From NCBI GenBank assembly GCA_022827885.1, contig JAJEIP010000062.1, forward strand, positions 1 to 64,000: 64,000 nucleotides of DNA. The letters run 5' to 3'. The notes beneath the pieces are model-generated. The model ran no database searches, was not told the DNA's origin, and saw only the letters and a program-made list of their open reading frames with translations. A program made the translations under genes and the position numbers. The number at the start of each line of letters is the position of its first letter. The stretch's first letter is position 1. This document shows, one piece after another, positions 1 through 64,000 of this stretch. The stretch comes from Candidatus Poribacteria bacterium. Lineage in GTDB: Bacteria; Poribacteria; WGA-4E; WGA-3G.

Positions 1-279
1 ACTCTCTGAAAATTCATAATGTAGAGTGGCAGCCTGCTCAATCTGGGGTGTGTTCACTTTAATACTTAAGCGACGACATATCTCAAGTATATTGTCTTCA
101 ACGGCATAATAGCCGCCTGCGGATTTATCATTGATTGTTTCCAGCATGACTCGCCGGAATTTTGGGTATGGAATATCGAGGGCTTTTGCCATCTGAACTT
201 GAACTTGGTCGTACGCTTGACTACTGAAATTGTCAACCAGTGTACCATACAGATCAAATACAACGGCTTTGTAAGGCAT
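1..279 (-). CDS. HAD-family hydrolase, N-terminal part (runs off window start)
   Basis: Reverse-strand ATG at 279 gives MPYKAVVFDLYGTLVDNFSSQAYDQ..., open to position 1; HAD motif I FDLYGTLVD. Confidence 0.85.
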   Translation of the reverse strand, partial: MPYKAVVFDLYGTLVDNFSSQAYDQVQVQMAKALDIPYPKFRRVMLETINDKSAGGYYAVEDNILEICRRLSIKVNTPQIEQAATLHYEFSES

Positions 280-519
280 TTTGCTCCTTTTATGCTAAGA
301 AGACAACAGATAAACAAAACCGGATATTCCTTACGGAGGAAACCCGGTCAGACCATCATTGTGTTAATTGCCCCTTGTTCGCATTAATTCTTCTTATTCA
401 ACAGAATCTGCAAGTATAATTACAGTTAACCCATGCATTTCCAGTTTCTTCAGATTCTTGGTGTTGGTAAAACACATCTGACCAAAGGGTATCCAACAAA
501 TCTCGACTATGGAATTGTT

Positions 520-1101
520 CTATCGGTTTTCATACACAGCAATATCGGCTTCATACTGCAAGGTCCAACCGATTTCATCGAGTCCGTTCAGGAGGCAGTA
601 TTTCTCAAAATCGCCGATTTCAAAGTTATGTGCGGTGCCATCAGCGCAGATCACCGATTGCTGCTCCAAGTCTATCATCAGTTGGTAGCCTTCAGTGTCA
701 CGTGCTTCTTGACTGAGTGATGTGATAACATCCGCAGGCAAGGCTATCGGGAGAATACCGTTCTTGTAGCAATTGTTGCGAAAAATATCAGCAAATGAGG
801 GCGCGAGAATCGCTTTGAAACCGTACTGCTGGAGTGCCCACGGCGCGTGTTCGCGGGAGCTCCCACAACCGAAGTTCACGCCTGCAATGAGGATACTTGC
901 CCCCGCGTAGCGTGGGAGGTTTAACACGAACTCTGGGTTCGGATCACCATTCTCCAAGTAACGCCAATCGTAAAAGAGAAATTCACCGAACCCGGTCCGT
1001 TCAATCCGTTTCAGGAATTGCTTCGGGATAATTTGGTCGGTATCAACATTAATTCGATCAAGTGGAACAACACGTCCTACGTGTTCTTTGAATGCATCCA
1101 T
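520..1101 (-). CDS. leuD: 3-isopropylmalate dehydratase small subunit
   Basis: 193 aa [23 protein letters not shown] and [17 protein letters not shown] are LeuD signatures; adjacent to leuC. Confidence 0.95.
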
Positions 1102-1126
1102 TTTTTCTATTTCCTTATTTTTTAAT

Positions 1127-2527
1127 CTATTGAAACTGTCGGATGTCCACGAAACGACCTGTTACCGCAGTCGCAGCCGCCATCTGCGGGCTGACAAGAT
1201 GCGTGCGTCCGCCTTTGCCCTGTCTGCCTTCAAAATTCCGGTTTGATGTGCTGGCGCAGCGTTGACCCGGCAGCAGCGTATCAGGATTCATGCCGAGACA
1301 CATACTACATCCGGCTTCACGCCACTCAAAACCCGCGGCACGAAAAATCTCGTCAAGCCCTTCCGCCTCCGCCTGACGTTTGACAGCCTGTGAACCCGGA
1401 ACGACCATCGCGCTAACAGTGTCCGCGACTTTTCTACCCTTCGCGACTTCTGCGGCAGCGCGTAAATCACTGATACGGGAGTTGGTGCAACTACCGATGA
1501 ACACTCTATCCACCGGAATATCTGTGATGGGTGTGCCGGGTTTGAGATCCATATACGCTAAGGCGTGTTCGGTAGCAGTCTTTTCGTCGACTGTTGCCAT
1601 GTCTGCGGGGTCCGGCACATGTCCTGTCACATCGGTCACCATCCCCGGGTTTGTGCCCCACGTCACCTGCGGTGCGATTTCCGCAGCATCGAGTTGCAAC
1701 GTCCGATCGTAGGTCGCGTCTTCGTCAGTGGGAAGTTGTTTCCATCCTTCAACCGCAGCGTCAAATGCTTCACCTTTTGGTGCGAAACGTTTACCGGCGA
1801 TGTATTCGTATGTCGTATCATCGGGAGCAATCATACCTGCACGTGCCCCTGCCTCGATCGACATATTGCAAACGGTCATCCGTTCCTCAATGCTGAGGGC
1901 ACGGATAGCGGAACCTGTGTATTCAACGACGGCACCGTTACCACCATCAATACCGATATGTCCGATGATAGCGAGAATAATGTCTTTTGCCGTCACACCG
2001 TAGGGGAGTGTGCCATCAATCCGAATCTCAAAGGTTTCCGACTCCTGCTGCAGGAGACATTGCGTGGCGAGGACATGCTCAATCTCGCTCGTGCCGATGC
2101 CGAAAGCGAGTGCGCCGAGTGCGCCGTGTGTTGAGGTATGGCTGTCACCGCAGACGATGGTTTTGCCTGGCAACGTGATACCGAGTTCGGGTCCGATGAC
2201 ATGCACGATACCTTGTTCAGGACTATCGATGTCATAAAGCGGAATGTCGAACTCACTGCAGTTTTCCGCCAGTGTTTCCATTTGCTTCGCGGCAATCAGA
2301 TCGGTGATGGGCAGCGCTCTGTCCGTGGTCGGGACGTTGTGATCCATCGTGGCGAACGTTAGATCCGGGCGGCGCACCTTCCTATTGTTGAGCCTTAACC
2401 CCTCAAACGCTTGTGGGGATGTGACTTCATGGACGAGGTGCGTGTCAATATAGAGAATCGGCACCTCGTCTGCGGAAGCGCGAACGAGATGCGTCTCCCA
2501 TATTTTTTCATACATCGTTTTTTTCAT
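1127..2527 (-). CDS. leuC: 3-isopropylmalate dehydratase large subunit
   Basis: [15 protein letters not shown]...; Fe-S motifs [10 protein letters not shown] and [11 protein letters not shown]; start trimmed from ORF 2608 because a promoter lies inside the extension. Confidence 0.95.
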
Positions 2528-2579
2528 AGTCTTCTTTTCCTGTGTTCTATTTGTCCTTATGAAAAATAAAGCGGAATTA

Positions 2580-2608
2580 ATTATACACAATACCGTTTGG
2601 GAATTCAA
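2580..2608 (-). promoter_or_regulatory. sigma70-like promoter for leuCD
   Basis: Reverse strand TTGAAT (2608-2603), 17-nt spacer, TATAAT (2585-2580). Confidence 0.55.
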
Positions 2609-2658
2609 CCGAAATAAAAAACTCCCGTGTCGGGTTGAGCGGTGCGGTTAGGGGATTT

Positions 2659-2702
2659 GGTCTGGGAATAGACCGGATTTAGTCTGGAAATAGACTAAAT
2701 CC
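2659..2702. repeat. Two tandem hairpins with the same loop motif
   Basis: GGTCT-GGGAAT-AGACC (2659-2674) followed by GGATTTAGTCT-GGAAAT-AGACTAAATCC (2675-2702). Confidence 0.7.
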
Positions 2703-2743
2703 ATTCCTTGTATTATATTCCGCACCTACCGGGGTCTGATGGG

Positions 2744-3892
2744 TTACTCAAAAGGTTGCAATGTCCCATCTTTTACTATCAAGATCCGCGGTTCATAAAC
2801 AGCGTCTCCGTCGGCATTAAAAGAGAATGTGCCCAAAATTGTGTCAAGACCTTTGATGCCTGCCAACGCATTTCGGATCGAAATGGCATCGGTGGATTGA
2901 GCGTTCTTAACTGCCTCCGCTAAAATATGGACAGCGGCATACGACGACGCAGCGAAGGCGTTTGGCTCGATACCGTAAATCGCACCATAATTCTGCACAA
3001 AGGCTTGATTTCCGGGTGTATCATCTGAGGGGAGCCACCCGATAAAAGTGATTGTACCCTCCGCGGCGGCACCTGCGGCTTCTACTTCAACATTCGTTAC
3101 TGAGCTAACGATAAAAGGAGCAGATATTCCGAGTTCGTGTGCTTGAATCAATATTCCCGGTTTTTCAGGTGGCAACGCCGAAACGAAGATAGCATCCGGG
3201 TTCAACGCCTTTATCCGAGTTAATTGTGCCGAGAAATCAGTATCACCACTCTGGAAGAGTTCAGTAGTGAGCACCTCAACACCGATCACAGTGAAGGCTT
3301 CCTGCAATGCTTTATCTCGATCTGTGGAGAAGGTATCCGTTTCGTCATATAGCGTAACCACTCGCTGATAACCGAGTTTCGCGTATGTTGCCTGAACGCC
3401 TTTAGGAACGACAACGTCTGTCGTGAGCGGAATCCGAAAAACGAAATCTCCAATTGCACTAAGACCTCGGGCACCTGATGTTGGACTAATTGCCACTACC
3501 TTGTTTTCTTGGGCGATTGGGAAAGCCGCTTCGGTTGCAGTTGAAGACGCGGGTCCGAGAATAACAGATAGACCCGCTTGGTGAATCAGGCTGTTGAAAG
3601 CGTCAACCGCGCCCGCTGGGGTACTGGTGTCATCCTCAATGATGAACTCAAATTTCGTATTGCCAGATTGGGCATTATTGATTTCAGCGAGAGCCAGGTC
3701 AAATCCTTGTTTCATGAGTGCACCTGCCGCAGCCAAGTGCCCTGTTAAGGGCAAAACAACCCCAATGGAAATCTCCTCACCTGTATCTTCCATCTGAGGC
3801 GTAACAGGCTGGACAATTTTCGACACTCGCTCACAGGCAGAAATGCCCACTATCAAGGTGGCAATTGCCACGATAAATACAAATGACTTCAA
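2744..3892 (-). CDS. ABC transporter substrate-binding lipoprotein (branched-chain amino acid / LivK type)
   Basis: 382 aa; signal peptide with lipobox-like cysteine (VGISACERV); IGVVLPLTGHLAAAGALMKQGFDLALAEIN is typical of periplasmic-binding type I. Confidence 0.88.
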   Translation of the reverse strand: MKSFVFIVAIATLIVGISACERVSKIVQPVTPQMEDTGEEISIGVVLPLTGHLAAAGALMKQGFDLALAEINNAQSGNTKFEFIIEDDTSTPAGAVDAFNSLIHQAGLSVILGPASSTATEAAFPIAQENKVVAISPTSGARGLSAIGDFVFRIPLTTDVVVPKGVQATYAKLGYQRVVTLYDETDTFSTDRDKALQEAFTVIGVEVLTTELFQSGDTDFSAQLTRIKALNPDAIFVSALPPEKPGILIQAHELGISAPFIVSSVTNVEVEAAGAAAEGTITFIGWLPSDDTPGNQAFVQNYGAIYGIEPNAFAASSYAAVHILAEAVKNAQSTDAISIRNALAGIKGLDTILGTFSFNADGDAVYEPRILIVKDGTLQPFE

Positions 3893-3915
3893 TTTAATCT
3901 ATTCCTTTCTTTTAA

Positions 3916-3940
3916 CTGAAAATTGAAAACTGAAAACTGA
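3916..3940. repeat. Short heptanucleotide tandem repeat
   Basis: ctgaaaa-ttgaaaa-ctgaaaa-ctga. Confidence 0.6.
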
Positions 3941-3949
3941 CCATCATCA

Positions 3950-5752
3950 TCAAACCCGCATAACGACGGGAAAGATGAGGGGTGTCCGTTGCATCTGTTT
4001 CGAGAAGAACCGGCGAAGCGCGGCCCGGATCTCGTCTTGGACTGCCTCTATTTCCTCCTTCTGTTCATCGCTTAGGCTCTCAATGACGCTCCGGGTAATT
4101 TCTTTCGCTTCCTCTATCAGCTCTTCAGATTTATCCATATAGACAAACCCGCGCGAGATGATTTCTATCTGTTTTTTAACTTTACCTTGCGATTGGGTCA
4201 GGTGGATTGAAATTTGAGCGTCGTTCTCCGTAGATTCGCCTTCCAACTGCTGCCTGCTCTCTTCCTGACTGTTGGCTGCTGACTCCTGCTCGCCTTCACC
4301 CGTATCGCTGTGCAAAACGACGATTGGGACGACGATACCGTCTTCGGAGAGTTGGATACGATCGCGTAGGACGATATCCTCCAGTTCAAATTCTGGCTTG
4401 CCATCAACAAAGACGCGGCCGGAGCGTCCTTCGCGTCCAAAGACCTCACACGTCTCCGGGGTAAGTAGAATGAGTTCGCCATCTTCAGCGACTTTAATGT
4501 TGTCACTCGCTATACCCACAGACTCAGCAAGTTCAGCATGCCGCATTAGGTTTTGATATTCACCGTGCATCGGCATGAAAAACTTAGGTTGTAAAAGATT
4601 GAGCATTAACTTCAGGTCCTCGCTTGAGCCATGACCTGATACATGAACGTCTGCATTGCGTTCATGGTATATCTTGGCACCGCGTCTGAGCAGATGATTG
4701 ACGACATTCCCGATAGCCTTTTCGTTACCGGGGATAATCCTTGCAGAGATGACGACCGTATCTCCTTGTTCCATCTTTAAAAACGGGTGATTGTCAAGTG
4801 CCATCAATGATAGCGCAGATCGAGGTTCTCCTTGGCTGCCCGTGCTTAAAATTACGAGCTCGTGCGGTTTAAACATGGACGCATCGCGAGCGTCAATGAG
4901 ATAATCCGGATTCACGTTGAGATAACCCAGTTCAGTAGCGGTGCGGATATTGTTGAGCAAGGAACGTCCAGTGACAGCCACAAGCCTCCGATGTATACCT
5001 GCCAAGTCGATGAATTGTTGGATGCGGTGTAGACTCGAAGAAAAGGTACAGAGAAACAACTTCTGCTCAGCCTTCTGAAAGATGGTGTCTACCGTTCCAT
5101 AGATGCTCCGCTCAGAAGGGGTTTGCCCGGGTCGCTCTGCGTTCGTGCTATCGGAAACGAGCAGAAGGACCCCCTCTGTCCCGAGACGTGCCAACGTCTG
5201 AATGTCGCTCAACTTACCATCGACAGGGGTCATGTCAAACTTGAAATCGCCTGTATGAACGATGACACCGACGGGTGTGCGTAGCGCAATTGCTACGGTA
5301 TCTGGAATACTATGTGTAACATGGAGGAATTCGGCTGAAAAATCACCCAACTCAACCGTATCGCCGGGGGCAATCGTATTGAGTTGCGCCTTGCTGAGAA
5401 CATTGTATTCACGTAATCTGCCGCTTGCAATCGCCAAGGTCAGCTGCGTGCCGTAGACCGGCACATCTAACTGTCGTAGAACGTAAAATAAGGCACCGAT
5501 ATGATCCTCATGTCCATGGGTGAGAAGGATCCCGCGAATCTTTTCCTGTCGTTCAACGAGATAATGGATATCCGGTAATATCAGATCGACACCGGGCATA
5601 TCTGCATTCGGTAGCATGAAACCTGTGTCAATGACGATAATGTCATTTTCAGTCTCATACACCATCATGTTAAGCCCAAATTCGCCTAAACCTCCCAATG
5701 GAATGATTGAAACGTTTCCTTCGCTCCGTTCAAATTCAAAATCTTCTGTCAT
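3950..5752 (-). CDS. rnj: Ribonuclease J
   Basis: 600 aa; metallo-beta-lactamase/beta-CASP motifs LLTHGHEDHIGAL, VIVHTGDFKFD, VSDSTNAERPG, HVSGHG, IISRGFVYM. Confidence 0.95.
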   Translation of the reverse strand: MTEDFEFERSEGNVSIIPLGGLGEFGLNMMVYETENDIIVIDTGFMLPNADMPGVDLILPDIHYLVERQEKIRGILLTHGHEDHIGALFYVLRQLDVPVYGTQLTLAIASGRLREYNVLSKAQLNTIAPGDTVELGDFSAEFLHVTHSIPDTVAIALRTPVGVIVHTGDFKFDMTPVDGKLSDIQTLARLGTEGVLLLVSDSTNAERPGQTPSERSIYGTVDTIFQKAEQKLFLCTFSSSLHRIQQFIDLAGIHRRLVAVTGRSLLNNIRTATELGYLNVNPDYLIDARDASMFKPHELVILSTGSQGEPRSALSLMALDNHPFLKMEQGDTVVISARIIPGNEKAIGNVVNHLLRRGAKIYHERNADVHVSGHGSSEDLKLMLNLLQPKFFMPMHGEYQNLMRHAELAESVGIASDNIKVAEDGELILLTPETCEVFGREGRSGRVFVDGKPEFELEDIVLRDRIQLSEDGIVVPIVVLHSDTGEGEQESAANSQEESRQQLEGESTENDAQISIHLTQSQGKVKKQIEIISRGFVYMDKSEELIEEAKEITRSVIESLSDEQKEEIEAVQDEIRAALRRFFSKQMQRTPLIFPVVMRV

Positions 5753-5782
5753 ATTTATGCTCTTTTAGGTGCCTCTTGTGAA

Positions 5783-5815
5783 AGGTTGGGTTTCGCTTGC
5801 TGCTCAACCCAACCT
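5783..5815. repeat. Palindromic intergenic element
   Basis: AGGTTGGGTT-N13-AACCCAACCT, 10-bp perfect stem between rnj and leuS. Confidence 0.7.
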
Positions 5816-5834
5816 ACGTTCTATCTCTCTCAGT

Positions 5835-8390
5835 TTAAACAACAATGTTGATAAGGTTGCGGTTCGACACGACGATAACCTTCCGAATCGGTTTCCCTTC
5901 AATGAACCGTTGAATCCGTTCATCTGCGAGTGCAGCCGCCTCGATCTCTTTGTCGGTCGCATCGGCAGGAAGTTCAAGCCGGTTGCGAAGTTTTCCATTG
6001 ACTTGCGCAATGATCGTCACCGTAGCAGTCGTGAGCACGCCTTCATCGTGTGTGGGCCACTGTGAATGCGCAATAAATCCCGTTTCACCGAGACGATGCC
6101 ATAACTCCTGCGTAATATGGGGAGCATAAGGTGCAAGCAGATGCAGGAACACCTTCAATATCTCCGTAGGTAGCGTTTTTGTCTGTGTCGCAGCGTTAAC
6201 GAAAATCATCATCTGGCTAATCGCCGTATTCATCTTGTCGATGGACTCCGTGTCTTCGGTTACCTGTTTGATGGTTTTATGGAGTTCCCGCCAGAGTTCC
6301 GGTTCCGTTGTGCCAGCAGCGTCGGTTAACTTATCGTTGAGTTCGCCGCTCTCTTCATCAATAACGAGTCGCCAGACACGTTGCAAAAATCGGTAAACCC
6401 CTTCGACCCCGGCATCTTGCCACGGGGTACTCGCTGTGACGGGTCCGATAAACAGGAGGTAGAGACGTATCGCATCGGCGCCGTAATTGTCAATGACATC
6501 ATCCGAGTTAATGACATTAAAACGAGATTTAGACATTTTCTCCACTTGCACGTTAAGTGGCACACCCGAATTTTTCGCTACAGATTCCCCATTCTCCTGT
6601 TCAACTTCGTGGGGATAGTAATATTTGCCCGCATCGTCCTGATACGACTGCGCAAGGATTGTTCCTTGATTCACCAAGCCTTGGAACGGTTCTTTCGTGG
6701 AGACCAACCCACAATCGTAAAGAACCTTATGCCAGAAACGGGCATAGAGTAAATGTAACACCGCGTGTTCTGCACCACCCAAATAAAGATCAACAGGCAT
6801 CCAGTAGCGTTCAAGTTCAGTATCAAAAGGTACCTCGGCGTTGTGTGCATCGAGGAACCGTAGGTAATACCAGCAAGAACCTGCCCATTGCGGCATGATG
6901 TTCGTTTCACGTATCGCGGTTTGTCCGTCAGGGAGTGTCACATTCAACCATTCGGATCCCGCGCGAGCCAGTGGCGGTTTGCCATCCTCTGTCGGCTTAT
7001 ACGCATCAATAGGCGGAAGTTCTAAAGGCAGTTCCGCATCCGGCAGTTGCACAATGGTCCCGTCCTCAAGATGCGCAAGTGGAAACGGTTCACCCCAATA
7101 GCGTTGCCGTGAGAAGAGCCAATCTCGCAAGCGATATTGAACTTGACGTGCCCCTCTATTCTCACTTTCAAGCCACCCAATCATCTTCTCTTTCGCCTCA
7201 GTAACCTGTAACCCGTTTAGGAAATCGGAATTGACGCAAACACCGTCTCCCTCAAAAGCCTCCTCTTCGATCGGTTTTTCACCACCCTTGATGACCTCGA
7301 CGATGGGAATACCGAAAGTTGTGGCGAATTCATGATCGCGTTCATCGTGTCCAGGAACAGCCATAATGGCACCCGTGCCATAAGTCATCAGAACATAATC
7401 CGCAACCCAGATTGGAACAGGTGCGTTGTTGCAAGGGTTGATCGCATAGGCACCCGTAAAGATCCCTGTCTTCTCCGTGGCGAGGTCTGTCCGTTGAAGA
7501 TCGGATTTGTTAATCGCTTCCTTAACATAAGTGTTCACTGCGGAAGCGGCATCAGGGTGCGTTATCTCGGAGACGAGCGGATGTTCGGGGGCGAGGACAC
7601 AGTAGGTTGCCCCAAAGAGCGTATCCGGGCGCGTCGTGAAAACCGTGAACGTGTGATCGCTGTCTTTGATGTCAAAGGTGATGTCTGCCCCTTCTGACTT
7701 ACCGATCCAGTGCCGTTGCATTTCCTTGAGACCATCGGGCCAATCCAATAAGTCGAGGTCGTCCAACAACCGATCCGCGTAGGCAGTAATTCTGAGCATC
7801 CATTGTCGCATGAGGCGGCGCTCAACAGGATCTCCCGTCTCGACATATTTTCCATCTTTTACCTCTTCATTTGAGAGAACAGTGCCTAACGCGGGGCACC
7901 AATTGACGGGGACGTTGGCGAGATATGCCAACCCTTTTTCATAGAGACGGAGGAAAATCCATTGCGTCCATTTATAATATTCGGGGAGAGAGGTGTCAAT
8001 TTCGCGTGACCAGTCGTAAGAGAAACCGAACCGCTGCATCTGATGGCGAAAAGTGGCGGTATTGCGTTGTGTGATGTGTGCCGGATGTTCGTTTTCACGG
8101 ACGGCTGTGCGTTCCGTCGGGAGTCCGAAGGCATCCCAACCCATTGGGTGCATCACGTGATAGCCTTGCATTCGCCGGAAATTTGCAAACACATCGGTAG
8201 GTAGGTAGTTTTTTGAGTGTCCCACGTGAAGTCCAGCACCTGAGGTATAAGGGAACATTCCAAGCACATAGAACTTCGGTTTCTTTGACAAGGTCTCAAT
8301 ATCGTTTGGAACTTTGAATGCTTCTTTTTCTCGCCACACGGCTTGCCAATAGGGTTCTATCTCTGCCGGGGCGTAAGGATGGTTCTCCAT
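5835..8390 (-). CDS. leuS: Leucyl-tRNA synthetase
   Basis: 851 aa; [13 protein letters not shown] (HIGH-type) and KMSKSRFN (KMSKS) motifs, editing-domain [12 protein letters not shown]. Confidence 0.97.
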
Positions 8391-8514
8391 TTCGCGTTCG
8401 TCTCCTTTTTCATCCTATTCATAACGGCTTTATGACAATAAATTCTAACATATCCTTGCCGTATTGTCAAGCAGGCTTTTCTCAGACATAGAACCCTTCA
8501 ATAGAAAAAATTGT

Positions 8515-8544
8515 TTGACAATAGAGAACGCTGTTTGTTAAAAT
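8515..8544 (+). promoter_or_regulatory. sigma70-like promoter
   Basis: TTGACA (8515-8520), 18-nt spacer, TAAAAT (8539-8544). Confidence 0.5.
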
Positions 8545-8580
8545 ATGCTCAATTCAAATTTTGTAGAGGTGAAGTGCAAC

Positions 8581-8961
8581 ATGGCGGACCAAAACAATAA
8601 CGAGAGCGCTGTCAAAGCCCAAGAACAAACACAGGCGAAAAGCGGTGTAATCGTCAATGCTGCGCAGATGCAGTCCCTCGATATTAGTGATCGGTTCACT
8701 CGGACGAAAACGGAAACCGGTTGGCACATTAAGTTGGAGGCAGCAGCGCGCGTCACCGTTAACTTCATAACCAGCATGCGAAAGTTTGAAATCACATTAA
8801 TGCAGAACGATATTATTGAACGCGACGGGGACGATCTCATTCTGATCCGGAACCAGCCAGCGGATGCTTACCGTTCCCAAAGGGGTGTACCCTCTTCACC
8901 GCTCGCGCGCGGTAATGAACGCACATTAACTTCTGAACCCACCGAAGGTAGGACAGTGTAG
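8581..8961 (+). CDS. Hypothetical protein
   Basis: ORF MADQNNNESAVKAQEQTQ...; start trimmed to 8581 since the ORF's first ATG (8545) abuts the -10 box. Confidence 0.6.
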   Translation: MADQNNNESAVKAQEQTQAKSGVIVNAAQMQSLDISDRFTRTKTETGWHIKLEAAARVTVNFITSMRKFEITLMQNDIIERDGDDLILIRNQPADAYRSQRGVPSSPLARGNERTLTSEPTEGRTV

Positions 8962-9046
8962 TTCCTTTCTGTTATAAAGGTATAGGAGGTGGCAGCCCAT
9001 TTTAGAACGCATCTATCAACTTCTCTCCAGCTTAAAAGGCGGAACG

Positions 9047-9508
9047 ATGATCCCGACAGAAGTGGTACTCAGTCCACAAAGTTACGCGAAACTCGTTTCC
9101 GAACTCGCCAAAAAACTTGGGTCTCAAGGTATATCGCATTTGCAACTCGCACATCATCTCGCCTTGCCAGTCTCCATCCAACAAGAAAATACAGACTTGG
9201 TCGTTCTGAAGGAATTGACCCCTAACCCTTGTCTGATCTGCCACCGTCGGTTGACGTTCCTTCGAGAAACAATAGAACGTTTTGAGAATGATAGTTCCGA
9301 TATGATCCGCTGTCCGATGGGACACCGCTATCCAGGTGTGCTAAAGGTGTATTATCTGAACATTCTCCAACACACTAAGAAAGATGAAACCGAAAAACCG
9401 GTAAAAACATGTCCAGAGTGTAGTGGCAAGAACATTCAGTACTTAGGACCGAAGGTGATGTTTTGTCTCGATTGCGATTGGGATAGCGGGCTGGAGGCAC
9501 GATATTAG
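9047..9508 (+). CDS. Hypothetical zinc-ribbon protein
   Basis: Two CxxC/CxxH pairs: CLICHRR and CPECSGKN...CLDCDWD; possible upstream ATT start at 8999. Confidence 0.7.
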   Translation: MIPTEVVLSPQSYAKLVSELAKKLGSQGISHLQLAHHLALPVSIQQENTDLVVLKELTPNPCLICHRRLTFLRETIERFENDSSDMIRCPMGHRYPGVLKVYYLNILQHTKKDETEKPVKTCPECSGKNIQYLGPKVMFCLDCDWDSGLEARY

Positions 9509-9572
9509 ATTTTTTTAATTTTCCTTGCGGATAAGTGACGGGATTTGGGCATTGACGATTTTTTTTTTGAGG

Positions 9573-9597
9573 TAGGCGCGCTTTGGAAGCGCGCCTA
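9573..9597. repeat. Hairpin between convergent genes (REP-like)
   Basis: TAGGCGCGCTT-TGG-AAGCGCGCCTA, 11-bp perfect stem. Confidence 0.7.
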
Positions 9598-9610
9598 ACG
9601 ATGAATACGT

Positions 9611-11257
<1,647 letters not shown>

Positions 11258-11318
11258 TCAATTTTAGTGTTGTAATATTACACGATCAAAAGTGTTGCGA
11301 TTACGAATCGCTGATATA

Positions 11319-11347
11319 ATTATAGCATACACGAGGCATAAAGTCAA
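11319..11347 (-). promoter_or_regulatory. groL promoter
   Basis: Reverse strand TTGACT (11347-11342), 17-nt spacer, TATAAT (11324-11319). Confidence 0.6.
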
Positions 11348-11372
11348 TTTTATTATAGGAGAACGTGCGGAT

Positions 11373-11406
11373 ATAAAAATAGGCGAGGTATCAGAAACCT
11401 CGCCTA
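11373..11406 (-). terminator. Intrinsic terminator of 11421..12149
   Basis: Reverse strand TAGGCGAGGT-TTCTGAT-ACCTCGCCTA followed by TTTTTATAT. Confidence 0.65.
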
Positions 11407-11420
11407 CGCGTCAAGTGATT

Positions 11421-12149
11421 TTAACGTCTACGTGGATTTTTCAGGCTCCCCCACGTGATAGCCAATTTCTCCATTGGATCGACTGCAAGTGTCGCTTCGC
11501 CTAATGTAATCGCTGGAATCACAGGGACTGAACCTAATTCCAAAGAGATGGCATCTATGGTCTCAATCCAATCATCGGGTCGCGGGTTTTCCCATTTTGT
11601 GGTAACCAACCCTGCGTGTCCGCAAGGTCCACCTTCTTTCTTCACCCATCCCCAGACAGAGTTATCGTCTTGGAGCGCGGCATCGTCATGGCACCAATCA
11701 TCGGAGTTAAAACCTGAAACCATTTCAAGTTCCTCCTTCTTCCCTGTCCGATAGTGCATCACGAACTTGTAACTTGGGACGCCGTTCTGTTCCCATCCGG
11801 TGGCGTGGAGGAAATAGACAAATTTTGCCTTGCCTCCAACAACGATGTCTTCAACCGCTATGGGCCATATCGCGGCATTCGTGCCGAAGAGCACAATTGC
11901 ACCGTCTATGATTTGGAACTCTACCTTTCCATCGGGTCCCTCAAACTCGCCGACTTCACCGATAGGCAGGCGAGAAAGCGTGCTATCTCCAGGCTGTTTC
12001 GTCCACCACTGGTGTTTAACGAGTTTTGAGTTGACGAAGGGTTCCAAGTCAACATGGACCCATTCGTCTAATGCTGTTGCGATTCCCGTCGTAAAAAGAC
12101 TGACAACACAAAGGAGTGCAATCAGTATGAACCACTTAACCAGCTTCAT
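11421..12149 (-). CDS. Secreted hypothetical protein
   Basis: 242 aa with N-terminal signal peptide MKLVKWFILIALLCVVSLFTTGIATA; no family recognised. Confidence 0.7.
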   Translation of the reverse strand: MKLVKWFILIALLCVVSLFTTGIATALDEWVHVDLEPFVNSKLVKHQWWTKQPGDSTLSRLPIGEVGEFEGPDGKVEFQIIDGAIVLFGTNAAIWPIAVEDIVVGGKAKFVYFLHATGWEQNGVPSYKFVMHYRTGKKEELEMVSGFNSDDWCHDDAALQDDNSVWGWVKKEGGPCGHAGLVTTKWENPRPDDWIETIDAISLELGSVPVIPAITLGEATLAVDPMEKLAITWGSLKNPRRR

Positions 12150-12285
12150 AAGAATTTCTCCTATGTTAATTTATGGGTTATGGGAATAGTATAACAGGGT
12201 TACGAATTGATGTCTATGAATTTTGGTAGGTTGATAGGGATCTTTAGTTTTCCGTTCCTTAGGAGGATTTTGAGGAACAAGATTT

Positions 12286-13995
12286 TCATTCTTTCGACTT
12301 AGGCACAGCAGGCTCAACAAATAGCGTCTTTTCACGCGTGTAATGCACATACCCAGCGACGTTCCCCTTCCGCTTTACGACATACCGCGCCCACGTATAG
12401 TCGACAGGAACATTGCTGGCATGATGTGCCTTGCTATAGTAAGCCGCAAGTTGCGCGGCTTGTAACAACGTCGGCATCGGAATGTCCTGACGATTCTCTG
12501 GGTTACGGATGATGACATGCGACCCGTGAATCTGCTTGGCATGCAGCCACATATCGCGAGGTTTCGCAATCTGACGCAAAAGCAGGTCATTCGACTGACT
12601 GTTCCGTCCAACATACATCTGGAAGCCGTTGACAGAGGTATACCTTCGGAAAGGACCGGCACCTACCTCCTGTTTCTGTTTACCCCGCTGGGGTGCCTTG
12701 AGATATCCGTTCGCGACGAACTCCGCACGTAGACGCTGCAGGGCATCTAAAGTCTCAGCGGCTTCTAATTTGGAGGCGTAGAGTCGAAGTGTCTCCTGAT
12801 CCGCCTCTATGTCCGAAATGAGTTGCTGGATGCGTGAATGTCCCCGTTTCGCTTTTGTGTATTTTTTGAAATAGGTCTGTGCGTTATCGGACGGACTTTG
12901 CTCCGGATTCAGCGGAATCAACAGCATTTCGAGGTCCGGACTGTAATAGTTCTGCAATTCCACCTGTTTCTGTCCGCGGGTGATAGCGTGTAGGTTCGCG
13001 AGAAGCAATTCACCCTGGATTCGGTAATCTTCTGCTTTCTCTGCGCGTCCGAGATCGGCGTGCAGCCCGTCCGCTTTTCGTAGAAGGAGTTTCTCCTGTT
13101 TCGTCAACGCTTGCGTGAGGGTCCGGCGTTCCGAGGCGATAGCCTCCTTCAGGGTGACTGCAGCGTAGTATGCGGCAAACGCATCGCTCATTGTGTCAAA
13201 CGCCTGAGAGACAGCACTCGGAAACTGATGAAGCCTCATAGCTGACGCCGCTATCGGACCCTCGCCATCCACAAGCAGTTGCGGTGAAGCATGCGCAGCA
13301 TCAAAACAGTCGATAACTTGCTGATAGGCCTCCCACAGTCCAGTTTCTGCTGCACGAGCGATCACCTCTTTTGCGAGTGTCGGACTAAAACCGTCAATTT
13401 TGTTAAAGAGCTGTCGCCAACTGACCTCTTTCCGCCCCCCAAAAAGTTCAGTGAACGTTGGTTCATCCAGCGTCAGGGGGTCTAACTTCTCTTGCTGGGG
13501 TGGCAACATATAGGTTTCACCCGGCAATATCTCTCGATGCCGACTCATTGTCTCGTCAATACGTTTGAGACTTTCCAAAATCCTGTCGTCGGTTGCGTCA
13601 ATCAGGATAATATTGCTGTGCTTCCCCATAAATTCGGCGATAACGGCTTTAGGGGACGGCTGTATCAGTTCATCGGAAACGGGTTGAACGGTTATCTTGA
13701 GTATCCGATCCCAACCGAGTTGCTCGACTGCCGTAACAGTGCCGCGTCTGAGATGTGTTGTGAGAAAATCCGCCAGATAGGATTGTTTTTGTCCGGATGG
13801 CGGTTTCTGGATGAGGTGGACGCGAGCATGCAACGAGTGTGCAGATAACGTCAGCCAATGCGTCTGAGCACCACGACCGATTTTAAATGAAAAGGTGTGA
13901 GGATTCGCCTGTTCAATGTGTCGAATTGTGCCGTCCAAAAGGGTTTCACGTAATTCCTGCACGACCAGACGAAGTGCTAAACTGTCGTAAGACAT
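12286..13995 (-). CDS. NFACT-family protein (RqcH / fibronectin-binding A-like)
   Basis: 569 aa; N-terminal MSYDSLALRLVVQEL...GTIRHIEQ, C-terminal NFACT-R RDMWLHAKQIHGSHVIIRNP. Confidence 0.9.
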   Translation of the reverse strand: MSYDSLALRLVVQELRETLLDGTIRHIEQANPHTFSFKIGRGAQTHWLTLSAHSLHARVHLIQKPPSGQKQSYLADFLTTHLRRGTVTAVEQLGWDRILKITVQPVSDELIQPSPKAVIAEFMGKHSNIILIDATDDRILESLKRIDETMSRHREILPGETYMLPPQQEKLDPLTLDEPTFTELFGGRKEVSWRQLFNKIDGFSPTLAKEVIARAAETGLWEAYQQVIDCFDAAHASPQLLVDGEGPIAASAMRLHQFPSAVSQAFDTMSDAFAAYYAAVTLKEAIASERRTLTQALTKQEKLLLRKADGLHADLGRAEKAEDYRIQGELLLANLHAITRGQKQVELQNYYSPDLEMLLIPLNPEQSPSDNAQTYFKKYTKAKRGHSRIQQLISDIEADQETLRLYASKLEAAETLDALQRLRAEFVANGYLKAPQRGKQKQEVGAGPFRRYTSVNGFQMYVGRNSQSNDLLLRQIAKPRDMWLHAKQIHGSHVIIRNPENRQDIPMPTLLQAAQLAAYYSKAHHASNVPVDYTWARYVVKRKGNVAGYVHYTREKTLFVEPAVPKSKE

Positions 13996-14006
13996 GGAAC
14001 TTGCCT

Positions 14007-14945
14007 CTAATGATACCGCTTTAAGTCGTGCGCCACGCCGCGGAGTTGCTCCTGAATTTCTGAGGGAACACGCGGATTAAATGGACCCCCTGCCCCAGCG
14101 GCAATATCGTCAAAACCGCTTAAGATCATCGCTTCAACGACAGCAGAATAGTTGTAGACCCGCTCGTTCATGAAACGAATCTCCTCAAGCGGCGCAATGT
14201 CGGCTTCAATGCGGGCAGAGGTCTCGTAATCCCCCCGACGTTGGGCATTGTTAATCTCGTCGGAGGCACGCGCAAAGGCGACCGCAATACCAGAAGTATG
14301 TCCTTTGGTCCCCAATTGGGCAGGACCGGTACATCTATCTCCGATACCCCACATCACAATTCCGCTGTCTCCAACACCTTCAACGAGCGGCACCACGTCC
14401 TCTTCACCTGTTCCGATCTTCACACCCACGAAATGGGGTGAATCGTTCAAGAGACGGATGACGGCTTCTAAGTCGCGTTTCTGACGGAAATAATAGAGAA
14501 ACCGCGTACCATAAGCAGTGCCGTATTTCTCACCGAATTCCATGTACTGTTCGTAGATCCCTTCTGGACTGGAGATTCCCGTCAGCGGCATAAGCAGATA
14601 CACATCTGGTGGTTTCTGAAGTTCAGACTGCGCTGCAATGAGTTGACCGGCTTGACCGATGGGATTTGGCACAATACCCGACATGAGAATACCATCATCC
14701 CCCATTTGTTGTCCGGTTTGGTCGATGAGACGGAGCTGCTCGGTTTCGCTGATATGATGGATCAGACTGGTCCCAGCGATGGCAATGACCCGCTTTCGTC
14801 CTGCGTCAAGATAGTTGTTGCGCATCAAATAGTCAATATTTTTGGCGTGTCCAGTGTAATCAATTGTGTCCCCGTCGAAAGGAACGATAGGAATCGCAGT
14901 AACCGAATTGAGTGCTTCTAAAAGATCTGATATTTGTAGTGGCAC
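14007..14945 (-). CDS. Dihydrodipicolinate synthase family protein
   Basis: VPLQISDLLEALNSVTAIPIVPFDGD...; DapA-like TIM barrel; GTG start proposed at 14945. Confidence 0.8.
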   Translation of the reverse strand: MPLQISDLLEALNSVTAIPIVPFDGDTIDYTGHAKNIDYLMRNNYLDAGRKRVIAIAGTSLIHHISETEQLRLIDQTGQQMGDDGILMSGIVPNPIGQAGQLIAAQSELQKPPDVYLLMPLTGISSPEGIYEQYMEFGEKYGTAYGTRFLYYFRQKRDLEAVIRLLNDSPHFVGVKIGTGEEDVVPLVEGVGDSGIVMWGIGDRCTGPAQLGTKGHTSGIAVAFARASDEINNAQRRGDYETSARIEADIAPLEEIRFMNERVYNYSAVVEAMILSGFDDIAAGAGGPFNPRVPSEIQEQLRGVAHDLKRYH

Positions 14946-15102
14946 AACAGTCTCCCTTATTCTGTTAAATTGTAAAAATAATAAAAATAAGTTGACATGA
15001 CCTCTCGTCATTTAACGAAACCCAAGTCCAAAACAACGTTTTGGACGACTCGAACACAAAAAGGTTCAAGTTTCAGAGATCGCAACTTATCCGCAAGGTA
15101 AA

Positions 15103-15921
15103 TTAAAACCTTTTCCGTAGGACGAGTACACCTATTGGTGCCCCTGCCGCTATGTCTGTTCGTAAATCTATTTCAAGACCCTCGAGTCGTGTCTGTGTGA
15201 GTGTCCTTTGCAAGCGGGTATTGAAACGCTTCGTTGAAATCCGTGCTTCCACTGCGCTGACAACATGGTTTAAGATTGCCATACCTAATATAGTCCGAGC
15301 GCGTTGAAAGGTGTCGTTTGCTCTCTGCCGTAAGTCAAACGCTTCCAAGCGGTATTGTGAGTCGAAATCAATGTTTAAATCAGGTTCGTTTTTCAAGTTT
15401 GGATCGAGATCTTTCCAATACCATTTACCCGTGCGCGCCCGTGTCTCGTCCGAATCGTAGACATGGTTCCATGTTTCATATTGTGTAGCGTGTTCAAAAT
15501 CCTCTATAGGATCCCAATCCTCGAAAGAACCTGGACCGATAAAAGTAACCTGTTGTCTGACGACATCACGGTAGTCCTCTCGCGTGTTTGAAGCACTGTT
15601 TCGGAGGACAAAATAGGTCGTCAACAAAACAACGTCTGCAGCGGCGTAGAGATAACCGCGCTTTGCGCCAGTATAGAGTTGTCCCATACCCGGAACAACG
15701 AGTGAATAAAGGAACGCCTCATTTGGAGACTTCCGAGTCTGGAGCTCTTGGGTCGCCTCCATAACAACAGTGGATTGCCCCTCAAGCGTCCGGTTTCCAA
15801 GTGCGGAATCAAGATAGAAAGCCGTAAAGGGTTGCACCTGTAGGCTATCAGCGGCGAGCCCCATATTGGACAACAGAAAGAATATTAAGATAAGTATGAT
15901 AATTTCGGAGTTAACTTTCAT
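15103..15921 (-). CDS. DUF5683-like exported/membrane protein
   Basis: Signal peptide; VVPGMGQLYTGAKRGYLYAAADVVLL is the typical PGxGQxY segment of this group. Confidence 0.65.
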   Translation of the reverse strand: MKVNSEIIILILIFFLLSNMGLAADSLQVQPFTAFYLDSALGNRTLEGQSTVVMEATQELQTRKSPNEAFLYSLVVPGMGQLYTGAKRGYLYAAADVVLLTTYFVLRNSASNTREDYRDVVRQQVTFIGPGSFEDWDPIEDFEHATQYETWNHVYDSDETRARTGKWYWKDLDPNLKNEPDLNIDFDSQYRLEAFDLRQRANDTFQRARTILGMAILNHVVSAVEARISTKRFNTRLQRTLTQTRLEGLEIDLRTDIAAGAPIGVLVLRKRF

Positions 15922-15973
15922 TTTTTAATTTTACCTTACGGAGAAATCACAAGCGTTAGAACTATACGAATTG

Positions 15974-17098
15974 CTAAAAAACGATAATCCCTGTTGCCTC
16001 AATAAGTCGTTGATTGTTCGGACCGAAACTGGGACCGTAACTCAAATCAAGGTTGAATAAGTATACCTTCACACCGATACCGCCGGTAAAATAATCCGTT
16101 AGATTCGGTAGATTGATGCCGGGTTCAATTTTATATCCAACCCGAATAGCAAGCAAGTTACCGAGCCAATACTCTAAGCCGAGATTCTTTTGAAGGTGTC
16201 GCCATTCAAATGCCCGGATACCGACCCCTCGATCGGAAAGCAATTGTTCCTGTGTGAGTTTTTCCTCTCTTTCGGCGTTAAGTCGATCCAAATCAACGGT
16301 TAATTCGTGTTCATCTTCCGCTAATTTATCGATATAGGCTGTGACACCACTAACGAGTCGAATATGGTGATACTTCGCGCGATAAAGACTCATAGAAGTG
16401 CCAATCCTTAAAAACCGAGGTAATGGATCTGCTTGGTTTTCATCAATAAAAGAGATGCCCGGTCCAACATTCTGAATCGCGACACCGAGTGTCGTCGGGA
16501 TGGGTTCAAAAGGCAAAAGATATTGCATCCCCAAATCAACGGCGTAAGAACTGCCACTCTCGCGTCCAAGGACCATCCGAATCATCTTACCGTTGATACC
16601 TGCTGATAAAGACTCTGTAATGCGGTCGGCATAAGAGAAGGTCAACGCAAAGTTAGTGCCGAGACTTTCTTCACGGAGAATATCAGGTGAATCCGTTGTC
16701 ACCGCGATTGTGCCTTGTCCCTGCAGCTGGAGTGTCGCACCGATAGTTCCGACATCCCCAAGGGGCATCGCGCCAGAGATGAAGGTATAGTATAATCCTT
16801 CTCCGGCTTCCCCGAAAGGTGCGCTGTAATCCGTATAAAACATTGAGGCTTGCGCGGCTTTCCTGCCAGAACGGAATTTACTCTCAGGCATCTCAGCCAA
16901 TCCACTCGGATTCCAAAGCGATGTAGTTACATCGCCTGACATCGCAGAAAAGGCGTCGCCGAGTGCCCTTGCCCGCGCGCCACCGCCAAGGTTTAAGATT
17001 TGCGCGCCTGTCCGACCGGGTCCCGCAAGAGCCACAACTGGGGAAAAGATGATAAGACATAAAAGCGGTATGAAGATTTTGCGTCTGAAAAAGTACAC
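15974..17098 (-). CDS. PorV/PorQ-family outer membrane protein
   Basis: 374 aa; signal peptide, LNLGGGARARALGDAFSAMSGDVTTSLWNPSGLAEM. Confidence 0.8.
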   Translation of the reverse strand: MYFFRRKIFIPLLCLIIFSPVVALAGPGRTGAQILNLGGGARARALGDAFSAMSGDVTTSLWNPSGLAEMPESKFRSGRKAAQASMFYTDYSAPFGEAGEGLYYTFISGAMPLGDVGTIGATLQLQGQGTIAVTTDSPDILREESLGTNFALTFSYADRITESLSAGINGKMIRMVLGRESGSSYAVDLGMQYLLPFEPIPTTLGVAIQNVGPGISFIDENQADPLPRFLRIGTSMSLYRAKYHHIRLVSGVTAYIDKLAEDEHELTVDLDRLNAEREEKLTQEQLLSDRGVGIRAFEWRHLQKNLGLEYWLGNLLAIRVGYKIEPGINLPNLTDYFTGGIGVKVYLFNLDLSYGPSFGPNNQRLIEATGIIVF

Positions 17099-17227
17099 GA
17101 AGTCCCTCCATTTTTTGATTCAATAACAATGCTACTTAATATTATATAACAACACGAGCAATAACGCAAATCGCTTTAATTTGGTTTACATTCACTGCGG
17201 TGAAAAATATTGCCTTCCTTTTTGATG

Positions 17228-17256
17228 TTGACAGAAAAACAGATACATGCTAAAAT
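17228..17256 (+). promoter_or_regulatory. sigma70-like promoter
   Basis: TTGACA, 17-nt spacer, TAAAAT. Confidence 0.5.
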
Positions 17257-17302
17257 CGTAAAATAGATTGATACCAAAAGGAGGCTCTGAACACATAAAC
17301 CA

Positions 17303-19492
17303 ATGCAAACAATTAGGGCACGGCTTCGCCCGTATTTGATATTAACAGTCTCCCTCATCCTCTGTTTGTGGAGCCTCAAGGTATTGCCTGCAGACACGAA
17401 TGAGGAGCCCCCCCAGATTTTTACAAACCGCGAGATCAAAGCAGTACGCATCGAAACCCCTCCAAAAATCGACGGAAAATTGGACGACGTATGTTGGCAA
17501 AAGAGCGCGAAAACGGGTGAGTTAATCCAATTTGAACCGCAGCGCGGTGAACCTGCAACCCAGTCAACGACTATCTATCTCGCTTACGATGCCAATAATC
17601 TCTACGTCGCCTTTGAATGTTTTAAAACCGACATGGGCAAACTCGCAGCGAATCTGACGCGGCGCGATTCCTTCTTTTTCTCCGATGATCATGTCGAAGT
17701 TCTCATTGATACCTTCCTTGATGGCAGAAACTGTTATGCGTTCGCCTTAAACCCACTCGGCACACAAACCGATCGACGTCTGATAAACGAAGGATCGAAC
17801 AGACGGACAGGGCAGTCCAGGATCGGTACTGCTATCTCATGGGATTGCGACTGGCAAGGTCAAGCCGCAATAGGAACAGACAGTTGGACCGCAGAATTCG
17901 CTATCCCATTTGCTGAACTCCGATTTTCAAAAGGAATGGAAATAGCGACCTGGGGCATCAACTTTTGGCGAAACGACGAATCCCCCGCCGAAGAACAGAC
18001 CTGGGCAGATTTGGGCGACCGTCAATACGCCGTCTCAGAATTTGGACAACTGACAGATCTACCGATTACTGGATTGGTTACCAAACGACCCACGAAGTTC
18101 AAACCCCACGGCACACTCAGACCACAACTCCTGCAACCCGCAGATGGTGAAACATCAACCGCTCTGAAACCGGACGCTGGTTTAGATATCCGGTATCCGA
18201 TTGGGGATTTTACGCTTGATCTCACACTCAATCCAGATTTTGCGCAAATTGAGGCGGATCCTGACCTCGTGAATCTCACCGACATCCCCCTCCGTTTTCC
18301 TGAAAAACGCCCGTTTTTCCTTGAAGGAAACGAACTTTTTCAAATGCCCCTTGACCTGTTCTACAGCCGAAAAGTCGAAGCACTGCTCGGTGGTGGAAAA
18401 GTCATCGGGAAATTTAGTAAGTACAACCTCGCTTTCGTGGGAGCCGTCGCGGGACCGGAAAACCCTGATCAAGAAATAGAAACGGGTGAATTACCGCTTG
18501 CGAACTACAATTACTCCGTTTTTCGGTTGCAACGCGAGGTCGGTAAAACGTCATCTATCGGATTTTTAGGTGTTAACAAACAACGAGGTGCCACCTATGA
18601 CCGAGCAGGAGGACTTGATGCCCGCATTCAACTACCTGCCGCGACGAGTCTTAACTTGGAATACGCAAGAGAATGGAAAGCAGGCGGGCTGAACAGAGCG
18701 GAGAGTACCGAGGACGACCTTGTCTTCGTTCAACTCTCCCGACGGACAAATGTATTTTCACTCGATGCGATCTACGCAGATATTGGGGAATACTTTAACC
18801 CTGAAACGGGCTTCGTCCCCCGCGTGGATAGACGTGGCGTGATGATCAGAAGTCGCTATAATAAACAGTACAAAGGGACCCTTGAGAGACTTCGCGGTGA
18901 AGTCGAATATGAACGCCTCACGAACCACGCAGGTGAACTCACGAATCACAGGGCGGGTTTTAGTGGACTCCTCGGCGTTAAAGACTTTTTTTTCCTCTTT
19001 GGACCTGAATGGTACAATCACATTGACGATGACGACAATCAATTATATGAGGACAGGACTGCTCGTTTCTTCATGGGGTGGTTTCCACCGAAATATGTGC
19101 AAATCCGAAACACCGGTAATTTCGGTCTACGTAATGACAAAAACATTTTCTTTCTCCGCCCCGAAATCACAATTCGTCCGACTGCCAAACTCAGTTTTGA
19201 GTTCGTCTTGCAGCGACTCCACGAGAAACACCCCGATGGAACAGCGTGGGAACTTTCCGAATGGACGCGTCGCTTTATCGTGAACTATCAGTTTGCGCAG
19301 CGTATGTATGCCAGAACCAGTGCAGAATTCACCATAGAAAAAGAACGCCGCGTCTTCGCACTCTTCGCCTATGAGTATCGTCCCGAAAGTAATCTGTTTA
19401 TCGTCTACAACGATAACCGTGATGTCGAAGGGGACACTGAGCGAATTGTGTTCATCAAAGTCTCGCACTTATTGAAAACCGACCTTTTTTAA
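17303..19492 (+). CDS. DUF5916 / CBM9-like outer membrane protein
   Basis: 729 aa; IKAVRIETPPKIDGKLDDVCWQKS...TIYLAYDANNLYVAFECF then beta-barrel-like C-terminus. Confidence 0.8.
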   Translation: MQTIRARLRPYLILTVSLILCLWSLKVLPADTNEEPPQIFTNREIKAVRIETPPKIDGKLDDVCWQKSAKTGELIQFEPQRGEPATQSTTIYLAYDANNLYVAFECFKTDMGKLAANLTRRDSFFFSDDHVEVLIDTFLDGRNCYAFALNPLGTQTDRRLINEGSNRRTGQSRIGTAISWDCDWQGQAAIGTDSWTAEFAIPFAELRFSKGMEIATWGINFWRNDESPAEEQTWADLGDRQYAVSEFGQLTDLPITGLVTKRPTKFKPHGTLRPQLLQPADGETSTALKPDAGLDIRYPIGDFTLDLTLNPDFAQIEADPDLVNLTDIPLRFPEKRPFFLEGNELFQMPLDLFYSRKVEALLGGGKVIGKFSKYNLAFVGAVAGPENPDQEIETGELPLANYNYSVFRLQREVGKTSSIGFLGVNKQRGATYDRAGGLDARIQLPAATSLNLEYAREWKAGGLNRAESTEDDLVFVQLSRRTNVFSLDAIYADIGEYFNPETGFVPRVDRRGVMIRSRYNKQYKGTLERLRGEVEYERLTNHAGELTNHRAGFSGLLGVKDFFFLFGPEWYNHIDDDDNQLYEDRTARFFMGWFPPKYVQIRNTGNFGLRNDKNIFFLRPEITIRPTAKLSFEFVLQRLHEKHPDGTAWELSEWTRRFIVNYQFAQRMYARTSAEFTIEKERRVFALFAYEYRPESNLFIVYNDNRDVEGDTERIVFIKVSHLLKTDLF

Positions 19493-19692
19493 TATTTTTA
19501 ATTATTCGCAAGGCGTCAAATGAAGTCATTTGTTCATTGAAGGTGTTTTCTCATATCCGCCTGCGCCGTTGTTGCAGGCTACCGTCTTTGGGTTGCAGCA
19601 CAAAAAATAAAACCAAACCGTAAGCCCGTAACATTGTCCCGCAAGCCTCTATAGGTTTGCGCCAGGAGGGCGACTCTACGCAAAAGCACTTT

Positions 19693-21354
19693 ATGGATCA
19701 AACCCACCTCACCGAACCGCAAGGTAAAATTAAAATACTTGCGGTGCTTTCAGCACTGTTGCTATTCCTCAGCTTCCCAAATTTAAACCTCTTTCCGTTG
19801 GCTTGGGTCGCAATGGTGCCATTTTTTATTGCCCTAACGCGCACAAGGGACTGGAAATCCGCTTTTTGGATCGGCTACCTAACCGGTTTCCTGTTTTTCG
19901 CAGGACTGCTCCCTGCCATTCTTCTGCTCTACCCGTATGCGAATATCTTTGCGACACTAACAGGGTACCTACTATTAGTGGGATACACGGCACTCTATTT
20001 CGCTGCTTTCGCAGTGTTGATGCGTTTCGTACCGAGGCGTTCCAGCATCCTATTTGCTCTGTCCGCCGCATGTATCTGGACAGCATTAGAATGGGTACGG
20101 AGTTGGGTGATAACAGGGTTTCCATGGGGAAGCATCGGGTATTCGCAATGGAACAATCTACCGGGGATACAGATAGCCTCGCTCGTTGGTGTACACGGTA
20201 TCAGTTTCGTCATTGTGCTTTTCAATGCGAGTCTCGCGACTCTGCTTTGTAATCGTCATCAATGGCAACAAGAACTTCGTGCTGTCGTCCTGCCATTGAT
20301 CCTGACGCTCCTGTGTTTCGGTTACGGGATCCTCCAACTCCAAAAGGCCGACCGCTTAGCGCAGCGTCCAAATATGACACCGCGAACAAACGTCGAGACC
20401 TTAAAAGTTGCCCTCATCCCTGGCAATATCTCACAACTTCAGAAATGGGATCTCCGTCAGTTCCCAAAGATTCAGGAACGCTATATCGAGTTGACCCATA
20501 AAGCCAGCAGAGAAGGTCCTGAGTTAATTGTGTGGCCCGAAACCGCAACACGCAGTAGGGCATTGACAGGCGAGTGGCCCACCTATTACAGAAGATTCTC
20601 ACAGATGCTTCAGGATATAGAGATTCCAATACTCCTTGGGACAGCGAACACAGGAGAAACAGACAAAGCAATAGGTCAATTTTCCAAAAATCGTGAAAAA
20701 AGAGATACGCAAATATATAACCGCGTCCTGTCAATAGCCCCAGATGGAAAGATACACGGGGATTATGCGAAGATGCACCTTGTTCCGTTTGGTGAATACG
20801 TGCCTCTGACACACCTCTTGCCGGATTTTATCCCCAATTTTATCCAATTTGAACCCTTCGCTCATGGAAAAACAGTAAACCTTTTACCGGTGTTTGACGT
20901 TAAAAATAAGACAAACACTCGGAAGATAGAGATCGGAGCTTCGATTTGCTTTGAATCGGTGTTTCCAGATGAATTTCGCAGACCTGTAAAAATGGGTGCC
21001 AGTGTAATGGGAATCTTTACGAACGATGCTTGGTTCAAAGGAACTGCTTTCCCTGAACTGCATCTATCAATGGCACCTTTCCGTGCCGTTGAGAACCGAA
21101 TTGCTGTGTTCCGCTGCGCAAATGGTGGATTTACGTGCGTCGTAGACAAGTTCGGTAGAATAACGACGCCTTTGATTACACCGGACACCGCTCAGGAAAT
21201 TCTCATCGCATCCGTTCCACTTCTGTCTTCTACGGAACATAAACAAACACTCTATACCCGTTACGGCGATTGGTTTCCGATTCTTTGCGCGCTTATTTGC
21301 GTTGGAGGGTTCGGCAGTCGAACCGTAATATGGGTGCGTCGTAGACATTCTTAA
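19693..21354 (+). CDS. lnt: Apolipoprotein N-acyltransferase
   Basis: Hydrophobic N-terminus plus nitrilase domain LIVWPETATRSR, KMHLVPFGEYVPL, ICFESVFPDEFR. Confidence 0.93.
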   Translation: MDQTHLTEPQGKIKILAVLSALLLFLSFPNLNLFPLAWVAMVPFFIALTRTRDWKSAFWIGYLTGFLFFAGLLPAILLLYPYANIFATLTGYLLLVGYTALYFAAFAVLMRFVPRRSSILFALSAACIWTALEWVRSWVITGFPWGSIGYSQWNNLPGIQIASLVGVHGISFVIVLFNASLATLLCNRHQWQQELRAVVLPLILTLLCFGYGILQLQKADRLAQRPNMTPRTNVETLKVALIPGNISQLQKWDLRQFPKIQERYIELTHKASREGPELIVWPETATRSRALTGEWPTYYRRFSQMLQDIEIPILLGTANTGETDKAIGQFSKNREKRDTQIYNRVLSIAPDGKIHGDYAKMHLVPFGEYVPLTHLLPDFIPNFIQFEPFAHGKTVNLLPVFDVKNKTNTRKIEIGASICFESVFPDEFRRPVKMGASVMGIFTNDAWFKGTAFPELHLSMAPFRAVENRIAVFRCANGGFTCVVDKFGRITTPLITPDTAQEILIASVPLLSSTEHKQTLYTRYGDWFPILCALICVGGFGSRTVIWVRRRHS

Positions 21355-21372
21355 TGATTGATGAGGAATCAT

Positions 21373-22477
21373 ATGCTTGTAGATTTAAAAAACCAGGTTG
21401 AAGAGATGCAGACCCGCCTCGAAGAACTCAGAGGTTATCTTTGACCTGGCTGAAAAACGAAAAGAATTAACAGAACTTGAAGAGGCGACAATTGCCCCTG
21501 ACTTTTGGAGCAATACGCAACGCGTTCAAAAAGTCAACCAACGCATCGCCACCCTTCGAGATGAGGTTGGGGCATACGAAGACCTCGCCCTCAAAATTGA
21601 AGATATTCAAACCCTGCTCGAACTCGCGACCGAAGAGAACGATGAGAGTTTACAAAAAGAGATTGCTGACGGATTGAACACCGTCACACAATATCTCGAA
21701 CAGATGGAACTTCGCCTCATGCTCACGGGTGAGTTCGATGCAAACAATGCGATCCTCAGTATTCACTCGGGGGCCGGTGGGATTGACGCACAGGATTGGG
21801 CGGGGATGTTGATGCGGATGTACCTGCGTTGGTGCGACCAACGCGGCTATCAGACCGAAATCGTAGACCTCACCTCAGGAGATGAAGCCGGCATCAAAGG
21901 CGCGACAATCCTCGTTACTGGTGCTTCGGCTTACGGTTATCTTCAAGCCGAGGCAGGCGTGCATAGACTCGTTCGATTGTCCCCCTACGATTTCAACAAG
22001 CGGCGACACACCTCCTTCGCTGCTATTGATGTAACCCCTGAAATCGACGACACGGTGGAAGTAGATATTCAATCCGAAGACTTGCGAATAGATTTCTATC
22101 GCGCAAGCGGGGCAGGGGGTCAACACGTCAACGTCACGGACTCAGCAGTTCGGATTACCCACAAACCCACCGGAATTATCGTGCAGTGCCAGAATGAACG
22201 TTCCCAGCATAAGAACCGAGAAATCGCTATGAAATTACTCCGTTCCGGCCTTCATGAGAAATATCGCGCCGAACGGGAAGCAGAACTCTCAAAACAGCGG
22301 AGCGAACGTTTAGACATTGACTTTGGAAGCCAAATTCGGTCTTACGTCCTGCATCCATACCAACGCGTCAAAGATTTGCGCACAAACATCGAAACGGGTA
22401 ATGTTAACGCCGTGTTGGACGGTGCTTTAGACCCCTTCATCGAAAGTTACCTAAAAATGAAGGCGCAGCCGAAATAA
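21373..22477 (+). CDS. prfB: Peptide chain release factor 2 with programmed +1 frameshift at 21442
   Basis: ATG 21373 MLVDLKNQVEEMQTRLEELRGYL then TGA (21442-21444); +1 shift continues DLAEKRKELTELEE... to SGAGGQHVNVTDSAVR (GGQ motif); AGAGGTTATCTTTGAC slippery context. Confidence 0.95.
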
Positions 22478-22491
22478 TACTGCTTTTTGGG

Positions 22492-22520
22492 TTGCTTTAT
22501 GGACGAAACTACGGTATAAT
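22492..22520 (+). promoter_or_regulatory. lysS promoter
   Basis: TTGCTT, 17-nt spacer, TATAAT (22515-22520). Confidence 0.45.
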
Positions 22521-22587
22521 TGTTAAAATATTTCTAAAGTATAGCACCAGTCTATCACAGAAAATAAAACAACAGAGGGAAAGAGTA

Positions 22588-24060
22588 GTGGAAGAAACAA
22601 AGGACCTCATTCAGCAACGTCGCGAGAAGTTAGACGAAATTCGCAAATTTGGCGTAGAACCGTACCCGCATAAATACGAACCTACACACACGACTTCCGC
22701 CATTCATAGAGACTTTGCTGACATTCAAGAAACACCCGATGAAACCCAGAAAATCCGAATCGCCGGTCGGATCATGACGAAGCGCGACCATGGAAAAAGT
22801 AGTTTCGCACATCTGCAAGACAGTGAAGGCAGAATTCAAATCTACGTCCGACGGGACAGTGTAGGTGCAGAACCGTATAAAATCTATCGACGCTTTGACA
22901 CTGGCGATATTGTGGGTGCCGAAGGATCGGTCTTCCGGACACGCACTGGTGAACTTACCGTCCTTGTTGATGCTGTCCATCTGCTTTCCAAATCCGTTCG
23001 ACCGCTCCCTGAAAAATGGCACGGGTTACAAGACAAACAGACCCGCTACAGACAACGCTATGCAGACCTCATCATGAACCCTGAGGTGAAGGATGTTTTC
23101 CTGAAAAGAACCCGCATCGTTCAAGCGATTCGCGACATGCTCAATGCGCAAAACTTTATTGAAGTTGAAACGCCCGTCCTTCAACCTATTTACGGTGGGG
23201 CAAATGCTCGCCCCTTCACAACATATCACAATACATTGGAACAATCGCTCTATCTGCGAATCGCAAATGAACTTTACCTCAAACGCCTCATCGTAGGTGG
23301 GTTCGATCGTGTTTATGAGTTCTCGCGCGACTTCCGAAACGAGGGAATGGACAGGGACCACAACCCGGAATTCACAATGCTTGAACTCTACCAAGCTTAT
23401 GCCGATTATATCCAAATAATGGAGTTAACTGAGAACCTGATCGCGGATACCGCCAAAATCATTCACGGGACAACGAAGATTCCCTATCAAAAGTATGAAC
23501 TTGACCTCACACCGCCTTGGCGTAGGTTGAGCATGGTTGATGCCGTTCGAGAGTATAGCAGTATTGATCCAACAGCATTATCAGCTGATGAATTATACAA
23601 AGCCGCAATTGACGCAGGCGTTGATTTAGCGGGTGATGAGACGAAAGGGGAGATTATAGCTGAACTTTTCGACACATTTGTGGAATCAAAACTGATCCAA
23701 CCAACATTTATAACGGATTATCCCATCGAGGTCTCACCGTTTGCGAAAAAGAAGCCCGATACACCAGAGTTCGTCGAACGCTTTGAGTTTTTTATCTGCG
23801 GCATGGAATTCGGAAACGCCTTTAGTGAACTTAACGATCCGATCGACCAACGCCAACGCTTTCTTGAGCAAGCGAACAATTTGGAGGCAGGCGACGATGA
23901 AGCCTTTATGGTAGACGAAGATTATCTACGAGCGTTGGAATACGGAATGCCACCGACAGGTGGACTCGGCATCGGTATCGATCGATTGACAATGTTGCTG
24001 ACGAACCAATACTCCATCCGAGATGTTATCCTGTTTCCACAGATGCGTCCGGAACGCTAA
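22588..24060 (+). CDS. lysS: Lysyl-tRNA synthetase class II
   Basis: GTG start; FRNEGMDRDHNPEFTMLELYQAY, GGLGIGIDRLTMLLTNQ. Confidence 0.95.
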   Translation: MEETKDLIQQRREKLDEIRKFGVEPYPHKYEPTHTTSAIHRDFADIQETPDETQKIRIAGRIMTKRDHGKSSFAHLQDSEGRIQIYVRRDSVGAEPYKIYRRFDTGDIVGAEGSVFRTRTGELTVLVDAVHLLSKSVRPLPEKWHGLQDKQTRYRQRYADLIMNPEVKDVFLKRTRIVQAIRDMLNAQNFIEVETPVLQPIYGGANARPFTTYHNTLEQSLYLRIANELYLKRLIVGGFDRVYEFSRDFRNEGMDRDHNPEFTMLELYQAYADYIQIMELTENLIADTAKIIHGTTKIPYQKYELDLTPPWRRLSMVDAVREYSSIDPTALSADELYKAAIDAGVDLAGDETKGEIIAELFDTFVESKLIQPTFITDYPIEVSPFAKKKPDTPEFVERFEFFICGMEFGNAFSELNDPIDQRQRFLEQANNLEAGDDEAFMVDEDYLRALEYGMPPTGGLGIGIDRLTMLLTNQYSIRDVILFPQMRPER

Positions 24061-24125
24061 CCAGAAAGATATTTTTTTGAAGATACAATCCAATACCATA
24101 TACTAAAAAGTGAGTTCGTAGAGAA

Positions 24126-24692
24126 ATGAGGACCGCACCACCCCTTCTTACGGAAAGACTGCTACTTCGGTCGTTTACACGTGAAGATGCCACTGATGTG
24201 CAACGGCTTGCGGGTGATCGCGACATAGCAGCAACGTTAGCGACCCTGCCGCATCCCTATGAAGATGGTATGGCGGAGAAATGGATTCGTTCCTGTTACG
24301 AAAAGTTTCGAAAAGACGAAGCACTCAATTTCGCAATTACGCTGAGAACAGACAAAAGCTTAATCGGTGGGATAGCCCTGAGACTCGATCAAGGAAACGA
24401 GAGGGGTGAACTCGGTTATTGGATTGGGAAACCCTATTGGAACTGTGGGTATGCCACAGAAGCAGCAAAGGCTGTTGTGGCGTATGGTTTTAAAGTGTTG
24501 AAGTTGAACCGGATTTATGCTTATCACTTCACACGAAATCCCGCCTCTGGACGAGTGCTGGAAAAAGTCGGAATGCGCTATGAAAGCTACCGCCGACAAC
24601 ATACAAAAAAATGGGGAAATTTTGAGGATTCAATGGGATACGGGATGCTAAGGACGGACTTCGATGCTAAAGCTGTTAAAGAACCGTTGTGA
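24126..24692 (+). CDS. GNAT family N-acetyltransferase (RimJ/RimL type)
   Basis: APPLLTERLLLRSFTREDATDVQRL..., GELGYWIGKPYWNCGYATEA, NPASGRVLEKVGM. Confidence 0.92.
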   Translation: MRTAPPLLTERLLLRSFTREDATDVQRLAGDRDIAATLATLPHPYEDGMAEKWIRSCYEKFRKDEALNFAITLRTDKSLIGGIALRLDQGNERGELGYWIGKPYWNCGYATEAAKAVVAYGFKVLKLNRIYAYHFTRNPASGRVLEKVGMRYESYRRQHTKKWGNFEDSMGYGMLRTDFDAKAVKEPL

Positions 24693-24913
24693 GGTTATCA
24701 AAGGTTTCTTACCAATCGGAAAACTGCAAGGACAACGGACGCAGCAGCGCAGGAGCAATAACTTAAAAGAGGATTCAATGGGATACGGGATGCCAAAAGC
24801 GGACTACGACGCTAAAGCTGCTAAAGAACCGTTGTGAGGTTATCAAAGGTTTCTTACCAATTGAAAAACTGCAAGGACAACGGACGCAGCAGCTCAGGAG
24901 CAATAACTTAAAA
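24624..24913. repeat. Tandem duplication, two 145-bp copies
   Basis: 24624-24768 and 24769-24913 aligned by eye with about 10 mismatches; covers the end of the GNAT gene and the leader of the next gene. Confidence 0.9.
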
Positions 24914-24914
24914 T

Positions 24915-26375
24915 ATGAGATTTGAATGGTTCATCGCCTCCCGCTATCTACGCTCACGGCGCAAACAGTCCTTTATTTCAATTATCAGTATTATCTCCAT
25001 TGGCGGGGTAGCACTCGGGGTCGCAACAGTAATACTCGTAAGTGCCATATTAGATGGGGTTGAACAGGGACTCAAGGATAGATTCCTCGCAAATGAGGCA
25101 CACGTTGTCTTGCGGTTGCACGATCACAGTTTCTTTGGGGATTACCAGAAACGCATTTCCCAAATCGAGACAATCGATGAAGTCGTCGCGGTATCACCAG
25201 TTGTTTTCTCACAAAGTGCTGTTTTTCAGGAACGCAGCAATACCATTCAGGACGTAATTTACATCAAAGGCATTGATCCCGTTCAGGAAGACCGGGTTAC
25301 CGACTTCTCAAAATTTGTGGACGGCTCTACCGAGTTACAAAACTCGCGGTATATTGAGAGTGCCCGACTCATTAGAGATGAAACAATTACAGGTGGGATT
25401 GTGCTCGGAGGACGTTTAGCCGCTCGTCTCGGTGTCATTAAAGGTGACGTGCTGCGACTTATCGTGAACCTTGCAAAACATCCCGTAAACGAGTCGATGC
25501 TCATACCGGACTTGGCGAACTTCGTTGTGGTTGGGTTTTATGAGTCTGAGTTGGCGGTTTATGACAACAACTTCGGGTTTATTCATCTGGAAGCCGCTCA
25601 AAAGATGTATAAGAAAAAGAATAGAGTAAACACGATCTTCGTTCGGTTAACCGATGCGGAATTGGCACCCCGGATCGCCAGACAGATTGAGAATAAGGTT
25701 CAGTTCTCTGTCTTAGAAGGAATGCCGGACGCCAGAACGTGGATGGAGATACAGGCACCCCTCTTCTCAGCACTTCGATTGGAGAAGATAGCAACTGTCA
25801 TTATTGAAGCACTCATCATCTTGGTCGCATCCTTCAATATCGCAAGCACACTCATCATGACCGTGATGGAAAAGACGAAAGATGTCGGGACCCTGCGAAC
25901 ACTCGGTGCTTCACGCGGAAACGTTATGAAACTTTTCATGATGCAAGGGAGTGTCATTGGGATGCTTGGAACGTTATTAGGCACGGTTTTGGGACTTGTT
26001 CTTTGCTGGCTTCTGAGTTATAACGCAGACCGACCCTCTTACTGGTACGCTGTTGTACTCGTTGTCCCAATTTTCTTACAAGTGCTAATTGCACTGCGGC
26101 GCATAATGCCACGTCGTAAAGGATGGATGTTCGCAATCAGTTTTTTATGGCTCGTAGCGATCGGGTTCGCGCTCTACTGTGCTGTCACACCCATTTCGCT
26201 CGCGGATCTCGGACTAAGTCAAGTCTATCAGATGAATCAACTACCGATACAGGTGAATTGGTTCTTCGTTGTTTTCATCAATATACTTTCATTTTTAATC
26301 TGTTGGCTCGCAACACTCTATCCGGCATGGCAAGCGGCAAACTTAAAACCGGTTGAAGCCTTACAACATGAATAG
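24915..26375 (+). CDS. ABC transporter permease, LolC/LolE family
   Basis: FEWFIASRYLRSRRKQSFISIISIISIGGVALGVATVILV; FtsX-like C-terminus. Confidence 0.9.
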   Translation: MRFEWFIASRYLRSRRKQSFISIISIISIGGVALGVATVILVSAILDGVEQGLKDRFLANEAHVVLRLHDHSFFGDYQKRISQIETIDEVVAVSPVVFSQSAVFQERSNTIQDVIYIKGIDPVQEDRVTDFSKFVDGSTELQNSRYIESARLIRDETITGGIVLGGRLAARLGVIKGDVLRLIVNLAKHPVNESMLIPDLANFVVVGFYESELAVYDNNFGFIHLEAAQKMYKKKNRVNTIFVRLTDAELAPRIARQIENKVQFSVLEGMPDARTWMEIQAPLFSALRLEKIATVIIEALIILVASFNIASTLIMTVMEKTKDVGTLRTLGASRGNVMKLFMMQGSVIGMLGTLLGTVLGLVLCWLLSYNADRPSYWYAVVLVVPIFLQVLIALRRIMPRRKGWMFAISFLWLVAIGFALYCAVTPISLADLGLSQVYQMNQLPIQVNWFFVVFINILSFLICWLATLYPAWQAANLKPVEALQHE

Positions 26376-27051
26376 CAATGTAGAGACCCTTATCCGCATC
26401 GTAGATTTGCACAAGTCCTACTATGATGGAGAATCAGAACTTCCAGTTCTTCAAGGCATCAACCTTGAAATATATATGTCAGAATTACTCGGCATTGTCG
26501 GCGCATCAGGTGTTGGGAAAAGCACGCTGCTTCACATCCTTGGGACACTTGACAGACCAACCACAGGAAACGTTCTATACGACGAACAAGACGTATTCAC
26601 ACTCTCCGATACAGAACTTGCTCGGTTTCGGAACAAAGAAATTGGATTTGTGTTTCAATTTCATCACTTATTACCGGAATTTACGGCACTTGAAAATGTC
26701 GCACTGGGGGCATTAATTACATCGTCAAACAATAAAAGCGTTTACAAAGAGGCCGAAGCATTACTCGATTACGTTGGGCTCTCCGAAAGACTTTCACACT
26801 ATCCGAGCCAATTGTCTGGTGGTGAAAGGCAACGCGTCGCAATCGCACGCGCCTTGATCAACCAACCGAAAATTGTACTCGCTGATGAACCAACTGGCAA
26901 CCTTGATCGGCGGAGTAGCGAAGCGGTCTTAGAACTGCTCTGGGACTTGAACGCTAAGTCTGGACAGACTTTTGTTATCGTAACACACAATCAAGAACTC
27001 GCTCAAAAAGTAGATCGAGTTATCCAACTTGTTGACGGAAAGGTTTTTTAG
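26368..27051 (+). CDS. lolD: ABC transporter ATP-binding protein, LolD type
   Basis: GASGVGKSTLLHILGTLD, LSGGERQRVAIARAL, ATGAATAG overlap with the permease gene. Confidence 0.92.
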   Translation: MNSNVETLIRIVDLHKSYYDGESELPVLQGINLEIYMSELLGIVGASGVGKSTLLHILGTLDRPTTGNVLYDEQDVFTLSDTELARFRNKEIGFVFQFHHLLPEFTALENVALGALITSSNNKSVYKEAEALLDYVGLSERLSHYPSQLSGGERQRVAIARALINQPKIVLADEPTGNLDRRSSEAVLELLWDLNAKSGQTFVIVTHNQELAQKVDRVIQLVDGKVF

Positions 27052-27054
27052 AAA

Positions 27055-27936
27055 ATGTTGATTTATATCGACGGAGAATTTTTACCAAAAGCAGAAGCCA
27101 AGGTTTCGGTGTTCGATCACGGTTTGCTCTATGGTGACGGTGTTTTTGAAGGTATCCGTTCCTATAACGGCAGAGTCTTTAAACTCGATGAACACCTTGA
27201 GCGACTTTACGATTCTGCAAGATCGATCATGTTACAGATCCCCACCCCCATTGAAACGATGAAGGAAACGGTTCTCGAAACACTCCGTCGAAACCACCTC
27301 AGTGAAGCCTATATTCGATTGGTTATAACTCGCGGCGTAGGAGATCTCGGACTCGACCCGGATAAATGTCCAAAGCCGAGCATCATTATTATTGCAGATA
27401 AAATCGCCCTCTACCCACAAAAATTCTATGAAGACGGGTTGGAAATCGTAACCGCCTCTGTCCGAAGGAATTATCCAGAAGCCATCAACCCGCGCATTAA
27501 GTCGTTGAACTATCTAAACAATATCTTAGCTAAAATCGAGGGCAAACAGTCGGGGGCAGTAGAGGTCTTGATGCTTAACGCAGACGGTTACGTTGCTGAA
27601 TGTAGTGGTGACAATATTTTCTGGATAAAGAATGGGGTCCTTATCACGCCACCTGTTCACATGGGAATTTTGGAAGGTGTAACCCGGAATAGCGTTATCG
27701 ATCTGGCGCGCGACGCTGGCATGCGCGTCGAAGAACGGGTTTTTACACGGCATGATCTTTATATTGCAGATGAATGTTTTCTCACTGGCACAGCCGCCGA
27801 AGTCATACCTGTTGTGAAAATAGATCAACGCGTCATCGGGAACGGGCAACCCGGAAAAGTGACAGAAAAACTCATTGCAGCATTTCGGCAGTTCGCACAT
27901 AGCTGCGGTACCCCAATCTATACCGCTGACGTATGA
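27055..27936 (+). CDS. ilvE: Branched-chain amino acid aminotransferase
   Basis: YIDGEFLPKAEAKVSVFDHGLLYGDGVFEGIRSYNGRVF; IKSLNYLNNILAK. Confidence 0.93.
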   Translation: MLIYIDGEFLPKAEAKVSVFDHGLLYGDGVFEGIRSYNGRVFKLDEHLERLYDSARSIMLQIPTPIETMKETVLETLRRNHLSEAYIRLVITRGVGDLGLDPDKCPKPSIIIIADKIALYPQKFYEDGLEIVTASVRRNYPEAINPRIKSLNYLNNILAKIEGKQSGAVEVLMLNADGYVAECSGDNIFWIKNGVLITPPVHMGILEGVTRNSVIDLARDAGMRVEERVFTRHDLYIADECFLTGTAAEVIPVVKIDQRVIGNGQPGKVTEKLIAAFRQFAHSCGTPIYTADV

Positions 27937-28000
27937 CAGCGGAATATACTGTGCCGACACACGCATGGAAACGGCTACAGCACATAGGAGGAGATTGATC

Positions 28001-28035
28001 GTCAAGTACCCCCGAATGGATTCGGGGCTTGTGAA
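28001..28035. repeat. Hairpin resembling an IS200/IS605 end, in possible element remnant
   Basis: CAAGtaccCCCGAATGGATTCGGGgCTTG with 8-bp perfect core. Confidence 0.4.
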
Positions 28036-28319
28036 AGCACGCGAATTTTCGGGAATTTCTCGGGCTATGGTTCGTAACTTTACCTGCATACCCCCGAGGG
28101 GCTCAAGCAGCCCACGATGCAGAACCTCAGACACTTCCGACTTCAGAAGTAGAACGAACGTTCCAACGCCTTCGAGTTACTTGGAAATGTGTGGTATGCG
28201 AAAAAATCGCCATTTCCATAGAACGATTATAGCATTTTTGACGAAATATATCAAGAAAAAAAGGAGGCAGATTTTCCTCTCCAATCTAAAGATTGGAGTT
28301 TCCAAATCTGAAGAATTTA

Positions 28320-30788
28320 ATGAATGCACCAAAAAACGTTTTTATTCTGATAAGTCTATTCATCGGACTTGCAACAATCACCGCGTTTGCAGAAGAAACG
28401 GAAAAACCCGTATTTGGTCCCCAAGCAGCCACTATCACCGAACAGCAGGTGGAAACCGAATCTGATACAGAAACAACAGATATGACAGATATGACCGAAG
28501 TAACTGGTGATTCGATGCTTCTCGTCAAGAAAGTCTCTTTTGAAGGTGTGAAAACCACCTCCGAAGATATGCTGCGCACCCTTATTCAAACACAGATTGG
28601 GCAGGAAATCTCTGAAGAACTCCTCACGCAGGACCTGAAAAGCCTCTTTAAAGACACAGGCTTCTTCTCTGAACTCACAGTAGATGTAACACCCGTTGAA
28701 GAGGGCGGATTAGAAGTCACTTACAAGGTCGTCGAAAGTCCTAAAATTTCTGGAATTAACATTATTGGAAACGAAAATTTAAGTACCGGCAAACTTAAGA
28801 ATGAAATTATACTCCGCCCCTCAGAAATTTATAGTGATCGGCGACGGTGGGAAAGCGAACGCGCTTTACAGAAAATTTACCACGAAAAAGGGTACTATCT
28901 TGTCGGCGTTCAAACCCATCTTGGCGATCGAGACGAAGAGGCAAATACTGTCCAAGTCACGTTTGAGATAAACGAAGGACCGAGAGTGCGAATTGAGGAA
29001 ATCAACTTCATTGGAAGCACACAAATCTCGGAGAATACACTCCGGAAAAAACTCAAAACCCGCACCGGTAAACACTTCGATCAGATGCTGTTTGAGGAAG
29101 AAGACTTATCACTGAACCTCAGAAATTACTATCAGGACCGCGGCTTCGCACAAGTAAAGGTCATAGGCTACGAAAAACGGTTCACAGAAGACAAAACCGG
29201 CTTAATGCTCGATATTACTGTTGATGAAGGTCCCGAATTCATTATTGGAACATATACCCTTGAGGTGGAAGCCGGTGCTAAGGAACTCTTTTCTGAAAAG
29301 AAGATACGTAAGATGCTCGACCCTGCGGAAGGCGAGGTTTTTAACCGCGCGACTTTCGACGAATCCATCGCAAATTTACAGCAAGCGTATCTCGACAAAG
29401 GCTACCTACTTTCAGAAGTTATGCCGACGCCTATCTTCAATGAAACGGAGGGCGTGGTTGACATCACCTTGAAAATTAACGAAGGGGATGTCATCGTTAT
29501 TGACAAGGTCATCATTACTGGATTAGAAAAAACACAGGAACACGTCGTTAAACGTGAGTTGGATTTCTTGGACATCAAGGCTGATGAGTTGTTAGATGTC
29601 AAAGCGCTGCGCAAAGCACGGCAACGTCTATTCCAGATGGGCTCCTTCATTCGTGCCGTTGACTTTGTCCCAAGTGATACCTCTGAAGAGAAACGAAAGG
29701 AGTTAAGAGTCAATATCGCGGAAACACCACGAACAGGGATGTTAAGTCTCGGCGGTGGATACGGCAGCGAAGGCGGTATCTTCGGTGTTGCGGAGGTTGG
29801 ACAGAACAACTTTCGCGGACGCGCGTATCGGGTGCATCTAAAAGGCGAGTTAGGCACAAGAGATCACCATACCGCTGAACTCAGTTTTGGAACCCCGTGG
29901 ATTTTGGGTACACCCACTCGGCTTAACGCAAGACTTTACGACAATCGACGCTTCCGTCGCTACTATGGAACGATCGGTGCTCTCTACAATCGTCGGAGTC
30001 TGGGAAGTACCTCCTCATACGGTCTATACGACCGGTACATTTGGGCAAGACGCGGGGCCTCACTCACCCTCGGCAGACCCATTGCCCACGACATTGATTT
30101 GTCCGTCCGTTTTCGGAATGAACACGTAGAATCACATAACCCCGACCGAGAGTTATACAATCGCTCCACACGGAGTATCCTGTTTTCCGTTGGACGAGAT
30201 ACCCGCGATTATCGGACCTCCCTGTTTGACCCAACAGCAGGTTCATTTCATACACTCTCTTATGAATACTCGGGCGGTATTCTTGGAGCGGACAATAAAT
30301 TCCAGAAATATTATGCGGACTCAAGTTTATTCTACAGCGGATGGTGGAACCACGTTATCGCCGTGCATGCTCGCGCAGGTCTCATGCGAAGTGAAAGCAC
30401 CGATGCTTATTTCCTCTTCTACGAAAGGTTCTTCCTCGGCGGTGTAGATAGTATCCGTGGCTACGACGATTGGGAAATTTATCCTGATCCAGATGAAACA
30501 GGCTTTATCAATCCCTACGGGGGTGATAAGGTCTTCTTCGCAAACTTTGAGTATCGTGTTCCAATTTCTCAGCAGCTCACGGGAGCACTGTTTTTTGATA
30601 TAGGACAGGTATGGGATGAAAGCACTGCAAACGTCTTCAGCGAAATCAACATGAAACGGGGGCTTGGTCTTGAGGCGCGGTTCACCATGCTTGGCATGTT
30701 AGTTCGGTTAGGTTGGGGATATGGCTTGGATCGCATTAGCGGCGAACCTGCTGGCAAATTCCACTTCACGGTTGGTCCCGGATTTTAA
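28320..30788 (+). CDS. bamA: Outer membrane protein assembly factor BamA
   Basis: POTRA repeats (VKKVSFEGVKTTSEDML...), C-terminal barrel with GGVDSIRGYDDWEI and terminal GPGF. Confidence 0.95.
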   Translation: MNAPKNVFILISLFIGLATITAFAEETEKPVFGPQAATITEQQVETESDTETTDMTDMTEVTGDSMLLVKKVSFEGVKTTSEDMLRTLIQTQIGQEISEELLTQDLKSLFKDTGFFSELTVDVTPVEEGGLEVTYKVVESPKISGINIIGNENLSTGKLKNEIILRPSEIYSDRRRWESERALQKIYHEKGYYLVGVQTHLGDRDEEANTVQVTFEINEGPRVRIEEINFIGSTQISENTLRKKLKTRTGKHFDQMLFEEEDLSLNLRNYYQDRGFAQVKVIGYEKRFTEDKTGLMLDITVDEGPEFIIGTYTLEVEAGAKELFSEKKIRKMLDPAEGEVFNRATFDESIANLQQAYLDKGYLLSEVMPTPIFNETEGVVDITLKINEGDVIVIDKVIITGLEKTQEHVVKRELDFLDIKADELLDVKALRKARQRLFQMGSFIRAVDFVPSDTSEEKRKELRVNIAETPRTGMLSLGGGYGSEGGIFGVAEVGQNNFRGRAYRVHLKGELGTRDHHTAELSFGTPWILGTPTRLNARLYDNRRFRRYYGTIGALYNRRSLGSTSSYGLYDRYIWARRGASLTLGRPIAHDIDLSVRFRNEHVESHNPDRELYNRSTRSILFSVGRDTRDYRTSLFDPTAGSFHTLSYEYSGGILGADNKFQKYYADSSLFYSGWWNHVIAVHARAGLMRSESTDAYFLFYERFFLGGVDSIRGYDDWEIYPDPDETGFINPYGGDKVFFANFEYRVPISQQLTGALFFDIGQVWDESTANVFSEINMKRGLGLEARFTMLGMLVRLGWGYGLDRISGEPAGKFHFTVGPGF

Positions 30789-30867
30789 TTTTACCTTGCG
30801 GAGGAACACCGGGCGTTCTATCTATCACGTGCGTTTCTTAAACCTGAAGAAACGCCCAAGCAAAAAC

Positions 30868-30897
30868 CCTGCACCGATGTTGCAGGCTACGTCTTTG
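30868..30897. repeat. Dispersed hairpin motif (second copy at 19560-19590)
   Basis: CCTGCACCGATGTTGCAGGCTACGTCTTTG vs CCTGCGCCGTTGTTGCAGGCTACCGTCTTTG. Confidence 0.7.
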
Positions 30898-30923
30898 ATT
30901 TAAACATTAGAAGGAATAACTTT

Positions 30924-31469
30924 ATGAAACCCTTTCGGTTGGGTGCTTATCCAGCACGCCTAACACTCTTAATTGTCGGTCTTACAGTTTTCTGTCTCAG
31001 TTCGGGCAGCATCGGACAGGAATCTTTCAAAATTGGTGTCGTAAACACACAAGAAGTTTTAGAAGGATCCCAAAAAGCGACGGATGCAACCGAACTGCTC
31101 CAAGCGGCAAGCGAACGCCTGAAAACGAAATTGCAGCAGTTAGAAGACGAGATCAGAACGCTCCAAGAAAAGAAGGCGAAAACCGAACTCTTCGTCGAAA
31201 GAGCGCAGACCGCGGATTTGGATAACGAAATTCGCCTCAAACAGCAGGAATACCAACGTGAGGTCCAAATCGGTCAGCAGGCATTGCTTGAAAAAGAGCA
31301 AGAGTTGATGGAGCCGATTTACAATAGCCTTCAAGCACTGATTATCAAAGTCGGTGAGTCCGAAGATTTCGACATCATCCTCGAAAAACGACTCATCACC
31401 CTTTATGTGAAAAAGGATTACGATTTGACACAACAGTTAATCGGCTTGATGAACGAAGGCTCCGAATAA
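30924..31469 (+). CDS. OmpH/Skp-family periplasmic chaperone
   Basis: Signal peptide; FKIGVVNTQEVLEGSQKATDA, coiled coil; between bamA and lpxD. Confidence 0.88.
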   Translation: MKPFRLGAYPARLTLLIVGLTVFCLSSGSIGQESFKIGVVNTQEVLEGSQKATDATELLQAASERLKTKLQQLEDEIRTLQEKKAKTELFVERAQTADLDNEIRLKQQEYQREVQIGQQALLEKEQELMEPIYNSLQALIIKVGESEDFDIILEKRLITLYVKKDYDLTQQLIGLMNEGSE

Positions 31470-31554
31470 CGCGACACTGCCTAAACTCCAGTTGTGGGAG
31501 GGGTGTGTAACCCTGAATAACCATTCACATCAATGGGGAAAGGAACACGGTTAA

Positions 31555-32607
31555 ATGCGTATGAAACTCAAGGAAATTTGTGAACGCTTGGATGGCGATC
31601 TTTCTGGGGACGGTGATATTGAAATTACTGGCGTTTCTGGAATCAAAGAGGCACTCCCAAGTCAGATTACCTTCGTTGCTAACCCGAAATACCTCGCTGC
31701 CATAGCGACAACACAAGCAGGCGCAATTATTATTGGCCGCGGTGTCAACGGTAACGGTAAGCCTACCATCTGTGTTGAGAATCCCTACTGGGCTTTCGTC
31801 AAAGTTATAGAAATGTTCGCGTGGGACAAAAACCATCGTGCACTTCCCGGGGTCCATGAAACCGCAATTTTAGGAAAAAACGTTAAACTCGGTGAGCGCG
31901 TTTCTATCCAAGCGTTTGCCTATATCGCGGACAACGTTGAAATTGGAGATGATACCGTTATTCAACCGTTTGTTCACATCGGTGAAGGCACCAAAATCGG
32001 TTCCGATGGCCTAATTTATCCACATGTCAGTATTCGAGAAGAAATAATTATCGGCGATCGAGTGATTATCCACTGCGGGGCAGTGATTGGCAGCGACGGT
32101 TTCGGATTCGCACCCGTTAGCAACCGACACCACAAAATCCCTCAAATCGGAACTGTGGTCATTGAAGACGATGTTGAAATTGGAGCGAATACTACCATTG
32201 ATAGAGCAACACTCTCTGAAACACTTATCAAACGCGGCACTAAATTGGATAATCTCGTCCAAATTGCACACAATGTTGTTATCGGAGAGGATTGTTGCCT
32301 CGCGGCGCAAGTCGGTATCGCTGGCAGCACGACGCTCGGGGACCGAGTAAATATCGCGGGGCACGGCGGCGCAGCAGGGCATCTGACACTCGGCGAAGAC
32401 AGTGTCGTTTACGCCAAATCCGCAGTTACAAAGGACATGCCCGCTGGCAGTCATCTGTCTGGATTCCCCGCACGTCCTCACAAACAGGAACTCCGGATTC
32501 ACGCCGCGACTCGGAAATTGCCAGAACTGCTCCCCGAATTCACTAAACTCCAAAAACGGGTCGCGGAACTGGAAGCGAAACTTCAAGAACTGGAGGATAA
32601 ACCGTAG
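31555..32607 (+). CDS. lpxD: UDP-3-O-acylglucosamine N-acyltransferase
   Basis: Hexapeptide repeats, IHCGAVIGSDGFGFAP, IAHNVVIGEDCCLAAQVGIAGS. Confidence 0.95.
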   Translation: MRMKLKEICERLDGDLSGDGDIEITGVSGIKEALPSQITFVANPKYLAAIATTQAGAIIIGRGVNGNGKPTICVENPYWAFVKVIEMFAWDKNHRALPGVHETAILGKNVKLGERVSIQAFAYIADNVEIGDDTVIQPFVHIGEGTKIGSDGLIYPHVSIREEIIIGDRVIIHCGAVIGSDGFGFAPVSNRHHKIPQIGTVVIEDDVEIGANTTIDRATLSETLIKRGTKLDNLVQIAHNVVIGEDCCLAAQVGIAGSTTLGDRVNIAGHGGAAGHLTLGEDSVVYAKSAVTKDMPAGSHLSGFPARPHKQELRIHAATRKLPELLPEFTKLQKRVAELEAKLQELEDKP

Positions 32608-32782
32608 GCAGATTACCGAAAACAGAGACTTCAATTTTTTTCGGTTTCCGGGCGAACCTTCTTTTTCCACTGTATCTCCTCTCTTTCAAGCAACACCATA
32701 GTCCGTGTGCTGGCAGTATGGAACGCACCTCGGTATCCGTTATCCCTAATAGATTATCCTTCAATGCTCACGATGAGAAAAA

Positions 32783-33631
32783 ATGAAGACATTGATCGCG
32801 TATGTTGAGTTGGCACGCCCACTTAACGGAATCATCGCCTTCATCTCTGCGGGGCTCGGTGGAATTTTTGCCAGCCAAGGCAACCTGGAACACCTCACCG
32901 ATATCCGACTACTGTTGGTTTCTGTTGCCGCGCTTGTTGTAATCTCTGCCGGAAACGCCATCAACGATTACTGTGATTACGACATCGACCGAATTAATCG
33001 TCCACGGCGACCGCTCCCTTCCGGACGCATTCGGCGTTCCAATGCATTAATTTTTGCAATAATCCTTACGGCAATCGGCATCTATCTCGGAACCCGTATC
33101 AACAGAAATTCAACAGCCATTGCTATCCTGGTGTCGGTTGCCCTTGCAAGTTATGCTTTTTGGTTGAAACGTACCCCTTTTGTCGGCAATTTGGTCGTTA
33201 GTGGATTAACGGGTTTAACCTTCATTGCTGGCGGCGTAGCGATAGATTCGGTGCAAGGCACGCTCATTCCAGCAATCTTTGCCTTTTTGTTCACAACGGC
33301 GCGGGAAATCATCAAGGACCTTGAGGATACAGAAGGAGACGAGAAAAATGACGCGAAAACGTTGGCGACACTCAACCCACGGATCGCAGTCCGGACAGCC
33401 ATCGGTTTTATGGCATCTGTTATTTTGTTTAGTCCCATCCCTTATGTATTCGGTTGGTATTCATGGCACTACTTGATTGTCGTTAGCATCGGTGTTGACG
33501 TGGTACTTATCGGTTTGGCAATTCGTCTGTGTCAAGATGCCTCCAAAGAGAGTTGTGCCGCCATTCAACGTTGGATGAAATGGGATATATTCGTCGGACT
33601 CGGCGCGATCTATCTCGGAACGTTTCTATGA
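32783..33631 (+). CDS. UbiA-family prenyltransferase (DGGGP synthase-like)
   Basis: ARPLNGIIAFISAGLGG, NAINDYCDYDIDRINRPRRPLPSGRI, DLEDTEGDEKNDAKTL. Confidence 0.88.
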   Translation: MKTLIAYVELARPLNGIIAFISAGLGGIFASQGNLEHLTDIRLLLVSVAALVVISAGNAINDYCDYDIDRINRPRRPLPSGRIRRSNALIFAIILTAIGIYLGTRINRNSTAIAILVSVALASYAFWLKRTPFVGNLVVSGLTGLTFIAGGVAIDSVQGTLIPAIFAFLFTTAREIIKDLEDTEGDEKNDAKTLATLNPRIAVRTAIGFMASVILFSPIPYVFGWYSWHYLIVVSIGVDVVLIGLAIRLCQDASKESCAAIQRWMKWDIFVGLGAIYLGTFL

Positions 33632-34848
33632 TAAACTACGATAGGGTCATTGCTTTCTTAGAGAAAGAGAACTCAAAGGCTGATGCCGTTTCCCGTTTTA
33701 AGCAAGCGTATCATACCTTCTGTAAAACGGGGACATGGTCCCCCGCATATCAGATATTTGTCTCAGGTTGGCAGCGGCTTGACGGGGTTATGTTGTTAGA
33801 ACCGGAGGACACATTTGACAATGGCTACCGAGTTCATCTCACACCGACAACGGAACGAAGTTTGAGAGAACTCCTCCTCGCCTTTCCGAGACGCTACACA
33901 GGACTGTTTCATGTCAACGAAAAATGGATAACAAACAGAATCCACGATGTTTTAGAAGGCGATATAATTCAGACGGATACAGGTTCCTGCTATCGGGGTA
34001 TCAAACGCGGGAGCAGCACCAGCGCGGAACAACGAACCATCTCGAAACGGAAAGATATAATCGTATCGCACATTCACAAATTAGCCTCTTTGAAGGGGAA
34101 ACTTGAACACTCCGAATTTATCGTTGAAGGCCCTCTGATAGTAGAAAGAGCCGTCACAGATGGACTCCCGATCAAAACAATTCTCTATACGACCGGATTT
34201 GTGGCAACCTCGGAAGGGAAAGCTTTGCTCACGCAGGCAGCGTCAGAAAACCTATCTGTTTATCAGGTAAATGATGGCATGATGGGTTCAATTACGACAA
34301 CACGCCCCGTGCCATCTATAATCGCTTCGGTTCATCTCAGCTATCCAAACTTCCTTTCGGCATCCGGAAGCCTTAATTTTCACTGGAGCTCAAGATGTGT
34401 ATTGCTCATCGCAGAGAATATTGGCAATCCTGACAACCTCGGAATGACGTTACGGACAGCAGACGCAGCGGGCGTATCCGCAGTTCTCCTGAGTGATAGT
34501 GGCGCGAGCCCTTTTCATAAAAACTGCATCCGTGCCTCCCGAGGGGCAGTCGGTCGCTTACCTTTATTCTCTACACCAAACATCAGCGATGCGGTTGATG
34601 CGCTCCGTGTCTCAGGTTGGCAGGTGTTGGGCGCCACAGCAAGTGCCACAAACCAACTTCATGAAATAGAATTTACACTTCCCACGGCTATCGTCGTCGG
34701 TAACGAGAATACAGGGCTCTCCACTGATGCACGGGATAGCTGCACTGAATTAGTTCGCATCCCTATGGCATCAGGGCAATCATCACTGAACGTAGGTGTT
34801 GCCGCAGGTATTCTACTCTATGAACTGACGCGACAACACAGAATTTGA
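33628..34848 (+). CDS. TrmH/SpoU family RNA methyltransferase with extra N-terminal region
   Basis: LIAENIGNPDNLGMTLRTADAAG, VVGNENTGLS, IPMASGQSSLNVGVAAGILLYE; ATGA overlap with the UbiA gene. Confidence 0.9.
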   Translation: MINYDRVIAFLEKENSKADAVSRFKQAYHTFCKTGTWSPAYQIFVSGWQRLDGVMLLEPEDTFDNGYRVHLTPTTERSLRELLLAFPRRYTGLFHVNEKWITNRIHDVLEGDIIQTDTGSCYRGIKRGSSTSAEQRTISKRKDIIVSHIHKLASLKGKLEHSEFIVEGPLIVERAVTDGLPIKTILYTTGFVATSEGKALLTQAASENLSVYQVNDGMMGSITTTRPVPSIIASVHLSYPNFLSASGSLNFHWSSRCVLLIAENIGNPDNLGMTLRTADAAGVSAVLLSDSGASPFHKNCIRASRGAVGRLPLFSTPNISDAVDALRVSGWQVLGATASATNQLHEIEFTLPTAIVVGNENTGLSTDARDSCTELVRIPMASGQSSLNVGVAAGILLYELTRQHRI

Positions 34849-34873
34849 CAAATCGACATAAATATGATAGAAT
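34845..34873 (+). promoter_or_regulatory. sigma70-like promoter upstream of GGGP synthase
   Basis: TTGACA, 17-nt spacer, TAGAAT. Confidence 0.5.
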
Positions 34874-34967
34874 TTTTAAGGTAACTGATGCGCTATAAGT
34901 CCCCACTATCAGAAAGGGCATAGCATTCAAACCGATATTTAGCATAGTCAAAGAAGGAAAATCGCAT

Positions 34968-35714
34968 TTGAGATCGAATTGGGTTCTTAACTACTTTCAC
35001 GAGGTATTGAAAAAGCACCATGCTGGTTATTTCGTTCTAATTGATCCGGAGCAGTGTGAAATTGGAAAATGCGTTAAACTTGCAAGCGAAATAGAGCAGG
35101 CGGGGGCAGACGCGATTTTGCTCGGTGGCAGTTTTTTAACGAACGATTTGCACCACGTCGCGAAAGCCCTTAAGCAGGAAACAGAACTCCCCGTGGTGTT
35201 ATTTCCGGGTGATTCGATGCACCTCACTCCGCATGCCGATGCGATTCTGTATATCAGTCTCATAAGTGGACGCAATCCGAACTATCTCATTGGCGAACAG
35301 GTCAAAGCGGCACCGCGGATACAACGTTACGCGCTGCCCCCCATTCCAACGGGCTATATGCTGATTGAAGGCGGCAACAAAACCGCCGTTGAATTTATGA
35401 GTGGCACAATGCCCATCCCACGCGATAAACCCGACATTGCGGGACCGCATGCCTTGGCTGCCCAGTATCTCGGTATGCAGATGGTATATCTGGAGGCAGG
35501 GAGTGGTGCTGAACACTCTGTCCCAGAAGCGATGATCACAACAGTGAAAAATCAAATTAGCATCCCACTCATCGTCGGTGGAGGCATCCGCACACCAGAA
35601 ATTGCTGCACAGAAGGTAGAAGCAGGGGCGGATTTCATCGTTACAGGGAACATTCTCGAAGAAAACGGATCTCTCGAACTGATGCGGGAATTTGCTAACG
35701 CCGTTCACGACTAA
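34968..35714 (+). CDS. Geranylgeranylglyceryl/heptaprenylglyceryl phosphate synthase family
   Basis: FVLIDPEQ, AGADAILLGGS, LFPGDSMHLTPHADAILYISLISGRNPNYLIGEQ, YLEAGSGAEHSVP, PLIVGGGIRTPE; TTG start with upstream GAAGGA. Confidence 0.92.
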   Translation: MRSNWVLNYFHEVLKKHHAGYFVLIDPEQCEIGKCVKLASEIEQAGADAILLGGSFLTNDLHHVAKALKQETELPVVLFPGDSMHLTPHADAILYISLISGRNPNYLIGEQVKAAPRIQRYALPPIPTGYMLIEGGNKTAVEFMSGTMPIPRDKPDIAGPHALAAQYLGMQMVYLEAGSGAEHSVPEAMITTVKNQISIPLIVGGGIRTPEIAAQKVEAGADFIVTGNILEENGSLELMREFANAVHD

Positions 35715-35777
35715 AATGGACGACTCAAACAAACGTGCTTTCCAAGCACACCTCAAGAAGGACAAAAGGGCTTCATT

Positions 35778-36629
35778 ATGGCTGAAGTTAAAGAAATACA
35801 CATAGAAACAGAAAAAGAGACAGAAACGGAAGTGCCTGCTGATAACGCTTCCAGCACGGGTAAAGAAAAAACGATTGCCGAGCGAATGCGAGAAATCGCG
35901 GAGGCGGCACTTGATACAGTCAAATCGGAAGTAAAAAAGGAGATAGAAGAACGCATCGCACCTGTCGAAGAAACAGCTGCCAACCTCACCTCCGATGTTA
36001 AAGACGAGGTTGAAGCGATCGTGCAAAGGGTGCGTGAGCAATACGAATCAGAACGCGAAGACTTATTGCACACGGAAATCGAAAAAGAGGTAGAAACCGC
36101 TGTCCAACAGGTCCATGAGGAATATAAAGCCGAACGCGATCGTCTTCTACGCACAGCAGCAGAAGCTGAGAATACCAAAAAACGCTTGCAAGTGGATTAC
36201 CAACGGCAACTCAAATTCGCCAATGAGGGAATTTTAGAAGGCATGATCCCGGTCTTGGACAGTCTGGAAGCCGCGATCAAAAGCGCAGCAGAACAAGGCG
36301 AAGCGAGCGATGCGTCGCAAGCTTTCATGACCTTCAACGAAGGCGTGCAACTCGTTCATAAACAACTCTTAGATGCCCTCAGAATCCACGGCCTGACATC
36401 CATTGAAGCAGTTGGTGAAATATTCGATCCAAATCAGCACGAGGCACTTTTGGTCACAGCATCGGACGATGTACCAGAAGGAAAAGTTATTGAGGAATTT
36501 CGGCGTGGCTACATGTTGCATACTCGTGTTCTACGCGCCTCTCAAGTGGTCGTCTCTCAGGGACCCGCCGAAGAAGACGCATCAGACGACGTGTCGGATG
36601 ATACAGATGCTACTGATACTACCGAATAG
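35778..36629 (+). CDS. grpE: Nucleotide exchange factor GrpE
   Basis: Long acidic coiled coil; NEGILEGMIPVLDSLEAAI, FDPNQHEAL, RRGYMLHTRVLRASQVVVS. Confidence 0.92.
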   Translation: MAEVKEIHIETEKETETEVPADNASSTGKEKTIAERMREIAEAALDTVKSEVKKEIEERIAPVEETAANLTSDVKDEVEAIVQRVREQYESEREDLLHTEIEKEVETAVQQVHEEYKAERDRLLRTAAEAENTKKRLQVDYQRQLKFANEGILEGMIPVLDSLEAAIKSAAEQGEASDASQAFMTFNEGVQLVHKQLLDALRIHGLTSIEAVGEIFDPNQHEALLVTASDDVPEGKVIEEFRRGYMLHTRVLRASQVVVSQGPAEEDASDDVSDDTDATDTTE

Positions 36630-36647
36630 CGACAGGAAGGACAATAT

Positions 36648-37751
36648 ATGACGCAAAAACGCGACTATTATGAGATTCTGAACGTCAATCGTGATGCCGA
36701 TGCAGACGAAATAAAAAAGGCGTATCGTAAACTCGCCATACAATTTCATCCGGATAAAAATCCGGGCGATAAAGTCGCCGAAGATAAATTTAAGGAAGCC
36801 ACAGAGGCCTATGAAGTACTGCGAGACGCTGAGAAACGGAGCCGTTATGATAGATTTGGGCACGCAGGACTGGAGGGCATGGGAATTGACTTCGGAGACC
36901 TTGGTATAAACCTTGACGACGTTTTCGGTGATGTTTTTGGCGATCTCTTTAGGCGTTCCCCCAAACGCGGACGCAGTTTACAATATAACCTTGACGTAAC
37001 ACTGGAAGACGTTATCCATGGCAAGGAAGTCACAATCCAAGTGCCACGAATTGAATCGTGCCCTACCTGTGAGGGCAGTGGTGCCAAAGAAGGCACACGG
37101 CCTACACCGTGTCCACAATGTCACGGCAGAGGTCAAATCAGCCAATCACAAGGTTTTTTCACAATGTCCCGAACGTGTCCGAGATGCCGGGGAGCAGGTA
37201 CCATTATTGCAGAGCCTTGTCAACCCTGCAGCGGAAGGGGTGTTGTCCGAAACACGCGCGACATTAAGTTAAATATCGATAAAGGCGTTGATACAGGTTT
37301 CAAGTATCAGCTACGCGGTGAAGGCGAAGTGGGTGTAAACGGGGCACCTCCGGGTGATTTGATTGTCGTCATTCATGTCGAACCTCACGAACGTTTTCAA
37401 CGGGATCGCAACGACCTTATTACATCCGCCAAAATCTCGTTTGTCCAAGCCACCCTCGGTGGGAACATTGAAGTTGATAGTATTGATGGAAAGGAGGAAT
37501 TGCACATCCCGCCGGGTACGCAGTGGGGGGCACACCTCCGTATCCCTAACAAAGGGGTGCCACATTACAGACGCTCCTATTCAGGGGATCTGGTCGTGAG
37601 AGTAGAGATTGAAACGCCAAAGCATCTCAGCACGGAACAACGAAGAGCGTTAGAAGAATTTGCGAAACTGCGTGGAGAATCCCACCAGAGCGAACACGGC
37701 GGATTCTGGGATAAACTGCTCGGTAGACATGATGACGAAGACCCCGAATAG
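36648..37751 (+). CDS. dnaJ: Chaperone DnaJ
   Basis: J domain [15 protein letters not shown]; four CxxCxGxG zinc motifs. Confidence 0.96.
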
Positions 37752-37791
37752 AATCTACCGGTCCGTAGACACCGGAGGATAAGGTAGAAAC

Positions 37792-38697
37792 GTGGTAAAT
37801 ATGGACTGGGTAAGAATCACGGTAACGACCTCCCAAGAGGCATCAGAAGCCGTTGCGAACCTTCTCTTTGAATTAAAGGCAATCGGCGTTGAGTTCAAAG
37901 AGAAGAAGGCATCCACGGTAGATCTCATCGCCCATTATCCTTTGGATGACCGAGTTGATGCCCGGATGCAGAAATTGCGCGACTTCCTTACAGAACTGCC
38001 AACATGGGGTATCCAACCACATCCTGCGACGATCGATTTAAAACATGTCAAATCTGAGAAGTGGGAAGAGGCATGGAAAGCCGCCTTCCCACCACAACGT
38101 GTTGGCAAAAGGATCGTCATTGCCCCGACATGGAGTGAGATCTCCGACAACAAAACGGAAATCTTGATTCAACTCGATCCGGGCATGGCATTCGGGACAG
38201 GTTACCATCCGACCACACGACTTTCCCTCGAATTATTGGAACGCACCGTCGAGCCACATCAGCAAGTTGCTGACATCGGGACAGGTTCGGGTATCTTAAC
38301 AATTGCTGCTATCAAGTTAGGGGCGGCACACGTTGACGCGATTGAAATTGATTCGACAGCACTCCCTGTTGCAGCAGCCAATTTTCAGTCAAACCGTGTG
38401 GCAGCGCAGGTGTGTTTATCTCAAGGCGATGGACTCAAAGGAAGAGCAAACAGATACCATCTCATCGTTGGGAATATCTTAACGAAGGCAATTCTTCCAA
38501 TGATCCCGTTCTGTGCACAGCGGCTCTATCCTGATGGAATCGTCATTTTCTCTGGGATTTTAGCGGCTGAACTGGCGCAAGTTAAGTCGGTTTTAGAAGC
38601 ACATCAGTTTCAATGTCTTGAAGTCATCAGTGAAGCGGAAGATACAGTTACGTGGATAGGAATCAAAGCCATCTTTAGTCCCGCTGATAGGTCGTAA
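37792..38697 (+). CDS. prmA: Ribosomal protein L11 methyltransferase
   Basis: LDPGMAFGTGYHPTTRLSLELLE, VADIGTGSGILTIAAIKLGA. Confidence 0.93.
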   Translation: MVNMDWVRITVTTSQEASEAVANLLFELKAIGVEFKEKKASTVDLIAHYPLDDRVDARMQKLRDFLTELPTWGIQPHPATIDLKHVKSEKWEEAWKAAFPPQRVGKRIVIAPTWSEISDNKTEILIQLDPGMAFGTGYHPTTRLSLELLERTVEPHQQVADIGTGSGILTIAAIKLGAAHVDAIEIDSTALPVAAANFQSNRVAAQVCLSQGDGLKGRANRYHLIVGNILTKAILPMIPFCAQRLYPDGIVIFSGILAAELAQVKSVLEAHQFQCLEVISEAEDTVTWIGIKAIFSPADRS

Positions 38698-38704
38698 CCC
38701 TGTG

Positions 38705-38980
38705 TCACTCACTATCTTGCGGTTGCGGGTCTTCGTTAGACAACCCGTGGCAGAGGTTACACCGACCGAGATTGAGATGCGGCATCGTTGGTGACTTTTC
38801 ATCGCCTCTTAAGTGACATTTCAGACACTCAACCGCTTCCTCTGAACCGCGATGCTCCTCGATATTAGAACGCGCCGGTGCGGCATTAAAAAAAAGAATA
38901 ACCATAACAATCGCAAAGATAAGACCAATAACGCTGACAATAACAAAAAGCGTTCTGGGACTGGCTTGTTCCGTTGGCAT
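38705..38980 (-). CDS. Membrane-anchored di-haem c-type cytochrome-like protein
   Basis: One N-terminal TM segment and two CxxCH motifs (CLKCH, CNLCH). Confidence 0.75.
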   Translation of the reverse strand: MPTEQASPRTLFVIVSVIGLIFAIVMVILFFNAAPARSNIEEHRGSEEAVECLKCHLRGDEKSPTMPHLNLGRCNLCHGLSNEDPQPQDSE

Positions 38981-38999
38981 AGCGTTAAAATGAAACTCC

Positions 39000-39854
39000 T
39001 TACTTGAAAAACGGAAAAAGGGTGGGGATATTTTCTGCGGTGAGTGCGGAACCGTACTCGCATCCCTCAAATGCCTCAGCATATTTGATTTGCGCTCCCG
39101 CTTCTTCACCATAGCATGCTATTAGCACATCTCGATGCTTTTCAGCAACATCTCGAAAACGATTTCGCAAGCGTTCAGCGAGCCAGGCACGCCGTTCCGA
39201 GGCACCCGTAGGGACAGCATCTAACGTGCCACCGTTGTAAGGAAGCCACTCGTAAAACTGCGATACGTGACAATGGAGCATATCAATTTTCTGTTCAATG
39301 ACAGCATCAATACCCACAACGACATCCGGTGTGAACGGATAGGGTTTCATGAAACCATCGCTCAAATAAGCGATAACTGGGTTTTTTTCCAAATGCGGTG
39401 TGAGGGCACAGATGTTCGGTACAGTCACCATGTATGCCGCATCTTGAACCAGAATTGACGTATACCGATGGTCAGGATGATAATCGTTGGGTCGGTGCGT
39501 CATAATTAAATCTGGCTGGAATTCACGAATGGTGCGAATAATCTTATATCGGTTTTCTAACGTCGGCATGAGTTCGCCATCGTGATTGTCCAATAACGCA
39601 TATTCAATACCGACGACCTCAGCGGCGGCTTGTGCTTCTCTATATCGGCGCTGCGCCAAAGGACCACCACCCATTTCGTGATGCCCCGCATCGCCGTTCG
39701 TAACAGAGACAAATTGAACCCTATGCCCCTGTTGGACATATAAGGCAGCGACACCTCCGGCTTTAATATCACAATCATCGGGATGTGCACCGAAAACCAG
39801 AATATTGAGTGGCGTTGTTTGCGAATTTATATTAGAAATCTGTTCAGTTGGCAT
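39000..39854 (-). CDS. PIG-L family deacetylase
   Basis: ILVFGAHPDDCDIKAGGVAAL, MTHRPNDYHPDHRYTS. Confidence 0.95.
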   Translation of the reverse strand: MPTEQISNINSQTTPLNILVFGAHPDDCDIKAGGVAALYVQQGHRVQFVSVTNGDAGHHEMGGGPLAQRRYREAQAAAEVVGIEYALLDNHDGELMPTLENRYKIIRTIREFQPDLIMTHRPNDYHPDHRYTSILVQDAAYMVTVPNICALTPHLEKNPVIAYLSDGFMKPYPFTPDVVVGIDAVIEQKIDMLHCHVSQFYEWLPYNGGTLDAVPTGASERRAWLAERLRNRFRDVAEKHRDVLIACYGEEAGAQIKYAEAFEGCEYGSALTAENIPTLFPFFK

Positions 39855-39941
39855 TTTTAGGTGTCCTTTGCAAAATCGCAATCGGGCATCGAAACCCTCA
39901 TTTTCATTTTAGCATTATACAGAAATAGCGACGAGAAAATC

Positions 39942-40409
39942 ATGAAAAACTGGAAAGTTGAAGTCTACTATAAACCTGAAGTCCCCGATACCGTTGGACA
40001 AGGTATTCTTGAGGATATAACCGATCTTGGTATCAATGGCATCGATGCTGTGCGTACAGCTACAGTCTACTGGATCGAAGGATCCTTCGACGCAGAAACG
40101 ATTGACCGCATCGGTACTGAACTCCTCGCTGATCCCATTACACAAGCTTACGCCTTTGGAACTGACAATGATACCGACACAGATTGGACCCTTGAAGTCC
40201 AATTCAAGCCCGGTGTTACGGACGCAGTCGGTGATAGCACCGTCAAAGGTATCACCGACTTAGGGATCGCAGGGGTTACCGCCGTTCGCACGGGAAACAA
40301 ATATTGGTTCACTGGGACGCTGAATGCGGAAGTGCTTGAGACGATCGCACAACGGCTCCTCATGAACGAGGTTATCCAAACATTCTCTTATCAAGCACCC
40401 AAACTGTGA
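39942..40409 (+). CDS. purS: PurS-like protein with two tandem PurS domains
   Basis: VEVYYKPEVPDTVGQGILEDITDLGINGIDAVRTATVYWIEG... repeats as LEVQFKPGVTDAVGDSTVKGITDLGIAGVTAVRTGNKYWFTG... Confidence 0.82.
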   Translation: MKNWKVEVYYKPEVPDTVGQGILEDITDLGINGIDAVRTATVYWIEGSFDAETIDRIGTELLADPITQAYAFGTDNDTDTDWTLEVQFKPGVTDAVGDSTVKGITDLGIAGVTAVRTGNKYWFTGTLNAEVLETIAQRLLMNEVIQTFSYQAPKL

Positions 40410-40419
40410 AACGCACATC

Positions 40420-41232
40420 CTAACTCGCATACACTCGGATCACCGTGCCTAAATGGAATCGAACCAAGGCAGCTGTTGCGGCTTGACGAAGTGTGAAACC
40501 CATCCCTACTGTCGGGCTAACGCGGCGCGGTTTCCCCAATGTAACGTCCTGAAAACCGTGCTTCCGAAGTAATTTCGGTAAGGAACGCGCAGAAAAATAG
40601 TAGAGATGATCGCGCGGGTGGACATAGGGCCAATCCGCTTTCTGAAGGCGGCTCTGCAAACCTTCACCGTTCGGGACTTCAATGACAAGGGTCCCTATTT
40701 GAGGTTTCAGAACCCGACGTAACTCGCTGAGGAGTGGATTTAACGCCGGGATATGCTCCAATACATGGTAGAGTGTAATTGCGTCGAAATAGGCAGTCGG
40801 GAAATTCGCATCAAAGACCTCCCCACACTGCACATCTAATTTATGTATCTCTTGCGCGAAAGTGATACCGCTCTTGGAGGGATCAACACCGTGCGGCTCC
40901 CAACCTCCTTCGCGTGCGAGATCCAGAAACGTCCCAATACCGCATCCTACATCCAAAAGTCTCCCCTTCTGTTGACAGTGTTTCTCTAACTCAGATAAAC
41001 GCTCCGTCATCTGTAACCATTCCATGCTATCCGTATGGATGCGTTCTACTTTATCCGGCGGATAGTAAGTCTCAATATACCCGTCTTCAAGGGTCTCACG
41101 ATTGACTCTCGGATTGACATAACGCAAGGAACACCACCTGCAGATAACCACCGCTAAGGCGTCCTTACTGAAAAGTTCTTCCGTTTCATCGCGTTCACAA
41201 ATTGGGCAGTTGATATGTTCTAAGGTATCCAT
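40420..41232 (-). CDS. Class I SAM-dependent methyltransferase with N-terminal Cys pairs
   Basis: CPIC...CRWC; GRLLDVGCGIGTFLDLAREGGWEPHGVDPS; LYHVLEHIP. Confidence 0.9.
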   Translation of the reverse strand: MDTLEHINCPICERDETEELFSKDALAVVICRWCSLRYVNPRVNRETLEDGYIETYYPPDKVERIHTDSMEWLQMTERLSELEKHCQQKGRLLDVGCGIGTFLDLAREGGWEPHGVDPSKSGITFAQEIHKLDVQCGEVFDANFPTAYFDAITLYHVLEHIPALNPLLSELRRVLKPQIGTLVIEVPNGEGLQSRLQKADWPYVHPRDHLYYFSARSLPKLLRKHGFQDVTLGKPRRVSPTVGMGFTLRQAATAALVRFHLGTVIRVYAS

Positions 41233-41246
41233 CGTTTTACGAGTGA

Positions 41247-42215
41247 TTAAAAATACGGAACTCCCTGCGCTTCCACATAAACTGCGTAGAGAGACTGGCT
41301 ACCCATCATAAATAATCTGTTTCTTTTGACCCCACCGAAGCAGAGGTTTGCACAAATTTCTGGGAGGTGAATTTGTCCGATACGTGTTCCGTCTGGTGCG
41401 AAAACATGCACGCCATCGTACCCGTCGCCAACCCAACCCGCACTTGCCCATAGATTTCCGTCAACATCACACCGAATACCGTCAGCAATACCGGGCGATG
41501 TATCACAGAACACCTCTTGCTTGCCCAACCGTTCACCATCTATCACATCATAGATGAAAAGGTGGCGTGGCGTTCCCTCTTTATGCGTAACACCGGTATC
41601 CACGAGATAGAGTTTTTCATAGTCGGGTGAAAAGCAGATACCGTTCGGTTTTTCGAGTTCATCCGTCGCGACGGTTGCTTCTCCCGTATCAGGATTGAGA
41701 CGATACACGCAGGTCGGCAACTCAAATTCGGCGACATGTCCTTCATAGTTGAGCATAATCCCGTATCCGGGATCGGTAAACCAGACATGCCCATCGGGAT
41801 GGACGGCGACATCGTTCGGTGCGTTGAGCGGTTTCCCATCAAAGCTGTCCATCAGCACGGTAATCGTCCCGTCGTATTCAGTGCGTGTGACGCGCCGAGC
41901 ACCGTGTTCACAACTGACGAGCCGTCCCTGTCGATCACGGGTGTGTCCGTTGGTATAGTTCGACGGTTTCCGGTAGACGCTCACGTCGCCGGTGGATTCT
42001 TCCCATTTCAGAATCCGATTGTTCGGAATATCGCTCCAGAGCAGATATCCACCATCGCCGAACCAGGCGGGTCCCTCTGCCCAGCGCGAGCCTGTCCATA
42101 ACCGTTCAACGACAGAATTCCCGATTGTATATTTTCCAAAACGTGGATCCAGCACCTCAATCGCGGGGTCTGGATAGCGGACAATTGAATCATCCCATTT
42201 TCTTTCCGTAGTCAT
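41247..42215 (-). CDS. SMP-30/gluconolactonase/LRE family protein
   Basis: RWAEGPAWFGDGGYLLWSDIPNNRIL, NAPNDVAVHPDGHVWFTDPGYG, ADGIRCDVDGNLWAS. Confidence 0.92.
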   Translation of the reverse strand: MTTERKWDDSIVRYPDPAIEVLDPRFGKYTIGNSVVERLWTGSRWAEGPAWFGDGGYLLWSDIPNNRILKWEESTGDVSVYRKPSNYTNGHTRDRQGRLVSCEHGARRVTRTEYDGTITVLMDSFDGKPLNAPNDVAVHPDGHVWFTDPGYGIMLNYEGHVAEFELPTCVYRLNPDTGEATVATDELEKPNGICFSPDYEKLYLVDTGVTHKEGTPRHLFIYDVIDGERLGKQEVFCDTSPGIADGIRCDVDGNLWASAGWVGDGYDGVHVFAPDGTRIGQIHLPEICANLCFGGVKRNRLFMMGSQSLYAVYVEAQGVPYF

Positions 42216-42311
42216 GCAAATCTCCTTCAAATAGCAAAACACTTCCGATTTCTGCAAACAAGTATATCACAAATCAAGAAGATGTGTGTAGTAAAATCTC
42301 AGCTGCCCGCC

Positions 42312-42340
42312 TTGACACCTTCTTGAAGTTACGCTATAAT
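42312..42340 (+). promoter_or_regulatory. Consensus sigma70 promoter at the left edge of the defence island
   Basis: TTGACA (42312-42317), 17-nt spacer, TATAAT (42335-42340). Confidence 0.7.
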
Positions 42341-42371
42341 GCAAATTATCAACAAACTACCGGAGGAAATC

Positions 42372-42989
42372 ATGACAGCCTCTGCAGCACAAACATATCT
42401 CACACCCGAAGAATATATCGCATTTGAACGTAAAGCGCTTCCAAATTCAGAAATAATCAGGCACGAGTACTTAAAGGGTGAGTTGATAGCGATGTCCGGT
42501 GCGAGCCGCGCACATAATCTGATTTCGGGTAATATTTTTGGCGAGCTCCGCGCCCAATTGAGAGGCAGTGGATGCGAAACTTACATGAGCGATATGCGCG
42601 TAAGTACCCCGCCCACAGCATCCTATTTCTATCCTGATGTCGTTGTCGTTTGTGAAGACCCCCGTTTTGAAGATGATGTCTTTGACACACTTCTCAACCC
42701 GATTATCCTCGTAGAAGTCCTTTCACCCTCAACCGAGGCTTATGATCGCGGTGAAAAATTCGCACACTCTCGACAACTCACATCGTTGCAGGAATACGTC
42801 CTTGTCGCCCAAGACAAGGTTCTCGTTGAACACTACCGCCGCGAAGAAAAACAAAGGACTGCCCCAATTCCTGGGAAGGACTGGATTTTCACCGATTTCC
42901 AAGAACTTGGGGAAACTTTGCCACTCATCTCCATCCACTGTGAATTGCCCTTACGGGAAATCTACGAACGCGTTACGTTTCCTGATTAA
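42372..42989 (+). CDS. Uma2 family endonuclease-like protein (DUF820)
   Basis: LTPEEYIAFERKALPNSEIIRHEYLKGELIAMSGASRAHNLISGNIF; YFYPDVVVVCEDPRFEDD; PIILVEVLSPSTEAYDRGEKF. Confidence 0.93.
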   Translation: MTASAAQTYLTPEEYIAFERKALPNSEIIRHEYLKGELIAMSGASRAHNLISGNIFGELRAQLRGSGCETYMSDMRVSTPPTASYFYPDVVVVCEDPRFEDDVFDTLLNPIILVEVLSPSTEAYDRGEKFAHSRQLTSLQEYVLVAQDKVLVEHYRREEKQRTAPIPGKDWIFTDFQELGETLPLISIHCELPLREIYERVTFPD

Positions 42990-43002
42990 GGTTGAGACAT
43001 CC

Positions 43003-46000
43003 ATGCCAAACAAAAACCCATCCCTAAAATCCGGCATCCGAGATAACCTGCTTCGTGAAACAGTTCACGATTTTCTACAACAGGAAATTAAGGACGGTTC
43101 CGAACTCTCCATCGTATCCGCCTATTTCACCATCTATGCATACGAAAAAATGCAACACTCCCTGAATAAAATAGAGAAACTCCGTTTTCTTTTTGGGGAC
43201 CCTGATTTTGTCAAACGTATGGATCCGAATAATACAGATACAAAAGCGTTTGACATAACAGATACAGGTCTACAACTCAACCAACAACTTCGACAGAAAC
43301 CGATTGCCAAAGCGTGTGCCCAATGGATAAAAGAGAAGGTAAAAATCCGCACCACCCGCGAATCAAATCTGATACACGGGAAAATGTATCACATCACCAA
43401 TAACGGCGTTGACAAAGCAATTTTGGGCAGCTCCAACTTTACGGCGCGCGGACTCGGACTCAGTTCAAATAACAACAATATTGAACTTAATCTTGAGGTG
43501 AATGACAACCGAGATCTAACTAACCTCAAGGCGTGGTTTGATGAACTCTGGAATAACGATGAACTCGTTGAAGATGTGAAAAAGAAAGTCCTCGCAAAAT
43601 TGAAGCAGATAGGGCGAGACCACCCGCCTGAACTCGTCTATTACAAAACCCTATACGAACTTTTCCGCGAAGAAATTGAGACCCGAAAAACAAATGAACA
43701 GACCCTTGAAGATATACATCTATACGACATGAAAATTTGGAAGAAATTGTATGAATTCCAAAAAGAGGGCGCGAAAAGTGTTATTGCCCGTTTATTGCGT
43801 CACAACGGCTGTATCTTAGCAGATAGCGTCGGTTTAGGAAAAACATACACAGCACTCGCGGTGATAAAGTTCTTTGAATTGCGAAACGAACGCGTGCTTG
43901 TTCTCTGCCCGAAAAAACTTCGCGAAAATTGGGCACTCTATCCAGCCTATAATTCACAAGCATCCAATGAGTTTCTTGACGATAAATTTGGATACACCTT
44001 ACTATCACACACCGACCTATCCAGATATAGCGGTGATTCTGGTGGTGTCAATCTACAAAATTTCAACTGGCAGAATTTTGACCTGATTGTTATCGACGAA
44101 TCCCACAACTTCCGTAACGATACCAAACCGCGTGAGGACAAAGATGGCAACTTCCGCCATAGCCGTTATTCCCGCCTCTTAGAGGAAGTTATCAAGGAAG
44201 GCACAAAAACCAAAGTCCTAATGCTTTCCGCGACACCCGTGAATACTGCACTCACCGACCTCCGCAATCAGATATATCTCATGACAGAAAAACGCGAAGA
44301 TGCCTTTAGAAACAGTCTGGGGATCAGCAATATCCGCAATTTAATACGACAGGCGCAAAAAGCCTTCAAGGCGTGGGAGGAAAATGCCCCTAAAGATGGC
44401 ACAAGAGATAAAACAGAATTATTTAATACGTTAGGCACAGAATTTTTCCAACTGCTTGGTGGCGTTTCCATTGCGCGTTCCCGAAGGCATATCATAAAAT
44501 ACTATGCCGAAGAAATAGAAAAAATTGGTGAATTCCCCACACAACTGGCCCCGGTCAATTGCCATCCACCTACCGATCTATCCGGTGAACTTTCATATAA
44601 AGCGTTAGCGGATCAGATAGGTGATTTTGAACTATCCATCTATAGACCTTCCAGTTACGTTGTAGATGAAACAGCGAAACAGCGGTTGGTAGATGAGAAA
44701 AAGCGATTCCGTTTCAATCAAGCAGACCGTGAGAAATTCCTCATCGGTATGATGCAGACCAACTTCCTCAAACGGCTGGAGAGTTCTGCTCATTCCCTCT
44801 CTGAAACACTTGAACGCACCATCAACAAACACGATGAAATGCTGGACAAGATTAAACGCTTTCAGAAAAACAGCAATACAGCAGATGCAGGCGCAGATGT
44901 CCTCCCCGATGACGATGAAGACGATGAGGAATTTTTAATCAATCGTGCCAGAAATCCTTACCATCTCAAAGAATTGGATTGCGTCCGATGGAAACAGGAT
45001 ATCATCCAAGATAAACAGACCTTAACCGCTGCATGGCATAAAGTCAAATCCATTACACCGGAAAGAGATGGAAAACTGAAAGAGATTAAGAAGCATATTC
45101 GAGAGAAGGCACTCAACCCTACAAAAGATAAGGACAAAAACCCGAATCGCAAGTTGCTTATCTTTACGACCTTCAAAGATACGGCAGAATATCTCTACGA
45201 TAATTTATCTGAACTCACATCGGAATTAGATCTAAACATGGCACTGGTTTCTGGAGATATGACGCGAACGACCTGCGGAGAAAATAAATTCAACGATATC
45301 CTCACGAACTTTGCACCACGCGCAAGAGGACGTTCTGATGAGGTAAGCGACCCTATAGACCTGATTATTGCGACAGACTGTATCTCAGAGGGACAAAACC
45401 TTCAGGACTGCGATACCGTCCTCAACTACGATATACACTGGAATCCTGTCCGTATTATTCAACGGTTCGGACGGATTGACAGGATCGGGAGCAATAACGT
45501 CGCGGTCAAGATGATTAACTATTGGCCCACAGAAGATATGGAGGTCTATCTCCGTTTACGAAATCGTGTTGAATCCCGCATGGCACTCGCCGATGCCACC
45601 GCAAGTGGTGATGACGATCCGTTGAATGAATGGGCGTATGAACACGCACAGATGGAACTCAATTTCCGGGATAAGCAGTTGGAGCGGCTCCGTGAAGAGG
45701 TCCTTGATTTAGATGACCTCTCTGACGGTGTAGTAATGAGCGACTTTACGTTGGATTACTTCTTCGCACAACTCCTTAAGTATCTCGAAAGAAACAGAGA
45801 AAAACTTGAGGCAACACCTGATGGTGCGTATGCCGTTACCAACAACGAAAACAATCCCTCGGAAAACGGGGTCATATTCTTTCTTCAACAAACAAACGCA
45901 AGCACAGACAAACAGCAAAAAACCGCCAGTCCTATCCATCCTTACTACGCCGTTTACATCCGAAACAGTGGAGATATCCGTTACGGGTGTATTAACGCGA

Positions 46001-46281
46001 AACAGGTATTAGACCTATTTGAAACATCTACCGTTGGCAAGGAGCACGCGATAGATGAGCTGTGTCTGTGGTTTGACCAAGAAACGGAATACGGTGATAA
46101 CATGACCCACTACAACAAACTTTTGGACACCGTTATTTCGCATATCACACGCTCGCATACGAGGACACAAACGCAAAGTATAAGGAGAGGCGCGCCACGC
46201 GACACCAGACTCACGCCAGCATCCAAAGCACCGAAAGATACCGGTGATTTCAAATTGGTGACATGGTTGGTGATTGCATGA
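43003..46281 (+). CDS. PLD-nuclease domain + SNF2-type helicase/translocase
   Basis: N-terminal HGKMYHI...GSSNFTARGLG (HKD-like); ADSVGLGKTYTAL, VIDESHNF, MLSATPVN, IIQRFGRIDRIGS; starts 14 nt after the Uma2 gene. Confidence 0.92.
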   Translation: MPNKNPSLKSGIRDNLLRETVHDFLQQEIKDGSELSIVSAYFTIYAYEKMQHSLNKIEKLRFLFGDPDFVKRMDPNNTDTKAFDITDTGLQLNQQLRQKPIAKACAQWIKEKVKIRTTRESNLIHGKMYHITNNGVDKAILGSSNFTARGLGLSSNNNNIELNLEVNDNRDLTNLKAWFDELWNNDELVEDVKKKVLAKLKQIGRDHPPELVYYKTLYELFREEIETRKTNEQTLEDIHLYDMKIWKKLYEFQKEGAKSVIARLLRHNGCILADSVGLGKTYTALAVIKFFELRNERVLVLCPKKLRENWALYPAYNSQASNEFLDDKFGYTLLSHTDLSRYSGDSGGVNLQNFNWQNFDLIVIDESHNFRNDTKPREDKDGNFRHSRYSRLLEEVIKEGTKTKVLMLSATPVNTALTDLRNQIYLMTEKREDAFRNSLGISNIRNLIRQAQKAFKAWEENAPKDGTRDKTELFNTLGTEFFQLLGGVSIARSRRHIIKYYAEEIEKIGEFPTQLAPVNCHPPTDLSGELSYKALADQIGDFELSIYRPSSYVVDETAKQRLVDEKKRFRFNQADREKFLIGMMQTNFLKRLESSAHSLSETLERTINKHDEMLDKIKRFQKNSNTADAGADVLPDDDEDDEEFLINRARNPYHLKELDCVRWKQDIIQDKQTLTAAWHKVKSITPERDGKLKEIKKHIREKALNPTKDKDKNPNRKLLIFTTFKDTAEYLYDNLSELTSELDLNMALVSGDMTRTTCGENKFNDILTNFAPRARGRSDEVSDPIDLIIATDCISEGQNLQDCDTVLNYDIHWNPVRIIQRFGRIDRIGSNNVAVKMINYWPTEDMEVYLRLRNRVESRMALADATASGDDDPLNEWAYEHAQMELNFRDKQLERLREEVLDLDDLSDGVVMSDFTLDYFFAQLLKYLERNREKLEATPDGAYAVTNNENNPSENGVIFFLQQTNASTDKQQKTASPIHPYYAVYIRNSGDIRYGCINAKQVLDLFETSTVGKEHAIDELCLWFDQETEYGDNMTHYNKLLDTVISHITRSHTRTQTQSIRRGAPRDTRLTPASKAPKDTGDFKLVTWLVIA

Positions 46282-46294
46282 ATGTGTCGCATTC

Positions 46295-46522
46295 CTGTAG
46301 AAGGGAACTCCGATTCCCGACTATAGTAACCCAAGTTGCTACTAATGAATTCTACTCGTTTGAAAAAGTTTGTCGGTATGTTCTTCACCCCCGGGGAATG
46401 CCATAAGGCATTCATACCGTTGATTCCGGGGTGATATGTCTATAGAAAACAGCGTATTCAGATTCTTGCACTCCAGCGGAGTGCTATGTCTATAAGTAAC
46501 TGGCAACTTGGGTTATAGTAGC
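46295..46522. repeat. Composite intergenic repeat with inverted ends and internal palindromes
   Basis: TAACCCAAGTTGC near 46326 and its inverse at 46503; GAATGCCATAAGGCATTC (46396-46413), GCACTCCAGCGGAGTGC (46468-46484), two TATGTCTATA motifs. Confidence 0.7.
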
Positions 46523-46545
46523 AACAGAGTTATAGGAACACAACA

Positions 46546-49500
46546 ATGAACAAAGACGCAATCAAATCTACATTAGCAGCAATGCGCACGGGTGATCTAT
46601 TAGAAAAATCAAAAGACCTGCTATCCATTTTAGGCTACCGCAGTGAACTCACACTTGAACTTTCCGGCACCGTCCACGACTTTTTTGAGGAATTTCCACC
46701 GCTCACCCCGAACACCAAAACCGAACAGGAATTCCGCAAACACGCTGAATCCGCACAAATTATATTTCAATTCACAAAAGACGAAATTGAAGAGGGGCCA
46801 CAACAGATAACGATGCTGGAGTCCAGTGCGTTCGACAAAGGAAACATCAAAAGTTTCCTGTTCTGTGCAGTCGAGTTGAAAGATAACACCTATTCCCGAA
46901 CCAAATACGCCGAGTTCACACGAGAAATCAATAAAAGACTGTTCGCACCCACCGTGATCTTATTTCGCGCCGGTAATCGTTTGACGGTTGCATTTGCCGA
47001 TCGGCGTCCAGACAAAACCGACGAGGACCGCGATGTGCTTGGACAGGTTACCCTCATCAAAGACATCCGCCTCAACAATCCACACCGCGCACATTTGGAT
47101 ATCCTCTCCGAACTCTCACTTGCGGAATGCGTCAAGTGGATGAATGACAACAGGAAACCGAAAAACTTCGACGGTCTACTATCGGCATGGCTCGCCAAAC
47201 TGGACACCGAAGAACTCAACAAACAGTTCTATCGGAAACTGTTCGCGTGGTACGAATGGGCAGTTAAAGAAGCAACGTTCCCGACAGACGAAAACCGCGT
47301 CTTGAAACCGGAAGAGCATGTGATACGTCTCATTACACGCCTACTCTTTATCTGGTTTATCAAGGAAAAAGGATTAATAGCAGATGTGTTGTTCAACAAA
47401 GCACAAATCCAAGACCTACTCAAAGAGACTGACTTTGATAACGGCGATTCCTACTATCGCGCCGTGCTACAAAACCTGTTCTTCGCTACACTGAACACCG
47501 AAATAGACAAACGTGGATTTAGCACAGGCTCATACACTACCCATCGCGATTTCTCACGCTATCGCTATAAAACCCAGATACGCAATTCTGATAGACTGTT
47601 AGAACTTTTCGACCAAACCCCCTTCATCAACGGCGGTTTGTTCGACTGTCTGGACAGTTTCAAAGCAACAGGAGAAGGCGGTTACAGAATAGATTGTTTT
47701 TCTGATGAACAGTACAAGAAGTTATCCATTCCCAACCGCCTCTTTTTTGACGAAAATAGAGGACTCCTCCCCCTACTTGAACACTACAAATTCACCGTCG
47801 AGGAGAACACACTGATAGATCAGGAGGTCGCACTCGACCCCGAACTACTCGGCAGGGTATTTGAAAACCTACTCGCTGCCTATAATCCAGAAACTGGTGC
47901 GACAGTCCGCAAACAGACCGGCTCCTATTACACCCCACGTGCAATTGTTGACTACATGGTAGATGAGGCGTTAGTCGCGACGCTTTCCCAAAAGTGTAGT
48001 CCAACCGATAGCGATATGCAATTGTGGGAAGAACGGCTACGCTATCTCCTCGATTATGCCCAAAGATTCGACGATGCCAATGAATGGTTTGACGACCACG
48101 AAACAGACACGATTGTCAGAACAATCTCCGAACTCAAGATATTGGATCCAGCGGTCGGTTCTGGCGCGTTCCCGATGGGAATGCTCCACAAGTTGACGCT
48201 TGCCCTCAGACGTCTTGATTCTGACAACACCCGGTGGGAAGAATTACAAAAAGAACTCGCCGGAAAACGTGCGAAAGAGGCTTTTAACACCCAAAATCAA
48301 CAGGAACGCGATGCTGAACTCACTGAAATCAGCGGGACTTTTGAACGCTACCGAGATTCAGATTTCGGACGGAAGTTGTACCTGATTCAGAACAGCATCT
48401 TTGGTGTAGACATTCAGCCCGTGGCATGCCAGATCGCCAAACTTCGCTTTTTCATCTCGCTTGCGATTGAGCAGGAACCGGACAGCAGTGCAGAGAACTT
48501 CGGCATCAAACCATTGCCGAACTTGGAGACGCGCTTTGTCGCAGCGGATACACTAATAGGCTTAGATATTTCTGAAACAGAGGGATTGTTCCAAGATGAC
48601 ACCGTCCAGAAATTGCTACAAGAAATTGACGCAATTCGCGAGAAGTTTTTCCTCGCAAACAACCGAACACAAAAACGTGAACTTGAAGAGCAGGAAGAAG
48701 ATTACCGCACACACTTGGAGAACGAATTGGAGCGGAAGAGAACAGAATGGATAGAGATTCAGCAGCGAGAAATAGAACGAAAAATTGCCCGTCTTCCCAA
48801 TCCAGTACAACGTGAACAGCTGCGGGAACAGGAACAGATAATATACGAGAAACGTAAAGAAAAGTTTGATGCCAGTTTTGAGGACGCTCAAAAAATCGCG
48901 CAATGGAAACCCTACGACCAGAACACAAAAGCAGATTGGTTTGATCCTGAATGGATGTTTGGTGTCCCGGACGGGTTTGATGTAGCAATTGGCAATCCGC
49001 CATATATACAGTTGCAAAAGGAAGGTGGTAGACTTGGAAATCTTTATCAAGATAAAGGTTTTGATACCTTCGCCCGCACAGGCGATATCTACTGCTTGTT
49101 CTACGAAAAAGCGAATCAACTTTTGAAAAACAATGGACATGTCTGTTTTATCACTTCTAATAAATGGATGCGCGCTGGCTACGGTAAAAAGTTGAGGGAT
49201 TACTTTGTAACGCTTACCCAACCGATTCAACTGATGGATATGGGACCGGATGTATTTGATGCAACTGTTGACACAAACATTTTGCTTTTTCAAAAGACTA
49301 CAGCCGATGTACCTGATGCCTTCAGAGGTGTATCCCTCGGAGCAGATTTTGACAGACAAACTGACAACATTGCCCAATATCTGATTGATCATGGCGCGAC
49401 TATGGAAACACCCGATATCGGTGAACCGTGGGCAATACTCTCCGCTGCTGAACTTGACTTGAAACGTAAAATTGAGGATATCGGTATACTGCTCAAAGAC

Positions 49501-50286
49501 TGGGATATAAACATCTATCGTGGAATTGTAACAGGTTGTAATGAAGCATTCATCATAGACGAGGCAAAGCGCAAACAACTCATAGCACAAGACCCGAAGT
49601 CTGCTAAAATCATTAAACCCATTTTGCGCGGAAAAGACATCAAACGCTACCATGCTCAGCAATCAGGATTTTACATACTTGCAACAGGTTACGATCTTGA
49701 TATTTTACATCAGTACCCTACCATTTTCAGTTACCTTGAGGATATAGGAAAACGGATAGACTCTGGAATAATAAAAACAAAAGGTAAAGGACTATTTGAG
49801 AGGGATGACCAAGGTGAGAATTGGTGGAATCTCAGATCTTGTGCTTACTACGCAGAATTTGATAAGGAAAAGATTATCTGGCAAGAGATGGCAAAGAAAG
49901 GGACATTTCTGATTGATAGAAACAAATTCTATTTGCTTGATACAACACGTATATTAACAGGTGACCACCTTACTTATTTAACTGGTATCTTAAATTCAAG
50001 GTTCTTCCTTTTCGCTTTCAAGAATTACTATGCGGGTGGTCATTTAGGTTCAAAAGGAGTCAGATTCAAAAGTGAATTTATGAAAAACTTTCCTGTCCCC
50101 CCTATTACTAACGCGAACCAACACATTGCCACACAAATAGAAGAATTAGTTGAAAAGATTATCAATGCCAAACACACCGACCCCGATGCGAACACCTCCG
50201 ATCTTGAAAATGAGATTGATACTCTGGTGTATGAATTGTATAATTTAACATCAGCGGAAATTGCCATTGTGGAGAGGGCTGTCTGA
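46546..50286 (+). CDS. Eco57I-like N6-adenine DNA methylase, possible type IIG/BREX PglX-like architecture
   Basis: 1246 aa; QTGSYYTPRAIVDYMVDEAL, ILDPAVGSGAFPMGML (motif I), IGNPPYIQ (motif IV), C-terminal TaqI-like specificity region. Confidence 0.92.
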   Translation: MNKDAIKSTLAAMRTGDLLEKSKDLLSILGYRSELTLELSGTVHDFFEEFPPLTPNTKTEQEFRKHAESAQIIFQFTKDEIEEGPQQITMLESSAFDKGNIKSFLFCAVELKDNTYSRTKYAEFTREINKRLFAPTVILFRAGNRLTVAFADRRPDKTDEDRDVLGQVTLIKDIRLNNPHRAHLDILSELSLAECVKWMNDNRKPKNFDGLLSAWLAKLDTEELNKQFYRKLFAWYEWAVKEATFPTDENRVLKPEEHVIRLITRLLFIWFIKEKGLIADVLFNKAQIQDLLKETDFDNGDSYYRAVLQNLFFATLNTEIDKRGFSTGSYTTHRDFSRYRYKTQIRNSDRLLELFDQTPFINGGLFDCLDSFKATGEGGYRIDCFSDEQYKKLSIPNRLFFDENRGLLPLLEHYKFTVEENTLIDQEVALDPELLGRVFENLLAAYNPETGATVRKQTGSYYTPRAIVDYMVDEALVATLSQKCSPTDSDMQLWEERLRYLLDYAQRFDDANEWFDDHETDTIVRTISELKILDPAVGSGAFPMGMLHKLTLALRRLDSDNTRWEELQKELAGKRAKEAFNTQNQQERDAELTEISGTFERYRDSDFGRKLYLIQNSIFGVDIQPVACQIAKLRFFISLAIEQEPDSSAENFGIKPLPNLETRFVAADTLIGLDISETEGLFQDDTVQKLLQEIDAIREKFFLANNRTQKRELEEQEEDYRTHLENELERKRTEWIEIQQREIERKIARLPNPVQREQLREQEQIIYEKRKEKFDASFEDAQKIAQWKPYDQNTKADWFDPEWMFGVPDGFDVAIGNPPYIQLQKEGGRLGNLYQDKGFDTFARTGDIYCLFYEKANQLLKNNGHVCFITSNKWMRAGYGKKLRDYFVTLTQPIQLMDMGPDVFDATVDTNILLFQKTTADVPDAFRGVSLGADFDRQTDNIAQYLIDHGATMETPDIGEPWAILSAAELDLKRKIEDIGILLKDWDINIYRGIVTGCNEAFIIDEAKRKQLIAQDPKSAKIIKPILRGKDIKRYHAQQSGFYILATGYDLDILHQYPTIFSYLEDIGKRIDSGIIKTKGKGLFERDDQGENWWNLRSCAYYAEFDKEKIIWQEMAKKGTFLIDRNKFYLLDTTRILTGDHLTYLTGILNSRFFLFAFKNYYAGGHLGSKGVRFKSEFMKNFPVPPITNANQHIATQIEELVEKIINAKHTDPDANTSDLENEIDTLVYELYNLTSAEIAIVERAV

Positions 50287-50326
50287 ATCGCGGATTACTC
50301 GGATGACTCAGATTTCACGGATTTTT
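50281..50326 (+). repeat. GTCTGAATCGCGGATT repeat family, copy 1
   Basis: gtctgaatcgcggattactcggatgactcagatttcacggattttt; includes the stop codon of the methylase gene. Confidence 0.75.
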
Positions 50327-50477
50327 AGATGTTTGCCATCCCAAACCGGTTGGGAATTTGGGGGATTTTCCAGAGAATTGAATAGTCTTAAAATGAAATT
50401 AGGCTGTCATCTATTGACGAGATGTGCTATTCTTAAGTATAGTAATCTGCATTGTTAAGGCAGTGATAGTATCAATT

Positions 50478-50514
50478 GTCAGAATCGCGGATTGTGCAGA
50501 CTTCTCGGATTTTT
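50478..50514 (+). repeat. GTCTGAATCGCGGATT repeat family, copy 2
   Basis: gtcagaatcgcggattgtgcagacttctcggattttt. Confidence 0.7.
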
Positions 50515-50582
50515 CCGAAAGGAGCTCGGATTGTGTTAAAATTCAAATATCAAACTCAGGAATAGCAGAAAAAGGACTTCTA

Positions 50583-52232
50583 ATGGAAACAATAAATTTG
50601 AAAATACCTAAAATACCGAATGATCCAAATCCAATAGATATACCCCTAAAAAATGGTGACCAACTATTCATAGTCGGACCTAATGGTTCCGGAAAATCCG
50701 CGTTGATACAGCGATTCGTTTCGCAGCTGCCGTCCGACAGGGTTAAGCGGATAACTGCACATAGACAAACATGGCTCAAATCCGGAAGCATCGATCTCAC
50801 TCCTGCAGGTCGTCAACGATATGAGATAGATAGACCAAGTTATGATACAGCTCTGGCCGCTCGCTGGAGAGATGATAAAGCTGGACAGGATTTATCTGCT
50901 GTTCTATTTGACTTAGTTTCTAAAGAAAATGCACGGGCACGAACTATTGCTTTCCATATAGACAAACAAAATATTGAGAAAGCACAAATTATTTCTGATG
51001 AATCGCCATCGCCGTTTGATGAAATAAATAAGTTGCTTGATTTCGGTATGCTGGAAGTTACGATCAAAAACGATAATGACCAGAATCTAATCGCAAGGCA
51101 TCCAAAAGGGCAGCCTTTCAATATTGCTGAAATGTCAGATGGGGAAAGGAATGCTGCGATTATTGCAGCGCACGTTATTACGGCTGAACCTGGAAAGGTA
51201 TTCTTAATAGATGAACCGGAGAGACATCTCCATCGATCCATCATCCAGCCATTTCTCTCGGCGTTATTCGACCTCAGAAGAGATTGTATATTTATTGTTT
51301 CAACTCATGAGATAACTCTGCCAGTTGCTAACTCAAATGCACGAGCACTCATGCTCAGATCCTGTCAGTGGAGTAACAACCAATGCGTAGCATGGAATGC
51401 CGAAGTCTTAGCCCCAAACTCTCAACTACCTGAGGATCTCAAACTGGCAATCCTTGGATCTAGGGATAGAATCCTCTTCGTGGAAGGAGATCCCACTGGC
51501 AGTCTGGACTTTCCGTTATATACTGCTCTTTTCCCTGACCTTTCCGTGGTTCCAAAGGGAAGTTGTGAGGAAGTCCAAAAAGCAGTACTTGGTTTGCGAG
51601 GATCTCAAGACAAACACCACGTTGAAGCGTTTGGACTCATTGACGAAGATGGCCGGAAATGCAAAGAAATAGAGAAACTTGCCGAAAAAGGTGTATTTGC
51701 CTTAGCAGTTTACTCCGCAGAAGCTCTTTACTATTGCTCAGACGCTATTGCTGCGGTTGCTCACCGACAAGCGGAGTCACTCGGTGAAGATGAAAGTAGA
51801 TTCATTGAATCAGCTAAGCAAGAGGCAATTGAAATATTGAACGGACACGCAGAAAGAATGGCCGCTCGCAGGTGCGAACGTAAAATACATCAGTTGTTAT
51901 TACAGCAAGCTCCGAATTGGAAGTCAATTAAGGATAATCCAGGGCAACAAATTTGCGTATCAGTTGATTCGCCTTATCTGGAGGAGCTTAATATTTTCAA
52001 TGAGTTCGCCAAAAACGGAGAACTGGATCAACTTGTTGCCCGTTATCCAGTACGCGAGAGTTCTGCTTTTGCAGCCATTGCAAAAGCCCTGAAATGCCAA
52101 CACAAAAATGACTATGAGCGCATGGTTATTGCTCAAATTCGGAGTGACAATGAGTTGGCAGAGAAGCTGAAAAAACGTATTGGTCCACTTTCTGCAACAC
52201 TGGATCAGGTAGAGGACCCAGAAACCACATAG
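50583..52232 (+). CDS. AAA ATPase fused to TOPRIM-like domain (DUF4435-like; OLD/PARIS-like)
   Basis: VGPNGSGKSALI Walker A, EMSDGERNAAI signature, VFLIDEPERHLHRS Walker B, then ILFVEGDPTGSLDFPLYTALFPDLSVVPKGSCEEV and FGLIDEDGR. Confidence 0.85.
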   Translation: METINLKIPKIPNDPNPIDIPLKNGDQLFIVGPNGSGKSALIQRFVSQLPSDRVKRITAHRQTWLKSGSIDLTPAGRQRYEIDRPSYDTALAARWRDDKAGQDLSAVLFDLVSKENARARTIAFHIDKQNIEKAQIISDESPSPFDEINKLLDFGMLEVTIKNDNDQNLIARHPKGQPFNIAEMSDGERNAAIIAAHVITAEPGKVFLIDEPERHLHRSIIQPFLSALFDLRRDCIFIVSTHEITLPVANSNARALMLRSCQWSNNQCVAWNAEVLAPNSQLPEDLKLAILGSRDRILFVEGDPTGSLDFPLYTALFPDLSVVPKGSCEEVQKAVLGLRGSQDKHHVEAFGLIDEDGRKCKEIEKLAEKGVFALAVYSAEALYYCSDAIAAVAHRQAESLGEDESRFIESAKQEAIEILNGHAERMAARRCERKIHQLLLQQAPNWKSIKDNPGQQICVSVDSPYLEELNIFNEFAKNGELDQLVARYPVRESSAFAAIAKALKCQHKNDYERMVIAQIRSDNELAEKLKKRIGPLSATLDQVEDPETT

Positions 52233-52310
52233 TTAGTTGACACCTATTTGTCCTGCATGTGATCATTACTCTCAAGTCATCCTTATTATGTGGAAGTTTT
52301 GGAATAAATT

Positions 52311-52356
52311 GTCTGAATCGCGGATGATGTAGATTGCTTAGATTTCGCGGATTTTT
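52311..52356 (+). repeat. GTCTGAATCGCGGATT repeat family, copy 3
   Basis: gtctgaatcgcggatgatgtagattgcttagatttcgcggattttt. Confidence 0.75.
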
Positions 52357-52396
52357 GGATCTGTGGCATCCGGCATTAGAGTGAGGTGGACAAGAT

Positions 52397-52439
52397 AATC
52401 CGCGTCATCCGTGTCATCTGTGTAATCCGCGATTCAGAC
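52397..52439 (-). repeat. GTCTGAATCGCGGATT repeat family, copy 4 (inverted)
   Basis: aatccgcgtcatccgtgtcatctgtgtaatccgcgattcagac. Confidence 0.75.
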
Positions 52440-52489
52440 GATTGCGAGGTATAATTTCCCGAAGAAATTGTGGCTATGGAGAAAAGCCA

Positions 52490-54397
52490 ATGAACAAACC
52501 ACTAAAAGGATTCATTACCTATTCACACGAGGATACAGAAGCAAAGGACGAATTGCGAAAACGCCTTGCAGTGATGGAGCAGAATAATGAGTTAGTCACT
52601 TGGGACGATGGTCAACTCACGCCTGGAGATGGAGCACTTCAGGAAGACATTCTCGAAAAGGTTGCTGATTCGGACCTGCTACTCTACCTTGTTTCCGCCG
52701 CGAGTCTCGCCTCTAAAAATTGTAACCGAGAATTGGCGAAAGCATTAAATCTGAAGATAAGGGTTATCCCGATTATCCTTGAGGATTGTGATTGGTTGCA
52801 TCATAAACTTAGCGACTTTGAAGTGCTTCCTCATAAAGGCAAAGCCATTAACGAATGGCAACCTGAGAGCAAAGCTTGGCAAAATGTGGTTGACGGCATT
52901 CGAAAAGCTATTGATGAAATGCAGGTTGAGGCTGATCCCTTATCTGGAATATCTAAAGAAGAACTGTTATCCGATTCAATGTTCCAACAAGGAAATATTT
53001 TAATCATGCTCGGACAATTGGATATGGCTATAGAAGCGTATTCAGATGCCATTGATCTCAATCCTGATTTTGCGGCGGTATATAACAACCGTGGTATTGC
53101 TTATGGCAAGAAAGGCGAGTTTAACACAGCAATTACAGATTTTGACAAGGCTATACAATTCAAGTCTGACTTTACCAATGCCTATTACAATCGCGGCAGT
53201 GCTTATAGGGAAAAAGGCGAACTTCACAAAGCCATTAAAAGCTTAAGTAAGGTAATAGAATTAGATCCCGATTGTGTTGACGCTTATTACAACCGTGGTG
53301 TTACTTATACAGCTCTTGGCAGGTTTGATAAGGCTATCAAGGATTTGAATAAAGCGGTGGAACTCGAACCTAAATCTGCTCAAGCCTATAACAATCGCGG
53401 TACCGCTTACAGAATAAAAGGTGATTTTGACGCTGCAATTCAAGATTCAAACAGAGCGATAAAACTCAAGCCCAATTATACCGAGGCGTATTGCAATCGC
53501 GGTAATGCTTACATTAGCAAAGGCGAGGTTGGCTTTGCCATCCAAGATTATAATACGGCCATACAACTCAACCCCAGTTATGCCAATGCATATTGTGGTC
53601 GTGGAAGTGCTTACATCAGCAGGAACGAGATTAATAGAGCCATTGCAGACTTGAACAAAGCCATACAACTGAATCCAGGACTTGCGGAAGCATATAACAT
53701 CCGGGGTAATATTCACACTGGAAATGGTAAGTATGACTGCGCTATCGAAGATTATGATAAGTCAATAAAACTTAATCCAGCATTTATCTCAGCCTATAAT
53801 AATCGCGGTACCGCTTACTTAAAAAAAGGGGACTTTACCCAGGCCATCAAGAATTTAAATGAAGGGATAAAACTAGCTCCAAACGATACCAGTGCTTATT
53901 TTAATCGTGGAATTACTTATCAGCAAATGAATAAAGCCGATCTTGCCATTAAAGACTTTACCAAAGTCATACAACTCAAACCGAATGATGCTGAGGCATA
54001 CAACAATCGTGGCAATACTTACGCCCAAAAAGGCAAATTTGCCAATGCCATTCAGGACTATAATAAGGCAGTATACCTCAACCCTGACTATGCAGAGGCG
54101 TATTGCAATCGTGGCAATGTTTACTGGAGAGTAGGAAAAACTGATGAGGCCATTCAAGATTATAATAAGGTCACAAAACTGGTTCCCCACTTCGCCGGTG
54201 CATATTTCAATCGTAGTCTCGTTTGGTTACAGGGTAGAGAGTGGAGCAATGCCAAATCAGACCTGATCGCTGCCAGAAAGATGGGAGTGGATATCATTGC
54301 CTTTTTTGGTAACGCTTATGGAAGCGTTGCCAATTTTGAGCAAATGACAGGCATTCAGTTACCAGAAGACATCACCGCGATGCTAACGCCTCTGTAG
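52490..54397 (+). CDS. TIR-TPR protein
   Basis: N-terminal TIR KGFITYSHEDTEAKDELRKRLAVME...DLLLYLVSAASLASKNCNREL; about 13 34-aa TPR units; C-terminal cap SVANFEQMTGIQLPEDITAMLT. Confidence 0.9.
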   Translation: MNKPLKGFITYSHEDTEAKDELRKRLAVMEQNNELVTWDDGQLTPGDGALQEDILEKVADSDLLLYLVSAASLASKNCNRELAKALNLKIRVIPIILEDCDWLHHKLSDFEVLPHKGKAINEWQPESKAWQNVVDGIRKAIDEMQVEADPLSGISKEELLSDSMFQQGNILIMLGQLDMAIEAYSDAIDLNPDFAAVYNNRGIAYGKKGEFNTAITDFDKAIQFKSDFTNAYYNRGSAYREKGELHKAIKSLSKVIELDPDCVDAYYNRGVTYTALGRFDKAIKDLNKAVELEPKSAQAYNNRGTAYRIKGDFDAAIQDSNRAIKLKPNYTEAYCNRGNAYISKGEVGFAIQDYNTAIQLNPSYANAYCGRGSAYISRNEINRAIADLNKAIQLNPGLAEAYNIRGNIHTGNGKYDCAIEDYDKSIKLNPAFISAYNNRGTAYLKKGDFTQAIKNLNEGIKLAPNDTSAYFNRGITYQQMNKADLAIKDFTKVIQLKPNDAEAYNNRGNTYAQKGKFANAIQDYNKAVYLNPDYAEAYCNRGNVYWRVGKTDEAIQDYNKVTKLVPHFAGAYFNRSLVWLQGREWSNAKSDLIAARKMGVDIIAFFGNAYGSVANFEQMTGIQLPEDITAMLTPL

Positions 54398-54577
54398 ACG
54401 TAGTGCTTCGTCCAGTTTCAAATTGTGAGCAAGGTTTTTAAACTGTGAGTTTCATTTCTTACAACATCGCATCTTTCTGTAGGAGCGAGCTGTGCTCGCG
54501 ATATTTGAATCACAAAATTTAGATGGACAGAACAATAATAGTACAAAGAAAACTGTCCAATTGGAAATTGATAAAAA

Positions 54578-55492
54578 ATGGAAATGATTAACAGATTTCA
54601 TGGAATAGAAAATCGTGATCGGCTTATCTCGGCAATACGCCAACAAACTATTATTCATGACAACGAAAGTTTGGCTATAGAATTGGCTAACCAAGCTGAA
54701 ATTCTTCAGTTTGAACCTGAAGGAGAATTAATCATCCAAGGTGGGGCAGACAATGACATCTATTTTATACTCGCGGGGCGACTTTCTATTGTTGTTAATG
54801 GGCGCGAAGTAGCGATCAGAAATTCTGGACAACATGTGGGTGAAATGGCGTTAATCGATCCGTCTGCTACGCGTTCAGCGTCGGCTGTTGCTATTGAACA
54901 AACAGTTGTTGCGAAAATTTCTGAAGCATCTTTCCACCCATTAGCAGATAAATACCCAAGAGTCTGGCAACTTATTGCCACAGAACTTGCCAAAAGATTG
55001 CAGCAAAGAAATAGGTTAGTAACTTCTAAAAACCCACGTCCCGTTGTGTTTATAGGTTCATCAAAAGAATCACTCCGGATTGCCCGAGCGATTCGTTCCA
55101 ATTTCGACCACGATGATTTTGTTGTAAATTTATGGACAAACAGAGTTTTCGGTCCTTCACGATTTCCAATAACCGAACTTGAGAAACAGGTTCAAGAATC
55201 CGATTTTGCAGTGTTGGTACTAGGCCCGGACGATGAAGTAGAAAGTCGAAACGAAAAATTTGATGCTCCTCGTGATAATGTAATTTTAGAGTTAGGGCTA
55301 TTCATCGGTGCATTGTCCTATGAGCGCACTTTTATGGTTATCCCTCGCGGGTGCGATATCAAAATCCCCACGGATTTGCTCGGTCTCACCCCTTTAGATT
55401 ATAGATTAGAGGATTCTGATGCCTTTGTCTCTTTGCTGGGTCCAGCATGCGATCAACTTCGGGATATTATTCACAAGATTGGCGTTAAGTAA
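54578..55492 (+). CDS. pycTIR: Pycsar effector PycTIR-like: cyclic-nucleotide-binding domain + CAP12-type TIR domain
   Basis: cNMP-binding LIIQGGADNDIYFILAGRLSIVVNGREVAIRNSGQHVGEMALID; TIR-like VVFIGSSKESLRIARAI...DAPRDNVILELGLFIG. Confidence 0.88.
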   Translation: MEMINRFHGIENRDRLISAIRQQTIIHDNESLAIELANQAEILQFEPEGELIIQGGADNDIYFILAGRLSIVVNGREVAIRNSGQHVGEMALIDPSATRSASAVAIEQTVVAKISEASFHPLADKYPRVWQLIATELAKRLQQRNRLVTSKNPRPVVFIGSSKESLRIARAIRSNFDHDDFVVNLWTNRVFGPSRFPITELEKQVQESDFAVLVLGPDDEVESRNEKFDAPRDNVILELGLFIGALSYERTFMVIPRGCDIKIPTDLLGLTPLDYRLEDSDAFVSLLGPACDQLRDIIHKIGVK

Positions 55493-55516
55493 TTTCACAC
55501 AAGGAGAATTATTTTT

Positions 55517-56212
55517 ATGAGTTTAGTTGAGGACTATACTGAAGCGGTAGAGAAAATATTTAAAGACACATGGACTACCCGAGAGGGTCAAAAAGTTCCA
55601 GAATCGAAAGATGTAGGATTAGGTAATGATGCTGTAAAGTTGGATGGAACTGTCCTCTATGCAGACCTGGACGAGTCTACAAATCTTGTAGATTCCTACA
55701 AACCCCAATTTGCGGCTGAAATATATAAAGCGTACCTCAGTTGTGCTGCGAAGGTTATACGGGGTGAGGGCGGTGAAATTACTTCTTATGATGGCGATCG
55801 TATCATGGCAGTATATATTGGAGACTCAAAAAATTCTTCCGCTGCCCAGTCGGCACTAAAAATAAACTACACAGTCACGAATATTATCAACCCGCTCATA
55901 AAAAAGCATTATCCTAGAACGAACTACCAAGTCAAACAAGTTGTAGGTATCGATTCAAGCCAGTTATTTATCGCACGCACTGGGATACGGGGATCAAACG
56001 ACCTTGTTTGGGTTGGACGTTCAGCAAACTATGCAGCGAAATTGTGCTCATTTTCATCTAACTATCCTTCACGACTCACTGAAACAGTGTACAACAAATT
56101 AAACGATTCAGCAAAGTATTCAAGTAATGGGAAGCTTATGTGGACACTGGACCCATTTGAAACAATGAACGGATTGAGAATTTATCGATCAACTTGGTGG
56201 CGGAGCGTATAA
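55517..56212 (+). CDS. pycC: Pycsar-type class III nucleotidyl (pyrimidine) cyclase
   Basis: VLYADLDESTNLVDSY, ITSYDGDRIMAVYIGD, VWVGRSANYAAKLCS; 24 nt after the effector with AAGGAG ribosome-binding site. Confidence 0.87.
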   Translation: MSLVEDYTEAVEKIFKDTWTTREGQKVPESKDVGLGNDAVKLDGTVLYADLDESTNLVDSYKPQFAAEIYKAYLSCAAKVIRGEGGEITSYDGDRIMAVYIGDSKNSSAAQSALKINYTVTNIINPLIKKHYPRTNYQVKQVVGIDSSQLFIARTGIRGSNDLVWVGRSANYAAKLCSFSSNYPSRLTETVYNKLNDSAKYSSNGKLMWTLDPFETMNGLRIYRSTWWRSV

Positions 56213-56287
56213 ATAAATTGCCTCATACTTGATCAAAACTGTCGAAAATGGCCTGGATCTCGAATAATCCGGACGATGTAGATTTTC

Positions 56288-56321
56288 AATCCGCGTCATC
56301 CATATAATCTATGATTCTCAC
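56288..56321 (-). repeat. GTCTGAATCGCGGATT repeat family, copy 5 (degenerate, inverted)
   Basis: aatccgcgtcatccatataatctatgattctcac. Confidence 0.6.
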
Positions 56322-56495
56322 AATGACAAACCACGAACACACAACCCTCTCCTTGTCCAAACACACAACCAGTGCGAATCTTTTCCCTTGAAAATCGTTT
56401 AATTGTATAGTATACTGTAAGCATAATTTAACCTTGATAATACAATCGTGGCAAGATCAATAGAATAAATTTCTAAATCATAGATAACACAAATT

Positions 56496-59237
56496 TTGAA
56501 TCGGGTCATTGTGAAAAAGAGTGAAAAAAAGGAAGAATATGAGGTTGCCCTATCGTTTGCTGGTGAAGATAGAGAACATGCTAAAGCATTGAGAGATCTC
56601 CTAATAGCGGGTGGATATAAACCCTTCTACGATGAAGACGAGTTAGCAAATCTTTGGGGCAAGAATCTATATGATTACTTGTCATCGGTTTACAAAGACC
56701 GGGCTCGTTATTGCGTGATGTTCCTATCTCACCATTATGAACGAAAGTTATGGACAAACCATGAACGCCAGATGGCTCAGGCAAGAGCATTTCAGGAAAA
56801 CCGCGAGTATATTCTCCCTGTCCGTCTTGACGACACAGAAATTCCGGGAATTTCTCCGACAATCGGATATCTGGATTTACGTTCAATGACTATTGAAGAA
56901 GTCTATGAAACCTTAGTAAAAAAGTTATCAAGTACCCCATCACGAAAAACACCATCTGATGACAACAATGCTCCTCATTCTGAGAGTGGGAAAGAAAAAT
57001 CCTTTAATCAGGAACACGATCAAAATGTATACACTAAGGACTCTAAAACCTCTATAGGTCAAGAAGGCGTTAACGAAAAGGGGCCTCATGAAAATGCAAG
57101 CAACAAGGTATTAAAAGGATTTATTACCTATTCACACGAGGATACTACACAAAAAGACGAATTACGCAAACGTCTCGCCGTAATGGAGCAGCAAAACGAG
57201 TTAAAAACCTGGCACGATGGTGACATCATTGCAGGTGACCCAGCACGTCAGGAGGACATCCTTAAAGAAGTTACAACTTCAGACTTACTTTTTTTCCTTG
57301 TCTCTGCTGATAGTCTGGCATCTGAAGGCTGTAAAAAAGAATTAGAAGAAGCGTTAAAAAGAGACCTAAAGGTTATTCCAATTCTCCTTGAACATTGCGA
57401 TTGGAAGCACCATCAACTCAGCGGTGTTGAAGTGCTTCCGGACAAAGGTCAGCCGATTAGCAAATGGGAAGATAAAAGCGCAGGATGGCAAAATGTGGTG
57501 GATGGTATCCGTAAAGCTGTTGAGAAAATAAAGTCTCAGGCTGATCCATCTTCCGGTAGGTCTGAAGAAGATTTACGTGCTGAATTAGCATTTCAGCAAG
57601 CAAATGTTCGGCTATTGTGCGATGAATTGGACGAGGCTATAGAAGCTTATTCACAGGCCATTGACCTAAAACCTAACTCCGCGAGTCCTTATAACAATCG
57701 AGGTGTTGCTTATTGGAAGCAGGATGACTTTAACCTTGCAATAGCAGACTATACTAAAGTAATAGAACTCAAACCTGACGAGGCCCAAGCCTATGCGAAC
57801 CGAGGTATTGCTTACATTAGTAAAGGTGAATACGATAAAGCGATTGCTGATCAAAACAAGGCTATAGAACTCAACCTCGATTATGCTGAGGCATATAGCA
57901 ACCGTGGTGTCGCCTACAGCGAAAAAGGTGAATACGATAAAGCGATTGCTGATCAAAACAAGGCTATAGAACTCAATCCCGATTATGCTGAAGCGTATAA
58001 TAATCGTGGTGTTATTTACGATAGGAAAAGTGAGTATGATAGAGCAATTGCGGATTATAACAAAGTTATAGAACTGGAACCCGGTAATATTGAGGTCTAT
58101 AATAATCGTGGTGCCGCCTATAGCGGCAAGGGTGAATATGACAATGCGATTTCAGACCTTACGAGAGCAATAGAACTCAATCCCGATTCCGCTAAAGCGT
58201 ATAATAATCGTGGGACCACCTACAATAAAAAAAGTGAGTTTGCCCTTGCAATTGAAGACTTTGAAACAGCAATTAAACTCAATCCTGATTATGTTCCAGC
58301 CTATATCAATCGTGGTAGCACTTATAGTGATAGAGATAAGTATGATTGTGCGATCGCGGACTATAACAAAGCAATAGAGCTTGAACCTAATTCTGCCGAA
58401 GCTTATCATAACCGTGGCAATACTTATGGAAAAAACGGTGAGTTTGATTTAGCACTTGCCGACCTTAATAAAGCAATGCAAATTAAGCCAGATTTAGCTG
58501 AGGCATATTGCAATCGAGGTAATATTCACTATAGCAAAAGAGAATATGACCGTGCTATTATTGACTATAACAAAGCGACAAAACTTAAACCTGATTATCC
58601 AGAAGCTTATAACAACCGCGGCAACGCTTATCGTGATAAAGGTGAGTTTAACTTAGCACTCGAAAATTTCGACAAGGCAATAGAACTTGAACCCAATTCT
58701 GCCGAAGCTCATAACAATCGTGGTGTGACCTACGGCAACATCGGTAATATTGAATTGGTTCTTGTAGACTATACCAAGGCAATACAACTGAAACCTGATT
58801 ATGCAGAACCACATTACAATCTTGGCACCGTTTACGCTGAAAATAATGATACTGAGCGTGCAATTGTAAGTTATACTAAAGCGATAGAGTTTAAACCTGA
58901 TTACGTAGAAGCTCATAACAATCTTGGCATTGCCCACTTGCAGAAAAGAAAATATGCCTTTGCTATTAGGGACTTTAGCAAAGCAATAGAACTCAAACCT
59001 GATGATGCCTTTGCCTATAGTAATCGTGGTATGGTTTACTTCATAATAGACGAGTTTGATCTTGCGATTGAAGATTTCACCAAAGTAATAGAACTCAAAC
59101 CTGATTTTGCCTTAGCTTATTACAATCTTGGTACTGTTTACCGCGAAAAAGGTGCCACTGACCTTGCCCTCCAAAACTTTAGAAAGGCGGCAGAACTGGA
59201 TCCGCAAATGTTTAGTACACTGCGAACCGATCGGTAA
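56496..59237 (+). CDS. Double-TIR TPR protein (TIR + TIR + 16 TPRs)
   Basis: First TIR YEVALSFAGEDREHAKALRDLL...YDEDELANLWGKNLYDYLS; second TIR KGFITYSHEDTTQKDELRKRLAVMEQ; then 16 34-aa units; start may be GTG 56511. Confidence 0.9.
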   Translation: MNRVIVKKSEKKEEYEVALSFAGEDREHAKALRDLLIAGGYKPFYDEDELANLWGKNLYDYLSSVYKDRARYCVMFLSHHYERKLWTNHERQMAQARAFQENREYILPVRLDDTEIPGISPTIGYLDLRSMTIEEVYETLVKKLSSTPSRKTPSDDNNAPHSESGKEKSFNQEHDQNVYTKDSKTSIGQEGVNEKGPHENASNKVLKGFITYSHEDTTQKDELRKRLAVMEQQNELKTWHDGDIIAGDPARQEDILKEVTTSDLLFFLVSADSLASEGCKKELEEALKRDLKVIPILLEHCDWKHHQLSGVEVLPDKGQPISKWEDKSAGWQNVVDGIRKAVEKIKSQADPSSGRSEEDLRAELAFQQANVRLLCDELDEAIEAYSQAIDLKPNSASPYNNRGVAYWKQDDFNLAIADYTKVIELKPDEAQAYANRGIAYISKGEYDKAIADQNKAIELNLDYAEAYSNRGVAYSEKGEYDKAIADQNKAIELNPDYAEAYNNRGVIYDRKSEYDRAIADYNKVIELEPGNIEVYNNRGAAYSGKGEYDNAISDLTRAIELNPDSAKAYNNRGTTYNKKSEFALAIEDFETAIKLNPDYVPAYINRGSTYSDRDKYDCAIADYNKAIELEPNSAEAYHNRGNTYGKNGEFDLALADLNKAMQIKPDLAEAYCNRGNIHYSKREYDRAIIDYNKATKLKPDYPEAYNNRGNAYRDKGEFNLALENFDKAIELEPNSAEAHNNRGVTYGNIGNIELVLVDYTKAIQLKPDYAEPHYNLGTVYAENNDTERAIVSYTKAIEFKPDYVEAHNNLGIAHLQKRKYAFAIRDFSKAIELKPDDAFAYSNRGMVYFIIDEFDLAIEDFTKVIELKPDFALAYYNLGTVYREKGATDLALQNFRKAAELDPQMFSTLRTDR

Positions 59238-59368
59238 CTCTTCCAACCTCAATTGTTTACAAGGGATATAAAATTTACCCTGATTTTCTATGAGTTTCAA
59301 TGGATCTCTATATACCGAATGTGTTATCATTGCCTGCAAACATCCCGAATTGTGGGGGAAAGAGAGTT

Positions 59369-59466
59369 GTAAGTAAACCGTTAAAAGTTTCATTACCTAT
59401 TTACATACTGATACAGCTGTGAATACGAACGGTCTCATTGCAATGCTGACGCAACAGTACAACTAA
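59369..59466 (+). pseudogene. Internally deleted relic of a TIR-TPR gene
   Basis: gtaagtaaaccgttaaaa + frameshift + FITYLHTDTAVNTNGLIAMLTQQYN*; 5' part matches MNKPLKGFITYSHEDTEA, 3' part matches the ITAMLTPL end of 52490..54397. Confidence 0.7.
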
Positions 59467-59479
59467 AACCTACATCTAC

Positions 59480-59902
59480 ATGAAGAAATGGCCCGCATTC
59501 GACAGTAATGGTGATCTACCTATCGGAATTCATCAAGCAACTTTGACCGAAATTCTACAGCATTTTGGTACTGGGACTCCACAAAGAGAACTTGCTGGAC
59601 AGCAATTGGAACGCATTTTCCTATTGGCAAACAGCACTGGACAAGTGGCACGATTCATTGTGTTTGGTTCATTTGTAACAGCTAAGTCTTCTCCCGGTGA
59701 CGTAGATATTTTTCTACTCATGGAGGATTCTTTTGATGTCGCTCAAGTGCATGGTGAAGCTGCTCTCGTTTTTGATACACAGAAGACACAAGATGTTCTG
59801 GGAGCAAGCATTTTTTGGATTTGTAAACAAGGGCAATTGGCAGTGAACAGGAAGCGGTGGAAGACTGGCAAATTAAACGCGATGACTCGCGGCGCGGCAT
59901 AG
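59480..59902 (+). CDS. DUF6932-like nucleotidyltransferase-fold protein
   Basis: FIVFGSFVTAKSSPGDVDIFLLM matches GSx(8-12)DxD nucleotidyltransferase motif. Confidence 0.75.
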   Translation: MKKWPAFDSNGDLPIGIHQATLTEILQHFGTGTPQRELAGQQLERIFLLANSTGQVARFIVFGSFVTAKSSPGDVDIFLLMEDSFDVAQVHGEAALVFDTQKTQDVLGASIFWICKQGQLAVNRKRWKTGKLNAMTRGAA

Positions 59903-59917
59903 TTGAGGTAATTCATA

Positions 59918-60214
59918 ATGATTCAAAATGATCAAGAACTTAAAGCAACACTGAATCGCATCGAGCGTTTTCAAAAACAGATCGAAAAACTCCAGCAGGT
60001 TGAAACCAACCCACGCAATTATGAGTTATCCGCGGGTGGTTTTCTTTCCGAAATAGATCGGATGAATCTTGAAGTGGCGGAATATTTATCTGTTCATTCA
60101 AGCGAACTGATAAAACCAATTGCTGATACTGTTCCCATAAAAACAGATGATCTGATTTTTCATTCCTCAACATGGCACGGGTGGGGGAGCTCTTTGCAGG
60201 CAGCGTCCTCGTAA
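59918..60214 (+). CDS. Small coiled-coil protein, possible partner of 59480..59902
   Basis: 98 aa, NDQELKATLNRIERFQKQIEKLQQ...EIDRMNLEVAEYLSVHSSEL; 15 nt downstream of the nucleotidyltransferase gene. Confidence 0.65.
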   Translation: MIQNDQELKATLNRIERFQKQIEKLQQVETNPRNYELSAGGFLSEIDRMNLEVAEYLSVHSSELIKPIADTVPIKTDDLIFHSSTWHGWGSSLQAASS

Positions 60215-60237
60215 CGGAATAGCGATTTGGAGAGAAG

Positions 60238-60501
60238 ATGAACACACTCAGAGTTTTTGCAGACTTCCATAATGCCGATCCAAAAGGTAGAGTGCGGTTG
60301 AACTGCGTTGGTACGATAGCAGATCTCAAACGTCACGGAATTATGCTGCAAGAGGGACAATCCCTTATCATCTACAGCGAAGAGTTGGAGGTTGACGGTG
60401 TTGTTCACTACTCAGAGGAAGAAACGTTGTGGACAGCCATGATTGATTGGAATGCCATTCGAGAAGTACAACCCGCAGTCTCTCAACTTCCTCTAATTTA
60501 G
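60238..60501 (+). CDS. Hypothetical protein
   Basis: 87 aa MNTLRVFADFHNADPKGRVRLNCVGTIADLKRHGI... Confidence 0.55.
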   Translation: MNTLRVFADFHNADPKGRVRLNCVGTIADLKRHGIMLQEGQSLIIYSEELEVDGVVHYSEEETLWTAMIDWNAIREVQPAVSQLPLI

Positions 60502-60611
60502 GTCCCCTCTATATGTTCGGAAAAAATCGGCAAATGGTGCCCATTACCGGAATAAAGATAGACAACAGTTGAAAGCCACTTTTTGAAAAAAATTTAGGAT
60601 GTGAAAAGGTA

Positions 60612-60655
60612 TAATCCGTGAAATCCGCGTCATCCGTATAATCCGCGATTCTGAC
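60612..60655 (-). repeat. GTCTGAATCGCGGATT repeat family, copy 6 (inverted)
   Basis: aatccgtgaaatccgcgtcatccgtataatccgcgattctgac. Confidence 0.75.
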
Positions 60656-60673
60656 CTGCCCGCAACATTGAAA

Positions 60674-60702
60674 TTGACAAACAGCCACATACATGCTATG
60701 AT
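60674..60702 (+). promoter_or_regulatory. Promoter of the FRG-TPR gene pair
   Basis: TTGACA (60674-60679), 17-nt spacer, TATGAT (60697-60702). Confidence 0.6.
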
Positions 60703-60707
60703 TTAAC

Positions 60708-61460
60708 ATGAGAGGGAATTCGTATCGTGGAGCACAAAGTTTGAACACACCAGAAACCGAACTCAACAGGATTTTGGAGATAATCGGCGAAATAGCAGAA
60801 ACAACTGCTGGTGGCGATTATATCTATCGCGGTGAACCGCAACACTATGAGGAAGTTTCCTCAAGTCTATGGCGTGAATGCCGGAAAGAGATTGGGACGG
60901 AGGAATTTGATATAGAAGCCATCCAAGCACGGATGCTGGAATTGGCTAAAAACTATACCCACGAAGCAGACGATTTTGAAATTTTGACTGAACTCCAGCA
61001 TTACGATGGTCACACCAATCTTATAGACTTTACAACTGATAGCCACATAGCCCTTTTCTTCGCATGTGACGGTTTTCTCGACAAACCCGGGAGGATTATT
61101 TTATTCCAAAGAACTGAAAATATAAATGAAAGTCACAAAATTAGGGAACCACAGAATCCAAGAAACCGGGTCATAGCACAGAAAAGTATATTTGTTCGAC
61201 CTCCCAAGGGTTTTCTTGATCCGAGGCAGTACGATGTGATTGATATTCCTAAATCGCTTAAAGAACCAATATTAGATCACCTGCAAAAACATCATGGTAT
61301 CTCAACACAAACTGTTTACAATGACCTCCACGGGTTTATTAGGAACCAGAGTGAACATCAGAAAACATGTATAGAAGTTTATCAGGTTGGAACGCAGCCG
61401 AGCAAAGATATTTTAGAGACTGCCCCAGATGAAACCGATAACATAATGGAGCATCAATAA
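60708..61460 (+). CDS. FRG domain protein
   Basis: YIYRGEPQHYEEVSSSLWRE, LTELQHYDGHTNLIDFTTDSHIALFFACDG. Confidence 0.88.
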   Translation: MRGNSYRGAQSLNTPETELNRILEIIGEIAETTAGGDYIYRGEPQHYEEVSSSLWRECRKEIGTEEFDIEAIQARMLELAKNYTHEADDFEILTELQHYDGHTNLIDFTTDSHIALFFACDGFLDKPGRIILFQRTENINESHKIREPQNPRNRVIAQKSIFVRPPKGFLDPRQYDVIDIPKSLKEPILDHLQKHHGISTQTVYNDLHGFIRNQSEHQKTCIEVYQVGTQPSKDILETAPDETDNIMEHQ

Positions 61461-62416
61461 TGCAGACCCAAACAGATCAGGCATCTTACGATATAGCCAT
61501 TCAGCACTATAACAGAGCAATTACACTCAAACCCACCTATGCCCAAGCCTATAACTACCGCGGCATCGCGTATAGTCATAAAGGCGAAATTGACCGCGCT
61601 ATTGAAGATTTTAGCACCGCGATAAGACGCAAGGAAAACTATGCCGAAGCCTACAGTAACCGCGGTGGTGCATATCGCCTTAAAGGAGAATATGACCGTT
61701 CCATTGAAGACTGTAACACAGCGATAAGATTGGACCCTGATTTACCAGAAGCCTATAACAATCGTGGGATAGTTTATAAACTCAAAGGTGAGATAGATCG
61801 AGCGATTGAAGACTATAGCACCGCAATAGCACTGAATCCAAACTATACCTATGCCTATTACAATCGCGGTGTTGCTTACTGTCATAGACACGATGATATC
61901 TCTATCGCCGAGGACCTTAATAGAGCTATTGAAAACTTTAACAAAGTGATAGAACTCAATCCCAATTATCTCAGAGCGTATTCTGCCGCTTCTGATACCC
62001 ATTATGAACTCGGCACCTATTACTATGCTGAAGGTAACGATGACCTTGCCATCAAAAACTATACCAAAGCGATACAACTGAACCCAAATCCGCGTCTCTA
62101 TAACAACCGAGGCAATGTCTACGCCCAAAAAGGGAAATATGACCTTGCCATCAATGACTATAACGAAGCAATAAAAGTCGAGTCAGATTTGGCAGAGGCA
62201 CTTTATGATGCAGTGTCATACTACAATCGCGGTATGGCATTTTTACACTTGCAAGAATGGGAAAAAGCCAAAGAAGATCTTACGACTGCCAGAGACAAGC
62301 AGGAAAATATCATCATTCAGCAGTTTCGTAAGGAGTACGAAAGTGTTGCCGAGTTTGAACAGACACATAATGTAAAACTACCGGAAGACATCGCCGCGTT
62401 GCTAACTTCCCCATAA
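61460..62416 (+). CDS. TPR protein sharing the C-terminal cap with TIR-TPR 52490..54397
   Basis: About 8 TPR units; ends SVAEFEQTHNVKLPEDIAALLTSP; start codon overlaps the FRG stop by 1 nt (TAATG). Confidence 0.88.
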   Translation: MQTQTDQASYDIAIQHYNRAITLKPTYAQAYNYRGIAYSHKGEIDRAIEDFSTAIRRKENYAEAYSNRGGAYRLKGEYDRSIEDCNTAIRLDPDLPEAYNNRGIVYKLKGEIDRAIEDYSTAIALNPNYTYAYYNRGVAYCHRHDDISIAEDLNRAIENFNKVIELNPNYLRAYSAASDTHYELGTYYYAEGNDDLAIKNYTKAIQLNPNPRLYNNRGNVYAQKGKYDLAINDYNEAIKVESDLAEALYDAVSYYNRGMAFLHLQEWEKAKEDLTTARDKQENIIIQQFRKEYESVAEFEQTHNVKLPEDIAALLTSP

Positions 62417-63118
62417 GAATATCAGTAAAGTGATTTATCGCCAGCTTGCAAAATGTTACACTTTTCGCCAATTTATTTTTTTTGGGAAAGAAAAATCGAA
62501 GAAAAAAATCGCGCCTAAACCCGCACACGCATTGGATTCTTAGACAATTTTAGCAAGTTACCCAAAACACAAAAAAGTTACCGAATCGTAACTTTATTAT
62601 CAAAACACTATAAATAAATTAACATTTGTTATCTATAAGGACTAATTGAAACCGAGTCTGAAGTTTCAGAGTAAGCATTTCAGATACTTCCTATCAAAAC
62701 CGTTCAAAACCCAGTCATCATCCACGCTCGCACCCTTTTTCAAATTTTACTCTGAATACTCTGAAACTTACCACATTTTCTTATCCTTATGTCTGAGTTG
62801 CGCCTCCGTGATTGAGACCTTATTGAGTGCTGATAACTGCATACTTCTGAACAGGGTCATTTAGTTTTAAGAAATTATCGGATTGTCTGGCGTTGGAACA
62901 CTTCTTTTCAATGTCCGAAGCGGTTACAAACCGCTCCTACCGGGTCCGTTTAGGTAAAAATGTCTTAAAAAACGGAAAACTAAATGCCCTAACTCCTGAA
63001 ACAAAAAATCTTGAAAAAAACCCTCAAATATGAGATAATGTATTTTGGAATCAAAATACCATATAGGGCGAAACTTACAGGTTTCCCAGATTACAAAGCA
63101 AAGGAGCAAATACGCAAG

Positions 63119-64000
63119 ATGCCACTGAACAGGAAAATACGTTACGGCATGGTCGGGGGTGGACCGGATGCCTTCATCGGTGCTGTCCATCGTAAAGCCG
63201 CCGCACTCGATGGAGAAATAGATCTCGTTGCGGGTGCATTCTCATCATCACCCGAAAAATCGCAACAACAAGGTGCCGAACTCTTCCTCGATGCAAACCG
63301 GGTCTACGGATCTTATCAAGAGATGGCAGAGAAGGAGAACCAACTTCCCGAAGGCGAACGTATCGACTTCGTCTCAATCGTGACACCGAACCACATCCAT
63401 TTCGATGTCGCTAAAACCTTTATTGAAGCAGGGTTCCACGTCGTCTGCGATAAACCGATGACAACAACGGTTGCCGATGCTGAAGCACTATGCAACCTCG
63501 TCAAAGAACACGATGTCGTTTTCGCACTCACACACAACTACACCGGCTATCCGATGGTGAAACAGGCACGTGAACTCGTGAAAGCGGGAAAACTCGGAAC
63601 GCTCCGCAAAATCGTCGTTGAATATCCGCAAGGCTGGCTCGCAACATTTTTAGAGGACGAAGGTGCGAAACAAGCCGTCTGGCGCACAGATCCGAAGCAA
63701 GCCGGTGCGTCCTCATGTATCGGAGATATCGGTTCCCATGCCGAGAACCTGGCACACTATATCACAGGCCTCGACATTGAAGAAATCTGTGCGGATATGA
63801 CCACTTTTGTAGAAGGACGCTTATTAGAAGACGATGGCAATCTACTCGTGCATTATGAAAACGGCGTCCGCGGTGTGCTTTATGCGTCACAAATCTCGGT
63901 AGGCGAAGAGAACAATCTGCGTATCCGTGTTTACGGCACTGACGCGTCCCTGGAATGGCAGCAGGAGAATCCGAACTATCTCTACGTTCGTTTTCCCGAT
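63119..64000 (+). CDS. Gfo/Idh/MocA family oxidoreductase (truncated at window end)
   Basis: ATG 63119 MPLNRKIRYGMVGGGPDAFIGAVHRKAAALDG..., VSIVTPNHIHFDVAKTFIEAGFHVVCDKPMTTT; open to 64000. Confidence 0.93.
   Translation, partial: MPLNRKIRYGMVGGGPDAFIGAVHRKAAALDGEIDLVAGAFSSSPEKSQQQGAELFLDANRVYGSYQEMAEKENQLPEGERIDFVSIVTPNHIHFDVAKTFIEAGFHVVCDKPMTTTVADAEALCNLVKEHDVVFALTHNYTGYPMVKQARELVKAGKLGTLRKIVVEYPQGWLATFLEDEGAKQAVWRTDPKQAGASSCIGDIGSHAENLAHYITGLDIEEICADMTTFVEGRLLEDDGNLLVHYENGVRGVLYASQISVGEENNLRIRVYGTDASLEWQQENPNYLYVRFPD

Follow-up and report, generated by a model that had tools for sequence, protein, structure and literature searches.

Candidate archaeal-type ether-lipid genes in Candidatus Poribacteria and their relation to a four-gene cassette with a putative selenoprotein reductase

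Can a bacterium that carries genes for outer-membrane assembly and lipid A also encode the enzymes that form archaeal-type ether lipids? The question is raised by a stretch of 64,000 nucleotides (hereafter the window) from a genome of Candidatus Poribacteria (5.13 Mb in 148 contigs, 96.7% complete), a group known mostly from sponges. The features concerned are the following:

28293..30788, + strand: bamA/Omp85 (outer-membrane assembly), conserved neighbour on the upstream side
30924..31469, + strand: skp/ompH periplasmic chaperone, conserved neighbour on the upstream side
31555..32607, + strand: lpxD (lipid A acyltransferase), conserved neighbour on the upstream side
32783..33631, + strand: UbiA-superfamily prenyltransferase of the DGGGP-synthase (DGGGPS) type, 282 aa (models, match to the M. 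jannaschii enzyme MjDGGGPS, residues, tree, predicted fold)
33628..34848, + strand: TrmH/SpoU 2'-O-methyltransferase, between the two lipid genes
34968..35714, + strand: GGGP synthase (GGGPS), predicted group II, 248 aa, TTG start (TIGR01769 above cut-off, solved-structure matches)
35778..36629, + strand: grpE, 3' of GGGPS, conserved neighbour

An earlier note on this DNA had described the two lipid genes as separated by one TrmH gene and lying just downstream of bamA-skp-lpxD, and the open reading frames are located exactly so. The UbiA and TrmH frames overlap by 4 bases, at the stop of the first and the ATG of the second, and GGGPS is followed by grpE-dnaJ-prmA. The arrangement is not a matter of chance: relatives have the gene order bamA-skp-lpxD-UbiA-TrmH-GGGPS-grpE-dnaJ-prmA as well, and in 26 of 29 poribacterial loci UbiA stands beside GGGPS. 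TrmH is probably a bystander; in genome G045 (locus L066) lpxD, TrmH and grpE are directly consecutive, UbiA and GGGPS both being deleted while the TrmH between them stays, and in deep Poribacteria no TrmH is found between UbiA and GGGPS.

The product of 34968..35714 is predicted to be a group-II GGGPS. It scores above the cut-offs of TIGR01769 (GGGP; 223.7 bits, cut-off 161.55) and of the PRK04169.1-2 subfamily (292.9 bits, cut-off 247). Its nearest solved structures are 4mm1 (E = 5e-56) and 4jej (E = 3e-50), which we take to be the GGGPSs of Methanothermobacter (M. thermautotrophicus) and Flavobacterium johnsoniae, respectively. The heptaprenylglyceryl phosphate synthase PcrB of Bacillus belongs to the same homologous TIM-barrel family (PF01884), but PcrB chains match the window protein with E-values of 6e-6 to 1e-5 only. 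The earlier call of a GGGP/heptaprenylglyceryl phosphate synthase is thus borne out on its GGGPS side by a curated cut-off and by solved GGGPS structures. The protein is 71–98% identical to proteins in 29 Candidatus Poribacteria records. No second GGGPS copy was found in the source genome, where the other PF01884 match is TrpA-like, and a GGGPS search of a plasmid collection gave no match.

The product of 32783..33631 matches PF01040 with 148 bits, and its best NCBIfam models are the DGGGPS-type PRK12884 and PRK12882, with scores below the equivalog cut-offs (232 against 269 bits and 214 against 296 bits, respectively). The best solved sequence match is the M. jannaschii DGGGPS 6m31 (E = 1e-37, 33% identity), the runner-up being at ~1e-7. 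Eight residues of MjDGGGPS reported to be catalytic or substrate-positioning (PMC9385802), N62, D66, D70, Y125, K130, D180, D183 and D187 of motifs 1, 2 and 3, are all conserved (8/8), and the Asp motifs are also found in deep poribacterial relatives. A motif resembling REI(I/V)KD-x-ED-x-EGD occurs in Poribacteria and archaea and in none of the other UbiAs of the source genome. When the predicted structure was compared with the PDB, the top fold match was again DGGGPS (TM 0.78, E = 2e-13), with other UbiAs at ~1e-6. In a tree whose references were MjDGGGPS, five haloarchaeal DGGGPSs, and E. coli, Aeropyrum and own-genome quinone/heme enzymes, Poribacteria and archaeal DGGGPSs formed one clade with support of 96/97, from a small reference set (six archaeal sequences) and with some long branches; MenA, ChlG and an Acaryochloris protein were left out of this final tree because of long-branch trouble in the first one. 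The alternative topology, in which Poribacteria group with quinone UbiAs, was rejected (AU p = 0.026). As to the other UbiAs of the source genome, L039 is an MqnP-type quinone prenyltransferase, L040 is CyoE and L042 is unplaced; considered as a second DGGGPS-like UbiA, L042 was rejected, with lower scores, no D..D...D motif and a long branch. A quinone role for the window UbiA was rejected on the strength of the tree, the separate MqnP and CyoE genes and the motifs. The clustering with quinone enzymes that would have told against the earlier note's assignment to the DGGGP-synthase type is not observed, and the assignment is upheld by the clade and the conserved catalytic residues. Both genes are supported as encoding enzymes of archaeal ether-lipid type.

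Among the tunnel residues of the M. jannaschii enzyme, F148 is kept in the window UbiA, I29 is replaced by L and S171 by F. At the site of S171, part of the lining of the prenyl-donor tunnel, 12 of the 13 Poribacteria compared have Phe and one has Leu; the archaea compared have Ser or Ala. Because Phe occupies this position in Poribacteria, the prenyl-donor chain length may be different and the donor not exactly GGPP. This departure from the archaeal enzymes, the scores below the equivalog cut-offs and the readiness with which the acceptor changes among UbiA family members would fit an alternative, in which the product of GGGPS is a mono-ether lipid, like that of PcrB in Bacillus, and UbiA serves some other acceptor (quinone, heme, chlorophyll-like or unknown). 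The clustering with archaeal DGGGPSs speaks against it, as do L039 and L040, separate genes that fill the quinone and heme roles. It is further opposed by the distribution of the two genes and by their neighbours in relatives.

A search of 85 Poribacteria genomes found both genes in 72, neither in 10, UbiA alone in 2 and GGGPS alone in 1 (Fisher p = 2e-10, a value inflated by gene linkage and genome relatedness, both of which it ignores). Four of the ten double absences (G071, G072, G033 and G010) are probably assembly gaps; lpxD is missing from these genomes too. Besides the deletion in G045, two cases are informative as to the coupling of the genes. In the single-contig genome G047, UbiA and GGGPS are separated by 3.8 Mb, each still flanked by its former neighbours, and both are retained. 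In five genomes that are 88–97% complete (G018–G022), no UbiA, GGGPS or geranylgeranyl reductase (GGR) was found, and the congeneric G023 has all three. The genes are kept or lost jointly, even when unlinked, which argues against separate roles for UbiA and GGGPS.

In deep Poribacteria (L065, L080, L075 and L076), a ferredoxin and GGR lie between UbiA and GGGPS, giving the order DGGGPS-ferredoxin-GGR-GGGPS. The ferredoxin is a 72 aa protein of the 2[4Fe-4S] type, and in L074 it shares one frame with GGR. The cassette GGRs score above the TIGR02032 cut-off (215–237 bits, cut-off 158.8), and that of L075, the only one tested, matches the digeranylgeranylglycerophospholipid reductase 3oz2 of Thermoplasma acidophilum with E = 3e-81. 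GGR is present in 25 of the 85 Poribacteria, at the lipid locus in deep members; by coordinates, UbiA, GGR and GGGPS share one contig and a span of a few kb in 11 genomes (G001, G005, G011, G012, G013, G015, G016, G023, G024, G025 and G026). G014 has an intermediate layout (UbiA-TrmH-4.5 kb-ferredoxin-GGR-GGGPS-hrcA), and most members of the window's family have lost GGR or carry it at another place, in several cases together with its ferredoxin. Since the missing GGR and ferredoxin occur at the same locus in deeper Poribacteria, the window locus appears to be a reduced, two-gene version of a fuller cassette. That relatives add GGR and ferredoxin to the pair also weighs against a mono-ether lipid with an unrelated UbiA, a reading that we regard as improbable.

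The GGR frame itself has an unusual feature. In 15 genomes it contains a TGA at a codon that is TGT or TGC in 8 deeper genomes (PVR-[U/C]-AE); two further GGR matches are fragments and stand outside this count. The site aligns with Cys47 of the S. acidocaldarius GGR, a residue conserved in all archaeal GGRs and catalytically essential (PMC10821996). The reading frame continues past the TGA for 351 more codons in 13 of the 14 checked, the exception being L104, with a TAG after 18 codons. The TGA forms, that of G023 among them, all belong to families f1–f4 (the window's order) and the Cys forms, including that of G012, all to f5–f10, as expected for one Cys-to-Sec change. A general use of TGA as a sense codon was rejected because the GGR genes of L094 and L095 end in TGA. 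At a fixed place 3' of each GGR TGA there is a hairpin that agrees with the bSECIS criteria given in PMC13188914: its stem is 6–7 bp and its loop 3–5 nt, with an invariant G24 and with the loop ~19–20 nt past the TGA. Of the hairpin cells, 96.9% are paired and 14 are changed on both sides; covariation is 0.468, against 0.243 after shuffling (0/500) and at most 0.199 when the hairpin is slid. The Cys-form GGR genes checked are without the hairpin. tRNA-Sec scores above cut-off in 75 of 85 Poribacteria genomes (only just in a few), and in the source genome selB (TIGR00475, 350.6 bits) adjoins tRNA-Sec. A literature search gave no relevant link between GGR and selenoproteins, an absence that is no proof of novelty; in a 2026 selenoproteome review, GGR is not in the list and the word geranylgeranyl is absent.

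The earlier note had named G1P dehydrogenase (G1PDH), GGR and CDP-archaeol synthase as further genes to look for in the genome; of the first only a distant relative was found, and of the other two neither. No CarS was found in the source genome, only a bacterial CdsA (L003); a PF01864 match at C144 is actually CdsA. According to work cited in PMC7852524, CdsA is able to replace CarS. Neither a GGR above cut-off nor the ferredoxin of the cassette was found in the source genome, the best TIGR02032 match (L043, 134 bits, cut-off 158.8) being CmlS-halogenase-like. As to G1PDH, four of five PF13685 matches prove to be AroB or ordinary Fe-ADH, and the remaining one, L004, is a distant relative that keeps residues of the SR..GSEH and LHGE metal-site motifs and lies far below the PRK00843 cut-off (120 against 413 bits). 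It adjoins an unrelated beta-propeller (PD40) gene, and its distribution does not track that of GGGPS, the L004-type gene being absent from several GGGPS-bearing lineages (for example genus g4); it is not counted as an established G1PDH. A closer AraM/EgsA-like enzyme is found only in G003 and G004. For prenyl supply the source genome has two trans-polyprenyl synthases, and dxr lies next to cdsA.

Alternatively, the pair might be a relic in decay within the window's family: once ferredoxin and GGR had gone, the lipid would no longer be made and the two genes would be in the course of being lost, or the enzymes would act in reverse to degrade lipids of sponge archaea. GGR and ferredoxin are absent from the window's own genome, G045 shows a clean double deletion, all three genes are absent in G018–G022, and the possibility of a catabolic role has been mentioned for bacteria without G1PDH (PMC6431249). 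Against this stand frames that are intact and strongly conserved, 62–95% identical and fixed at the active-site residues in 17 aligned relatives, a gene order preserved across the window's family, and the retention of both genes in most genomes of the window's genus, and we consider this explanation, too, an unlikely one. That archaeal DNA entered the MAG by an assembly or binning artefact has a negligible probability and can in practice be dismissed, given the recurrent synteny: the source genomes with titles shown are all MAGs and sponges host archaea too, but the genes are flanked by the bacterial housekeeping genes lpxD and grpE in many independent assemblies, single-contig chromosomes included, and differ clearly in sequence from their archaeal counterparts (33% identity to MjDGGGPS).

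We consider it probable, with fair confidence, that UbiA and GGGPS are a functional pair making an archaeol-like diether, that the cassette has been reduced at this locus and that a selenocysteine-containing GGR exists in the order. GGGPS would link glycerol phosphate to a geranylgeranyl-type prenyl diphosphate; attachment of the second prenyl chain by the UbiA enzyme would then yield an archaeol-like diether phosphate (DGGGP). Because CarS is absent, bacterial CdsA is proposed for the next step, in which it and head-group enzymes would handle DGGGP. Ancestral Poribacteria would have had the cassette DGGGPS-ferredoxin-GGR-GGGPS, with ferredoxin supplying electrons to GGR and GGR saturating the chains. 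GGR would then have become a selenoprotein in the ancestor of the window's order, Sec replacing the catalytic Cys, and in the window's family TrmH would have come to separate the two prenyltransferases, with ferredoxin and GGR lost in most members. Since these are lost, an unsaturated ether lipid is proposed for the window organism, beside ester lipids and an LPS-type outer membrane; the lipid A that the earlier note read from the presence of LpxD is likewise a prediction from a single gene. What the sequences show are the identities of the genes, the conserved residues, the phylogeny, the joint occurrence, the cassette, the TGA with its hairpin, tRNA-Sec and selB; enzyme activity, chain length, the G1P or G3P backbone and the actual lipids are all matters that we infer from them. 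Taken as a whole, the longer history is one towards which we lean only slightly: saturated archaeol-type membrane lipids, made alongside the bacterial ones through an ancient four-gene cassette, would have been ancestral, the Sec-GGR of the window's order would be a selenoprotein family outside the published list, and the saturation step would have been dropped in members like the window organism.

That bacteria of the FCB group and their relatives carry both GGGPS and DGGGPS was already known (PMC6431249, PMC7852524). The earlier note had pointed to FCB-group bacteria; ether-lipid genes of this type are indeed published for that group, but NCBI places Poribacteria outside FCB, as a bacterial candidate phylum. 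Coleman et al. (2019) found GGGPS and DGGGPS together in every one of the 12 FCB phyla that they examined, for the most part in the absence of G1PDH, and the text of that survey names no Poribacteria, no cassette and no selenoprotein (PMC6431249). In Candidatus Cloacimonetes (Villanueva et al., 2020), GGGPS and DGGGPS are co-localised, both are active in E. coli and a diether lipid is formed (PMC7852524). The window locus resembles that system in the co-localised genes, in the lack of CarS and in CdsA as the proposed substitute. Cloacimonetes are also described as having no egsA/araM, where the window genome has only the distant G1PDH relative, and GGR is present in the Cloacimonetes genome (PMC7852524). 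According to the same paper, bacterial co-localisation of the two genes seems restricted to Cloacimonetes and was proposed to be ancestral, Poribacteria being unmentioned in its main text (PMC7852524); in contrast, we find it widespread in a second phylum, whose deep members add ferredoxin and GGR to the cassette and in which the GGR of the window's order has Sec. A GGR-ferredoxin gene pair is known in Euryarchaeota (PMC9385802), and in Methanosarcina acetivorans, by the account of Isobe et al. (2014) in PMC9385802, a ferredoxin gene adjoins GGR, whose activity in E. coli was higher with the ferredoxin. The poribacterial ferredoxin differs from this pair in being upstream of GGR, in the same frame in L074, and in that both genes stand between DGGGPS and GGGPS. 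As far as could be checked, the wide occurrence and co-localisation in Poribacteria, the four-gene cassette, the joint losses and the Sec-GGR are new.

Poribacteria are thus a second bacterial phylum with adjacent ether-bond genes, which supports the published hypothesis of an ancestral co-localisation, and their natural splits and joint losses make the coupling of UbiA and GGGPS testable. The cassette of the relatives, which includes an electron carrier and has Sec in place of the catalytic Cys, provides a clean handle on the use that GGR makes of this residue. Some sponges hold Poribacteria in abundance, which would allow lipid extracts to be examined without cultivation. Judging from the sequences, Poribacteria probably cross the "lipid divide" that separates bacteria from archaea, and an archaeal- and a bacterial-type membrane kept in one living cell would bear on the origin of that divide.

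The catalytic cysteine codon of the geranylgeranyl reductase (GGR) gene is an in-frame TGA in 15 Poribacteria (loci within L091-L112), where it is accompanied by a covarying SECIS-like hairpin. This GGR selenoprotein family is absent from the 2026 published selenoprotein list that was consulted. Examples of the codon, and the selenocysteine (Sec) genes of the window's own genome, are:

L091:1630, L093:1633 and L102:1633, TGA at the GGR cysteine codon
G000:C136:18350-18439, tRNA-Sec
L122:6372-8312, selB, adjoining tRNA-Sec

Both tRNA-Sec and selB are present in the window's genome despite loss of the Sec-containing GGR. Two GGR copies from the window's family have disrupted frames: one (L104, genome G070) has a TAG 18 codons past the Sec codon and the other (L112, G035) is split between frames; these disruptions represent either decay or assembly errors.

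Two other genomes show these arrangements:

L066:3455-6722, lpxD, TrmH and grpE side by side (G045)
L074:605-2029, minus strand, ferredoxin domain and GGR in one open frame (G001)

In the former, deletion has removed UbiA as well as GGGPS but left the TrmH gene that lay between them; the single frame of the latter is probably a fusion.

Genes for related enzymes elsewhere were as follows:

L004:1357-2403 (window's genome, G000:C61), distant G1PDH-like dehydrogenase, beside a beta-propeller (PD40) protein gene
L053:1078-2415 (G004), predicted AraM/EgsA-like G1P dehydrogenase (matches the G1PDH structure 9h4x at E 2e-43)
L042:1441-2364 (window's genome, G000:C9), additional UbiA protein with weak DGGGPS-type scores

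Occurrence of the first does not track GGGPS, and the L053 type is found only in the family of G003 and G004. Homologues of tetraether synthase (Tes) have been reported in 10 of 29 Black Sea Poribacteria MAGs (PMC11868695).

The additional UbiA lacks the third Asp motif. In the window's UbiA, F170 occupies the prenyl-donor tunnel position of S171 in the M. jannaschii DGGGPS; this position is Phe in 12 of the 13 Poribacteria compared, whereas archaeal DGGGPS have Ser or Ala. This residue may set donor length.
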